Source: Thermoflexales bacterium (GTDB lineage Bacteria > Chloroflexota > Anaerolineae > J036 > Brachytrichaceae). Taken from it: a stretch of DNA of 49,987 nt. Positions 1-49,987 of this stretch are shown one piece after another. A program made the translations under genes and the position numbers. How positions within the stretch are numbered: position 1 is the stretch's first letter; every line of letters starts with the position of its first letter. The notes below the pieces were generated by a model that was not told where the DNA came from, made no database searches, and saw only the letters and a list, made by a program, of their open reading frames with translations. Where the stretch lies: assembly GCA_025057935.1 (NCBI GenBank), contig JANWUW010000067.1:1-49987 (forward strand), written 5' to 3'.

Positions 1-467
1 CAAGCGCTGCTGCCACGCCGCATCGCGCGCCTGCTGTATCCACGCCCGCACATCCCGCTGGTTCAAGCGCGCCTCGGTCTCCACTAACGCCCAAATGCGC
101 CGCCCTGCAGGGCCGGCAAACAGCATCAGCACATCGATCTCGCCATCTACGGCAAGGGTGGTCTCTGGAGCGAGGGCGCGGAAGCCTTTCTCGCGCATCA
201 CAGCTTCGAGCACGCTGGCGGCTTCCTCTTCGAGAGTAGCGCCGAAGGTTTGCTGGAAATGGTTCACGGTTGTCTTGAGCTCTTGCAGAGTGGCAGCAAG
301 CGTATCAACGCGTTGTTCGGTGCGCCGCTGCGCCTCCGCAAGATCAAGCACGAGAGCCGGCAGCTCAAGCAGCTCGTCAGTCAGCACCAGCCGACGCAAT
401 TCGGCGCGCCACTCCGGGTGCGCTTGCAGCCAACCAGAGCGCGGAAATCGGCATACTCCGATGCCAT
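1..467 (-). CDS. PD-(D/E)XK nuclease-like coiled-coil protein, partial, probable frameshift
   Basis: The gene runs off the left edge, so its C-terminus is missing. After the frameshift the reading frame gives HPEWRAELRRLVLTDELLELP, a helical heptad stretch (LAEAQRRTEQRVDTLAATL), then a core with GEIDVLM and ETEARL. That order resembles the coiled-coil plus PD-(D/E)XK-like proteins common in Chloroflexota and cyanobacteria (DUF3782-type). An ATG at 467 with AGCAGG upstream opens MASEYADFRALV, the expected N-terminus, but in another frame. Between CTG (437-435) and TGG (432-430) only two bases remain, so one missing base would restore DFRALVWLQAHPEWR. A single-frame alternative is GTG at 507, which gives an unconvincing N-terminus. 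Function is unknown; nuclease chemistry is inferred from the E-x-D...E pattern only. Confidence 0.6.
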
Positions 468-649
468 GCTCTAACCTGCTTTCGTGTTGTATTACCCCAA
501 CCCTCACGCAACAGCGCGAAGCCTCAGTGACCGCGTTGAGCATGAGAGGGAGAGATCGCTTCGATGCAGTGCCGCTTTCGCTTCGCTGAGTGGCTACGCC
601 ACGATAGGAATGCGCAAAGGCACCGTGCAGTCTTGCACCACCTGAGCGC

Positions 650-991
650 CTACGCCCCTGCTTCAGGCAAGCGCCGTGCCGCCAAGTCGTCGCGCAAGGC
701 ACGCTTCATAGGTATGCCGAGGCGATACGCTGCCGAACCGATGGCGTGTGATGTGGCTGGACCAGTGAGCACGAGCAGCGCGATCAGCACCAGCCCTTTG
801 CTCCATGCGAATGGCACCACCAGCACGGCGGCGATGGTGAGCAGCACTACACCGAACGTCGCCACCTTGCCCACGGCGTGCATCCGCGCATAAACATCGG
901 GAAGCCTCACCAGCCCCAAAATGCCGATCACCGAGAACGCCGTGCCAACAAGCACTGCCAGCGTGCTCAATCCGTATGAAAGTGTTTCCAT
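650..991 (-). CDS. mnhG: Na+/H+ antiporter subunit MnhG/MrpG
   Basis: A 113-residue membrane protein with three hydrophobic segments. It carries the MnhG family pattern GILGLVRLPDVYARMHAVGK, followed by TFGVVLLTIA and LVLTGPATSHAIGSAAYR. MrpG is a small subunit of the multisubunit Mrp antiporter, which exports Na+ in exchange for H+ across the cytoplasmic membrane. It is the last gene of the operon, about 20 bases after mnhF, with GGAGG overlapping the mnhF end as a somewhat distant ribosome site. The length is normal for the family. About 180 bases follow before the left-edge gene, with no clear terminator seen. Confidence 0.95.
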   Translation of the reverse strand: METLSYGLSTLAVLVGTAFSVIGILGLVRLPDVYARMHAVGKVATFGVVLLTIAAVLVVPFAWSKGLVLIALLVLTGPATSHAIGSAAYRLGIPMKRALRDDLAARRLPEAGA

Positions 992-1011
992 TTCTTTCTA
1001 CAGCGCCTCCT

Positions 1012-1287
1012 TCAGAACATCTGTCTGTTGGCGAGATACCGCGCAAGCGCCACGGTGCTGACAAACGAAAGCGCAGCGAAACCCAAGGCGAGGTCCATGT
1101 AAAGCGCATCGTCGTTGAACAGCGCAAGCAGAACGAAGATCGCTAGCCCTAATGTGGCGATCACGTCAGCGGCAACGAGACGATCGAGCACAGTTTCTCC
1201 GCGCCATACACGCACCACTGCAACGGCGATCAGCAGGATGTGCAGCCCTATGGAAGCCACCACTGCCCAGGAAAAAATCATCTGCAT
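1012..1287 (-). CDS. mnhF: Na+/H+ antiporter subunit MnhF/MrpF
   Basis: A 91-residue protein with three transmembrane helices and the MnhF signature RGETVLDRLVAADVIATLG, in which the charged D-R-L-V-A-x-D core is conserved. It is a small membrane subunit of the Mrp complex. A good Shine-Dalgarno (GAGGTG, about 7 bases before the ATG) overlaps the TGA of mnhE, which suggests translational coupling. The sub-10-base gap and shared strand place it in the mnhA-G operon. Length is as usual for MrpF. Confidence 0.95.
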   Translation of the reverse strand: MQMIFSWAVVASIGLHILLIAVAVVRVWRGETVLDRLVAADVIATLGLAIFVLLALFNDDALYMDLALGFAALSFVSTVALARYLANRQMF

Positions 1288-1296
1288 CGGAACACC

Positions 1297-1794
1297 TCAC
1301 TCGAAGATCGCCTTCAGCATTGCCTGGCGCTTCCGCTGCGCCTCTTCCGCGCCAGCAGCGCTCGCTTCAACATCGAGGCAGTGCGTATAGAGCGTGCCGT
1401 TGTCGTCAACCTCTATCACCTGCTCACCAGGCGTGACGGTGATCGCGTGGGCGTTAAGCGCGCGGCCCAGCTCAGTGCGCATCTCGCTCTTGATGGCGAG
1501 AATGCCGGGCTTGATCGGGAGCTGGGGATCGAGCACAATGCGCGCCACGCGAATGCCGTTGCGGATGATGTCCACCGACAGCCATGCTACGTACACCACA
1601 AGGTTGAGCAGTGCTGCAGGCAAACGCCGTAGCGATAGCGGCTCACTGGCGGGGCGGATAATCAGCGCAATCGCCACGCTCATCAGCAACCCCGCCGCCC
1701 AGTTCGCCGGCTCAAGATTCGCGGTGATCGCTAAGTACAGCACGAAGCACAGCACAATCAAACGCAAGTAGGCGAGCACGCTCGATTGGCTCAT
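1297..1794 (-). CDS. mnhE: Na+/H+ antiporter subunit MnhE/MrpE
   Basis: About 165 residues from the chosen ATG at 1794. Two N-terminal membrane helices (LIVLCFVLYLAI and ANWAAGLLMSVAIALII) precede a soluble tail containing GILAIKSEMRTELGRALNAHAITVTPGE and a conserved HCLDV, as in MrpE. The frame stays open upstream to 1911, but those extra residues lie inside mnhD and look non-homologous. The ATG at 1794 overlaps the mnhD stop as ATGA, the classic coupled arrangement. MrpE is an assembly or accessory subunit of the Mrp antiporter. Confidence 0.93.
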   Translation of the reverse strand: MSQSSVLAYLRLIVLCFVLYLAITANLEPANWAAGLLMSVAIALIIRPASEPLSLRRLPAALLNLVVYVAWLSVDIIRNGIRVARIVLDPQLPIKPGILAIKSEMRTELGRALNAHAITVTPGEQVIEVDDNGTLYTHCLDVEASAAGAEEAQRKRQAMLKAIFE

Positions 1795-3329
1795 CGCACG
1801 CCCTCCTCCAGATTCACGACGCGGACGTAGCGCTCGGGCTGTGCAATCCAAGCACTTGCATCCTGCGACAGTTGCAGCAGCGGTTGTGCCCAAATGCCGA
1901 GCACGAAGCATAGCACCACCAAGCTCGCGGGCGCCAAAAGACTATCACCGTAGGGTTTGACTTTCTCCTCAGGCGTGCGCGGCTCGAAAGGCTCCCACCA
2001 AATTTTGATCAGCGCACGCACGGTGTAAGTCACCGTCAGGATACCCGCCACGCCTATCAGCAGCAACGGCAACCAATAGCCCAGCGCCTCCTCGGGGCGA
2101 AGCGAAGAAAGCGCAGCAATGCCGCTCTGAAACAATGCCAGCTTGCTGATGAAACCGTTCATCGGCGGCAAGCCTGCCAGCGCTAAGCTCCCAAGGAAGA
2201 ACACTACACCTGCAGAGGGCAGGTATTTGCCTATGCCGCGCACGACCTCGAATGAGGCGCTCTTCACTGGTGCGCGACTGGCAAGGTAGCCACTGAGCAT
2301 GAGCATGGCGCTTTTTACGAGCGCATGGTTGAACGCGAACACCAGCGCGGCTGCGAGCGCTTGTGGTGTGCCCCATCCCACGCCGACGTAGATGAATCCG
2401 ATCTGCGCCAGTGTGGAGTAGGCGAACATGCGCTTGACGTTGTGTGTGCCTGCAGCGCCCAAGCCGCCAAAAACAACGCCAGCAATCCCAGCCATCACCA
2501 ACGCCACACGCAGCCACTCCGCATGCGGCGCAATCAGCGTAGTAAGGCGCATGAAGCCATATACCCCGAGCTTCACCACCACTGAGGAGAGCATTGCCGA
2601 GACCGGAGTGGGTGAAGCGGTGTGGAAGTCGGGCTGCCAAAAATGAAACGGCACGGCTGCGCTCTTCACAGCAAAGGTAACCGCTAGGAACACGAGCGCT
2701 GCGGGCAGCAACGGTTGGTTGGGGTCTTCGGCAATGCGCCGCGCTAGATCAGCCATATTGAGTGTGCCATAGCTTGCATACAGACTGCCAATGCCGAACA
2801 GCAGTGTGAATGAGGCAACCGTGCTGATCAGAAAATACTTGTACGCTGCCTCAGGACCGTAGCGGTCATCGCTGATCGCGGTGAGCACAACTCCAGCCAT
2901 GACCACCAGCTCGACCATCACAAACAGGTTGAAGATGTCCCCCGTGAGGAAGCCGCCGCTCAAGCCGGTGAGTAGCGCGAGGAACAAAGGATAAAAGGTG
3001 TTGTGCTGCACCGCCTTGTCTTTCGCGCCCAGCGCGTAGAGGAAGCCGAATACAAACACAAGCTGCGTCATGAAGGTGAAGAATGCCGAAAGCAGGTCGG
3101 CAACGATGCTGATGCCGAACGGCGCTGCCCACGCGCCCATTTGGAACACCAACGGCTGCCCGCCGCGCCACACCGTCCAGAGCAGCGCTGTTGTCACCAC
3201 AAATGATGCGAGCACAGCGCCAAATGACCACCACGCCTGCACGCGTGGTCTTCGCCGCAGCAAGATGGCAACCGCTGCCGCCGTGAGCGGTACGATGAAG
3301 GGGAGGATGGCAAGCAGATTCGTCGACAT
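1791..3329 (-). CDS. mnhD: Na+/H+ antiporter subunit MnhD/MrpD
   Basis: A 512-residue polytopic protein of the NuoM/NuoN/MrpD proton-pumping family with about 14 hydrophobic segments. Hallmarks are GDIFNLFVMVELVVMAG (the conserved membrane glutamate), AVKSAAVPFHFWQPDFHTASPTPVSAML (lysine, histidine and the loop before the broken helix) and NVKRMFAYSTLAQIGFI. MrpD forms one of the two proton/cation translocation modules, paired with MrpA. The ATG at 3329 has TGAGGAAG upstream. It lies 13 bases after mnhC and overlaps mnhE by four bases. Subunit identity rests on operon position as well as sequence, because MrpD and NuoM are close relatives. Confidence 0.95.
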   Translation of the reverse strand: MSTNLLAILPFIVPLTAAAVAILLRRRPRVQAWWSFGAVLASFVVTTALLWTVWRGGQPLVFQMGAWAAPFGISIVADLLSAFFTFMTQLVFVFGFLYALGAKDKAVQHNTFYPLFLALLTGLSGGFLTGDIFNLFVMVELVVMAGVVLTAISDDRYGPEAAYKYFLISTVASFTLLFGIGSLYASYGTLNMADLARRIAEDPNQPLLPAALVFLAVTFAVKSAAVPFHFWQPDFHTASPTPVSAMLSSVVVKLGVYGFMRLTTLIAPHAEWLRVALVMAGIAGVVFGGLGAAGTHNVKRMFAYSTLAQIGFIYVGVGWGTPQALAAALVFAFNHALVKSAMLMLSGYLASRAPVKSASFEVVRGIGKYLPSAGVVFFLGSLALAGLPPMNGFISKLALFQSGIAALSSLRPEEALGYWLPLLLIGVAGILTVTYTVRALIKIWWEPFEPRTPEEKVKPYGDSLLAPASLVVLCFVLGIWAQPLLQLSQDASAWIAQPERYVRVVNLEEGVR

Positions 3330-3342
3330 TGTTGGTGCTTCC

Positions 3343-3675
3343 TCAGCCGCGCAACCCCTTCACTTCGTCGTTATCACTCGTGCGGTAACGGGTGGAGATC
3401 ACGTAGAGCAGCGCAAGCACAAACGCGAAACCGCCCATGCTGATCACGATCGCCGTGAGGATCAGCGCCTGAGGCAGCGCGTCGCTGCGCTGACCGACCG
3501 CCTTGGCATAAGCCTCGGCGACACCCTCGTAGGCACCAACCGAGAGCAGGAACAAATTCACTGCGTTGGAGATGGTGACCAATCCAATCGCCGTACGGAT
3601 CACATTGCGGCGCAGGAGCTGATACAGCCCTATGCCAAAAAGCGCCCCAATTGCCAATGCGCGCAGCAGATCCAT
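3343..3675 (-). CDS. mnhC: Na+/H+ antiporter subunit MnhC/MrpC (NuoK-like)
   Basis: A 110-residue protein with three transmembrane helices, homologous to NuoK. Diagnostic stretches are GIGLYQLLRRNVIRTAIGL, ISNAVNLFLLSVG and PQALILTAIVISMGGFAFVLAL, including the conserved ALxLTAIVI segment. The ATG at 3675 is preceded by GGAG that overlaps the end of the mnhA/B fusion, six bases away. MrpC links the MrpA and MrpD modules in the membrane complex. Length is typical. Confidence 0.95.
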   Translation of the reverse strand: MDLLRALAIGALFGIGLYQLLRRNVIRTAIGLVTISNAVNLFLLSVGAYEGVAEAYAKAVGQRSDALPQALILTAIVISMGGFAFVLALLYVISTRYRTSDNDEVKGLRG

Positions 3676-3681
3676 CGCCTT

Positions 3682-6648
3682 TCACTCCAAATCGCGCTCA
3701 GGGTGACCCAGCGTGTCCAGGATGAAGATCGAAGCGCCAAGCACCGCAAGACAGATCGCCAGCTCAAACAACAGCGACGTGGTGAGGTCGAAGCCTTGCG
3801 GCAAGGGCAAGCCCAACGCCTTGCCGAAGTTGTAGTGCGAGAAGAACGTGCCGCCGAGGAATACTGGCAGCGTAGAACCAACCAACACAGTGAGCAGCCC
3901 CATGCCGATCAGCAGACCCGGGCGGATAATGCGTAGCCGCAGGCGCGCTTGGTCATAGCCGAAAATCACATACCAAAAGCCCACCGCCAAGCTGAGCGTC
4001 ACACCCGCAGTGAAGCCATCGCCGGGTTGGCTGTGACCATATACCATCTGCACAAATGCCAACACGACACCAAGTGGCAGCAGCAGGTAGGCAACCGCGC
4101 GCAGGAACGGCGAGGTGCGCACACCATCAATGCCGCGAATGCTGATGGGCAGGCGCACCACAGGCGGGGCTTCGGATTCATACTCCGGCGACTCCTGAGA
4201 TGGGCGCAGCGCCGCTGCGGTCACCTCGCGCTTTTTCATCGCTAGGCGAATCAAGCTATACACCCCGATGCCCGCCATGCTAAACACGGTGATCTCGATC
4301 AGCGTGTCGAAACCGCGAAAGTCCACCACGATCGCTCCCACAATGTCTGCAGCGCCAGTCAAAGGCTTGGCGTTAGCCTCGTAGAACGGCGTGACGTGAG
4401 AGACGCGCGGGCGCGAAGCAAAGGCATACAAGCTGAGCGCCGTGACGGTCAAACCGCCCAGCGCGGCGATGATCCCGTTGCGCACCACCTCGCGCAGGGC
4501 ACGACCGTTGAGCGCTTCTGCAGCGCGGCGCTGCGCGCGCGGCAAGCGTGAGAGCGCCAGCACCAGGATCAGCGTTGCGAGCAGGTCCACGATGACCTGC
4601 ACAAGCGCCACGTCAGGCGAGGGCTCTAGCGCAATCAGCAACGCCACCGCTAGGCCCGAAGCCATCAGCGCCAAAATCGCGAGCAGGTCGCGCCGAATCA
4701 CAACGGCGACGAACGCAGCAGCAACCGCCAGCAGCAAGCTAAATGCGCGCAGCACTGCCAACGGCGGCGGCAATACACCGACGAGGTGTTCCCACGACCA
4801 ATCCGCGAGCGCCGTGCCCAAGATGCGCATCGGCGCGCCAAGGATGATGAACAAGCCAAACAGCGCGATCAGGATAACCGTGAGATAAGTGCGTACGTAG
4901 CCACTCTGGGTGCGCGTTGCGAGGGCAGCAGCGCGATCAAGCGCGAGGATCACGACCTCGTAAGCCTGGTTCATCGAGCGCCGCGGGAGCCGCAGCTCGC
5001 GGTATCGCGCACGCAGCGCAAACAGCCCAACGCCGCCCACCATCGCCACGCCGCTCAGCACCAACGGCACATTCACGCCGTGGAACAGCTCAAGCGAAAC
5101 CTTGACCTTCACACCGTAGGCGGCAGAGGCAGCTCGAGCGAGGGCTTCCACGATCGCCTGAGGCTGCAGCGCTGTGATGACGAGTGAGAGCAGCGCTAAG
5201 GTCGCCGGCATCAGCACCATGCCGAGAGGGGCTTCATGCGGCGTGTGTTGATGGGCAACTTTTGCGCGAGACAGCTTACCCACACTGTATGGCGCAAGAA
5301 ATCCGACCCCTGCGTCTGTGATGAACGTATCTAGGACGAGCGTTGCCGCTTGCGCAAGCATCAATGCACCACTGAGCACCGCAAGCGCAGGCAGCACCAC
5401 ACGCATAACTTCCGGCAAGGTGGGATCAAGCCCTGCCACCAGCAGCGTCTCCTTCGCCAAGAAGCCGAATAAAGGCGGCACGCCTGCCATGGATAAGCCA
5501 GCGACCAAAGCCACAGCAAAGGTAAACGGCATGTGGCGCGCCAGTTGCCCAAGTTCGCGCAGGTCGCGCGTGCCAGCGGCGTGGTCCACGATGCCAGCCA
5601 CCATGAACATCGCGCCCTTATACAGCGCGTGCGCAGCGATGCCAATCACAACCGCCTTGAAGGCAACAGGCGCCTCACCGCTCAGCAGCAAGGTGAGCGC
5701 ACCGAGCTGGCTCACGGTCGAATATGCCAACACAGCTTTCCAGTCATGCTGGCGCAGCCCAACCAAAGCGCCGGCCACCATGGTGACTGCACCCACGCTT
5801 GCTAATGTCCAGAACCACAACGGCGTGTTGCCCAGCGCTGGATACAGCCGCGCTAAGAGATAGATGCCTGCCTTCACCATCGTGGCTGCGTGAAGGTAGG
5901 TGCTGGCTGGAGTGGGCGCGCTCATCGCCGAAGGCAACCAGAAGTGAAAGGGCGCTTGCGCGCTTTTGGTAAAAGCCCCGAGCGCGATCAACCCAAACAT
6001 CACAGGATACCAAGCGCTCGCACGCAGCGCGTCGCCCTGCTCGAGGACGACGCTCAGATCAGTGCTGCCCGCAATCGCAGCCACGAAGAGCAAACCCGCC
6101 AACAACGCGATCCCGCCGCTCCCTGTGATGAACAACGCCTTGAACGCGCCGTTGCGCGCTTCAGGATCCTTGGTCTTATAAGCAATCAGCAGAAACGAAG
6201 TTAGACTCGTCCCCTCCCAGAACACGAATAGTGTGATCACGTCCCCAGCCAACACCACGCCCATCATCGCGGTCATGAACAGCAGCAAGTAAAGCATGAA
6301 GCGGCTGCCATCCTGACCCTCGAAGTAGTAGCCAGCGTATACCGTCACCAGCACGCCGATGCCGCTGACGAGCAACGCGAAGAGCAGGCTCAAGCCGTCG
6401 AGGTAGAACGAGGCGTTCAACCCCAAGGTCGGCATCCACGCAATGTGCCAGTGCAGCACCTCGCCGGCGAGCACGCGCGGCGCGAGCAGGAGCAAGTTTG
6501 CGAACGCTACCGCAGGCGCGAGCGCCAGCAGCCAGCCCACCGCCGGCATGGGCAATCGGCGCACTGGTGCGAGCACGAACAGCGCGCTCAGCAAAGCTCC
6601 AATGGCGCACGCAGCGATAGAAACCACAACCGTTGTCATCCCGAGCAT
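3682..6648 (-). CDS. mnhA: Na+/H+ antiporter MnhA-MnhB fusion (MrpAB)
   Basis: About 988 residues, joining MrpA (NuoL-like) to a C-terminal MrpB domain. The N-terminal module shows the conserved membrane glutamate in FVFWEGTSLTSFLLIAYK, the pump loop KSAQAPFHFWLPSAMSAPTPAS and WKAVLAYSTVSQLGAL. The last ~140 residues contain the MrpB signature YGHSQPGDGFTAGVTLSLA. No separate mnhB exists in the operon, which agrees with the fusion; other bacteria, including proteobacteria, are also known with MrpAB fusions. ATG at 6648 is four bases after the exchanger stop; ATG at 6639 is equally possible and the longer reading to 6699 overlaps the exchanger. It is the largest subunit and provides the second ion-translocating module. 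Confidence 0.93.
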   Translation of the reverse strand: MLGMTTVVVSIAACAIGALLSALFVLAPVRRLPMPAVGWLLALAPAVAFANLLLLAPRVLAGEVLHWHIAWMPTLGLNASFYLDGLSLLFALLVSGIGVLVTVYAGYYFEGQDGSRFMLYLLLFMTAMMGVVLAGDVITLFVFWEGTSLTSFLLIAYKTKDPEARNGAFKALFITGSGGIALLAGLLFVAAIAGSTDLSVVLEQGDALRASAWYPVMFGLIALGAFTKSAQAPFHFWLPSAMSAPTPASTYLHAATMVKAGIYLLARLYPALGNTPLWFWTLASVGAVTMVAGALVGLRQHDWKAVLAYSTVSQLGALTLLLSGEAPVAFKAVVIGIAAHALYKGAMFMVAGIVDHAAGTRDLRELGQLARHMPFTFAVALVAGLSMAGVPPLFGFLAKETLLVAGLDPTLPEVMRVVLPALAVLSGALMLAQAATLVLDTFITDAGVGFLAPYSVGKLSRAKVAHQHTPHEAPLGMVLMPATLALLSLVITALQPQAIVEALARAASAAYGVKVKVSLELFHGVNVPLVLSGVAMVGGVGLFALRARYRELRLPRRSMNQAYEVVILALDRAAALATRTQSGYVRTYLTVILIALFGLFIILGAPMRILGTALADWSWEHLVGVLPPPLAVLRAFSLLLAVAAAFVAVVIRRDLLAILALMASGLAVALLIALEPSPDVALVQVIVDLLATLILVLALSRLPRAQRRAAEALNGRALREVVRNGIIAALGGLTVTALSLYAFASRPRVSHVTPFYEANAKPLTGAADIVGAIVVDFRGFDTLIEITVFSMAGIGVYSLIRLAMKKREVTAAALRPSQESPEYESEAPPVVRLPISIRGIDGVRTSPFLRAVAYLLLPLGVVLAFVQMVYGHSQPGDGFTAGVTLSLAVGFWYVIFGYDQARLRLRIIRPGLLIGMGLLTVLVGSTLPVFLGGTFFSHYNFGKALGLPLPQGFDLTTSLLFELAICLAVLGASIFILDTLGHPERDLE

Positions 6649-6652
6649 CGTG

Positions 6653-7744
6653 TCACGAAGCGGCTTGCTGGCGTTGCTGACGCAGGGTGCGCACGGCAAT
6701 CAGCACCAACGTGATCACCGTCAGCGGCAACGCCACTGAGAGCATGAATGTGTTGTAGCTTGGCAGCAGCGGGTTCTGCGTTGCGGAGAAGACGAGGTAA
6801 AGCGTGTAGGCAACGTAGTACGCGAGGAACAGCGCGCCCTCCCAACGCGCGATTGTGCCGCTGAGGAAGATGGGCAAACAGGCAAACGCCACAGCGAGCA
6901 TGATGGGGAAGTCAAAGCTGAGCAACTGCGGCGTTGCCGCGATGCCGTGCGGCGACACAGCCGCTGACACACCCAACACAGAGAGCAAGTTAAAGATGTT
7001 GCTGCCCACGATGTTGCCAACAGCGATATCGCGCTCACCGCGAATGCTCGCCACGACCGAAGTCGCCACTTCTGGGAGTGAGGTGCCGCCAGCGATCAGC
7101 GTGAGCGCAATTACCACCTCGCTTACGCCAAGCATGCGCGCGATCGCCACAGCGCCGTCAATCAACCAGCGCGAACCAATCACTAGCATGCCCAAGCCTG
7201 CTCCCACTAGCAGAAGGTTGATCAGGATCTGCAGAGCTCCGCGCGGCCGCTCGCCAAACTCTTGGGCGTATTCTTTCTCGATATCGCGACTCTCGCGGCG
7301 GCTCTCTAGGATAAGGAAAACGGTGTAGGCGACGATGCCAGCGAAAAGCATCACACCCTCAAAGCGCCCCACGTTGCCGTCAAGGGCGAACAAGTACGCC
7401 ACCAGCGAAACGCCGATCATGAGCGGCACATCTAGCCTAATGAGCTGCTGGGCAACCGTCAGCGGCGCGACCAATGCCGAGAGCCCTAAGATGAGCAGCA
7501 CGTTGAAGATATTGCTGCCCACCACGTTTCCCAGCGAAACACCGCTTAAGCCGAGCAGCGAGGACTGCACACTCACAGCGAGCTCTGGCGAGCTGGTGCC
7601 AAAAGCCACCACAGTCAGTCCGATGACCAACGGCGAGACGCCCAGCGCCGCTGCCAACCGCGACGCGCCGCGCACCAGCGCCTCAGCGCCCCCAATCGCC
7701 AGCGCCAGTCCAGCAACGAAGAGCACGATGGTTATCGCGTCCAT
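6653..7744 (-). CDS. CaCA-family cation/sodium (or Mn2+) exchanger, YrbG-like
   Basis: A 363-residue protein with about ten membrane helices. It has the two inverted alpha-repeats of the Ca2+/cation antiporter superfamily: VAFGTSSPELAVS with GNVVGSNIFNVLLILG, and AGGTSLPEVATSVVAS with GNIVGSNIFNLLSVLG. Members swap Ca2+ or other divalent cations for Na+ or H+. The start at 7744 (MDAITIV) was chosen because the frame extends upstream only into the leader and terminator hairpin. The yybP-ykoY aptamer in the 5' leader implies that Mn2+ controls it, so Mn2+ export is a reasonable substrate inference. It heads the operon with the Mrp genes, whose first start lies four bases after its stop. Confidence 0.88.
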   Translation of the reverse strand: MDAITIVLFVAGLALAIGGAEALVRGASRLAAALGVSPLVIGLTVVAFGTSSPELAVSVQSSLLGLSGVSLGNVVGSNIFNVLLILGLSALVAPLTVAQQLIRLDVPLMIGVSLVAYLFALDGNVGRFEGVMLFAGIVAYTVFLILESRRESRDIEKEYAQEFGERPRGALQILINLLLVGAGLGMLVIGSRWLIDGAVAIARMLGVSEVVIALTLIAGGTSLPEVATSVVASIRGERDIAVGNIVGSNIFNLLSVLGVSAAVSPHGIAATPQLLSFDFPIMLAVAFACLPIFLSGTIARWEGALFLAYYVAYTLYLVFSATQNPLLPSYNTFMLSVALPLTVITLVLIAVRTLRQQRQQAAS

Positions 7745-7784
7745 GGTTTTCAATTGCCTCAGTGCTGAATCAGTTAAGTCAGTT

Positions 7785-7849
7785 AAAAAACAGGCGAGAC
7801 CGACCATGCGCTGAGCTCTACCCAAGCTCAAGTCATGGTTGGTCTCGCC
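7785..7849 (-). terminator. Intrinsic terminator, expression platform of the Mn2+ riboswitch
   Basis: On the minus strand GGCGAGACCAACCATG pairs with CATGGTCGGTCTCGCC (one A-C mismatch), with a further inner TGAGCT/AGCTCA stem, followed closely by six T residues at 7790-7785. The 5' arm of this hairpin includes the GCGAGACC element and the CCAAC strand that closes the aptamer. The aptamer and terminator therefore exclude one another. Ligand binding should prevent termination and turn expression on. Confidence 0.85.
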
Positions 7850-7950
7850 TCTGCACACGAAACGTGCACATGCCGCACCGGGAGCTACGAGGCTCCGTAC
7901 TGACGATGGGGCATACTCTGCAATGCGCAGAGCAGGCTACTCCCCAACGG
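7837..7950 (-). promoter_or_regulatory. yybP-ykoY (Mn2+-sensing) riboswitch aptamer
   Basis: Read on the minus strand, the leader contains the two hallmark loops of the yybP-ykoY class: 5' GGGGAGUAGCC (about 7945-7935) and 3' GCGAGACC (7848-7841). They are closed by a P1 stem of GTTGG (7948-7944) with CCAAC (7842-7838). Between them are internal hairpins CTCTGC/GCAGAG, GGAGC/GCTCC and TGCAC/GTGCA. Known members sense Mn2+ and control Mn exporters. It sits between a -10 box and the terminator, about 90 bases before the exchanger start. Confidence 0.87.
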
Positions 7951-7958
7951 GCACGCGC

Positions 7959-7964
7959 GTTATA
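7959..7964 (-). promoter_or_regulatory. -10 box of the riboswitch/exchanger/Mrp operon
   Basis: TATAAC on the minus strand, with TTCAGG about 17 bases upstream as a weak -35. Transcription would start near 7952, immediately before the aptamer P1 strand. The spacing supports it as the operon promoter; readthrough from the tRNA-Lys is an alternative. Confidence 0.5.
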
Positions 7965-8002
7965 CCACGCGCCCTGTAGCACCTGAATATTCGCTTGTGC
8001 AT

Positions 8003-8076
8003 TGAGCCGTGCAGGATTCGAACCTGCGACACGAGGATTAAAAGTCCCCTGCTCTACCTGGCTGAGCTAACGGCCC
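8003..8076 (-). tRNA. tRNA-Lys (anticodon TTT)
   Basis: A complete cloverleaf on the minus strand. The acceptor arms are GGGCCGT and ACGGCTC (one G-T pair), the D arm is GCTC/GAGC, the anticodon stem is GGGGA/TCCTC with loop CTTTTAA, and the T arm is GCAGG/CCTGC with loop TTCGAAT. The discriminator is A and CCA is not encoded. Anticodon UUU reads lysine codons. It lies about 50 bases upstream of the riboswitch on the same strand. Confidence 0.96.
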
Positions 8077-8086
8077 AGCTCGCCTA

Positions 8087-8092
8087 ATAATA
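8087..8092 (-). promoter_or_regulatory. -10 box for tRNA-Lys
   Basis: TATTAT on the minus strand, ending ten bases before the first tRNA nucleotide. It is back-to-back with the plus-strand -10 box of the downstream Fe-S carrier gene, 14 bases away. Confidence 0.45.
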
Positions 8093-8106
8093 CCGCACTC
8101 GTGCTG

Positions 8107-8112
8107 TAGAAT
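8107..8112 (+). promoter_or_regulatory. -10 box for the ApbC-type gene
   Basis: TAGAAT, giving a predicted start near 8119 and a leader of about 30 bases that contains GAGG sequences ahead of the ATG at 8150. No strong -35 was seen. Confidence 0.4.
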
Positions 8113-8149
8113 GCCCACGCGTACTTAGTGACGTTGAGGATGTGAGGCG

Positions 8150-9262
8150 ATGGCAATTTCTGAAAAGGATGTGCTGGATGCGCTTTCGCGCGTGATCGAG
8201 CCCGAGCTGCACCGCGATTTGGTCTCGCTTGGCATGGTTAAGGACGTGCAGATTCGCGGCAGCGACGTGTCGCTCAAGATCGAGCTTACAACACCAGCGT
8301 GCCCGTTGAAAGACGTGATGGAGAAAGCCACGCGCGCCGAGCTTAGCAAAATCCCCGGCATCGGCAAAATCGAGATTGGTTGGACGAGCAACGTAGCTGC
8401 CAACGCGCGCGTGCGCAGCGCGCTGAATGTACCGATCAAGAACATCATCGCTGTCGCCTCCGGCAAAGGCGGCGTGGGCAAATCCACAGTGGCAGTGAAC
8501 CTCGCCATCGCTCTTGCGCAGAGCGGCGCAAAAGTCGGGCTGCTCGATAACGATGTGTACGGCCCAAATGTGCCGCTCATGGTCGGCTTGCCGATGGCGG
8601 AGCTGCTCCCTAGCGGTCATAGCCGCCCGAGCGTGGAGCAGCGCGATGGGCTGCTGATTCCACCCGAGAAGTACGGCGTTAAGATCTTCAGCCTCGGCTT
8701 CATTTACCCTCCAGAAGCGCCACTGGTGTGGCGCGGCCCAATGCTGCACACCGCCATTCGGCAGTTCCTGCAGGATGTGGCATGGGGTGAGCTGGATTAC
8801 CTCATCGTGGACATGCCCCCGGGCACAGGCGACGCCCAACTTTCGCTCGCGCAAATGGTGCAGGGGGTGATGGGCCTAATCGTCACTACGCCTCAACTGG
8901 TGAGCATGGGCGACGCGCTGAAAGGCTTGGCTGCCTTTGAGCAGCTCAAAGTGCCCGTGCTCGGCGTGGTGGAGAACATGGGACCATACACCGACCCAGT
9001 CACAGGGCAGCGCGTCGCGCTGTTTGGCGAGGGCGGCGGTGAGCGCTTAGCAGCGATGAAGAACGTGCCCTTCCTCGGCAGCGTGCCTCTCGATCCGGCG
9101 ATTCGCATCGGCGGCGATACAGGGCGACCTGTGGTAGTTGCCTACCCAGAGAGCGCAGCAGCCGCTGCCTTCCGCGAGATCGCCGGTAAGGTTGCAGCAC
9201 GCGTGAGCGTCCTCAACTTCCAACAGCAGGGCAACTTCATCCCGATCTCGATCATCGGCTGA
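8150..9262 (+). CDS. apbC: Mrp/ApbC-family P-loop Fe-S cluster carrier ATPase
   Basis: A 370-residue protein. An N-terminal MIP18/DUF59 domain (about 5-90, LDALSRVIEPELHRDLVSLG) precedes a ParA/Nbp35-type ATPase with the deviant Walker A VASGKGGVGKSTVAVNLA near residues 102-118, GLLDNDVYGPNVP and YLIVDMPPGTGDAQLS. The family binds and passes on [4Fe-4S] clusters in the cytoplasm. The CxxC seen in many homologues was not found, so cluster handling could differ. GTGAGGCG lies directly ahead of the ATG. This Mrp is unrelated to the Mrp antiporter next door despite the shared name. Confidence 0.9.
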   Translation: MAISEKDVLDALSRVIEPELHRDLVSLGMVKDVQIRGSDVSLKIELTTPACPLKDVMEKATRAELSKIPGIGKIEIGWTSNVAANARVRSALNVPIKNIIAVASGKGGVGKSTVAVNLAIALAQSGAKVGLLDNDVYGPNVPLMVGLPMAELLPSGHSRPSVEQRDGLLIPPEKYGVKIFSLGFIYPPEAPLVWRGPMLHTAIRQFLQDVAWGELDYLIVDMPPGTGDAQLSLAQMVQGVMGLIVTTPQLVSMGDALKGLAAFEQLKVPVLGVVENMGPYTDPVTGQRVALFGEGGGERLAAMKNVPFLGSVPLDPAIRIGGDTGRPVVVAYPESAAAAAFREIAGKVAARVSVLNFQQQGNFIPISIIG

Positions 9263-9274
9263 AGCTCTAAAACA

Positions 9275-9679
9275 GTGGAGACGTTGTTTGTGTACGGCAC
9301 GCTGCGACGTGGAGGCGTGCGCGCGCTTCCGAGTTTGTTCCCCGAGGCGCAATTCCTCGGCTTCGGCATGATACGGGGCTGGCTATACGACTTCGGCGAC
9401 TTCCCTGGATTGCTCTTCGATCCCGAAGGCGAAGCCGTGATCGGAGAGGTTTACCGCATCAGCACAGCAGCCTTGAAGCAGATAGACGCGATTGAAGAAT
9501 GGAATCCTCAAGCGCCGCAGACCAGTCTCTATTTTCGCCGCTGGCGCGCGGTGGAGCTCCGCGACGGCGGGCAGGTGGAAGCGTGGGTGTACGAATGCAA
9601 CCCTGCCCATTTGCCCTGCACAAAGCGAATCCCTGGAGGTGACTGGATCGCGTTCGTGAGCGCACACGCGCACCACTAG
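9275..9679 (+). CDS. Gamma-glutamylcyclotransferase (AIG2)-like protein
   Basis: A 134-residue protein beginning with the family signature LFVYGTLRRGG, then GWLYDFGDFPGLLFDPEG and GEVYRISTAALKQIDAIEEW, matching the BtrG/GGCT fold with a conserved acidic residue in AIEEW. Family members cyclize gamma-glutamyl compounds; the substrate here is unknown. The start is GTG at 9275, twelve bases after the preceding gene, so it is probably cotranscribed with apbC. There is no strong Shine-Dalgarno. Confidence 0.85.
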   Translation: METLFVYGTLRRGGVRALPSLFPEAQFLGFGMIRGWLYDFGDFPGLLFDPEGEAVIGEVYRISTAALKQIDAIEEWNPQAPQTSLYFRRWRAVELRDGGQVEAWVYECNPAHLPCTKRIPGGDWIAFVSAHAHH

Positions 9680-9681
9680 GC

Positions 9682-10521
9682 TCAGCCGAGGCTTTGCGCG
9701 AGCTGCGCCTGCAATGCCTGCCGCAGGATCGGCACCACGCGCTCCTTCTCTACCCCCGTCCACAGCGCGAACGCAGCAGCACCTTGTTCGGCTAACATGC
9801 CGAGCCCGCCAATGGCGCGTGCGCCGGCTGCCTGCGCTTGCCGCATTAGACGCGTCACGCTAGGGCGGTAGACGAGATCGTAGAGCACAGCGTGCGACGG
9901 GAAGGGCACATCCTCACGCCAAGGCGTCTGCGCGTCGTGCGGCCACATGCCGACGGCAGTGCAGTTGACAACCAGCGTTGCCCACTGTGCTTGCTCGCTG
10001 TCAATCCGAGGAGCCTGAGATAAGTTAGGATGGGCAAAGTCTGCTACGAGGGCAAGGGCACGCAAAGGTGTGCGATTCCACACGCGCACTTGCGCCCCAC
10101 ACTGCAGCAGTGCGTGTACGATAGCACGCGCACTGCCGCCTGCGCCGAGCACAAGCGCGCGCGTCTCCGTGCCCACCACCACGCCGTGATGCGCTAAGTC
10201 GGCAAGAAACCCTTGCCAGTCGGTGTTCTCGCCGACCAACGCGCCGTCGCGCTTGAAGATCGTGTTCACCGCGCCAATGGCGCGTGCTCCCGCCTCCAGT
10301 GCATCGAGGTGAGACAACACTGCCTGCTTGTGGGGAATGGTCACGTTTGCCCCAGCAACCTCGTCATCACGCAGCCGCGCAAGGTGAGCAGCGAGCTGCT
10401 CTGGAGGCGTCTCAAGCAAGGTGTAATGCCAACCCTCTAGCCCGAGCGCTCGAAAAGCGGCGTTGTGCATGACCGCGCTCAGACTATGGGCAACAGGATA
10501 GCCGATGAGGAAAACAAGCAC
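9682..10521 (-). CDS. aroE: Shikimate dehydrogenase
   Basis: About 279 residues from GTG 10521. It catalyses the NADPH-dependent reduction of 3-dehydroshikimate in the chorismate pathway. The substrate site SLSAVMHNAAF, the catalytic lysine in GANVTIPHKQAVL, the asparagine/aspartate in AVNTIFKRDGALVGENTDWQGF, the nucleotide loop VLGAGGSARAI and the C-terminal GLGMLAEQGAAAF are all present. The frame stays open to an ATG at 10572, but a TATAAT at 10539-10534 lies inside that extension. The GTG start also gives the usual N-terminus LVFLIGYPVAHS. It converges with the GGCT-like gene (two-base gap). Confidence 0.93.
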   Translation of the reverse strand: MLVFLIGYPVAHSLSAVMHNAAFRALGLEGWHYTLLETPPEQLAAHLARLRDDEVAGANVTIPHKQAVLSHLDALEAGARAIGAVNTIFKRDGALVGENTDWQGFLADLAHHGVVVGTETRALVLGAGGSARAIVHALLQCGAQVRVWNRTPLRALALVADFAHPNLSQAPRIDSEQAQWATLVVNCTAVGMWPHDAQTPWREDVPFPSHAVLYDLVYRPSVTRLMRQAQAAGARAIGGLGMLAEQGAAAFALWTGVEKERVVPILRQALQAQLAQSLG

Positions 10522-10533
10522 TGATGCGCGGCT

Positions 10534-10539
10534 ATTATA
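10534..10539 (-). promoter_or_regulatory. -10 box of aroE
   Basis: A perfect TATAAT on the minus strand, 12 bases before the GTG start. The expected transcript would have a leader of only about six bases, so it is near-leaderless. This supports GTG 10521 over ATG 10572. Confidence 0.6.
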
Positions 10540-10617
10540 GGGAGCAAGGCACCCGACAGGGATGGCACGCATGATCCGTTGTGCAGAGATTCACATTTGA
10601 AGGTTGAGGACGGTGGT

Positions 10618-10902
10618 ATGCTTATTATTGAGCGCATGTCCAAGAAGACGAAGAGACGTCGCGTGCCAAATTTGCCTCCTGAGGCGTTCCGAGTTCCTGC
10701 GGAAACAACGATCCCAAGCGTTACTCCAGTGCAGAACGCTGCTGCAGTGGAACATCGTGCTGTCGAACGGCTTGAGCGTTCGACTACTGCGACACACTTG
10801 CGCGCGGAATATCGCGTTGTCCTACAAGACTTACGCACGACGCTGATGATCTTTGCAGGACTGTTGTCGGTGATGGTGGTGCTTTCCTTCTTTATCCGCT
10901 GA
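10618..10902 (+). CDS. Small basic single-TM protein, unknown function
   Basis: About 94 residues. The cytoplasmic N-terminus is very basic (SKKTKRRRVPNLPPEAF), the middle is low-complexity and charged, and one C-terminal helix (TLMIFAGLLSVMVVLSFFI) ends almost at the stop, so it looks tail-anchored. ATG 10618 has GAGG nine bases upstream; ATG 10636 (MSKKTKRRR) is the alternative. Short proteins with this basic-tail plus LRxDLRxxL-TM layout occur in Chloroflexota, from memory. It is unlike the genes either side and no function is suggested. Confidence 0.7.
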   Translation: MLIIERMSKKTKRRRVPNLPPEAFRVPAETTIPSVTPVQNAAAVEHRAVERLERSTTATHLRAEYRVVLQDLRTTLMIFAGLLSVMVVLSFFIR

Positions 10903-10984
10903 AGCAAGCCACTGGCACGCGAGCACAAAACAACTCCGTCGAGCAAGCTTCGCAGCTCGTCGTTGTCAAAGCATTTGGAAGCTT

Positions 10985-12202
10985 ATGACCACGCCAACCA
11001 TTGTCTTGAAGAGCGGTCGCGACCGTTCCGTTCGGCGACGTCACCCGCGCCTGTTCGCTAACGCCATCAAGGAGGTGCAAGGACGCCCGAAGGATGGCGA
11101 TGTAGTGGACGTAGTGAGCAATGCAGGCGAGTGGCTGGCGCGCGGTGTGATCAACCAGCAATCGCGTACAGCGGTTCGGCTGCTCACCTGGAACCCAAAC
11201 GAGGTCGTCGACGAATCGCTTTGGCGCCGACGCGCGCGCGCTGCTGTTCAGCGTCGTCTCGAAGATCCGCTACTCGCTGAGACCAACGCGCGCCGCCTCA
11301 TCTACGGCGAAAGCGACGGCATGCCAGGCGTGATCGCCGATCAATACGCTGACTGCATCGTGATTGAGTTCGGCACGATGCTAGCTCTGCGCTGGAAGGA
11401 GGCGTTGTTGGCGGAGCTGCGCGCCTTGCTCAACCCGCGCCACATCGTCATCCACGGCGATGATGAGCGCTTGCGCTACGAGTTCGGCGGACGACTGCCG
11501 CGTTGGGCAACGCTCGCGCTGGAGAGTGAGCCGATTGAGCAGCCCATGGTCGCCGTGCGCGAGGGCAACCTGCGCTTCTGGGTCAACGTGGCTGGCGGTC
11601 AGAAGACGGGCTTCTATCTTGACCAGCGCGACAACCGCGCGCGCGTGGCGCGCTACTGCAAAGGAGCAGAAGTGCTCAACGTCTTCGCCTACACTGGCGC
11701 TTTCGGCATCTACGCGCTTGCCAACGGTGCGCGTCGCGTCGTGAACGTGGATGTCTCGGCGGAGGCGCTCGAGCTTTCCAAGCATAACGTGACGCTGAAC
11801 TTCCCCAATCTCGAACCTGAGCGCTGGGAAGTGGTGTGCGAAGACGCCTTCGACAACCTAAGCGCGCGTTACTACAACGACGAGCGCTATGACGTGGTGA
11901 TCCTCGACCCGCCCAAATTTGCACATCATTTCTCGCAGGTGAGCCGCGCCGCGCGCGCCTACAAGGAGATCAACCGCCTTGGGCTCTTACTGGTGAAGCC
12001 GGGCGGCATCCTCGCTACGTTCTCTTGCACTGGGCTTGTGGACGCGAAGAAATTTCAAGAGAGCGTGCTGGGCGCAGCGCTTGAGGCAGAGCGCGAGGTG
12101 CAGATCGTGGAGCGGCTCTCGCAGGCAAGCGATCACCCAGTCTCTCTGTTCTTCCCCGAGAGCGACTATTTGAAAGGCTTGATCTGCCGCGTATTGCAGT
12201 GA
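10985..12202 (+). CDS. rlmI: RlmI-like 23S rRNA (cytosine-C5) methyltransferase
   Basis: A 405-residue protein with an N-terminal PUA domain (VLKSGRDRSVRRRHPRLFANAI, GDVVDVVSNAGEWLARGV), a middle EEHEH-type region with YGESDGMPGVIADQY, and a Rossmann methyltransferase domain. The last shows KTGFYLDQRDNR, VLNVFAYTGAFGIYAL (SAM-binding glycine loop), VILDPPKF (catalytic DPPxF) and FSCTG. E. coli RlmI methylates C1962 of 23S rRNA; the exact target here is inferred. GGAAG sits five bases before the ATG. The next gene starts six bases after its stop, with the stop overlapping that gene's ribosome site. Confidence 0.9.
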   Translation: MTTPTIVLKSGRDRSVRRRHPRLFANAIKEVQGRPKDGDVVDVVSNAGEWLARGVINQQSRTAVRLLTWNPNEVVDESLWRRRARAAVQRRLEDPLLAETNARRLIYGESDGMPGVIADQYADCIVIEFGTMLALRWKEALLAELRALLNPRHIVIHGDDERLRYEFGGRLPRWATLALESEPIEQPMVAVREGNLRFWVNVAGGQKTGFYLDQRDNRARVARYCKGAEVLNVFAYTGAFGIYALANGARRVVNVDVSAEALELSKHNVTLNFPNLEPERWEVVCEDAFDNLSARYYNDERYDVVILDPPKFAHHFSQVSRAARAYKEINRLGLLLVKPGGILATFSCTGLVDAKKFQESVLGAALEAEREVQIVERLSQASDHPVSLFFPESDYLKGLICRVLQ

Positions 12203-12208
12203 GGCTCG

Positions 12209-12580
12209 ATGCGCGCGCCGAATGTGTGGGCTTCGTTTCGCTTTGCCTTTGCAGGCATTGCCCACGCATGGCGCACGCAGCGCAACTTCCGCATCCATGT
12301 AGCGGTGACGGCTGCCGTGCTCGCCGCTGGAGCATGGCTCGAGCTGAGCACCGACCAGTGGGCGCTCTTAGCGCTCACCATAGGCGTAGTGCTTCAGGCT
12401 GAACTGCTCAACACTGCCCTCGAAGCTGTGGTGGATCATGTAGCACCTGAGTTCCATGCGCTTGCCAAGGCGGCTAAGGACTGTGCGGCTGGCGCTGTGT
12501 TCCTCAGCGCTGGTGTTGCTGTGATGGTGGGGCTGCTGGTGCTCGGACCACGCTTGCTGGCACGCTTAGGCTTCAGCTAA
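12209..12580 (+). CDS. dgkA: Diacylglycerol/undecaprenol kinase, DgkA family
   Basis: A 123-residue integral membrane kinase with three helices. Family residues seen are FRFAFAGIAHAWRTQRNFRIH and the active-site stretch AELLNTALEAVVDHV (glutamate and asparagine in ExxNTAxExxxD), then AKAAKDCAAGAVFL. Bacterial members phosphorylate diacylglycerol or undecaprenol using ATP, supplying lipid precursors or recycling carrier lipid. A GAGG formed by the rlmI stop lies five bases before the ATG, which suggests coupling. It overlaps comM tail-to-tail by eight bases. Confidence 0.92.
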   Translation: MRAPNVWASFRFAFAGIAHAWRTQRNFRIHVAVTAAVLAAGAWLELSTDQWALLALTIGVVLQAELLNTALEAVVDHVAPEFHALAKAAKDCAAGAVFLSAGVAVMVGLLVLGPRLLARLGFS

Positions 12581-14111
12581 ACCAAAGCGTCTGCTGACGA
12601 TACTGCAGCGCCTCAGCGAGATGCGTCACCGTGATGCGCTCGCTGCCTGCTAGGTCAGCAATGGTGCGCGCCACCTTGAGGACGCGATGAAAGGCGCGCG
12701 CGCTGAGCTGGAACTGATTCATGGCTGTGCGCATGAGGTTGTGACCGGCATCATCGAGCTTGCAATGCTGGCGCACTTCCGAGACGCCCATGTCCGCATT
12801 GCACAGCAATGGCGTGCCTCGGAAGCGGTGGAGCTGGCGTGCGCGCGCCTGTTGCACTCGCTCGCGGATCACCGAAGAGGGCTCGCCCGGGCGCAAGTCA
12901 GCAAGCTTGTCGAAGGGCACGCGCTGGACGTGGAGATGGATATCAATGCGGTCTAGCAGGGGGCCGCTGATGCGCTTTTGATACTGGCTGATCTGCCCTG
13001 GCGTGCACGTGCACGGATGCGTCGGATCGCCGTACCAGCCACACTTGCAGGGGTTCATCGCCGCCACGAGCTGGAAGTTTGCAGGGAAAGTGAGCGTGCC
13101 AGCAGCGCGGCTGATCACCACAACCTTATCCTCCATGGGCTGGCGCAACACTTCTAATGTGCGTGCGTCGAACTCGGGCAACTCGTCAAGGAAGAGCACG
13201 CCTCGATGCGCAAGGCTCACTTCGCCTGGGCGTGGCACGCGCCCGCCGCCGATCATGCCTGCGTGCGAGATGGTGTGATGAGGCGCGCGGAAGGGTCGCG
13301 CTTGCACAAGCGGCTGCCCTGGCGGCAGGAGATCAGCCACGCTGTAGATGCGTGTCACATCGAGCGCTTCCTCCAGCGTAAGCTCGGGCAAAATGCCTGG
13401 CAAGGCGCGCGCGAGCAGCGTCTTGCCTGCGCCGGGGCTGCCTATCATCAACACGTTGTGCCCGCCGGCTGCAGCTACTTCAAGCGCGCGCTTGATGGAT
13501 TCTTGCCCTTTGATCTCTGCGAAGTCCGTAGGAGGCATAGCTAGCGTGAGATCGCGCGGCGCGCGGTGATGAGTGGTGTGCGGTACCACACGCAGCGGCC
13601 GTGACCCGCTCAGCATAGCAACCAGCTCTCCCAACGAGGAAACAGCAACGACCTCGATGTCGGGCAGCAAGGCAGCTTCGCTAGCGTCTGCCTCAGGCAC
13701 GCACACGCGACGGAACCCTTGCGCGCGGGCAAACGCCACCATCGGCAAAACGCCGCGCACATGGCGCACGTTACCATCCAGAGCCAGCTCGCCAACCACC
13801 AGTGTCTCGTCGAGCGCGTTCGGCGCCATCTGACCCGAAGCGATCAGCACACCGATCGCGATTGGCAGGTCATAGGCTGGACCAACTTTACGCACGTCAG
13901 CCGGAGCCAGGTTTACGGTGATGCGCTGGGTGGGAAAACGAAAGCCACTGTTGCGAATTGCCGAACGCACGCGCTCAGCGCTTTCCTTCACCGCTGCGTC
14001 TGGCAAGCCGACGACGGTGAAGGAAGCAAGCCCGGGTGCATAGTCCACCTCAACTTCGATGACGTAACCATCCAAGCCGAACACAGCACACGAGCGCACT
14101 TTGGCAAGCAT
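12573..14111 (-). CDS. comM: ComM/YifB-family Mg-chelatase-like AAA+ ATPase
   Basis: About 512 residues from ATG 14111. It has an N-terminal Lon-protease-like fold (SCAVFGLDGYVIEVEVDYAPG, VGLPDAAVKESAERVRSAI), Walker A GSPGAGKTLLARALPGILP, PFRAPHHTISHAGMIGGG, Walker B GVLFLDELPEF, a zinc-like CKCGWYGDPTHPCTC and arginine-finger regions. ComM is a helicase promoting branch migration in natural transformation; other roles are possible. The frame extends upstream to 14291, but that stretch antisenses the divergent gene and lacks homology. A TATCAT -10 box lies eight bases before ATG 14111, consistent with a leaderless mRNA. Confidence 0.92.
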   Translation of the reverse strand: MLAKVRSCAVFGLDGYVIEVEVDYAPGLASFTVVGLPDAAVKESAERVRSAIRNSGFRFPTQRITVNLAPADVRKVGPAYDLPIAIGVLIASGQMAPNALDETLVVGELALDGNVRHVRGVLPMVAFARAQGFRRVCVPEADASEAALLPDIEVVAVSSLGELVAMLSGSRPLRVVPHTTHHRAPRDLTLAMPPTDFAEIKGQESIKRALEVAAAGGHNVLMIGSPGAGKTLLARALPGILPELTLEEALDVTRIYSVADLLPPGQPLVQARPFRAPHHTISHAGMIGGGRVPRPGEVSLAHRGVLFLDELPEFDARTLEVLRQPMEDKVVVISRAAGTLTFPANFQLVAAMNPCKCGWYGDPTHPCTCTPGQISQYQKRISGPLLDRIDIHLHVQRVPFDKLADLRPGEPSSVIRERVQQARARQLHRFRGTPLLCNADMGVSEVRQHCKLDDAGHNLMRTAMNQFQLSARAFHRVLKVARTIADLAGSERITVTHLAEALQYRQQTLWFS

Positions 14112-14119
14112 GGGATTGA

Positions 14120-14125
14120 ATGATA
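14120..14125 (-). promoter_or_regulatory. -10 box of comM
   Basis: TATCAT on the minus strand, eight bases before the ATG at 14111. No Shine-Dalgarno lies between them. It is ten bases from the opposing -10 box of the sulfotransferase-like gene. Confidence 0.5.
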
Positions 14126-14135
14126 AGCGGCAGCG

Positions 14136-14141
14136 TACAAT
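14136..14141 (+). promoter_or_regulatory. -10 box of the sulfotransferase-like gene
   Basis: TACAAT, ten bases before ATG 14152. The short gap has no Shine-Dalgarno and implies a leader of only a few bases. The two promoters in this 40-base divergent gap must compete for polymerase. Confidence 0.5.
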
Positions 14142-14151
14142 CCCGCGCGTC

Positions 14152-14751
14152 ATGACGACGAGCACGCTGCGCAACGCCATTGTGGTTGTCTCTGGATTGC
14201 CGCGATCGGGCACCTCGATGATGATGGCGATGTTAGCTGCAGGCGGCATTCCCCCACTTACTGACAATATCCGCGCCCCAGACCAAAACAACCCGAAGGG
14301 CTACTACGAGTTCGAGCGCGTGAAGCGCTTGCCCGAGGGAGATACAGCCTGGCTCGCCGAGGCACGCGGTCGCGCTGTCAAGGTGATCTCAGCCCTGCTC
14401 ACACACCTGCCACCTGAGTATCACTATCGCGTGATCTTCATGCATCGGCACCTCGCCGAAGTGCTTGCCTCTCAGCGTGCCATGCTTGCCTCACAGGGAC
14501 ATGCGGTGGATGAAGCCGAGGATACGATGCTCGCTGCTGCCTTCAAGCGACACCTTGCTCAGGTGGAGGCATGGCTTGCGCAGCAACCCAACATGCAAGT
14601 CTTACACGTGCACTACAACGAGCTGCTGAGGAATCCAGAAACCCAGCTCGCGCGCATTGACGACTTCCTCGGCGGTCAGTTGAACGTTCAGGCAATGTCA
14701 AGCGTAATCGATCGCGCTCTCTACCGGCAACGCATGCCTGAAACTCTATGA
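14152..14751 (+). CDS. Sulfotransferase-like P-loop protein
   Basis: A 199-residue protein. The N-terminal IVVVSGLPRSGTSMMMAML is the 5'-phosphosulfate-binding loop of PAPS sulfotransferases. It is followed by DQNNPKGYYEFERVKRL, VIFMHRHLAEVLASQRAML (3'-phosphate-binding arginine/serine pattern) and a C-terminal helix. The protein is short for a sulfotransferase (usually 250 or more), so it may be a minimal or nonclassical member. The start at 14152 was chosen over 14101 because of the -10 box and the overlap of the longer reading with comM. Its stop overlaps the next gene's ATG (ATGA), implying a joint role in surface polysaccharide work. Confidence 0.75.
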   Translation: MTTSTLRNAIVVVSGLPRSGTSMMMAMLAAGGIPPLTDNIRAPDQNNPKGYYEFERVKRLPEGDTAWLAEARGRAVKVISALLTHLPPEYHYRVIFMHRHLAEVLASQRAMLASQGHAVDEAEDTMLAAAFKRHLAQVEAWLAQQPNMQVLHVHYNELLRNPETQLARIDDFLGGQLNVQAMSSVIDRALYRQRMPETL

Positions 14752-16118
14752 TGTCTCCTACGCGCCCAAGCCAACTGCTCAGTGCGTTGGCAGTGGATGT
14801 GCTGCTCACACTAGCAGCACTCTCGCTGGCTTCCGAGCTGCGCCCCTTGCTGCCCATCGGGCGCCCCCTGAAGGCTGCTTGGCTGGATTGGCCGGTCTAT
14901 CTGCTCGCAGCGTTGATCTGGTCCTTCACTCTGGCACATCAGGGGCTCTACACAACGCGCAATGCTGCTTTGCGCGCGGAGCTGCGCACGCTGGCAACAA
15001 GTATCACCACTGCGCTGCTGCTCTTCGCGGGCGCCCTTTACTTGAGCTTCCGCGAAATCTCCCGCTTGCAGTTTTTGCTCTTCGGTGCACTCGATTTCGC
15101 GTTCCTCACCACAGCACATTTCCTCCGATGGGCAATGCAGAAGCGCAGCAAAGCTCGCTGGTCGGTCATCATCGTAGGCGCAACCCCCGCGGGACGCGCA
15201 ATTGCCCAGCAACTTCAGGCAGGCGCTCCCAGAATGGTGCAGGTAATTGGCTTCGTGGACGACACGCTCTCTCCAAACACATGTCCAGATGGGCTTCCCG
15301 TGCTTGGTGCCAACGACGAACTGCCTCAACTTATTAAGGAGCGTGAGGTTGCAGAGGTCATCATAGCGCTGCCGCGCAGCGCTCACGAGCAACTGCTTAA
15401 GCTCGTGACTGAGCTTGAGACGCTACCTGTGCAGATCAGCCTCGTGCCCGATGTGCTCGACCTCGCTTGGTTTACGACGCACGTCGAGAACGTGAACGGT
15501 GTGCCCTTGCTGCGTTTACGCCATTCCCCACTGGATGATGGTTTGACGCGTGTGGTCAAGCGGCTGATGGATCTTGTGATTGCTTCCGTCATGGTGATCC
15601 TCACTGCGCCAATCATGGTGTTGCTCGCGCTGCTGATTCGCCTCGACTCGCCCGGACCCGCTCTCATCAAGCAGCAGCGTGTTGGCGAAGGCGGACGCTT
15701 GTTTGAGATGTACAAGTTCCGCACAATGCATGCCAACGCGCCTCAGCAGCTGGGTGATGGCTTTCCCTATAAGCGCCCCGATGACCCGCGAGTAACGCGG
15801 TTGGGACGCATCTTGCGCCGTTACAGCCTTGACGAGCTGCCTCAGCTTTTCAACGTGCTCAAGGGCGAGATGAGTTTGGTAGGTCCTCGCCCAGAGCTAC
15901 CTTGGCTTGTCGAGCGCTATCAGCCATGGCAACGCCGTCGCTTCGCTGTGCCTCCCGGCATGACTGGGTGGTGGCAAATCAATGGACGTAGCGAGCGCCC
16001 CATGCACGAGCACGTTGAGGACGATCTCTACTACATTCGCAACTACTCGCTCTGGCTCGATCTCTTCATCTTGCTGCGCACCGTGCCAGCAGTGCTCAGC
16101 GGGCGGGGCGCCTTCTAA
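14748..16118 (+). CDS. Undecaprenyl-phosphate sugar phosphotransferase (WcaJ/CpsE-like)
   Basis: A 456-residue polyisoprenyl-phosphate hexose-1-phosphate transferase. Four N-terminal membrane helices lead into a CoA-binding/Rossmann-like domain (VIIVGATPAGRAIAQQL) and a fifth helix (DLVIASVMVILTAPIMVLLALL). The catalytic bacterial-sugar-transferase domain has KQQRVGEGGRLFEMYKFRTM, LGRILRRYSLDELPQLFNVL, GEMSLVGPRPE and GMTGWWQINGRS. It transfers a sugar phosphate to undecaprenyl phosphate at the inner face of the membrane, the first step of exopolysaccharide or O-antigen repeat synthesis. No other glycosyltransferase, flippase or polymerase gene adjoins it. It is coupled to the sulfotransferase-like gene. 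Confidence 0.93.
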   Translation: MMSPTRPSQLLSALAVDVLLTLAALSLASELRPLLPIGRPLKAAWLDWPVYLLAALIWSFTLAHQGLYTTRNAALRAELRTLATSITTALLLFAGALYLSFREISRLQFLLFGALDFAFLTTAHFLRWAMQKRSKARWSVIIVGATPAGRAIAQQLQAGAPRMVQVIGFVDDTLSPNTCPDGLPVLGANDELPQLIKEREVAEVIIALPRSAHEQLLKLVTELETLPVQISLVPDVLDLAWFTTHVENVNGVPLLRLRHSPLDDGLTRVVKRLMDLVIASVMVILTAPIMVLLALLIRLDSPGPALIKQQRVGEGGRLFEMYKFRTMHANAPQQLGDGFPYKRPDDPRVTRLGRILRRYSLDELPQLFNVLKGEMSLVGPRPELPWLVERYQPWQRRRFAVPPGMTGWWQINGRSERPMHEHVEDDLYYIRNYSLWLDLFILLRTVPAVLSGRGAF

Positions 16119-16122
16119 CGCC

Positions 16123-18498
16123 TTAAGGCAGCGCTCGGACACACTGCTTCACTCGCGATACAGCAGCAGGTGCCACGCTGAGTTCATCCACACCGATGGC
16201 GACAAGAGCAGGGATAGCGCGTTCATCAGCGCCCAACTCGCCACACACACCAACCCACTTACCCTGTGCATGAGCAGCGCGGCAGACGCGCTCGATCAAC
16301 TCCAAGGTAGCGGGATGAAATGCGTCGTTCAAGTGCGCTAAGGCTGGATTGCCGCGCTCAGCAGCAAACACGTATTGGGTCAGGTCGTTAGTGCCGATAG
16401 AGAAGAAATCCACCTCGCGCGCAAATGCTTCCGCCTGCAGCGCCGCGGCTGGGGTTTCCACCATGATGCCTAGGGCGGCGTGCGCGTTGAGCGGCCTCGC
16501 AGCTTCTTCCCACATCGCGCGTGCCGCGCGCCACTCGTCGAGCGTGCTCACCATCGGAAACATCACATGCAAAGGGAACTCAGCCGCCACGCGCGCCAAC
16601 GCGCGAAGTTGCGTGCGGAACACCTCTGGGCGCGCAAGGCAAAGCCGCAAGCCGCGCAGCCCAAGAAACGGATTGTTCTCCTTCGGCAGCGTGAGCCAAG
16701 GCAGCGGCTTATCACCGCCCACATCCAACGTGCGCACAACGAGCCGCCGCCCCTCGAGCAAGGTTGCCACTTCGCGATATGCACGGTATTGCTCTTCCTC
16801 AGAGGGCGGGTCAGGACGCTCGAGGAACAAGAACTCGGTGCGGAACAGCCCAACGCCTTCCGCGCCTTGCTCCAACGCGCGCTGTGCGTCTGCTACACCG
16901 CCAATGTTTGCAACGACTTCAACGCGTCTGCCGCCACGTGTGATTGCCGGTAGGTGCGCGGCTTGCTCAGCCTGGCGGCGTTGTTGTTCGCGCTCGGCAA
17001 TGCGCTCGCGGTATGCCAGCCGCACTGCCTCGGGCGGGTCCGAAAGCACAAACCCGCCTTCCCCATCCACAAGCAACGTTTGCCGATCGTGCACTTCGCG
17101 CAGCGCCTCACCGATCCCAAACACCGCTGGTAGTCCTGCCGCGCGCGCTAGGATCGCCGCGTGACTGACCACGCTATCCTGAACGGCGCACAGAGCAACC
17201 ACGTTCGTCGGCAAACGCGCCACCTCAGAAGGCGCGAAACGCTCAGCGCATAGCACCACGGGCACGCTGCTGTCCACGTCTTGCGCCTCTGTCGCGCCGG
17301 AAGCGCCAAGCTCCACCAAAACATGGCGGGCGACGTCTTCCACATCAGCAGCGCGGGCACGCAGCACTGCGTCCTCGGACTGGGCGTAAGTCTGAGCAAG
17401 CTGTGCTGCCGAGCGCAGGACCGCCTGCTCTGCTGAAGCCCCATCTTGAACAAGCGCCTCAGCCGCTGCGAAGAACGCGGGCTCCTCGAGGAGCAAAAGC
17501 TGCGCTTGGAAGATAGCTGCAGCGTGCGCGCTGTGCTTGCGCGTGGTATCTGCGATGAGCGTTTGGATGCGAGTGCGGGCTCGCGCAAAGGCATGCTGCA
17601 ATCGCTGCAGCTCTTGCTGGGCATCACCACTGGACAGCGTGAGTTCTTGAGAGACAACGCTGTGGCGCACCCAGCGTGCTTCTCCGATAGCCACGCCCGG
17701 TGCGGCTGCAACACCAAGCAGCGCCCCCTGCGGCACATGCGCAGCCGCGGAAGACGCTGCAGTAGGCATAGCCTCTTCAGGTGGATCGCCGAGGTTCTCC
17801 GCGAAGAAGGCACGCAGTTGCTCAAGCGCCCTCGCTGCGTCGGGACCAACAGCTTGCACTTCGACCACATGACCTTGGCGTGCGCCAAGCAACAAGAGGG
17901 CGTTGAGGCTGCGCGCGTTTGCTGCTCCCGTGCCGAGCGTGAGGTTGCGCAAGGTGACTTCAGCTTGCAACCCGCTGAGCATCTGCACAATGCGCGCGGC
18001 TGGTCGCGCGTGAATGCCAAGACGGTTGGGCAACGTGAATTGCGCGCTCTGCACTGCGCCACTCCCAAGCGCCGGCGCCGACGAGACAGCTACATCCTTG
18101 GGCTGGATTACCTTGTTGCGTCCTGCAGCCTCTGCTTCAGCAACTACCTGAGCAAGCGAAGCGCCGAGGCGCGCTTGGGTTGCAGCCGCGATGGCCCCTT
18201 CCACGAACGGAGCATCGCACAGCCGCACACGCGCGCGCCTATCCTCATCGAGGAATTCAAGTGCTGTCTCCGCACTGAGCACAGCGCTGCCGAGGTCCAT
18301 CAAGATCACAACGCCATCGTCAGAATACACCTGCTCGATCGCTGCGAGCACTTTCAGGGCGTCAGTGCCGATTGCGCCAGGTGGATCATCAAGCCCAGCC
18401 GCGAGCGCAATTGGCACCTCGCCGCCCATCTCGCGCGCCAACACAGCCACGCCCTCGGCAAGCGCGCGGCTGTGCGAAACGAGCACCAGCCCAACCAT
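16123..18498 (-). CDS. dhaM: DhaM-type multiphosphoryl protein (EIIA-HPr-full EI)
   Basis: A 791-residue fusion. Residues 1-125 are a mannose-type EIIA/DhaM domain with phospho-site His9 in VSHSRALAEG. Residues about 152-235 are HPr with His163 in GIHARPAA. Residues about 258-791 are a complete PTS Enzyme I with His446 in VVSHAAILARAAGLPAVFG and the PEP-binding barrel (FRTEFLFL, GTNDLTQYVFAAERG, GVCGELG). It can in principle carry phosphate from PEP through EI and HPr to the EIIA-like domain that rephosphorylates DhaL-ADP. E. coli DhaM has a truncated EI; here it is full length. It follows dhaL by five bases. No dhaK is present in the window. Confidence 0.92.
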   Translation of the reverse strand: MVGLVLVSHSRALAEGVAVLAREMGGEVPIALAAGLDDPPGAIGTDALKVLAAIEQVYSDDGVVILMDLGSAVLSAETALEFLDEDRRARVRLCDAPFVEGAIAAATQARLGASLAQVVAEAEAAGRNKVIQPKDVAVSSAPALGSGAVQSAQFTLPNRLGIHARPAARIVQMLSGLQAEVTLRNLTLGTGAANARSLNALLLLGARQGHVVEVQAVGPDAARALEQLRAFFAENLGDPPEEAMPTAASSAAAHVPQGALLGVAAAPGVAIGEARWVRHSVVSQELTLSSGDAQQELQRLQHAFARARTRIQTLIADTTRKHSAHAAAIFQAQLLLLEEPAFFAAAEALVQDGASAEQAVLRSAAQLAQTYAQSEDAVLRARAADVEDVARHVLVELGASGATEAQDVDSSVPVVLCAERFAPSEVARLPTNVVALCAVQDSVVSHAAILARAAGLPAVFGIGEALREVHDRQTLLVDGEGGFVLSDPPEAVRLAYRERIAEREQQRRQAEQAAHLPAITRGGRRVEVVANIGGVADAQRALEQGAEGVGLFRTEFLFLERPDPPSEEEQYRAYREVATLLEGRRLVVRTLDVGGDKPLPWLTLPKENNPFLGLRGLRLCLARPEVFRTQLRALARVAAEFPLHVMFPMVSTLDEWRAARAMWEEAARPLNAHAALGIMVETPAAALQAEAFAREVDFFSIGTNDLTQYVFAAERGNPALAHLNDAFHPATLELIERVCRAAHAQGKWVGVCGELGADERAIPALVAIGVDELSVAPAAVSRVKQCVRALP

Positions 18499-18503
18499 TA
18501 GGA

Positions 18504-19145
18504 TTAGGACGTGCCAGGCAAGGTGCGCGCAGCAGTCTCTAGCAGCAAATGGGAAGAGGTGGCGCCGGGGTCTTGGTGACCTGCGCTGCGCTCGCCGAGG
18601 TAGCTGGCGCGACCTTTCTTCGCCACCATGGGGATAGTGGCGTCGCGTCCAGCAGCAGCGGCAGCAGCGCTTGCGCGCACGGCTTCGGCAAAGCTCACGC
18701 CTGCGTCGAGGCTCGACTTCAACGCCTCGAATGCTGGCAATAGCGCGTCGATCATGGTTTTCTCGCCTGGAGCCGCCTTGCCGCGCGCCACAATGCCATC
18801 AATGCCGCGCTTGAGTGCTTCGCTGAACTCCGTCGGCGTCAACTCCGTCTTCCCAGCAGCGACGCTCGCCATCTGCAAGAAGAACGTGCCATACAGAGGA
18901 CCGCTCGCACCGCCCACAGTGCTGAGCAGGGTCATGGCGACAGTTCTAAAAATGCTGCCGATGTCTTGCTGAGCGACGTCGTTTAACTTGCTCAGCACAG
19001 CTTGCATCCCGCGGTGCATGTTGGCACCATGATCGCCATCGCCGATCGCCATATCGAGTTGGGTAAGGAAGTCTTTCTGCTCGGCAATAACCTCAGCGTA
19101 AGCACGCAACCAAGCAAGAATCGCTTCGCGGGTGATGCTGCTCAT
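18504..19145 (-). CDS. dhaL: Dihydroxyacetone kinase ADP-binding subunit DhaL
   Basis: A 213-residue all-helical nucleotide-binding subunit. DMAIGDGDHGANMHRG carries the aspartates that hold the Mg-ADP; GGASGPLYGTFFLQM and GEKTMIDALLPAFEAL are further family motifs. The C-terminus has GRASYLGERSAGHQDPGA as expected. In the PTS-dependent kinase DhaL keeps ADP as a cofactor, recharged by DhaM, and transfers phosphate to dihydroxyacetone bound on DhaK. GGGAGGGTC precedes the ATG. It lies about 31 bases after acs and directly before dhaM, so acs-dhaL-dhaM is probably one transcription unit. Confidence 0.95.
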   Translation of the reverse strand: MSSITREAILAWLRAYAEVIAEQKDFLTQLDMAIGDGDHGANMHRGMQAVLSKLNDVAQQDIGSIFRTVAMTLLSTVGGASGPLYGTFFLQMASVAAGKTELTPTEFSEALKRGIDGIVARGKAAPGEKTMIDALLPAFEALKSSLDAGVSFAEAVRASAAAAAAGRDATIPMVAKKGRASYLGERSAGHQDPGATSSHLLLETAARTLPGTS

Positions 19146-19176
19146 GCTGACCCTCCCGCAGCGGTCATGTCGTTCA

Positions 19177-21078
19177 TCACTCCTCTAGCGTGGTCAGATC
19201 GCCTTCGGGCAAGCCAAGCGCGCGCGCCTTCAATACACGACGCATGATCTTGCCACTGCGCGTCTTAGGCAACTTGGCGACGAACTCAACTTTCTCGGGG
19301 CGTGCGATCGGTCCAAGCACTTTTCCGACGTGCTGGCGCAGCTCTTCAGCAAGCTCTGGCGTGCCCTCGTAGCCAGCGCGCAGGATAACGTAGGTGTAAA
19401 TCGCGTTGCCACGCACCTCGTGGGGCAAGCCGATCGCTGCTGCTTCAGCTACAGCGGGGTGAGAGACCAACGCGCTCTCGACCTCGGCAGTGCCCAGGCG
19501 GTAGCCACTCACCTTAATCACATCATCCACGCGCCCAATGATCCAGAAGTAACCATCCTCGTCCACACGCGCGCTGTCGCCCGTGAAGTAGCGCCCCGGG
19601 TAGCGCGACCAGTACGTTTGCACGTAGCGATCAGGGTCACCGAAAATGGTGCGTGCCATGCCGGGCCAAGGCGTGGTGATGGTGAGGTAGCCCTCTTCGC
19701 CGGGCTTCACAGGATTGCCTTGGTCATCCACGACCTCAGCTTTGATGGTGAAGAAGGGGCGCGTAGCACTACCTGGCTTCAGCGGCACCACAGGCAGCGG
19801 CGTGATCATGAAGCCGCCAGTCTCGGTCTGCCACCACGTGTCCATGATCGGGCAACGCCCGCCACCGATGTTGTGGTAATACCACAACCACGCTTCTGGA
19901 TTGATCGGCTCACCAACGCTGCCGAGCAAACGCAAGCTGCTGAGGTCGTGCTTCCGAGGCCACTCCTCGCCGAAGCGCATAAAGCCGCGGATCGCTGTCG
20001 GGGCGCAGTAGAGAATGGTGACGCGGTACTGCTCCACAATGCGCCACCAGCGATCTGGCTCGGGATAGGCTGGGCCGCCTTCATAGATGATACTCGTAGC
20101 GCCGTTCATCAGCGGCGCATAGACGATGTAGGAATGCCCAGTGATCCAACCCGGGTCAGCAGCGCACCAGTAGCGATCCTCGTCCTGAATGTCGAAGACG
20201 TAGCGCAGTGTGGTGTAAGTGTGCACTGCGTAGCCGCCGTGGGTGTGCAACAGCGCTTTCGGCTTGCCGGTTGAGCCCGAGGTGTAGAGAATGAACAGCG
20301 GGTCTTCCGCGTCCATCACCTCGGTCTCGCACACTGGGCTCGCATCTTTCATGAGCTCATGCCACCAGTGGTCGCGCCCCTCCATCCAGCCGATCTCGCG
20401 TCCAGTGCGCTTGTACACCACTACTTTCTCGACGGGCAGATCGCCCGGCGCGAGCGCTTCGTCCACAATGCGCTTGAGTTCCACCACCTTGCCGTTGACA
20501 AACGCGCCATCGCACGTGACGAGCACCTTGCTCTGCGAATCGGCGATGCGCCCACGCAGCGCCTCCACTGAGAAGCCGCCATATACCACAGAGTGGACTG
20601 CGCCGATCTTGGCGCAGGCAAGCATTGCCACCGGCAACTCGATCACGCGCCCCATGTAGATCGTCACACGATCGCCTTTCTTCACCCCTAGCGACTTGAG
20701 CACATTGGCGAAGCGATTCACTTCGCGGTACAGCTCTCCATAGGAGATCGTGCGCTCACTGAAATCCTCACCCTGCCAAATGAACGCTACCTTGTTCTTG
20801 CGCCACGTCTTCATGTGGCGGTCGAGCGCGTTGTGCACGATGTTGAACTTGCCGCCGACGAACCACTTGTAGAACGGCTTATTCGAGTCGTCGAGCACTT
20901 TCTCCCAGCGCTGAAACCACTCCAGCTCAGCGGCACGCTCAGCCCAAAAGCCGAGGGGATCAGCAGCAGCCTGTGCGTTCATTGCTTCCCAGTCCTTGAT
21001 GCGCGCACGCGCTACCACCTCTGGGGAAGGATGAAACACCTGTTGTGCCTGGGTCGCAACGGTTGCGATCTCGGTCAT
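19177..21078 (-). CDS. acs: Acetyl-CoA synthetase (AMP-forming)
   Basis: A 633-residue enzyme making acetyl-CoA from acetate, ATP and CoA in the cytoplasm. Motifs in order: the N-terminal ACS domain ([20 protein letters not shown]), [19 protein letters not shown] (AMP-binding P-loop), [37 protein letters not shown] and [11 protein letters not shown]. Lys610 in SGK is the catalytic lysine that acetylation silences in other bacteria. Length is typical. CTGGAGG lies a few bases before the ATG, and TACAAC about 21 bases further upstream is a candidate -10. It heads the run into dhaL and dhaM. Confidence 0.96.
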
Positions 21079-21240
21079 GATTGCCTCCAGCGCGGTTTTG
21101 TTGTAGGTTCACCCTAATCTTAATCGTTCGCGTCAGGTCGTCAATCGCCCTACAGAGAACTTTCTTCGCCGTTGGTCGTGATCTGGCGCGCGCGTTCCAT
21201 TACACTCCAAGAGCGCGACTTGCGCAGGAGGGTTCAACGA

Positions 21241-21795
21241 ATGATTCGCTTATCCTTTGTGTTTTCGCCGTCCGCAAAAGGGCTGCTCGTAGCGCTTGCT
21301 GCTACTATCACCTTTGTGGCAGCCGCTCCCGTTTCAGCCCAATCCACACGCTTAGCTCCCGACTTTCAAGCGCTGGATACGAACGGTCGCGAAGTGCGGC
21401 TTAGCGCTTTGAGAGGCTGCGGGGTGGTGTTATTCTTCTTCGCCAGTTGGTGTCCGTATTGCGCACGCATGGCGCCTTCCATCGTCGAAGCGCACCGCGC
21501 GCTGCGGCAGCGCGGCGTGATCTTCATTGGCGTCAATGTTTGGGATGCTGACGAGGGGCTAGCGAATCAGTTTGTAGCGCAGCATGGCATCTCCTTCAGC
21601 ATTGTGCGCCAGCACAGCGAAGCCATCGCAGACGCCTACCGAGTGAGAGGCGTGCCGAATGTGGTGATGATCTCGCCGCGCGGGACGATCGCCCTAGAGA
21701 TACCTGGCTGGTCTCCAGACGAGCGGATCACGCAGCTCGCGCGCAGGGTTGCGGGCGGCAAGAGCTGCAAAGTAAGCCCTCAGACTTTGCCCTAG
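21241..21795 (+). CDS. Secreted TlpA/ResA-type thioredoxin-like protein
   Basis: About 184 residues from ATG 21241, chosen for the CAGGAGGG ribosome site. A signal peptide (GLLVALAATITFVAAAPVSA) is followed by a peroxiredoxin/TlpA fold: LAPDFQALDTNGREVRLSALRG, FFASWCPYCARMAP with redox Cys71 and Cys74, GVNVWDADEGLANQF and the cis-proline loop RGVPNVVMISPRG. Such proteins reduce or oxidize disulfides outside the membrane, for example in cytochrome c maturation. A few C-terminal residues beyond the fold contain one extra Cys. It is divergent from acs across 160 bases and precedes lpdA. Confidence 0.88.
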   Translation: MIRLSFVFSPSAKGLLVALAATITFVAAAPVSAQSTRLAPDFQALDTNGREVRLSALRGCGVVLFFFASWCPYCARMAPSIVEAHRALRQRGVIFIGVNVWDADEGLANQFVAQHGISFSIVRQHSEAIADAYRVRGVPNVVMISPRGTIALEIPGWSPDERITQLARRVAGGKSCKVSPQTLP

Positions 21796-21889
21796 AGCTG
21801 CGCTTCGAGCGACTGCGCCTTGCTGTTGCTGAGCTAATGCGCTTGGCAAGGCGCATTTTTCGTTTTCCAAATTGGGCGGCGAGTCTTGC

Positions 21890-21895
21890 GATAAT
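21890..21895 (+). promoter_or_regulatory. -10 box of lpdA
   Basis: GATAAT, seven bases before ATG 21903, with no Shine-Dalgarno between. A TSS seven bases downstream would fall at the A of the start codon. Confidence 0.5.
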
Positions 21896-21902
21896 CCTCA
21901 CT

Positions 21903-23354
21903 ATGGCATCTACACCTCCTACCGTCTCAGCAAGCAACGCCGCGCCAGCCTATGACGTGGTGGTGCTGGGCGCTGGTCCAGGCGGCTACGTCGCGGCGAT
22001 CCGCGCTGCGCAACTTGGGCTGAAAGTCGCCCTCGTGGAGCGCGACCAACTTGGCGGCATCTGCCTAAACTGGGGCTGCATCCCGACCAAGGTGCTGCTG
22101 CGCAATGCCGAGATCGTTGAGCTGGTCAAGGACGGCGAAACCTACGGCATCAGCTTCGACAACCTGCGCGTGGACTACGCCAAGGCTTACAAGCGCAGCC
22201 GCGAGGTGAGCACGCGCCTAGTGCGCGGCATTGAGTTTCTGATGAAGAAGAACAACGTGCGCGTGTACCCAGGCGAAGGCTCGTTGATCACGCCAAACAC
22301 GGTGCTTGTCGAGCATCGCGCCGAGGAGCAGCAGCTCACCACGCGCAACGTGATCATCGCCACTGGCGCGCGCCCGGTGACACTGCCCTTCCTGCAACCA
22401 GACGGTGTGCGCGTGTTCACCTATCGCCAATTGTTGGAGGTGCAGCGCGTGCCGAAGTCCATGGTGATCATCGGCTCAGGCGCCATCGGCATGGAGTTCG
22501 CCTACATCTTTCACGCCTACGGCACGGAGGTCACCGTGCTCGAGGCGCTGCCGCGCATCATGCCGCTGGAAGACGAGGAGATCAGCGCCGAGATCACGCG
22601 CGCGTTCAACCGGATGGGCATTAAGACCATCGCCAACGCGAAGGTGGTGGACGCCAAAGTGGGTGAACGCGACGTCACCGTGTTTTATGAGGACAGCAGC
22701 GAGCAACGCCACGGGATCAGCGCGGAATGGGTGTTGGTCGCCGTGAGCGTTACACCAAACACGAGCGGCATCGGCTTAGAGAAAGTGGGTGTGGCGTTGA
22801 ATCAGGGCGGCTACATCGAGGTCAACGAGCACATGGCGACGAACGTGCCGGGCATTTACGCCGTGGGCGACGTGACTGGCAAGTTGCGCCTCGCACATGT
22901 CGCTTCGGCGCAAGGCATTGTGGCGGCAGAGGCAATCGCGGCAGCGATGGGCAAGTATCATGGTCATGTGCCGACGCTGAACTACGAAGCGATGCCGCGC
23001 TGCACTTACACCCACCCGCAAGTCGCCAGCATGGGCTTAACCGAGGCTCAAGCGCGCGAACGCGGCTATGCCGTGAAAGTGAGCAAGTTCCCGCTGCGCG
23101 CCAACAGCAAGTCGCTAGCGCTGAACAACACGGATGGTTTCATCAAGGTGGTTGCAGACGCGAAATATGGCGAGGTTCTCGGCGTGCACTGCATCGGCCC
23201 TGACGTCACCGAGCTGCTTCCCGAGTTCGTGTTGGCGAAGTCGGCGGAGCTCACCACAGAGGAGATCGCGCGCGCCGTCCACGCGCACCCCACACTGAGC
23301 GAGTCACTAATGGAAGCCGCGCACGGCGTTCTCGGCCAGCCGATTCACATCTGA
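21903..23354 (+). CDS. lpdA: Dihydrolipoamide dehydrogenase (E3)
   Basis: A 483-residue FAD/NAD disulfide oxidoreductase. It shows the FAD loop VVVLGAGPGGYVAAIRAAQLG, the redox disulfide GGICLNWGCIPTK (Cys54/Cys59), the NAD loop MVIIGSGAIGMEFAYIF, the second FAD motif PGIYAVGDVTG, and the C-terminal His-Glu pair in VHAHPTLSESL. It reoxidizes dihydrolipoyl groups of 2-oxoacid dehydrogenase or glycine cleavage complexes. No E1, E2 or lipoyl protein gene is nearby, so the partner is encoded elsewhere. ATG 21903 was preferred over 21837 because of the -10 box and family N-terminus. The transglutaminase gene starts seven bases after its stop. Confidence 0.95.
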   Translation: MASTPPTVSASNAAPAYDVVVLGAGPGGYVAAIRAAQLGLKVALVERDQLGGICLNWGCIPTKVLLRNAEIVELVKDGETYGISFDNLRVDYAKAYKRSREVSTRLVRGIEFLMKKNNVRVYPGEGSLITPNTVLVEHRAEEQQLTTRNVIIATGARPVTLPFLQPDGVRVFTYRQLLEVQRVPKSMVIIGSGAIGMEFAYIFHAYGTEVTVLEALPRIMPLEDEEISAEITRAFNRMGIKTIANAKVVDAKVGERDVTVFYEDSSEQRHGISAEWVLVAVSVTPNTSGIGLEKVGVALNQGGYIEVNEHMATNVPGIYAVGDVTGKLRLAHVASAQGIVAAEAIAAAMGKYHGHVPTLNYEAMPRCTYTHPQVASMGLTEAQARERGYAVKVSKFPLRANSKSLALNNTDGFIKVVADAKYGEVLGVHCIGPDVTELLPEFVLAKSAELTTEEIARAVHAHPTLSESLMEAAHGVLGQPIHI

Positions 23355-23361
23355 AAGCGCA

Positions 23362-25662
23362 ATGCGCCGCCCAGCCCCACTGCTCCTTCTCGCAGTCGCG
23401 CTGATGCAAGCCGCGACAGCAGGGAGCATTGTTGCCGCGGAGTGGGAGCCGCGCTCCACGCCTGTGCTTATCGCAGCAGCGCTCAGCGTGTTGGCAGGCA
23501 CTGCCCTTGCTTACAGCTCGTTCTCGCCGCTGGTGTCGCACGGCTTCGCCGCGGTGTATGGCGCGTTCGTCGTTGCGGCGATCGGCGGCAGTCAGCCCCA
23601 AGTCGCCGCCCTGGGCGACTGGCGCGCGCGCGTGTTCTACCTAGGTGAGGCACTTACGCGCTGGGCGCGCGCCGTCGCTGCTGGCGAGATCACGCGCGAG
23701 ACAGTGGTGTTCATGGTGGTGCTATCAGCGCTGCTGTGGGGGCTTGGCTACAGTGCAACATGGCAAGCGCTGCGCTATCAACGTGCCTGGCATGCCATTC
23801 TGCCGCTTGGCGCAATGTTGCTCTCCAATGCTTACTACTACGCAGGCGCTCGCAGCCTAGCGCCATTTCTCGGCGTGTTCCTCTTCGGTGCGCTGTTGCT
23901 GCTCAGCGCAAGCCACCTCGCAACGCGCGCAGCACACTGGCCCAGTCTCTTGCGAGGACTTCCCGCTTCATTGAGCGGCTGGATGCTGCTCGCAAGCCTG
24001 AGCGCTGCAGCCGTTAGCGCCTTGTTCGGCTGGCGTCTGAGCGCCACACCGCTCATCAGCGACCGCGAGGAGGTGCTACGTCCTCTGCGCGAGACCTACG
24101 AGCGCATCACCCAGCGCCTGAGCATGCTTCAGACCTCTGGGCGAAGCACAGTAGCAGTGCAGCCTCTCGAGCAGCATGCCGACTCACTCACTCTGAGCGG
24201 GGCGCGGACGCTGTCCTCGGCGATCGTGATGGAGGTAAACGCGCCGCCGGCGCGTTACTACTGGCGCGCCACTAGCTACGACAGCTACGACGGGCGCACT
24301 TGGCGCAACACTGCGAGCACCTTGCTGCGCGCCGAGGCCGCATTGCGCCTCCCCGAATATGCTGCGCGCGAGCGCGTGCGCGCTGTTCTAACCCTCTTTC
24401 GCAGCAGCGATACGCTCTTCACTCCTGCCCAGCCTCTTGGCGCAAGCATCCGTGCTCAGCGCCTCATTGAGGTGCTGGACGAAGCGCAGGCAGCGATCGT
24501 GCAGTTGCGCGCAGAATCGCTTTTATCTCCCGGCGTGCGCTATGAAGCAGAAGGATCGCTGAGCCGCGCGAGCGTGAGCGAGCTGCGTCGCGCTTCGACG
24601 CAGTATCCTGACTGGGTGGTCGAGCGCTACCTTCAGGTTCCCCCACAAGTGCCCGATCGCGTGCGTGGTCTCGCCGCAAACATCACGCGCGGGTCTGAGA
24701 CACCCTTCGACAAAGCTACAGCCCTCGAGCGCTGGCTGCGTGAGAACATCGCCTACGATGAAGCGCTGCCCGAGCCGCCACCTGATACGGAGGCAAGCGA
24801 CTATCTGCTGTTCCACGCACGCCGCGGCTATTGCACTTACTATGCGACGGCAATGGTGATGATGCTGCGTGGCCTCGGCGTGCCGGCACGGCTCGCGGTC
24901 GGCTATGCCCAGGGCATGCCGCTCCTCGGGCGAGCCTCAGAGCACAGCGTGACCTATCGCGTCACAGAGCGCGATAGTCATGCTTGGGTAGAGGTGTTCT
25001 TCCCCGAGTATGGTTGGGTGGAGTTTGAACCGACTGCGGCTCAACCGCCCATCCCTCGTATGGAGGACGTGGTAGCTACATTGCCTGAAGCCGAGCCCAC
25101 ACCAACGCCTGAACCGACGCCGACTTCCGCGCCCCTCATCGCTGCGCAGAGCGCTACACTGCCGACGCCTACTGCTCTGCCCCCTCCTGCTCCCCACTCC
25201 GTGTCGCCCGTGTCTCGTTCGACGCCGTCCTCCGCGCTACTCGCAGCACTGCTGCTTGCGCTCGTGAGCGGCAGCGTAGTGCTCGCGCGTCGTGGATGGA
25301 GCTGGATGGAGACAGTTGGTCTAGAAGCGCTGCCGCCAGTGATGCGCGCTTATGGAGTCTTGCTGCGCTACGCTAGCTGGCTTGGGTTATACTGCCCTCA
25401 CTACACACCTTACGAGCAAGCCGAGGCGCTTGCCCTCGAGTTCCCCGCTCTCGCGCCGCTCCTCCGTGAGCTCACTGAGCACTACGTGCGCTATCGCTTT
25501 GAAGCACATCACCTCGCTCCCGCCGATGCCGATCGTTGGCTACCCGTGATGCTTCCTGTGCTGCGTCAGGCGCTGCGGCAGAGATGGTCAGCCCGTCTAC
25601 TAGGTCATGGCGCGCTAGTCGCCCTTAAAACGCTTGGGCGAAGGCATCGACCACAGCCTTGA
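23362..25662 (+). CDS. TgpA-type membrane transglutaminase-like protein
   Basis: A 766-residue protein. About six N-terminal membrane helices (DUF3488/TgpA-N-like) precede an extracytoplasmic region and a transglutaminase core. The core has candidate Cys491 in [16 protein letters not shown], His540 in [15 protein letters not shown] and the FEPTA strand. A Thr/Pro-rich linker ([13 protein letters not shown]) leads to a final membrane helix ([17 protein letters not shown]) and a cytoplasmic DUF4129-like tail. Family members act on peptides at the cell surface; crosslinking or protease activity is unproven. MoxR and DUF58 partners usually found alongside are absent here. It overlaps the next, convergent gene by 38 bases. 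Confidence 0.85.
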
Positions 25663-26695
25663 TATCGTCCATGAGCGGGTAAAGGATCGGGCAAGTCACG
25701 CCTGCAGCTACGTACTCACGCACTTTTGCCACGCATTCCTCACTCGTGCCCACCGCCATCAACATGCGCGGCACATCGTCTGGGATCAGCTTGGCAGCAG
25801 CGATGTATTCCGCTTCGGTTGCAGGCCAGCTCATCACGCTCTGCACCTTGGCAATCAGATCCGCGGGCACGCCGCTCGCTTTCATGATGTGAGGTTCGGT
25901 GGCAAGGTAATACGCCACGAGCTTCTTCGCTTCGAAGTAAGCTGCTTGCGGGTCTTCGTCGCTGAGCGAACACACGATGAGCTCGGGTCGATCCACTTGG
26001 TCAAGCGTCTTGCCCGCTTTGGCTGCGCCTTTGGCGACCAACTCCACAGCGCGCCGAATGTAGTCCACGCTCACCACGTAGTTGAGCACCACGCCGTCTG
26101 CAATCTCGCCAGCAAGCTCCAGCATCTTGTCACCAGTGGCGCCGATGTAAATCGGAATGTCGCGCGGGCGTGTATCCCCAAACACCACATCCAGCCGCAC
26201 GCGGTCGAGCTTGACGAATTCACCCTGGTAAGTCACCTCTTCCATGGTGAAGAGTTGACGGATCGCCTCGACATATTCGCGCATGGCTTGGAGCGGTCGC
26301 TCGCGCTTCACACCGACGCGGCTTGCGATCGGCTCCCACCATGCACCTAGCCCGAGCATCACGCGACTTGGTGCGTCAGGATCGCCGCTCACTTGCTTGC
26401 CCAGTTCCCACATTGTGCTCCATGTGGCAGCGATCACAGCGGCATTGCGCGTCCAGATCGGGAGCACACCGCTGCCAATGCGTAGGCGCTTGGTGCGCGT
26501 GAGAAACGCGCTCATCATCACGATGCAATCGCGCGCCAAGCGCGTGTCGGCTTGCCAAATCTCGCTGAAGCCATGTGCTTCGGCATACTCTGCCATGTCC
26601 AGCTCGTAGGCTAGTGGATGTTTGTCCTGCATGTAGAGCGCTAAGCGCGGCTTCGTTGCCGATGTTGGAGCGGCGTTTGTGGGTGCTGCCTCCAT
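25625..26695 (-). CDS. LLM-class F420-dependent oxidoreductase (luciferase-like)
   Basis: A 356-residue TIM-barrel protein of the luciferase-like monooxygenase family. Recognisable parts are [65 protein letters not shown] and the cofactor-binding [26 protein letters not shown]. Similarity to methylene-tetrahydromethanopterin-reductase-type and F420 enzymes suggests a deazaflavin or FMN cofactor; the substrate is unknown. The start at 26695 is supported by TACAAT seven bases upstream. It is divergent from the lipoprotein gene and convergent with the transglutaminase gene. Confidence 0.88.
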
Positions 26696-26702
26696 GGTCA
26701 GG

Positions 26703-26708
26703 ATTGTA
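26703..26708 (-). promoter_or_regulatory. -10 box of the LLM oxidoreductase
   Basis: TACAAT on the minus strand, seven bases before ATG 26695 and with no Shine-Dalgarno. It forms one arm of a 26-base inverted repeat with the opposing box at 26723. Confidence 0.5.
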
Positions 26709-26722
26709 GTGGCATGCGTGGC

Positions 26723-26728
26723 TACAAT
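26723..26728 (+). promoter_or_regulatory. -10 box of the lipoprotein operon
   Basis: TACAAT, 17 bases before ATG 26746. Together with the opposite box it gives ATTGTAG-N12-CTACAAT (26703-26728), which could also act as an operator. Confidence 0.45.
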
Positions 26729-26745
26729 AGGGCGTCGAGCCTCGC

Positions 26746-27711
26746 ATGAGAAAGGCTGACATTGTCAAGCACGTGCTGCGTTGGGTGGCGGGGGTTTTGC
26801 TGAGCGGCTGCGACGTGTTGAGCAATCCACTAACGCCATCACCAACTCCCAGCACTGCTGCCCCCACCACGCTCCCCGCAACGCTCACGCAGCAAGTGTT
26901 CCTGCCCTTCGTGCAGGTGCAAAGCGACTCTGCAAAGCAGGAGCCCCTCTCGTCAGGCTGGCGCGTGCTGTTCATCAACGGCGATCACATCCCCGAGAGC
27001 GGCTACCCACACTCGCGCGTGTACGACGACGGCAGCAAGCCGGAAAGCTTCTCGCGTCTGCGCGTCGAGGTGCTGGAGCAAGAGTTGGGCTTGCAGGTGG
27101 ACGAGTTCATCCTCACGCGCGAAGCGGCCATCACCCCAGAGCGCCTCGCGCCGTACCGCCTAGTGGTGCTCGGTTCGAATGGGCGTCCGCTCAGCGAGGC
27201 AGAAGTCAGTGCGCTCACCGCGTTCTACGAGCGCGGCGGGCGGGTGCTCACCTATGCCGACTTTCAGTACGGGCCAGATAACTGGGAAAGCGACAACCGC
27301 TTCCTGCGCCAATTCGGCATTGAGGTGTTGCCGGATAATTTCCAGCCTGCGACGGTGATCACCGATGTGGAAACCACGCACCCTATCTTTGCAGACGTGC
27401 GCGCCTTCGGCGTTGAGGGCGCAAGTCAGTTCATCGTGCGCGTGCACGTGCTCGGCGACCCTGTGATGGTGCTAGCAGCGTGCACGCCGCTCCTGCGCAG
27501 CGGCTGCGCCATCCGCCCTGAGGAGCAAGCGCTGCTGCTGCCTGGTGACCGCGTAGTGTGCACCTGGGTGCGCGAGAACGCCGCCGGCGGCAAGCTGGCA
27601 GGCACGTGCGACCGCAACACTTTCCACAACGGGTCGGGTCCCGGCTCCGATCTTGACCAGCACGACAACCGCACATACGCTCGTAACCTCTTCCGATGGC
27701 TCACGCAATGA
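26746..27711 (+). CDS. Lipoprotein with GATase/ThuA-like domain, unknown function
   Basis: A 321-residue protein. The N-terminus ends in a lipobox (GVLLSGC, Cys22), followed by a Pro/Thr/Ser-rich linker of about 25 residues. The globular part has [37 protein letters not shown] and [17 protein letters not shown], the pattern of class-I glutamine-amidotransferase-like folds in ThuA-like proteins; no catalytic Cys-His pair could be identified with confidence. It has a further region with four cysteines. Probably anchored to the outer face of the membrane. It overlaps the next gene by four bases (ATGA), so the two are coupled. Confidence 0.7.
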
Positions 27712-29930
27712 ATCGCCTCGAATCACATTCACCGCGTCTGCTTGCGCTGATCACCATCGCTTTTCTCGCGCTGTCGCTCATCTACAACGTCACCCTGCCG
27801 ATCTTCGAGGCACCCGACGAGGGTGCCCACTTTCACTACGCAAACTGGATCGCGGAACACGGCACGCTCCCTGAGCCACGCTTCGACACCCATGCGTTCC
27901 ACGAGGTGACTCAGCCGGCGCTTTACTACGCGCTGGTGGCGCTCGTGATTAAGCCGTTCGACCGCAGCAACCTCGACGAGCTTGACAACTTAAATGCAGA
28001 CTGGTTCCTCGACAAACTCAACACTGACGAGCATGGTCGTAAGGACTACACGCGCGTGCGCCAGCAGTATTTGCACACCGACGCCGAGCAGTGGCCTTAC
28101 CGCGGCGCAGTTTGGGCAGTGCGCGCAGCGCGCGCCTTTTCTGGCGTGCTCGGTGCGCTCACACTGCTGCTCGTGTACGCAACTGCGCGTCTGATCTTCG
28201 CGCCTGCCGTGCGCGCGCCCGCAGCGCTGATCGCCACTTCTCTGGTTGCTTTCAACCCGAAGTTCATCAGCATCAGCAGCACAGTGACCAACGACATCGC
28301 TATCACCTTGACGGCGACGGCGACAGGCTACTGGCTCGTGCGCTTGGCAAGGCACGCGACGCCGAAACGCGCGGACTACTTCGTGCTCGGCGCGTTGGTC
28401 GGCGCAGCGCTGCTAAGCAAACTGCAAGGGCTCGGCTTGCTCGTGCCGGCGCTAATCGCAGTGTTCGCGTTGCCCATGCCCAATGCGCAGGCTCGCCTGA
28501 GCGCCTGGCTCATACGCGGCGCTGCGCTGGTGCTCGGCCTCGTGATCGTCAGCGGATGGTGGATGGTGTGGAACACATTTAGCTATGGGCATCCGTTAGC
28601 CTTGGAGCAAGTACAGCGCGCCAACGCCTCGTTGGCACGTAAACCACCGCTATCGCCGCTCGAGGTAGCGCACACGCTGCCGCTGTGGTTCACCTCGTTT
28701 TGGGGCAACCTTGGCATCGAGCTGCACTTTCCTAGTTGGGTGGATGCAGCGTTTTTCACGGCGCTGGCGTTCGCAGCAGTGGGTCTTGGGATTGCGCTCG
28801 CGCGCAAGCGCACACTGCTCACCAGCAGCACAGCGCTTGCACTCCTGCTCATCTGGCTTGGCGTGCTCGCGGTGATGTTCGGTGTTTGGCTCAGCCGCTA
28901 CGTGGGCACGGAGAACGCGCGCCTGCTCATGCCGGGCGTGTTGCCCATCGCGCTGCTCGTGACCCTCGGTTGGTTAGCCTTAAGCGCGAGGTTGGCAGCC
29001 GCGCTTATTGCCGCTCTGCTTGCGCTTGCAGCCAGCGCGCCGCTGACAGTGATTCGCCCTGCCTATGCCCTGCCGCCCCTATTTGACCGCGAGATGCTGA
29101 TCACTACATTCAACCTGCCGCGCGGCAGCGCCTACACTGTGTTCGACGATCGCATCGAGCTGATCCACGCCGAGGTTGCGCCGCGCCGCGTTCGCCCAGG
29201 CGAGACGCTTAACGTCGTGGTTTACTGGGGCGCGCTTCAGGCCATGCCCGAGCGCAGCTATGCCGCCGTGATCGAATTGGTGCGGCTCGACGAAGGACGA
29301 ATCGCACAACGCTGGGCGATTCCCTATCAAGGCCGCTTCGCCACACGCCGCTGGCTGCCCGGGCGCTACTTCCGCGACGAATACTCTGTCCGCGTGCCTG
29401 AGTCCGTGCGCCCAGGCGCAGCCCGAGTGCAGATCAGCGTGCAATTGCTGCACACCGAAGCGATGGAAGATGAAGTCCGCGCCCCGATCCGCAACGCGCC
29501 AGAGCGTGCGCTGCTGATTGATCGCGTGAAGATCGAAGGCTCGCCAATGCCCCCGCCGACCACAACGCCAATCGCCATCTTCGACCGCGCCATGCAACTG
29601 CACCAGGTGGAAGCCGACGTGCAGCGCGTGCGGCTGGTGTGGTATGCCGCCCGCCCGCCTCGTGGCGACTACACTTTGTTCATCCACGCTCTAGACGCTT
29701 CAGGGCAGCTCCTCGCGCAGCAGGACGCACCGCCGTTCGACGGCGAATACCCTACCTCGCTGTGGGGACCAAATGAGGTCATCGAGGAAACGCGTGCATT
29801 TGCGCTACCACCTGCAACCGCACAGCTTCGCCTCGGCTGGTACGACGCTCAAGGGCAACGCGCCGAGGCGACACGTGCCGATGGCACGCCTTGGGCAGAT
29901 AACGTGGTCTACGTGTCAATCGCGCGTTGA
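27708..29930 (+). CDS. DUF2142-like/GT-C type membrane glycosyltransferase
   Basis: About 740 residues. Around ten membrane helices begin with FLALSLIYNVTLPIFEAPDEGAHF, where the acidic APDE motif in the first extracytoplasmic loop is typical of DUF2142 and related GT-C enzymes that use polyprenyl-phosphate sugars. FHEVTQPALYYALVAL and a conserved second loop follow. The C-terminal ~250 residues are soluble, with two beta-sandwich-like repeats (VRPGETLNVVVYWGAL and VRLVWYAARPPRGDYTLFIHA), probably outside the cell. Donor and acceptor are unknown. ATG 27708 was preferred over 27696 because of the ATGA overlap with the lipoprotein stop. Confidence 0.75.
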   Translation: MNRLESHSPRLLALITIAFLALSLIYNVTLPIFEAPDEGAHFHYANWIAEHGTLPEPRFDTHAFHEVTQPALYYALVALVIKPFDRSNLDELDNLNADWFLDKLNTDEHGRKDYTRVRQQYLHTDAEQWPYRGAVWAVRAARAFSGVLGALTLLLVYATARLIFAPAVRAPAALIATSLVAFNPKFISISSTVTNDIAITLTATATGYWLVRLARHATPKRADYFVLGALVGAALLSKLQGLGLLVPALIAVFALPMPNAQARLSAWLIRGAALVLGLVIVSGWWMVWNTFSYGHPLALEQVQRANASLARKPPLSPLEVAHTLPLWFTSFWGNLGIELHFPSWVDAAFFTALAFAAVGLGIALARKRTLLTSSTALALLLIWLGVLAVMFGVWLSRYVGTENARLLMPGVLPIALLVTLGWLALSARLAAALIAALLALAASAPLTVIRPAYALPPLFDREMLITTFNLPRGSAYTVFDDRIELIHAEVAPRRVRPGETLNVVVYWGALQAMPERSYAAVIELVRLDEGRIAQRWAIPYQGRFATRRWLPGRYFRDEYSVRVPESVRPGAARVQISVQLLHTEAMEDEVRAPIRNAPERALLIDRVKIEGSPMPPPTTTPIAIFDRAMQLHQVEADVQRVRLVWYAARPPRGDYTLFIHALDASGQLLAQQDAPPFDGEYPTSLWGPNEVIEETRAFALPPATAQLRLGWYDAQGQRAEATRADGTPWADNVVYVSIAR

Positions 29931-29940
29931 CACGCTCTCC

Positions 29941-31977
29941 ATGGACGCCATGCACAACCGACTTCGCCGATTGTCCCTTCTTACGCTCCTCGCTGTCTCA
30001 CTAGGTTTAGCCGCGCCCGCGCGCGCGCGCCCGCCTCTCGACGTGTTGCCGCCCGGGTTCAAGGCAGAAGTGATCGTAAGCGGACTTGAGTTGCCCACCA
30101 CCTTTGCCTTTGCCCCCGATGGTCGCATCTTCATCGCCGAGAAAGCTGGGCGAGTGAAAGTGTGGAAAGACGGCGTGACCTACACACGCCCACTGATTGA
30201 CCTCACTGAAGAAGTCAACAGCTTCATTGACCGCGGCTTGATCGGCATGGCGCTCGATCCCAAGTTTGCCGAGAATGGCTGGATTTACCTCTTCTACACT
30301 TGGGACGCGCCCGGCGATGAAAAGGACGCTGACGGTCCACGGCGCGGGCGTTTGGTGCGCTATACCGTCATGGGTGACGTCGCTGACCCCGAAAGCGCCT
30401 TCGTTCTGCTGGATGATCACTGGACATACACGCAGAACCACTCCGTCGGCACGATCAAGTTCGATCGCCAGGGCTACCTGTGGGCTTCGATGGGCGAAGG
30501 CGCGCTCTCGGCGGATCCCGGCGAGCTAGCGCTCAAAGCACAGTCAATTGACAACCTGCAAGGCAAGATCATCCGCATTGACCCGCGCACAGGCGAGGGC
30601 GTGCCTGGCAATCCCTTCTTCGATCCTCAAAACCCAAAGCGCGCGCGCTCGCGCGTCTGGGCGTATGGCTTTCGCAATCCTTTCCGCTTCGCGCTCCACC
30701 CAGAGACTGGGTTGCCCTACGTGGGCGATGTGGGCTGGAACACCTATGAGTCGCTCATGATCGCAACACCAGGGGCAAACTTTGGCTGGCCTTGTGTCGA
30801 AGGGCCGGTGGACATCCCTCGCTTCCAAAATGACCCTGCTTGCCGCGGCGTCAACGCGAAGACGAGCACCCCGAAAGCGCTCACCTACCATCACAACAAC
30901 CAGAACGCCTCCGTGACAGCGGGCGATTTCAACACTGCAGATCATTTTCCGCCAGAGATGAAGGGCAATTTCTTCTGGGGTGATTACTCCACGCAAAAGA
31001 TTTGGCGCACTGTGCTCGACGCGCAAGGCAACTTCAAAGAAACCCTCGTCTTCGCAGAGCAAATGGGCGAGCCTGTGGACATCCAGTTCGGCCCCGATGG
31101 CGCGCTGTGGTACCTGTCAATTTACTCGCGCGGCTTAGTGCGTATCACCTACGAAGGCAGGCCGTTGCGCCCTCTAGCGACGATCACTGCGACCAAGCCT
31201 GCACCCGGACCCGAAGCGCGCATCCTCAGTCCTCACGATGGCGACACTTATCTCGGCGGGCAGTTCATCCGCTTGCGCGGCGCGGCGCGCAACGCTACGC
31301 GCGTTCAGTGGTCTGTCGCCCGCAACGAAGCTGGGAAAACAAGCACCGTGCTTCAAGCAGAAGGGCTAACTGCTGTGCTCGCCATGCCTAGGGACCTCAG
31401 CGACGAGGGTTACTTAGAGGCGGTCTTCAGCGCCACTGACGCTGAGGGGCGCACCGCAAGGCAGCGCATTCGCCTCTACCCCATGCCAAGCGATGGATAT
31501 ATCCGCTCATGGTGGCTGAACGGCAGCTACCCATGGCGCACGCTGGACGACGATGTGCTTCCTGGCGGCGAAGCGCGTTACATCCCCACGCCCCTCGACA
31601 AGCGCGCGTGGGCGATCCACACACCTTCGCGCAACGTGGATCTCAAGCGCTACCTCGCGCCTTCTTACAGAAGCGTTGCCTACGCCTTCGTGTGGATTGT
31701 GTCGCCTGAAGAGCGCAAGGGACTGCTCGGCATGAACTCCGATGATGGCATCGCTGCCTGGTTGAACGGCGAGCTGATTTGGCGGAACAAAGTGAGCCGC
31801 TTCCTCCCCGACGACACGCGCGACATTGACCTGCCGCCGATCACGCTGAAGAAGGGCTACAACGCTCTGCTCATCAAAGTAGACAACAACGAGGGTGAGT
31901 GGCGCTTCAAGGCGCGTGTGCTCAACCCAGACGGCTCAATCATGCGTGACGTTGTGGTGAAGATGGTGCGCCCGTAG
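29941..31977 (+). CDS. Secreted glucose/sorbosone dehydrogenase-like beta-propeller protein
   Basis: About 679 residues. A signal peptide (LSLLTLLAVSLGLAAPARA) is followed by a six-bladed PQQ sugar-dehydrogenase-like domain: LPTTFAFAPDGRIFIAEKAG, RGLIGMALDPKFAENGWIYL, QNHSVGTIKFDRQGYLWAS, VWAYGFRNPFRFALHPETG, YVGDVGWNTYE and GANFGWPCVEG. After about residue 420 come an Ig-like segment (ILSPHDGDTYLGG) and a C-terminal beta-sandwich (GMNSDDGIAAWLNGELIW, KKGYNALLIKVDNNEGEW) resembling sugar-binding PA14-type domains. Aldose oxidation with PQQ is inferred by family; many such domains lack shown activity. It follows the GT-like gene by ten bases. Confidence 0.85.
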   Translation: MDAMHNRLRRLSLLTLLAVSLGLAAPARARPPLDVLPPGFKAEVIVSGLELPTTFAFAPDGRIFIAEKAGRVKVWKDGVTYTRPLIDLTEEVNSFIDRGLIGMALDPKFAENGWIYLFYTWDAPGDEKDADGPRRGRLVRYTVMGDVADPESAFVLLDDHWTYTQNHSVGTIKFDRQGYLWASMGEGALSADPGELALKAQSIDNLQGKIIRIDPRTGEGVPGNPFFDPQNPKRARSRVWAYGFRNPFRFALHPETGLPYVGDVGWNTYESLMIATPGANFGWPCVEGPVDIPRFQNDPACRGVNAKTSTPKALTYHHNNQNASVTAGDFNTADHFPPEMKGNFFWGDYSTQKIWRTVLDAQGNFKETLVFAEQMGEPVDIQFGPDGALWYLSIYSRGLVRITYEGRPLRPLATITATKPAPGPEARILSPHDGDTYLGGQFIRLRGAARNATRVQWSVARNEAGKTSTVLQAEGLTAVLAMPRDLSDEGYLEAVFSATDAEGRTARQRIRLYPMPSDGYIRSWWLNGSYPWRTLDDDVLPGGEARYIPTPLDKRAWAIHTPSRNVDLKRYLAPSYRSVAYAFVWIVSPEERKGLLGMNSDDGIAAWLNGELIWRNKVSRFLPDDTRDIDLPPITLKKGYNALLIKVDNNEGEWRFKARVLNPDGSIMRDVVVKMVRP

Positions 31978-31997
31978 AGGGCATCGCCAACCGCAAT

Positions 31998-32783
31998 TCA
32001 ATGACGGTGGGTCAGCAGCTCCAATATACGGAGCAAGTCTGGACCACGCAGTTGAATTTGCGCGAGGCTTAGGTTCAGCAACACGTAGAACAGCGTGAGC
32101 AGCTGATCGCCTGCTTGCCACACGCCAAACTTGGCGAAGCTGCTGCGCGGCACTGCAAATGCGCCAGAGAGCGTCTGGCGCGCTATCACCCAGCCGCTGC
32201 GCAAGCACACCACTGCGTCGGGCGTATGTTCAGGGCGCACGACGCCCGCCTCGATCAGCGCTTTGAGCTGCTGGTGGAGCTTGCGCGCATCCTCCGCCTC
32301 GTTAGCGATCGCGTATCCGAGATAGGGGTTGAGCTTGTCGTCCGAAAGTTGGGCGTAGCGCGCGCCGAAGATGCCGAGGTGGTGCGTGGGCGATACATCG
32401 TGAGCGGTGGCTTTTGCGCGTTGCAGTCGCTTGAACGAAGCAATGTTCATGAGCGCTTCAGTGAATTGCGCCTCATCAAGATGCAGGCGCACGTCGAAGG
32501 CTGCGTAGACATACTCACAAGCGATCGAGTGCCCGCCGAGCGGCAGCGCGTAGAGCGCGTCGTAGATCAGCGTGAGCGCGGCGCTAGTGGATTCGCCTTC
32601 TAGAGATGAGAAGACGTTGCCGAACATCAGCCCGAAGCGCGCAGGCAGCATAGGGCGCAGCACTGCTTCGGCAAACATGCGATGCAGCTCAGCCGTTGAG
32701 TGCTCAGGGCGGAACACGTCCCCCGTTTGCAGACGCTGGGCTATCGTGTGCGTATGATGACGGATGGCGTCGAGGAGATGCAT
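31998..32783 (-). CDS. DUF6602-like protein, nuclease residues apparently lost
   Basis: A 261-residue soluble protein. Residues about 30-130 read like the DUF6602 fold: LPARFGLMFGNVFSS, STSAALTLIYD, ACEYVYAAFDVRLHLDEAQFTEALMNIASFKRLQRA. In family members as I recall them the pattern is SxQxDxxIYD...ExVxAxIEVKxxL, a PD-(D/E)XK-like arrangement. Here the first aspartate is replaced by a hydrophobic residue, E by D and K by R. The protein may therefore be a non-catalytic descendant that binds nucleic acid or a partner. It faces the PQQ-type gene tail-to-tail (20 bases) and is divergent from asnS. Function is unknown. Confidence 0.55.
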   Translation of the reverse strand: MHLLDAIRHHTHTIAQRLQTGDVFRPEHSTAELHRMFAEAVLRPMLPARFGLMFGNVFSSLEGESTSAALTLIYDALYALPLGGHSIACEYVYAAFDVRLHLDEAQFTEALMNIASFKRLQRAKATAHDVSPTHHLGIFGARYAQLSDDKLNPYLGYAIANEAEDARKLHQQLKALIEAGVVRPEHTPDAVVCLRSGWVIARQTLSGAFAVPRSSFAKFGVWQAGDQLLTLFYVLLNLSLAQIQLRGPDLLRILELLTHRH

Positions 32784-32823
32784 GAACTGCTAACCCGTGC
32801 CAAGTTTACTCCACCCCGCCGAC

Positions 32824-32829
32824 TACAAT
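32824..32829 (+). promoter_or_regulatory. -10 box of asnS
   Basis: TACAAT seven bases before ATG 32837, with no Shine-Dalgarno. A start seven bases downstream falls on the ATG itself. Confidence 0.55.
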
Positions 32830-32836
32830 TTGTTGC

Positions 32837-34213
32837 ATGACCCTCGCGCGCATCCGAGACCTGCCTCAGCACGTCGGCGAAACTGTCACTCTGCAGGGCT
32901 GGCTTTACAACCGCACGAGCAAGGGCAAATTGGTCTTTCTGCAAGTTCGCGACGGCACAGGCATTTGCCAATGTGTCGTGTTCAGACCCAGCGTGGGCGA
33001 TGAACTTTTCGCCATCGCGGACAAACTCACCCTAGAGAGCAGCCTCATTGTCACAGGTACTGTGCGCGCCGACACGCGTGCGCCCGGAGTCCCTGGCGGC
33101 TATGAGTTAGACGTGCACACGCTTCAGGTTGTGCACCGTGCCGAAGAATATCCCATCGGACCCAAAGAGCACGGTGTGGAATTCTTGATGGATCATCGCC
33201 ACCTTTGGATCCGCTCCGCGCGCCAGTGGGCGGTGTTGCGCGTGCGCGCTACGGTGATGCGCGCTATTCGCGCTTGGCTCGATAGCCACGGCTTCCTCGA
33301 GGTCACCACTCCTGTGCTGACGCCCAGCGCTGCCGAAGGCACCACTACGCTCTTTGAGGTGGATTACTTCGGTGAGAAGGCTTATCTCGCGCAGACCGGT
33401 CAGCTCTACAACGAGGCAGCGATTTTCTCTTTCGGTCGCGTCTACTGCTTCGGTCCCACCTTCCGCGCCGAGAAGAGCAAAACGCGCCGCCATCTCACCG
33501 AGTTCTGGATGGTTGAGCCCGAGATCGCCTTTTGTGACCTCGACCAGCTTCTGGAAATCGAAGAGCAGTTCGTCACAGACATTGTGCACACCGCGCTGCG
33601 CGAAAACGCCAACGAGCTAAAGCTGCTCGGGCGCGATACGCGCAAGCTAGAACGCGTGCAGCCGCCGTTCCCACGCATCACCTACGATGAAGCCATTGCG
33701 CGACTAAAAGATGTGCAGGCGCGCCTGCAGCGCGGCGAAACTGTGTCCAACTGCGATGGCGAGCCCTTGCAAGACGTGCCTGATCCTGCACTGTTGGACA
33801 TCACTTGGGGGATGGACTTCGGCAGCCCTCACGAGACGGTGCTCACGCAGCTCTTCGATCGACCTGTGTTCGTCACGGGGTTTCCCACTGCGGTCAAGGC
33901 GTTTTATATGCAACCCTACCCCGAGCGCCCTGAGATATGCAAGAGCGCGGATCTGCTCGCGCCTGAAGGCTACGGCGAGATCATCGGCGGCAGCGAACGC
34001 ATCAGCGACGCAGCGCTGCTGGAGCAGCGCATCCGCGAACACGGTCTGCCACTCGAAGCCTACCGCTGGTATGTGGATCTGCGTCGCTACGGCAGCGTGC
34101 CACACAGCGGCTTCGGCTTGGGCGTGGAGCGAACAGTGGCGTGGATTTGCGGCATCGAACACGTGCGCGAAGCCTCGCCCTTCCCTCGCCTGCTCAACCG
34201 CATTTACCCCTAG
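32837..34213 (+). CDS. asnS: Asparaginyl-tRNA synthetase
   Basis: A 458-residue class IIb aminoacyl-tRNA synthetase charging tRNA-Asn. The N-terminal OB fold covers about 12-110 ([26 protein letters not shown]). The catalytic core shows motif 2 [25 protein letters not shown] and motif 3 [15 protein letters not shown], plus [11 protein letters not shown]. The asparagine-type spacing and the HLTEFWMVE(P/A)E form favour AsnRS over AspRS. Motif 1 is [17 protein letters not shown]. The gene is transcribed leaderless if the -10 box is correct. The TauE-type gene begins six bases after its stop. Confidence 0.95.
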
Positions 34214-34218
34214 GACCG

Positions 34219-34992
34219 ATGTCGTCGTTCTCGACAACACAGTGGGCGCTGGGGGCGCTCGCGGCATGGCTCATCGGAGTTTCAAAAACCGGCCTCCCGG
34301 GTGCAGGCATGTTAGTCGTGCCGCTGATGGCGCTGGTGTTCGAGCAGCGCGAAGGCGTCGGTGCTACGCTCTTGTTGCTGCTGGCAGCCGATGTGTTTGC
34401 TGTAGCGTGGTATCGGCAACATGCGCGCTGGGACACGCTGCGCGCTTTGGCGCCGTGGGTGGGCATCGGCATTGTGCTCGGTGCTGCTGCGCTGTGGCTC
34501 ATCGGTGAGGACGCCAAAGGGCGCGATCAAGTCAATCGCGTGATCGGCGCGTTAGTGCTGATCATGCTCAGCTTAAGCCTGATCAACCAGAAGCTGGGCA
34601 ACTTCCTGCAGCCACGCAGCACACTCGGGATCGCGCTCACCGGCAGCACCGCGGGGTTTGCGACCACAGTCTCAAACGCCGCAGGTCCGATCCTCACCAT
34701 TTACCTTTCGGCGCTGCACTTGCCCAAATTTGCCTTCATCGGCACCACAGCGTGGTTCTTTCTCATCTTCAACGCGGCGAAGGTGCCCGTCTACGCCGCG
34801 CTCACTGCGCTCGATCCTTCGCGTGCCTTGTTCACAACACGCGGCTTCGTGTTCGACCTTGTGCTGCTGCCCGCCATTCTGCTGGGCGCGCTTGCAGGGC
34901 GCTGGCTGCTGCCACGCGTATCGCAGACGTTGTTCAACGGCGCAGCGCTTAGCCTAGCAGCTCTGGCAGCGCTGCGGCTATTGGTGGGATGA
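34219..34992 (+). CDS. TauE/SafE-family sulfite or anion exporter
   Basis: A 257-residue membrane protein with about eight helices in two repeats. The TauE/SafE pattern is GVSKTGLPGAGMLVVPLMAL near the N-terminus, and STAGFATTVSNAAGPILTIYLSALHLPK in the second half. Members export sulfite, sulfoacetate or other organic anions; no sulfur gene adjoins, so the substrate is open. The start at 34219 was chosen over 34141, which lies inside asnS. Its stop overlaps the ATG of the acetyltransferase gene (ATGA). Confidence 0.88.
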   Translation: MSSFSTTQWALGALAAWLIGVSKTGLPGAGMLVVPLMALVFEQREGVGATLLLLLAADVFAVAWYRQHARWDTLRALAPWVGIGIVLGAAALWLIGEDAKGRDQVNRVIGALVLIMLSLSLINQKLGNFLQPRSTLGIALTGSTAGFATTVSNAAGPILTIYLSALHLPKFAFIGTTAWFFLIFNAAKVPVYAALTALDPSRALFTTRGFVFDLVLLPAILLGALAGRWLLPRVSQTLFNGAALSLAALAALRLLVG

Positions 34993-35540
34993 GCACAAGT
35001 GAGAGGCGTGAGCTAGTGCCCGTGACACGCGCACTGCGCCATGTGGTGCGCGCGTTGTTTGAGCTCTACGCCTATGACTTTAGCTCCTTCACGGGGGCAG
35101 ATGTTAACGAAGCGGGACGCTACACAGATGCGGATTTCTTGCGCGGCTGGCGCTATAACGGCGACCAGGACACGTGGCTGTTCCTGTTGCGCGTTGCAGG
35201 ACACTGGGCGGGCTTCGCATGGGTTGGGCGCGGCAGCTTCGTCATGCCCGAAGCTGCACATGCCCACTGGTTGATGGAAGAATTCTTCATCCTGCGCAAG
35301 TATCGACGCCAAGGACATGGCACATGGCTTGCAGGTCAAGTGTTCGCGCGTTTCCCAGGTACGTGGGAGGTCGGCGAGCTTGCGGCAAACATACCTGCGC
35401 AGCACTTCTGGCGCACAGTGATTCAACGTCTCGTCGGCAGCTTTGAGGAACACTGCGTGAACAATGCGCGTTGGCAGGGCATAGTGCAAATCTTTCAATG
35501 CCACTCGGGCTGCCAAGAGCAACCACAAGCGGGCGCGTAG
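34989..35540 (+). CDS. GNAT-family N-acetyltransferase
   Basis: A 183-residue protein of the GNAT fold. LFELYAYDFSSFTGADVNEAGRY lies in the N-terminal helix region, then GFAWVGRGSF and the acetyl-CoA loop EEFFILRKYRRQGHGTWLAGQVF, in which RRQGHG is the pyrophosphate-binding Q/RxxGxG/A motif. ANIPAQHFWRTVI is the typical C-terminal N-x-x-A-x-x-F-(W/Y) element. The substrate cannot be predicted. It is translationally coupled to the exporter gene by ATGA overlap. Confidence 0.85.
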   Translation: MSTSERRELVPVTRALRHVVRALFELYAYDFSSFTGADVNEAGRYTDADFLRGWRYNGDQDTWLFLLRVAGHWAGFAWVGRGSFVMPEAAHAHWLMEEFFILRKYRRQGHGTWLAGQVFARFPGTWEVGELAANIPAQHFWRTVIQRLVGSFEEHCVNNARWQGIVQIFQCHSGCQEQPQAGA

Positions 35541-35853
35541 TGGCGCGGTGTGTCTTTCGCTCAGCTCGACGACGGCTTGTGACCTTTCACGCGCTGATCG
35601 CTAAGTTCGCGCATTTTCGATCCCCGACGAGGCAACTTCGGCGAGGCGACTTCCAGCGTAGACGCCCAGACAGAGCAGCACTTCCAGCAAGCGCTGCGCC
35701 ATCTGCTTTAAGGGCGCACGAGCGGGCGCTCGACGCAGCCACGCATGGCTCCCAGCAGCTCGCGCGGAACAAAAGCGTGCTTCACGCCGTCTTCAACAAT
35801 TAGATAGATAATCTCTGAAGGACGCGCCTCTCGACACAAGCAAGGAGGTCACC
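35541..35853. other. 313-base intergenic region with possible gene remnants
   Basis: On the plus strand it holds the promoter and leader of the macroglobulin-like gene: GATAAT at 35807-35812 and AGGAGGT at 35843-35849. On the minus strand two short open stretches look protein-like. Positions about 35835-35708 encode SEIIYLIVEDGVKHAFVPRE and continue to a TAA. Positions 35702-35601 encode a 33-residue frame starting MAQRLLEVLLCLGVYAG. Neither has a ribosome site or a homologue I recognise. They may be a decayed gene or chance. Confidence 0.3.
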
Positions 35854-38800
35854 ATGTATGAGCAGGAGCCTGATCCATCGCGCATAAGGCATCGCTCTCA
35901 GCGACGCGCGCATTCCAAGATGGTGCCGCTGGCAGTCGGGCTAACGCTTCTCGCTGCGTGTGGCGCACCCACCCCCTCGCCGGCGCCAACCCCGCAGGTC
36001 ACGCTCAACGTGATCACTACTCCCGCACCCTCTCCATCGCCGCGCATGATTGACGAGCCAATCCTGCTCGACCGCAAGCCGTTGCGCGGCGAAGAGCTGC
36101 CCACCGACGCTGTGCTCGAGTTGCTCTTCGATCAGCCGATGGACCAGGATTCTGTGGCGCGCGCCCTGCGCGTGCAAACCGCCGAAGGCGCGCCCGTGCA
36201 AGGAACGCTGAGCTGGCTTGGCGACAACGTGGCGAGCTTCCGACCCGAGAAAGGCTGGCAACCAAGCACACGCTACCTCGTTTCGATCTCCGGTGAAGCG
36301 CGCAGCAAGCGCGGCAAAGCATTGGCGCGTGCAGAAACGTTTGAGATCACTACGGTCGGCGCGCTCGCTGTTGCGCAGACCATTCCCGCACCCGGCAGCG
36401 CTGAGGTTTCTGCAGACACTGCGATCACCGTGTTGTTCAACCGGCCCGTGGTACCGCTCACGCTGCTGGACGAGCAAGCCAGCTTGCCACAGCCACTCGT
36501 GCTCGATCCACCCGCGGAGGGTCGTGGTCAGTGGTTGAACACCAGCGTGTATTTCTTCCGCCCAACGCAGCCACTGCGTGCTGGAACAACCTACCGTGCC
36601 CGCATCCCTGCTGGCTTGCGCGATATGACGGGCGCTGTGCTCGACGCCGACTACGTTTGGACGTTTAGCGTTGCTGTGCCCGTCGCGAAGAGCATCACGC
36701 CAGCGCCCGGTGCGCTCAACGTCGGCTTGCGCCAACCGATCAGCGTCACCTTTAGCCAGAAAGTGGATCACGCTTCGGCTGAAGCTGCGTTTAGCATCGA
36801 GCCGCCTGTGCGTGGGCGCTTCGTCTGGTCAGAGGAGCCCGATGAGCCTTTCGCATCCCCAACTGAGAAGCAGCAGCCTGCACTCATCGCACCGCCCCCA
36901 GCGCTTACAGGCGCACCACGCGGCGAAGTGATGACGTTCATCCCCGAGGAGGACTATCAGCGCGGGCAGACCTACATCGTCCGCGTGCGCGAGGGCGTGC
37001 GCGCCGCATTCGGCGAAGGGCGCACGCGCAACGGTCTGGAATCCTCGTTCACGGCAGTCCCCCTGCCCGCGGTGCTCAGCACGCGCCCGAAAGACGGCGA
37101 AACGCAACACAACCCTGAAGAGGGGTTCAGCATCCGCTTCAGCGCGCCGATGTCGGTTGCGACCATCCTGCCCAACCTCGCCTTCGATCCGCCTGTCACG
37201 CTCACGGGCGTGTATAGCTATTACAACGCTTTCGACAACGAGTTCTACATCGCCGTGCGCTTCGCACCTTCCACAGCCTACCGAGTGCGACTCGGCGGTG
37301 GAATGATCGACGAGTATGGCGTGCCGATAGGCAAAGACACCGAGGTTCGCTTCACCACAAGCGCCTTCGCGCCATTTGTGAGCTTGCAAACGGAGAGCCT
37401 CGTCGGCGTATACGATGCCAATCGCCCCACTCAACTTGCCATCGCCCACCGCAACGTCACGCAGCTTGAGCTAGAACTTGCCACGCTCTCACTGGAGCAG
37501 TTCTACCAGCTCACGGGCGCGCCGGGCGCCTACGAGGCGCTGCGCACTTTCCGCCCAACGCCAGAGCAGCTGCGCCGCAAGTGGACCGAGCGCGTCGAAG
37601 CTGAGCTGAACCAAACTTTCTTCCGTCGCCTCCTGTTGGACGAGGCTGGCGGCGCGCTGCCCACCGGGCTATACCTGCTCACCATCACTGCACCAGAGCT
37701 GAGACGGTTAGACCCGCAATTCCAACCGATTCGCCATGTGCTTGTGGTGAGCAACCTCCACGTGGCGCTCAAGGTGGGCTTGCGGAATGGCGTTGTCTGG
37801 GTCACTGACCTGCGCAGTGGTCAACCCATTGGCGGTCTGCCAGTGAGCGTGCGCGGCGAGAACTTCGCAGAGCTAGGTACCACTGTCACCAGCAACCAAG
37901 CCGGCGAGGAAGGGCAAGCGCCTTTTGAGCTCAGCAGTGAATCGCGCAGCTTGGTGTACGCGGTCGTCGGTCAGCCTGGGAGCGCGTTTGGTTTGGCATG
38001 GAGCAACATGTCTCGCGGCATCGAGCCATACGAGTTCGGGCTGAGCGCGAGCTACTACGCCAACCCCTACTTGATCTACCTGGTTACTGATCGCCCAGTG
38101 TATCGCCCAGGGCAGCGCGCGTACTTCCGCGGCATCGTGCGCCGCGACGACGACGCGCGCTACCAACTGCCAGACGTAGAACGTGTGGAGGTCTCCATCA
38201 ACAACCCCAGCGGCCAACAAGTGCTCAGCACAACGCTTTCGCTGGATGACAACGGCGGCTTCAGTGGTGAGTTTGCGCTCGACAGCGGCGCTGCTACAGG
38301 GAGCTACTTCCTGCAGGTGTGTGTGCCGAGGCGCGAGGTCAAGCCGCTCGGTGACCGCTGCGCCCAATATGGCGGCATCTCGTTCGAGGTCGCAGCCTAC
38401 CGACTGCCAGAGTTTGAAGTCAACATTGCTGCCGATAAGGCTGACTACTTGGACGGCGAGACCATGCAGTTCACCATCGAGAGCCGCTATTTCTTCGGCG
38501 GCGCTGTGGCGAACGCGCAGGTGCGCTGGGCGCTGCTTGCCGAAAACTTTTTCTTCGACCGTTACAAAGGCACAGGCCGCTACGAGTTCAACGACAGCGA
38601 CCTCTTCTTCGAACCGACGCTCGGGCGCGTAATTCCGCCCTACAGATTCACCGAGCCGATCGCCGATGGCGAGGGGCGCACCGACGCCCAAGGGCGACTC
38701 ATCGTCTCGCTCCCAGCCGATCTGAGCAAGCGGCGCATGTCGACACGCTTCACCTTGGAAGCAACGGTCACCGACTTAAACGACCAAAGTGTCTCCGCGC

Positions 38801-41800
38801 GGCACAGCGTGGTGGCGCACAAGTCGCGCGTGTACTTCGGCCTCGCCACTGATCGGTTCGTCTTCGAGGTCGGTGAGCCAATCACGGTCAACGTGATCGC
38901 CGTGAACTGGGAGGGCAAACCGCTCTTTGGTCAAACCGCAGAGCTGATCTTCAGTCGTCGCGAGTGGTTCACCGTGCAACAGGAAGATCCTGCCGGCGGG
39001 CTGTACTACAGCTCCACTCCGAGCGACACTGAGGTGTCGCGGGTCACCGTCACCACCGATGCCGAAGGGCGTGCCAGCGCTGTGGTGATCGCGCAACGAG
39101 GAGGCGAGCACCGCATCAAAGTCGCCAACGCTGCAACCTCCGTGTATGTCGCCGAGCCGGGCACTTACGTCGGCTGGCGCGTAGATAACAACGACCGCAT
39201 AGAGCTAAAACCTGACAAGACAAGCTACGCCGTCGGCGAGGTAGCGCGCGTGCTCGTGCCTTCGCCGTTCCAAGGTAGCGTGAAAGCGCTGCTCACCATT
39301 GAGCGCGGCAACATCCTGCAGCGCCGCACTGTGACGCTCTTCAGCAACAGCGATTTGCTCGAGATCCCCATCACCGAGGACTTCGCGCCCAACGTCTTTG
39401 TGTCGGTGCTGCTGGTGAAAGGAGTGGACGCCAACAACCCGCTGCCTGCTTTCAGGCTAGGCTATGCCGCGTTCACCGTCGAGCCAACGCGGTTTGTGCT
39501 TAAGGTGAGCATCACGCCAGACCGCGAGACCTACGCACCGCGCGACAACGCCAGTTTCGAGATCCGCGTCACGGATGCTAGCGGTCTGCCCGTGCAGGCC
39601 GATCTCACTGTGGCGCTGGTGGACAAGGCTGTGCTTTCTCTCGTCGAGCCGAATGCCTTGCCCATCCTCGAGGCGTTCTACGGCGAGCGGGGCTTGGGCG
39701 TGTTCACCGCAGACTCGCTCAACGTGAGCGTGGACCGCATCACCGAGAAGGTTATGACCGCGGTGCCGATGCTAGCAGCGCGCAAGGGCGGTGGCGGCGG
39801 CGGGATTGAAGCCCTCACCTTGCTGGTCACGCGGCGCGATTACCGCGAGACAGCCTATTGGGAAGCACGTCTCCGCACCGACGCTGAGGGGCGCGCCCGC
39901 GTTCAGGTCGCCCTGCCCGATAACCTCACCACATGGGTGATGACAGCGCGCGCAATAGCGCCCGACACGCGCGTGGGCGAGGCGCAACGCGAGGTTCAAA
40001 GCACCAAACCGCTGCTCATCCGCCCAGTCACGCCGCGTTTCTTCGTGGTTGGTGATGTGATCACACTCGCTGCGGTCATCAACAACAACACGCCTGCGCC
40101 GATCGAAGCACAAGTCGCCATCGCCTCCACCAACCTCGTGCTTGTAAACGGGCAGCCTGTGCAGCGGGTAAGCGTGCCCGCAAACGGCGCTGCGCGCGTC
40201 GCTTGGCAGATGCAGGTGCAAGACGGCACCAGCAGCTTGATCACCATGACGGTGGTCGGCGGCGGCTACAGCGACAGCGCACGACCCGTGCTTGAGACAG
40301 CAGCGGAGGGCGGCATCCCGATCTTGCGGTATGCCGCGCCTGAGACCGTAGCCACCAGTGGCGACCTCAGCGATCCAGGGCAACGCCTAGAAGTGATCGC
40401 GCTGCCGCCGCGCCTGAACACTGGTCGCGGCGACCTTACCGTGCGCGTGGACACTAGCCTTGGGAACGTCGCCCTGCGCGGCGCGAAGGCGCTGCAAGCT
40501 TACCCCTACGAGAGCGTGGATTGGACGGCAAGCCGCCTCAACGTCATCCTAGCGCTCGCAAAGGCGCGCGGCATGCCCGCCGAAGCCGAAAGCGTGAGCA
40601 CTGCTCTCCAGCGCCTCTACGCGGCGCAGCGCTTCGACGGCGGCTGGTCGTGGTGGCCTGACACAGCCGTTGGCCCTAGCGATCCGATGGTGTCGGCGCA
40701 TGTGCTGTTGGCGCTGGCGCGCGCCTCGCAAGCAGGCTTCGCAGTTGACAGCACGGTGCTCGCGCGCGGTCTCGATTTCCTCACTACGCACCTCTTCAAC
40801 GAGCAGTTCCTGCCGAGCACGGCTGCAGCGAATCGCCAGGCGTACCTGCTCTACGTGCTCGGCGAGGCTGGGCGCGCCGACCCCGGTCGCTTGAGCGTGC
40901 TCTACGAGCAGCGCGCAAAGCTAAGCTACTACGCGCAGGCCCTGCTGGCGCTTGCGTTTGCGCGCGTGCAAGCGGACGACCCTCGCATTCAGACGCTGCT
41001 CTCCGATCTGCGCGGCGCAGCGTTGCTCAGCGCAAGCGGCGCGCACTGGCAGGAGCGCACCTTCGACTGGGAGAACTTTTACGGCAATACGCGCAGCACG
41101 TCCATCGCGCTTTACGCGCTCGCACAGCTCGACCCGAAGAGTGCGCTGAACGCCAATGTTGTGCGTTGGCTGATCGCCGCGCGCGAAGGCGACACGTGGG
41201 CAAGCGTGCAGGAGACCGAATGGGCGATCAGCGCCTTCGCAGAATGGTTAGCACGCAGCGGCGAGCGCGACGGCACTTTTGCGTGGCGTCTTGCGCTCAA
41301 CGGTCGTCCGCTCCTCAGCGGTCAAGCCGGCACCAGTGCGGAGACACAAACAGCCAAGGTCGCGCTCACAGAGCTGATTGCAAATGCCGCCAACGCGCTG
41401 AGCATCGAACGCGGCGCCGGGCAAGGTCGGCTTTACTACACAGCGCATCTGCGCGCGTTTGTGCCTGCGGAGTCTGCGCCCGCAGTGAATCGCGGTTTGT
41501 TCGTCGCGCGCAAGTATGAACGCGCTGACTGCATGCCCAAGCCCGAGCAACCCTGCCCAGCGATCACCCGCGCGCGCATCGGCGAGAACGTGCGCGTGCG
41601 CCTCACGCTGATCGTGCCCTCCGACGCCTACTTCGTGCGGCTCGTGGACTACCTGCCGGCAGGCGCTGAGGCGATCAACACCACCCTGCGCACCACTTCG
41701 CGCCTCGCCGATCCTCAGTGGCTGCGGCGCGTTGGCGAAGACCCATTCGGCGAGTTCGGCTGGGGATGGTGGTGGTTCGGGCACAGCGCGATCTACGATG

Positions 41801-41976
41801 ATCGCGTGGCAGTGTTTGCCTCGTACCTGCCCGCTGGTACCTATGACTACACCTACCAGTTCCGCCCAAGCCTCGCTGGCACGTTCCAGGTGATCCCAGC
41901 CACAGCCGAGCTGAGCTACTTCCCTGAGGTCTTCGGTCGCAGCGAGGGCACACGCTTCGAGATCGAGCCGCGCTGA
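35854..41976 (+). CDS. Alpha-2-macroglobulin-like lipoprotein without thioester
   Basis: A 2040-residue protein. The signal peptide ends in a lipobox (LTLLAAC, Cys36) and a Pro/Thr/Ser linker follows. Several Ig-like (Big_5-type) domains carry ELLFDQPMD, AITVLFNRPVVP, VTFSQKVDHAS and SIRFSAPMS. The macroglobulin MG domains include VTDRPVYRPGQRAYFRGIVR, and the core has YRETAYWEARLRTDAEGRA, LPDNLTTWVM and TPRFFVVGDVI. At the thioester site, YPYGCLEQTTSR of typical bacterial members is YPYESVDWTASR (Ser1554, Asp1556, Trp1557), so no thioester can form. The terpenoid-like alpha-helical domain (AAQRFDGGWSWWPD) is intact. AGGAGGT lies five bases before the ATG. It is probably a periplasmic or surface protease trap or structural protein, with no pbpC next to it. 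Confidence 0.92.
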   Translation: MYEQEPDPSRIRHRSQRRAHSKMVPLAVGLTLLAACGAPTPSPAPTPQVTLNVITTPAPSPSPRMIDEPILLDRKPLRGEELPTDAVLELLFDQPMDQDSVARALRVQTAEGAPVQGTLSWLGDNVASFRPEKGWQPSTRYLVSISGEARSKRGKALARAETFEITTVGALAVAQTIPAPGSAEVSADTAITVLFNRPVVPLTLLDEQASLPQPLVLDPPAEGRGQWLNTSVYFFRPTQPLRAGTTYRARIPAGLRDMTGAVLDADYVWTFSVAVPVAKSITPAPGALNVGLRQPISVTFSQKVDHASAEAAFSIEPPVRGRFVWSEEPDEPFASPTEKQQPALIAPPPALTGAPRGEVMTFIPEEDYQRGQTYIVRVREGVRAAFGEGRTRNGLESSFTAVPLPAVLSTRPKDGETQHNPEEGFSIRFSAPMSVATILPNLAFDPPVTLTGVYSYYNAFDNEFYIAVRFAPSTAYRVRLGGGMIDEYGVPIGKDTEVRFTTSAFAPFVSLQTESLVGVYDANRPTQLAIAHRNVTQLELELATLSLEQFYQLTGAPGAYEALRTFRPTPEQLRRKWTERVEAELNQTFFRRLLLDEAGGALPTGLYLLTITAPELRRLDPQFQPIRHVLVVSNLHVALKVGLRNGVVWVTDLRSGQPIGGLPVSVRGENFAELGTTVTSNQAGEEGQAPFELSSESRSLVYAVVGQPGSAFGLAWSNMSRGIEPYEFGLSASYYANPYLIYLVTDRPVYRPGQRAYFRGIVRRDDDARYQLPDVERVEVSINNPSGQQVLSTTLSLDDNGGFSGEFALDSGAATGSYFLQVCVPRREVKPLGDRCAQYGGISFEVAAYRLPEFEVNIAADKADYLDGETMQFTIESRYFFGGAVANAQVRWALLAENFFFDRYKGTGRYEFNDSDLFFEPTLGRVIPPYRFTEPIADGEGRTDAQGRLIVSLPADLSKRRMSTRFTLEATVTDLNDQSVSARHSVVAHKSRVYFGLATDRFVFEVGEPITVNVIAVNWEGKPLFGQTAELIFSRREWFTVQQEDPAGGLYYSSTPSDTEVSRVTVTTDAEGRASAVVIAQRGGEHRIKVANAATSVYVAEPGTYVGWRVDNNDRIELKPDKTSYAVGEVARVLVPSPFQGSVKALLTIERGNILQRRTVTLFSNSDLLEIPITEDFAPNVFVSVLLVKGVDANNPLPAFRLGYAAFTVEPTRFVLKVSITPDRETYAPRDNASFEIRVTDASGLPVQADLTVALVDKAVLSLVEPNALPILEAFYGERGLGVFTADSLNVSVDRITEKVMTAVPMLAARKGGGGGGIEALTLLVTRRDYRETAYWEARLRTDAEGRARVQVALPDNLTTWVMTARAIAPDTRVGEAQREVQSTKPLLIRPVTPRFFVVGDVITLAAVINNNTPAPIEAQVAIASTNLVLVNGQPVQRVSVPANGAARVAWQMQVQDGTSSLITMTVVGGGYSDSARPVLETAAEGGIPILRYAAPETVATSGDLSDPGQRLEVIALPPRLNTGRGDLTVRVDTSLGNVALRGAKALQAYPYESVDWTASRLNVILALAKARGMPAEAESVSTALQRLYAAQRFDGGWSWWPDTAVGPSDPMVSAHVLLALARASQAGFAVDSTVLARGLDFLTTHLFNEQFLPSTAAANRQAYLLYVLGEAGRADPGRLSVLYEQRAKLSYYAQALLALAFARVQADDPRIQTLLSDLRGAALLSASGAHWQERTFDWENFYGNTRSTSIALYALAQLDPKSALNANVVRWLIAAREGDTWASVQETEWAISAFAEWLARSGERDGTFAWRLALNGRPLLSGQAGTSAETQTAKVALTELIANAANALSIERGAGQGRLYYTAHLRAFVPAESAPAVNRGLFVARKYERADCMPKPEQPCPAITRARIGENVRVRLTLIVPSDAYFVRLVDYLPAGAEAINTTLRTTSRLADPQWLRRVGEDPFGEFGWGWWWFGHSAIYDDRVAVFASYLPAGTYDYTYQFRPSLAGTFQVIPATAELSYFPEVFGRSEGTRFEIEPR

Positions 41977-42048
41977 AGCGCAAGAAGCGGTCAGCTCTCC
42001 TTCACGTTCGCTCGCAAGGCACGCGGAGAGAGCAGCGCAGCCTTTGGG

Positions 42049-42054
42049 TATCAT
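42049..42054 (+). promoter_or_regulatory. -10 box of the zinc-type dehydrogenase gene
   Basis: TATCAT, nine bases before ATG 42064, again with no Shine-Dalgarno in the short gap. Confidence 0.45.
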
Positions 42055-42063
42055 CAGCGCGTC

Positions 42064-43053
42064 ATGCGCGCATTGGTCGTCGCTGAGACGCTTGTCTATC
42101 GTGAGGACTACCCGAAGCCCGAGCCTTTGCCTGGCGAGGCGCTCATCCGCGTCACGCGCGCCGGCATTTGCAACACCGACATCGAAATCCTCAAGGGCTA
42201 CTTCGGGTTTCGCGGCGTGCTTGGTCACGAATTCGTAGGGGTAGTGGAGGCGCTGAACCCAGCCCCCAATTGCCCGCCCCCTCATGTCGCCATTGGCGAT
42301 CGCGTCGTCGGTGAGATCAATTGCGTGGCTTGCGACTCCCCCTCACGCACCTATGCCGAACGCGCCCAAGACCCAGCACGCACGACGCTCGGCATTGACC
42401 GCCGCGATGGCGTCTTCGCTGAATACGCCGTGCTGCCCATCGTCAATTTGCATCGCGTGCCCGAGGCTGTGAGCGATGACGAGGCTGTGTTCGTCGAGCC
42501 TCTCGCCGCTGCGTGTCAAATCCTCGAGCAAGTTCACTTCCGCCCCACCGACCGCGTCGCTGTGCTCGGCGATGGCAAGCTCGGCTTGCTATGCGCGCAG
42601 GTGATCGCCGCGGCTTCTGCCTGCGAGCTCACTGTGATCGGCAGGCACGAGAACAAGCTTGCGCTCGCGCGCGACCGCGGCATCGCAACGATGCACGTGG
42701 ATCAAGCGCCGCTGCGTCACTACGACGCAGTAGTGGAATGCACAGGATCGCCAGCGGGGTTCGAGCACGCGCGCCGGCTCCTCCGACCGCGCGGCACGCT
42801 GATCCTGAAAAGCACCTACCACAGCCTGCCCCAAGTCAACCTCACGATGGTCGTGGTGGACGAGCTGACCATCGTCGGCTCACGCTGCGGACCTTTCGCA
42901 GCCGCGCTAAGGCTGTTGGCGCAGCGTCGCGTAGCAGTGTTGCCGATGATCCACGCGCGCTACCCGCTGGAGGCTGGTCTGCAAGCCATCGAGGATGCGC
43001 AGCGACCGGGTGTGCTCAAAGTGCTGTTAGACATCGCGCCTTCGACACAGTGA
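42064..43053 (+). CDS. Zinc-type medium-chain alcohol dehydrogenase-like protein
   Basis: A 329-residue MDR protein. The catalytic zinc ligands are present: Cys36 in RAGICNTDIEILKG, His55-Glu56 in GVLGHEFVG, and a Glu in EPLAAACQI. The Rossmann loop is VAVLGDGKLGLLCAQV. The structural-zinc lobe is degenerate: only Cys87 and Cys90 remain in INCVACDSPSRTY, while homologues usually have four cysteines in CxxCxxCx7C. It is somewhat short for the family. The substrate is unknown, perhaps a polyol or threonine-like compound. The beta-propeller gene follows nine bases later. Confidence 0.85.
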   Translation: MRALVVAETLVYREDYPKPEPLPGEALIRVTRAGICNTDIEILKGYFGFRGVLGHEFVGVVEALNPAPNCPPPHVAIGDRVVGEINCVACDSPSRTYAERAQDPARTTLGIDRRDGVFAEYAVLPIVNLHRVPEAVSDDEAVFVEPLAAACQILEQVHFRPTDRVAVLGDGKLGLLCAQVIAAASACELTVIGRHENKLALARDRGIATMHVDQAPLRHYDAVVECTGSPAGFEHARRLLRPRGTLILKSTYHSLPQVNLTMVVVDELTIVGSRCGPFAAALRLLAQRRVAVLPMIHARYPLEAGLQAIEDAQRPGVLKVLLDIAPSTQ

Positions 43054-43062
43054 GCCCGTCCG

Positions 43063-43917
43063 ATGAGCTGGAGACACTTTGACGAGCCAGCGCGCATCTA
43101 CGCGCTTTGCACACTCGATGCGCACACGTGCCTTGCCGCCACCGATCGCGGGTTGTGGCGTTACTGCACCGACGACACCTGGCAGCCTGCATCGTCAGTC
43201 TTGCTCGATGTGCCGCTCACTGCTGTCGCAGCGACGCCAACCCACATCCTCGTCGGTTCAGCGCAGCACATCGCTCGTTCCACTGACGGCGGTCAAAGCT
43301 GGCAACTCGCGCGCATGCCTATTGAGGGAGCAATACTCGGGTTGGCGCTCTCGCCGACGTTCGAGCAGGACGGCACTGCCTTCGCCGCCACTGCTCAAGA
43401 TGGCGTGCTGCGCAGCGTCTCGCATGGCGCAACATGGTATGCCTGGAATCATGGCTTGCTCGACCTCAACGTGAACGCTGTGGCGGTCTCGCCCGACTTT
43501 GCCGAAGACCAAACCGTATTCGCGGCTACCGAAAGCGGGCTATTCGTAAGTTACAACGGCGGACGCGCTTGGCGCGAGATCAATCTGCCGTTCCAAGATG
43601 CCCCGCTGACAGCGCTTGCTGTCGACATCGGTGCCGAGGGCGTGCTGCGCCTGTGGGTAGGCAGCGAAGGCGCAGGCGCGTGGCATGCGCCCGCGCCCTT
43701 CAAGAAGTGGGCGCGTGTGCTCTCCGAAGCCTCAGTGATCAACGCGCTGCTCCCTGCACATCTCGCACATCTCGCCACCCCACAAGGGATTTTCGTCACC
43801 CAGAGCAGCAGCCGAGCGCAGAAGATCAGCGCAATAGAAAACGCAGTGTGCCTAGCGCGATTAGGCGATCGTCTCCTTGTGGGCACTGCCGAAGACGGGC
43901 TATGGGTTAAGAAGTAA
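43063..43917 (+). CDS. Beta-propeller protein with BNR/Ycf48-like repeats
   Basis: A 284-residue protein of sialidase-type repeats. Asp-box-like motifs are STDGGQSWQLA, SVSHGATWYAW and SYNGGRAWREI, and the stretches LALSPTFEQDGTAFAAT and VAVSPDFAEDQTVFAAT repeat at blade spacing. No signal peptide is seen, so it may be cytoplasmic or use another export route. Related proteins are annotated as photosystem II stability factor-like or sortilin-like. The role is unknown; the tight spacing suggests cotranscription with the dehydrogenase gene. It ends seven bases from the convergent tetR. Confidence 0.75.
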   Translation: MSWRHFDEPARIYALCTLDAHTCLAATDRGLWRYCTDDTWQPASSVLLDVPLTAVAATPTHILVGSAQHIARSTDGGQSWQLARMPIEGAILGLALSPTFEQDGTAFAATAQDGVLRSVSHGATWYAWNHGLLDLNVNAVAVSPDFAEDQTVFAATESGLFVSYNGGRAWREINLPFQDAPLTALAVDIGAEGVLRLWVGSEGAGAWHAPAPFKKWARVLSEASVINALLPAHLAHLATPQGIFVTQSSSRAQKISAIENAVCLARLGDRLLVGTAEDGLWVKK

Positions 43918-43924
43918 GCCCACC

Positions 43925-44563
43925 CTAGGCACGAGAAAGCGCAGAGACGCTGGCGCGCAATGCTGCGCTGAGCTGCTCAAGGGTATACCCACTCGTGTAG
44001 TGGAGGAAGTAGAACACTTCCGGGTGCATGGGCGCAAGCAGCAAGTCGCCGATCAGGCGAGCATCGCACGAAGGCGAAATCTCGCCTCGACGCATAGCCT
44101 CACGCAGCAACCCAATTACGGTCATGCGCTCCCAGCTGAAAGGCGCTGAGTTCGTAAACTGCTCAGGACGCTCCACCCCATGCTGAGCAGCGCGCAGCAG
44201 AGGGATATGCATGGCGTTGAAGCGAATCAGCGCATCTAGAAACCACTGAAGGCGCTCAAGCCACGGCGCGTTGTCCTGCGCCATGGCATTGAGCGTATCC
44301 AGCACCGTGTTTTGAAACGCGCGCATCTGCTCGTCAAGCAGCGCTAAGCAGAGCGCGCCTTTCGAGGGGAAGCGCCGGTAGAGCGTGCCCTGTCCCACCC
44401 TAGCTGCTCGCGCGATGTCCACCATGTTCACGCCATCCACTCCGCGCTCAGCAAACAAGCGCTCCGCTGCGCGCAGAATGCGCTTGCGGTTCGCGGCTGC
44501 GTCTGCACGTTCTGCTTTCTCCAACGGCACCACGCGCAACCCCAGCCATAGCTCATCGCGCAT
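43925..44563 (-). CDS. TetR-family transcriptional regulator
   Basis: A 212-residue protein. Residues about 25-70 are the TetR helix-turn-helix (RKRILRAAERLFAERG, VNMVDIARAARVGQGTLYRRF, SKGALCLALL). The C-terminal all-helical ligand-binding domain is family-typical but its ligand is not predictable. It is divergently transcribed from yceI across 93 bases that hold an inverted repeat. Likely it represses itself and/or yceI. TAAACT lies nine bases before the ATG and no Shine-Dalgarno is visible. Confidence 0.9.
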   Translation of the reverse strand: MRDELWLGLRVVPLEKAERADAAANRKRILRAAERLFAERGVDGVNMVDIARAARVGQGTLYRRFPSKGALCLALLDEQMRAFQNTVLDTLNAMAQDNAPWLERLQWFLDALIRFNAMHIPLLRAAQHGVERPEQFTNSAPFSWERMTVIGLLREAMRRGEISPSCDARLIGDLLLAPMHPEVFYFLHYTSGYTLEQLSAALRASVSALSRA

Positions 44564-44572
44564 TGCGCTTGA

Positions 44573-44578
44573 AGTTTA
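44573..44578 (-). promoter_or_regulatory. -10 box of tetR
   Basis: TAAACT on the minus strand, nine bases before ATG 44563. The short gap is consistent with a leaderless or near-leaderless transcript. Confidence 0.4.
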
Positions 44579-44620
44579 ACGTGAGATTAGGTCGTGCATA
44601 CGCTGTTGAAAGGGCGCGTA

Positions 44621-44640
44621 AAATGGACATGTATCCGTTT
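44621..44640 (+). promoter_or_regulatory. Candidate TetR operator at yceI
   Basis: An imperfect inverted repeat AAAtGGAcA-tgTaTCCgTTT, in which seven of ten base pairs are symmetric around 44630/44631. It directly abuts a TAAAAT -10 candidate at 44619-44624 and lies 17 bases before the yceI ATG, after which GGAG serves as the ribosome site. The location fits repression of yceI by the divergent TetR protein. Confidence 0.5.
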
Positions 44641-44656
44641 AAAAGGAGCAGGCATC

Positions 44657-45184
44657 ATGGCATGGACCATCGACTTCGCTCACTCTAGCATCACGTTTGC
44701 CGTTCGACACCTGATGATCAGCACTGTTCGAGGTCGCTTCGAGAAGTTCAGCGGTCACGTGGACTTCAACGAGGCACAGCCCGAGAAGACCAGCGCCGTG
44801 ATCGAGATTGCGGCAGACAGCATCAACACCGATGATCCGCAGCGCGACGCACACCTGAAATCGCCCGACTTCCTAGACGTCGCTAACCACCCAACGATTG
44901 CGTTCAAGAGCACGCGCGTTGAGCGCACAGGAGAAAACACAGCCCGCATGCATGGCGAGCTCACCATCCGCAACACCACACGCCCCGTGGTGTTGGACGT
45001 TGAATTTCTCGGCAAGGCGAGGACGCCTTGGGGCACAACCAACGCCGGCTTTGAGGCGCACACCACCCTCAATCGCGAGGAGTGGGGCTTGACGTGGAAC
45101 ATGCCCCTAGAGACAGGCGGGCTTCTAGTGGGCAAGGAGGTGAAGATCAACATCAGCCTCGAGCTCACCGAAACCACGAACTGA
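44657..45184 (+). CDS. yceI: YceI-family lipid-binding-like protein
   Basis: About 175 residues from ATG 44657, selected for the AAAGGAG site upstream; the frame opens earlier at 44594 through the operator. The beta-barrel (lipocalin-like) YceI fold is seen as WTIDFAHSSITFAVRHLMIS, VRGRFEKFSGHVDF, DPQRDAHLKSPDFLDVANHP, GELTIRNTTRPVVLDVEF and LNREEWGLTWN. Homologues bind polyprenoids or are acid/stress-induced. There is no signal peptide, so a cytoplasmic form is implied. A strong terminator follows. Confidence 0.92.
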   Translation: MAWTIDFAHSSITFAVRHLMISTVRGRFEKFSGHVDFNEAQPEKTSAVIEIAADSINTDDPQRDAHLKSPDFLDVANHPTIAFKSTRVERTGENTARMHGELTIRNTTRPVVLDVEFLGKARTPWGTTNAGFEAHTTLNREEWGLTWNMPLETGGLLVGKEVKINISLELTETTN

Positions 45185-45197
45185 GCCTCGTCACAGC

Positions 45198-45236
45198 AAC
45201 GGCGGGATAGCGATGTGCTGTCCCGCCGTTACCGTT
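45198..45236 (+). terminator. Intrinsic terminator after yceI
   Basis: AACGGCGGGA pairs with TCCCGCCGTT (45198-45207 and 45221-45230). The stem extends inward through ATAGC/GCTGT by G-T pairing, and GTTTT follows within a few bases. Confidence 0.8.
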
Positions 45237-45302
45237 TTGCCGCGCCCCGCTCACCGCTCACTCCTGTCATACACCTGCGCACGCGCGCCACGCGCTTTTC
45301 CG

Positions 45303-45308
45303 TAGAAT
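45303..45308 (+). promoter_or_regulatory. -10 box of leuC
   Basis: TAGAAT, seven bases before ATG 45316. It overlaps the upstream ATG at 45307, so the true start must be 45316 and the mRNA would be leaderless. Confidence 0.55.
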
Positions 45309-45315
45309 GCAGCGC

Positions 45316-46737
45316 ATGATCGACCGACCGCGCACCCTGTTTGAGAAGATTTGGGACGCCCACGTTGTCGCGCAGGAGCCAGGCGGACCTGCTGTGCTCT
45401 ACATTGACCTCCATCTCATCCACGAGGTCACCTCACCGCAGGCATTTGAGGGCTTGCGCCGGCGCGGGCTAAAGGTGCGCCGCCCTGACCGCACCTTCGC
45501 CACGATGGATCATGGCATCCCGACCTACGATCGCAGCTTGCCCATCCTTGACGAGCTTGCTGCAAAGCAAATCGAGACACTAGAACGCAACTGCGCCGAG
45601 CATGGCATCACCCTGTTCGGCATCAGGCAGGGCGCGGACAAACAGGGCATCGTGCATGTGATCGGCCCTGAACTTGGTCTGACGCAGCCCGGCATGACCA
45701 TCGTGTGCGGTGATAGCCACACTGCAACCCACGGAGCCTTCGGCGCGCTTGGCTTCGGCATCGGCACCAGCGAGGTTGAGATGGTGCTGGCGACGCAGTG
45801 TCTGCTGCAGCGAAAGCCGAAGACGATGAACGTGCGCATTGACGGCGCGCTCAAACCCGGCGTCACTGCCAAGGACATCATCCTTGCGCTGATCGCCAAA
45901 TACGGCGTAGGAGTGGGCACTGGCTACGTCTTTGAATACACTGGCTCTGCGATCCGCCAGCTTTCGATGGAGGGGCGCATGACCATCTGTAACATGAGCA
46001 TCGAAGGCGGCAGCCGCGCCGGGTTGATCGCCCCGGACGACACCACGTTTGAGTGGCTTGCAGGGCGCGAGTATGCGCCGAAGGGCGAAGCCTGGGAGCG
46101 CGCGCTCGCCTACTGGCGCACGTTGCCCACCGATGAGGGCGCAATCTACGACGCCGAGATCACGCTCGACGCCAGCACGCTCGAGCCGATGATCACCTAC
46201 GGCACTAACCCCGGCATGGGCATGCCGATCACTGGGCGCATTCCCGACCCTGACTCGCTGAGCGACCCGGCACAAAAAGCCGCTCTCCGAAAGGCGCTTG
46301 CTTACATGGATCTCAAGCCCAACCAGCCCCTGCTCGGACACCCAATTGACGTGGTGTTCATCGGCAGTTGCACCAACGGCCGCCTCAGCGACCTGCGCGA
46401 AGCCGCCAAAATCTTGAAAGGGCGCAAGGTGAAGCCCGGCGTGCGCATGCTCGTCGTGCCCGGCAGCACACAAGTGAAGCGCCAAGCCGAGCGCGAGGGG
46501 CTGCACACGATCTTCATCGAAGCTGGCGCAGAGTGGCGCGAAGCTGGTTGCAGTATGTGCATCGCCATGAATGGCGACCAGCTCGAGCCGGGTCAATACG
46601 CCATTAGCACCAGCAACCGCAACTTCGAGGGGCGCCAAGGCAAAGGTGGGCGCACCCTGCTGGCTTCGCCGCTCACAGCTGCCGCGAGCGCCGTTACTGG
46701 CGTGGTCACCGACCCGCGCACGCTGCTCAGTTCTTGA
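45316..46737 (+). CDS. leuC: 3-isopropylmalate dehydratase large subunit
   Basis: About 473 residues. It isomerizes 2- to 3-isopropylmalate in leucine synthesis, using a [4Fe-4S] cluster. Cluster cysteines appear in [16 protein letters not shown] and [46 protein letters not shown] and [20 protein letters not shown] are family motifs. ATG 45316 ([18 protein letters not shown]) matches the usual N-terminus. The small subunit gene leuD is not next to it within the window; recX follows. Homoaconitase-type activity is a minor alternative. Confidence 0.93.
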
Positions 46738-46761
46738 GCACGTTCCTGCGCAGCCCAGCTT

Positions 46762-46777
46762 CAGGCATTGCTGCCTG
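46762..46777 (+). terminator. Possible terminator hairpin after leuC
   Basis: CAGGCA-TTGC-TGCCTG is a perfect six-pair hairpin, but no T-tract follows. It may be a non-canonical terminator or simply chance. Confidence 0.2.
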
Positions 46778-46857
46778 CCCCATCACTCAAAGAGACTTCG
46801 TTTCACTTTTCAGGTGAGCCTCATCAGAGGCGTTGGAGATCCCTTTTAAGGTTGCAC

Positions 46858-46863
46858 TACAAT
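46858..46863 (+). promoter_or_regulatory. -10 box of recX
   Basis: TACAAT, seven bases before the GTG start at 46871, with no Shine-Dalgarno. TTGGAG at 46833-46838 is a weak -35 with a 19-base spacer. Confidence 0.55.
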
Positions 46864-46870
46864 TGCGTTC

Positions 46871-47530
46871 GTGGCAGGCACGATCACGGCGCTCAAGGCA
46901 CAACGTCATCGTCGCGATGGGCGGGTGAGCGTGTATCTGGATGGGCGTTTTGCATTTGGCTTGCCGCTCGCTAGCGCGCTCACGCTGCGCGTAGGGCAAT
47001 TTCTGAGCGATGAGCAAATCGCCGCGCTGCGCGCCCAAGCCCGCGAAGAGCAAGTGCAGCAGCGCGCGCTAAAGTTGCTCGCTTTCCGACCACGCTCCGT
47101 TGCCGAGCTGCGCCAGCGCTTGATGCGCGCAGGCATGGCGGCGGAGGACGTTGACCACGTGGTGGCACGCCTTCGAGCCGTTGGCTTGCTCGATGATACC
47201 GCCTTCGCACAAAGCTGGGCAGAAAGCCGCGCCAATGCGCGCCCGCGAAGCCGACGCGTGGTCGCTTGGGAGCTGCGGCAAAAGGGCGTGAGCGAGGCTG
47301 AGATCGAAGCAGCCTTGCGCGCCATGCCCGACGACGAAACGCTTGCCCTGCGCCTAGCGCACGCGCGCTTGCCCCGCCTGCGCGCCTTGACACCGTTCGA
47401 GCGCCGCCGACGCCTTAGCCAGTGGTTAGCAAGACGCGGTTTCGACTACAGCACAATCGAAAACGTACTGGCAACGGTGGAGTTTGGGGAAGTGGATGAA
47501 GCGCCGTCGCTGGGGGACTGCATGTCATGA
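46871..47530 (+). CDS. recX: RecX regulatory protein
   Basis: A 219-residue, Arg-rich helical protein that modulates RecA filaments. An N-terminal beta-strand domain (ALKAQRHRRDGRVSVYLDGRF, GLPLASALTLRVGQFLS) precedes three RecX helical repeats: ALKLLAFRPRSVAELRQRL, LRAVGLLDDTAFAQSWAES and ALRLAHARLPRLRALTPFE, with a final LARRGFDYSTIENVL. It is somewhat long because of the N-terminal domain, as in other non-proteobacterial RecX. recA is not adjacent. The start is GTG, seven bases after the -10 box. RNase Y follows 86 bases later. Confidence 0.85.
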   Translation: MAGTITALKAQRHRRDGRVSVYLDGRFAFGLPLASALTLRVGQFLSDEQIAALRAQAREEQVQQRALKLLAFRPRSVAELRQRLMRAGMAAEDVDHVVARLRAVGLLDDTAFAQSWAESRANARPRSRRVVAWELRQKGVSEAEIEAALRAMPDDETLALRLAHARLPRLRALTPFERRRRLSQWLARRGFDYSTIENVLATVEFGEVDEAPSLGDCMS

Positions 47531-47616
47531 GGAACATCCTCACCTAGAGCTGCACTCACAGCCTTTTCGAACTTCATCCCTCTCTGCGCTCCACCTACGC
47601 AACGGGTGGAGACAAC

Positions 47617-49164
47617 ATGGAAGCACGCTTAATTATCGAGGTCGTCATTGGCATGCTCATCGCCGCGATCGTCGGAGGGATTGCATATCGCGTTGGGCGG
47701 CAGCAGGCGAAAGACGAGGGCGCTGTGTTGCGCGCCCAAGCCGAGAAGGCGCTGAGCGAAGCGCAAGCAAAGGCACGCCAGATCCTGATCGAAGCCAAAG
47801 ACGAAATCCTGCGCGAGCGCGAAGCCTTCGAGAAAGAGATCAAAGAGCGGCGCGCCGAGCTTCAGCGTGAAGAAGATCGCCTCAAGCGCCGCCGCGAGGA
47901 GTTGGAACAACTCCGCGAGCGCAACGAAAAGCGCGAGCGCCAACTGAACCAGCGCCAATCGCAACTCGACAAGCGCGAGGCGGAGATCGAGAAGCTGCAA
48001 CGCGAGAAGCTCGCTGCGCTCGAACAGCGCCTTCAAGAGGTCGCCAACATGACGCGCGAGCAAGCGCGCGAGGAGCTACTCAACGCCGTGCGCGAGAGCG
48101 CGCGCCAAGACATGGCGCGCATCATCCGCGAGGTGGAAGCCGAGGCCCGCGAAACCGCCGAGCAGCGCGCACGCCGCTTGATCGTCGAGACCATGCAGCG
48201 CATCGCCACCGAAGTGGTCGCTGAACGCGCGGTGACTGTTGTTGAGCTGCCTAGCGAGGAAGCCAAAGGGCGCATCATCGGGCGCAACGGGCGTAACGTG
48301 CAGACATTCGAACAGATCGCCGGCGTGGACATCATCGTGGATGACACACCCGAAGCCGTGACCATCTCCTGCTTCGACCCCGTGCGCCGCGAAATCGCCC
48401 GCCGCGCCCTCGAAGCCTTGGTGCGCGACGGGCGCATTCATCCATCACGCATTGAGAAAGCCCTAGAAGACGCGCGTCGCGACGTAGAGCGCATCATGTC
48501 AGAGGAGGGCGAGCGCGCTGCGAACGAAGCCGGCGTACATGGTCTGCCAAGCGAGATCATCAAGACACTAGGACGTCTCAAGTATCGCACCAGCTATGGG
48601 CAGAATCAGCTCTACCACGCCGTCGAGACTGCCAAGATCGCTGGCTTGCTCGCTTCCGAGCTAAAGGCAGACGTGAAGGTGTGCAAGACGGCGGGCTTGC
48701 TACACGACATCGGCAAGGCACTCGACCGCGAGAGCGAGGGCACACACGTCCAGCTTGGCGTGGAGCTGTTGCGCCGTTACAACATCAACCCCAAGGTGAT
48801 TCACTGCGTCGAAGCTCATCACCACGACGTGCCCCAGGAGACCATCGAGGCGGTGATCGTCGAGATCGCAGATGCAATCAGCGGCTCGCGCCCCGGCGCG
48901 CGGCGCGAAACGCTGGAGAGCTACATGCAGCGCGTGCGCCAGCTTGAGGAGATCGCGCGCAGCTTCAAAGGCGTCGCCGAGGCTTACGCCATCCAAGCTG
49001 GGCGCGAGTTGCGCGTGATCGTCAAGCCCGAAGCGCTCGATGACCTTGCCTGTATTCAACTCAGCCGCGACATCGCGCGGCGCATCGAGGAGACGATGGA
49101 GTATCCCGGGCAAATCAAGGTGACTGTGGTGAGGGAGACCCGCGCCATCGAGTATGCGAAGTAA
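47617..49164 (+). CDS. rny: Ribonuclease Y
   Basis: A 515-residue endoribonuclease that initiates mRNA decay. It has one N-terminal membrane helix (IIEVVIGMLIAAIVGGIAYRVG), a long coiled coil to about residue 200 rich in E/R/K/Q, a KH domain (KGRIIGRNGRNVQTFEQIAGVDIIVDD) and an HD domain (GLLHDIGKALDRESEGTHVQLG, CVEAHHHD). The KH GxxG loop is intact. Length and domain order are typical. GGTGGAG precedes the ATG. YebC follows 86 bases later. Confidence 0.96.
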   Translation: MEARLIIEVVIGMLIAAIVGGIAYRVGRQQAKDEGAVLRAQAEKALSEAQAKARQILIEAKDEILREREAFEKEIKERRAELQREEDRLKRRREELEQLRERNEKRERQLNQRQSQLDKREAEIEKLQREKLAALEQRLQEVANMTREQAREELLNAVRESARQDMARIIREVEAEARETAEQRARRLIVETMQRIATEVVAERAVTVVELPSEEAKGRIIGRNGRNVQTFEQIAGVDIIVDDTPEAVTISCFDPVRREIARRALEALVRDGRIHPSRIEKALEDARRDVERIMSEEGERAANEAGVHGLPSEIIKTLGRLKYRTSYGQNQLYHAVETAKIAGLLASELKADVKVCKTAGLLHDIGKALDRESEGTHVQLGVELLRRYNINPKVIHCVEAHHHDVPQETIEAVIVEIADAISGSRPGARRETLESYMQRVRQLEEIARSFKGVAEAYAIQAGRELRVIVKPEALDDLACIQLSRDIARRIEETMEYPGQIKVTVVRETRAIEYAK

Positions 49165-49250
49165 AATTGCTGTGCTAAGCAAACCGTTGTGAGGATCGCC
49201 CGCGCCATGCGCGGCGCAGCGTGTGCTTTTGACTTGAGGTGTGAGCAGCT

Positions 49251-49987
49251 ATGTCGGGTCACAGCAAGTGGGCAACCATCAAACGTGCTAAGAGCGCGAA
49301 TGACGCGAAGCGCGGCGCCCTGTTTACGCGCCTCTCGCGTGAGATCATTGTCGCCGTCCGCGAGGGCGGGCCAAATCCAGACGCCAACTTCCGCCTGCGC
49401 TTGGCAATCGACCGCGCGCGCGCCGCGAACATGCCGAAGGAGAACATCGAGCGCGCCATCGCCCGCGCCTCAGGGCAAGGCGGTGAAGGCGCAGAGGCGC
49501 TGGAGGAGATCACCTACGAGGTTTACTTGCCGCACAAGGTGCCTGCACTCATCCAAGTGCTGACGGACAACCGCAATCGCACCGTGGCGGAGCTGCGGCG
49601 CATCATCACGCGCGCGGGTGGGCAATTCGACGGCGCAGCCGTCTCATGGCAATTCTCGCGCAAAGGCGTGATCGTGATCGAGCGCACCGACAAAGTGAAT
49701 CCTGACGAGGTGTTCGAAATTGCACTTGAGGCTGGCGCCGAGGATATCAACATCGGCGACGAAGCCATTGAAATCACCACCAGCGTCGAGTCCTTCCGAG
49801 ATGTGCGCGAGGCGTTGTTGGCAAAGGGCTACGAGCTGGCGAGCGCCGAGCTCTCCATGGTGCCCAGCACCTACATCGAACTCGACAAAGACAAGGCGGC
49901 ACAGGTGCTCAACTTGATCGAGACGCTCGAGGAAATGGACGACGTGCAGCAGGTGTATCACAACCTGCAGATCCCAGCCGAGCAAGT
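49251..49987 (+). CDS. yebC: YebC/PmpR-family protein, C-terminus cut by window end
   Basis: The first ~245 residues are present. It opens with MSGHSKWATIKRAKSANDAKRG, continues with GPNPDANFRLRLAIDRARAANMPKENIERAI and EITYEVYLPHKVPALIQVLTDNRNRTV, and reaches IETLEEMDDVQQVYHN near the edge. These are the three YebC domains. The family binds DNA or helps ribosomes at difficult sequences. GAGGTG lies about ten bases before ATG 49251. The expected length is about 250, so nearly all of the gene is here. Confidence 0.95.
   Translation, partial: MSGHSKWATIKRAKSANDAKRGALFTRLSREIIVAVREGGPNPDANFRLRLAIDRARAANMPKENIERAIARASGQGGEGAEALEEITYEVYLPHKVPALIQVLTDNRNRTVAELRRIITRAGGQFDGAAVSWQFSRKGVIVIERTDKVNPDEVFEIALEAGAEDINIGDEAIEITTSVESFRDVREALLAKGYELASAELSMVPSTYIELDKDKAAQVLNLIETLEEMDDVQQVYHNLQIPAEQ

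Follow-up and report, generated by a model that had tools for sequence, protein, structure and literature searches.

The window, by which we mean the whole stretch of DNA analysed (49,987 nucleotides of a contig from a Thermoflexales bacterium), carries on its minus strand a run of seven genes preceded by a structured leader. The gene identities were established from Pfam and NCBIfam profiles and, in the direction of transcription, the features of the locus are as follows.

7959-7964, minus: weak -10-like TATAAC, which would start the RNA near P1.1, with no good -35 (sequence; promoter position in relatives from other genera)
7838-7948, minus: predicted yybP-ykoY Mn2+ aptamer, delimited by the 5' and 3' strands of P1.1 (RF00080, model R1, fold, covariation)
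7938-7943, minus: loop L1, GGAGUA (invariant across 24 aligned leaders)
7897-7903, minus: loop L3, UCAGUAC (alignment and the L3 sequences in PMC6754395)
7785-7850, minus: predicted intrinsic terminator, its 5' arm being the P1.2/P1.1 3' strand, then UUUUUU (folding)
6653-7744, minus: CaCA family Na+/Ca2+-type exchanger, 363 aa (PF01699, E 2.5e-63; TIGR00367, 285 bits against a cut-off of 180; NCX_Mj, E 3.6e-36)
3682-6648, minus: MrpA (MnhA), 988 aa, with fused MbhD, MbhE and MnhB domains (Pfam; NF009288, E 5e-224, under its curated cut-off)
3343-3675, minus: MrpC (PF00420)
1791-3329, minus: MrpD (PF00361; NF009306, under its curated cut-off)
1297-1794, minus: MrpE, whose ATG overlaps the MrpD stop as ATGA (PF01899; sequence)
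1012-1287, minus: MrpF (PF04066)
650-991, minus: MrpG (PF03334; TIGR01300, over its cut-off)

The first gene encodes two Na_Ca_ex repeats with GTS(S/L)PE motifs, and its product falls within TIGR00367; the closest solved structure is that of a Na+/Ca2+ exchanger (NCX_Mj). Behind it, subunits A to G of an Mrp antiporter are encoded together, B as a domain of MrpA, so that the profiles bear out the gene set of the original prediction (an exchanger followed by mnhA/B-C-D-E-F-G), with no separate gene for MrpB. The full subunit set and the fusion of MnhB to MrpA are shared with known Mrp (Mnh/Pha) Na+/H+ antiporter operons, the fusion being a trait of the group 2 operons, whereas the operon in the window is preceded by an exchanger gene and a predicted Mn2+ switch. 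The gaps from the exchanger gene to MrpG, calculated with the ATG at 1794 as the MrpE start, are 4, 6, 13, -4, 9 and 20 nt; they are short (20 nt or less), as had been claimed, although the ‘four bases or so’ first given was a little optimistic. The scan found no promoter-like site in the interior of the operon and no terminator-like site in its intergenic gaps. Elsewhere in the source genome there are four other P-type ATPases and no TerC. The single mrp cluster of the window is of the second of the two types found in the congener G015, its MrpA being 79% identical to one of the two G015 proteins and 53% identical to the other.

In the minus-strand leader (7785-7953), L1 and L3, the two loops characteristic of yybP-ykoY Mn2+ aptamers, are both present. 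The joint pattern of L1 (GGGGAGUAGC) and L3 (UCGUCAGUACGG) occurs once in the window, at 7895-7945 on the minus strand, and in none of 100 shuffles, no chance occurrence being expected. Both the L1 sequence (GGGGAGUAG) and an L3 with the invariant Mn-sensing adenosine are those that define the class. In the Lactococcus lactis riboswitch, L3 is UCA41AU43UC and the Mn2+ ion is contacted by A41 through N7, while the Xanthomonas L3 is ACA48UACU (PMC6754395); the UCAGUAC of the window is of the L. lactis form (UCAAUUC), and in the alignment the A at 7901 is the counterpart of A41. When the segment 7835-7953 was folded alone, it gave P1.1, P1.2, P2, P3 with the L3 bulge, and P4, at -49.2 kcal/mol, which is the four-helix junction (P1.1/P1.2, P2, P3 and P4) of the class. 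This unaided fold is supported by covariation in the P1, P2 and P3 helices (P4 was left out, the alignment there being too poor) in an alignment of 24 leaders (Chloroflexota and a few other bacteria): 86.7% of the cells are paired, compared with 72.0% after shuffling, both sides have changed in 17 of 28 pairs, there are 116 double-changed cells compared with 41, and the covariation score is 0.428, compared with 0.160 for the shuffled alignment and no more than 0.123 for slid structures. Motif, fold and covariation together confirm the earlier observation, made on the signature loops and the P1 stem, that the leader is a predicted aptamer of the yybP-ykoY class.

The curated Rfam model gave a less simple answer. 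RF00080 (Manganese) aligned end to end with 7852-7951, at 20.5 bits (E 0.0007 locally), and the element was its sole match up to E 10 in the 2.27 Mb genome (E 0.001); the score nevertheless lies under the gathering score of 45 bits, so the element falls outside the curated family. A score below threshold had been named beforehand as a refutation of the assignment. We rejected this criterion as invalid because similar elements that share the L3 type miss the threshold as well, because the L3 is of the type seen in the L. lactis crystal structure, and because the 24 relatives covary strongly. The comparable elements lie ahead of a CaCA gene in Salipaludibacillus (36.8 bits), a TerC gene in Herpetosiphon (33.8 bits), a P-type ATPase gene in an Anaerolineaceae record (24.0 bits) and a zinc peptidase gene in Thermus (23.4 bits), which places the shortfall in the RF00080 model rather than in the RNA; for the L. 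lactis L3 type, 45 bits is too high a threshold. An ordinary terminator or attenuator with a resemblance to an aptamer might also score below the cut-off, but it would hardly be expected to show the covariation and the strictly conserved loops seen across several phyla, and we consider this explanation very improbable. In general, the cut-off misses many Mn riboswitches of the L. lactis type (20-37 bits), and annotation pipelines therefore probably overlook such elements in Chloroflexota, Thermus and others.

The strand GGCGAGACCAACC does double duty, as the 3' side of P1.2/P1.1 in the aptamer and as the 5' arm in a long, strong terminator followed by six U. For the whole leader (folding z = -6.55), the terminator fold has a free energy of -85.3 kcal/mol, compared with -64.5 kcal/mol when the aptamer is enforced, so that the terminator is favoured by about 21 kcal/mol. 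The same competition between the P1.1 strand and the expression platform was found in all 14 related leaders, in which the switch strand pairs downstream, although the U-run after the terminator is poor in several relatives and the efficiency of termination may therefore differ. In L. lactis, Mn2+ stabilizes P1.1 and thereby prevents the terminator (PMC6754395, PMC11087558). Because the predicted terminator overlaps the aptamer in the same way here, transcription would be on with ligand, and Mn2+ should turn the operon on. The claim of a strand common to aptamer and terminator, and hence of an ON switch, is thus upheld by the folding and by the 14 leaders, the response to Mn2+ itself being carried over from the family.

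The window's own promoter is weak. A promoter scan of 600-8150 found none at its thresholds, and the weak TATAAC box has no good -35 partner, while in genera g7 and g8 the majority of relatives carry a TTGACA box, a spacer of about 17 nt and a TATAA-like box immediately before P1.1. In the window and in G015, the riboswitch is preceded on its own strand by a tRNA-Lys gene (8002-8077, minus; L019 9169-9243 in G015) whose end lies some 50 nt away; nine other relatives checked do not have it at this position. With this gene close upstream and no convincing -35 in either genome, read-through from the tRNA gene is possible, and the operon in the window and in G015 may be read from the tRNA promoter.

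We searched related genomes with R1, a model built from the 24 aligned leaders. R1 scores 82.9 bits in the window (7835-7953), whose sequence is part of the training set, and it also found genomes outside that set, such as G021 at 93 bits; in all, 22 of the 28 genomes of the window's family were positive. The order leader-CaCA-mnh, proposed as a check on the original prediction, was found in half of the family: 14 of 28 genomes have an intact riboswitch ahead of CaCA and Mrp, either directly (G000, G015, G017-G021, G023, G024, G026 and G027, the contigs of G024 and G027 ending just after the MrpA start) or with an M50-CBS protease gene in between (G001, G002 and G004). At other family loci, the riboswitch precedes a P-type ATPase (G005, G006, G008, G010, G011, G025 and the second copy in G026). 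Runs holding two CaCA genes and two mrp clusters are frequent in the family; tandem mrp clusters lie behind CaCA at L019, L199, L200 and L273.

Of the 28 genomes, 19 have both CaCA and Mrp (G014 being counted as Mrp-positive by its MrpA) and the other nine have neither. This bears on an alternative in which the exchanger alone matters for Mn2+, whereas Mrp rides along as a passenger, serves pH and Na+ homeostasis in its own right and receives most of its transcripts from elsewhere. Mrp is known for its role in Na+ and alkali tolerance, and in one genome (G012) CaCA and Mrp lie unlinked on different contigs, as a passenger might. Against this, the CaCA-MrpA gap in the window is 4 nt with no promoter-like site, the co-occurrence of the two in the family is perfect and their adjacency extends to many families, and in several relatives one or two whole mrp clusters lie in the same gene run; we therefore judge the passenger role unlikely. 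The proposed coupling of efflux to Na+ gains indirect support from the same observations, CaCA and Mrp being inherited together and usually adjacent, even where there is no riboswitch.

Four relatives (G014, G016, G022 and G025) keep CaCA-Mrp adjacent without a working riboswitch, which indicates that Mn2+ control is dispensable for the CaCA-Mrp unit. G025 has no riboswitch before these genes. In G014 L1 has been lost, and in G016 and G022 the leader has decayed to an L3 remnant (loci L271 about 850-990, L272 on the minus strand upstream of CaCA, and L210 519-626). G021 has an intact switch, yet its CaCA proteins and those of G016 are almost the same.

In the class as a whole, R1 was positive in 70 of 296 genomes, and in the phylum in 71 of 301. 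At the loci sampled in other families of the class and phylum, the riboswitch was followed by genes for P-type ATPases, TerC, Zn_peptidase_2, M50 or VTT proteins, and CaCA-Mrp was not among the recognized genes, about ten of these loci having no recognized gene or not being anchored. Conversely, the order CaCA, MrpA, C, D, (E), (F), G occurs in six genomes of other families (G198, G215, G147, G224 (one family), G045 and G199; loci L281 and L284-L288), where neither R1 nor RF00080 gave a match. We therefore rejected the idea that CaCA-Mrp evolved for the riboswitch. As the unit exists without it in related families, the switch is best read as captured in the window's lineage, where a standard Mn2+ ON switch would have been placed before an existing CaCA-Mrp unit and would then have decayed or been lost in several relatives. 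That the unit was there first is probable and the most economical reading of the gene contexts observed, from which the order of events is reconstructed. The backbone of the CaCA tree is unresolved, with the riboswitch label needing at least six changes, and the tree accordingly does not distinguish one origin of the switch placement from several. As far as gene context goes, the window's lineage appears to use a Na+-coupled CaCA-Mrp unit in the place taken by a P-type ATPase or TerC in the class's other families.

Our preferred reading, to which we give a probability of roughly 75%, is that the window's lineage captured a Mn2+ riboswitch with an L. lactis-type L3, which controls the seven-gene operon CaCA-mrpA(B)CDEFG, and that the exchanger and Mrp act in Na+-coupled Mn2+ efflux. 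Without Mn2+, GGCGAGACCAACC would form the terminator; with Mn2+, by analogy with the family, L1 and L3 would dock, P1.1 would be stabilized, the terminator blocked and the operon read. The exchanger would then expel Mn2+, and perhaps also Ca2+, in return for Na+, which the Mrp complex would send out again by means of the proton gradient. Efflux of Mn2+ is thus the likely role of the putative exchanger, with Mrp restoring the Na+ gradient. A stronger form, in which the switch turns on one efflux machine, a Mn2+-inducible sodium cycle of the exchanger and a dedicated Mrp that maintains its Na+ gradient, is a tentative proposal to which we would give somewhat less than even odds.

We infer that Mn2+ is both the ligand and the exported ion, and it is here that the main rival explanation arises, namely a system devoted to Ca2+, or to Mn2+ as well as Ca2+, with a leader that senses both and a CaCA protein that exports mainly Ca2+. 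For Streptococcus pneumoniae, a yybP-ykoY riboswitch that senses both ions and governs a Mn2+/Ca2+ ATPase has been reported (PMC9495176, PMC11434433), the solved structure closest to the exchanger is that of a Na+/Ca2+ exchanger, and CaCA-Mrp occurs elsewhere without any Mn riboswitch. The window nevertheless keeps the Mn2+-discriminating adenosine, the same aptamer type stands ahead of TerC and P-type ATPases in the class, and in Bacillota and Desulfuromonadia it stands before CaCA genes of divergent branches, which supports a role in Mn2+ export. Mn2+ export also fits the presence of this L3 type, in several phyla, before genes for TerC, P-type ATPases and CaCA exchangers. Taken together, these observations make a mainly Ca2+-directed system rather improbable, and favour the Mn2+ efflux reading.

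The riboswitch itself is ordinary. It resembles the L. lactis yybP-ykoY riboswitch upstream of yoaB in L1, in the L3 type (a UCA-N-U-N-C bulge with the invariant A), in the four-way junction and in having P1.1 common to aptamer and intrinsic terminator, and differs in falling under the Rfam cut-off and in its predicted control of CaCA and a whole Mrp operon rather than a single exporter gene. It is this controlled gene set that appears to be unreported. The original prediction held that yybP-ykoY was known on single Mn exporters; CaCA genes of the Na_Ca_ex family also follow it in other phyla (Bacillota/Desulfuromonadia loci L035, L044, L067, L100, L108, L112 and L091), several from divergent CaCA branches and with no adjacent Mrp genes in the stretches examined, so the exchanger is not the new part and the Mrp operon is. 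We found no paper joining a Mn riboswitch with Mrp or CaCA in the openly (CC-)licensed literature, prior mention elsewhere being possible. The arrangement suggests that, when Mn2+ is in excess, a pump is switched on along with the machinery that powers it. If this is true, Na+-coupled Mn2+ efflux with its own power supply would join ATPases and the MntP/TerC/UPF0016 exporters as a further route. The operon would then be a case in which a metal riboswitch governs both an exporter and the supply of energy to it, and would give the CaCA-Mrp gene pair, widespread in Chloroflexota, its first testable substrate (Mn2+) and partner (Mrp). Family members with intact, damaged or absent switches before the same genes form a natural comparison set.

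Two further observations concern the riboswitch loci at large. A membrane metalloprotease gene (M50-CBS or Zn_peptidase_2) is repeatedly the first behind the riboswitch (L018, L205, L206, L241, L244, L258, L263 and L036), and such genes also lie just ahead of CaCA-Mrp without a riboswitch at L287 and L288. At L305 (G561:C161 7411-7516 and 8614-8721), two Mn riboswitches follow one another, and each precedes a separate TerC gene.
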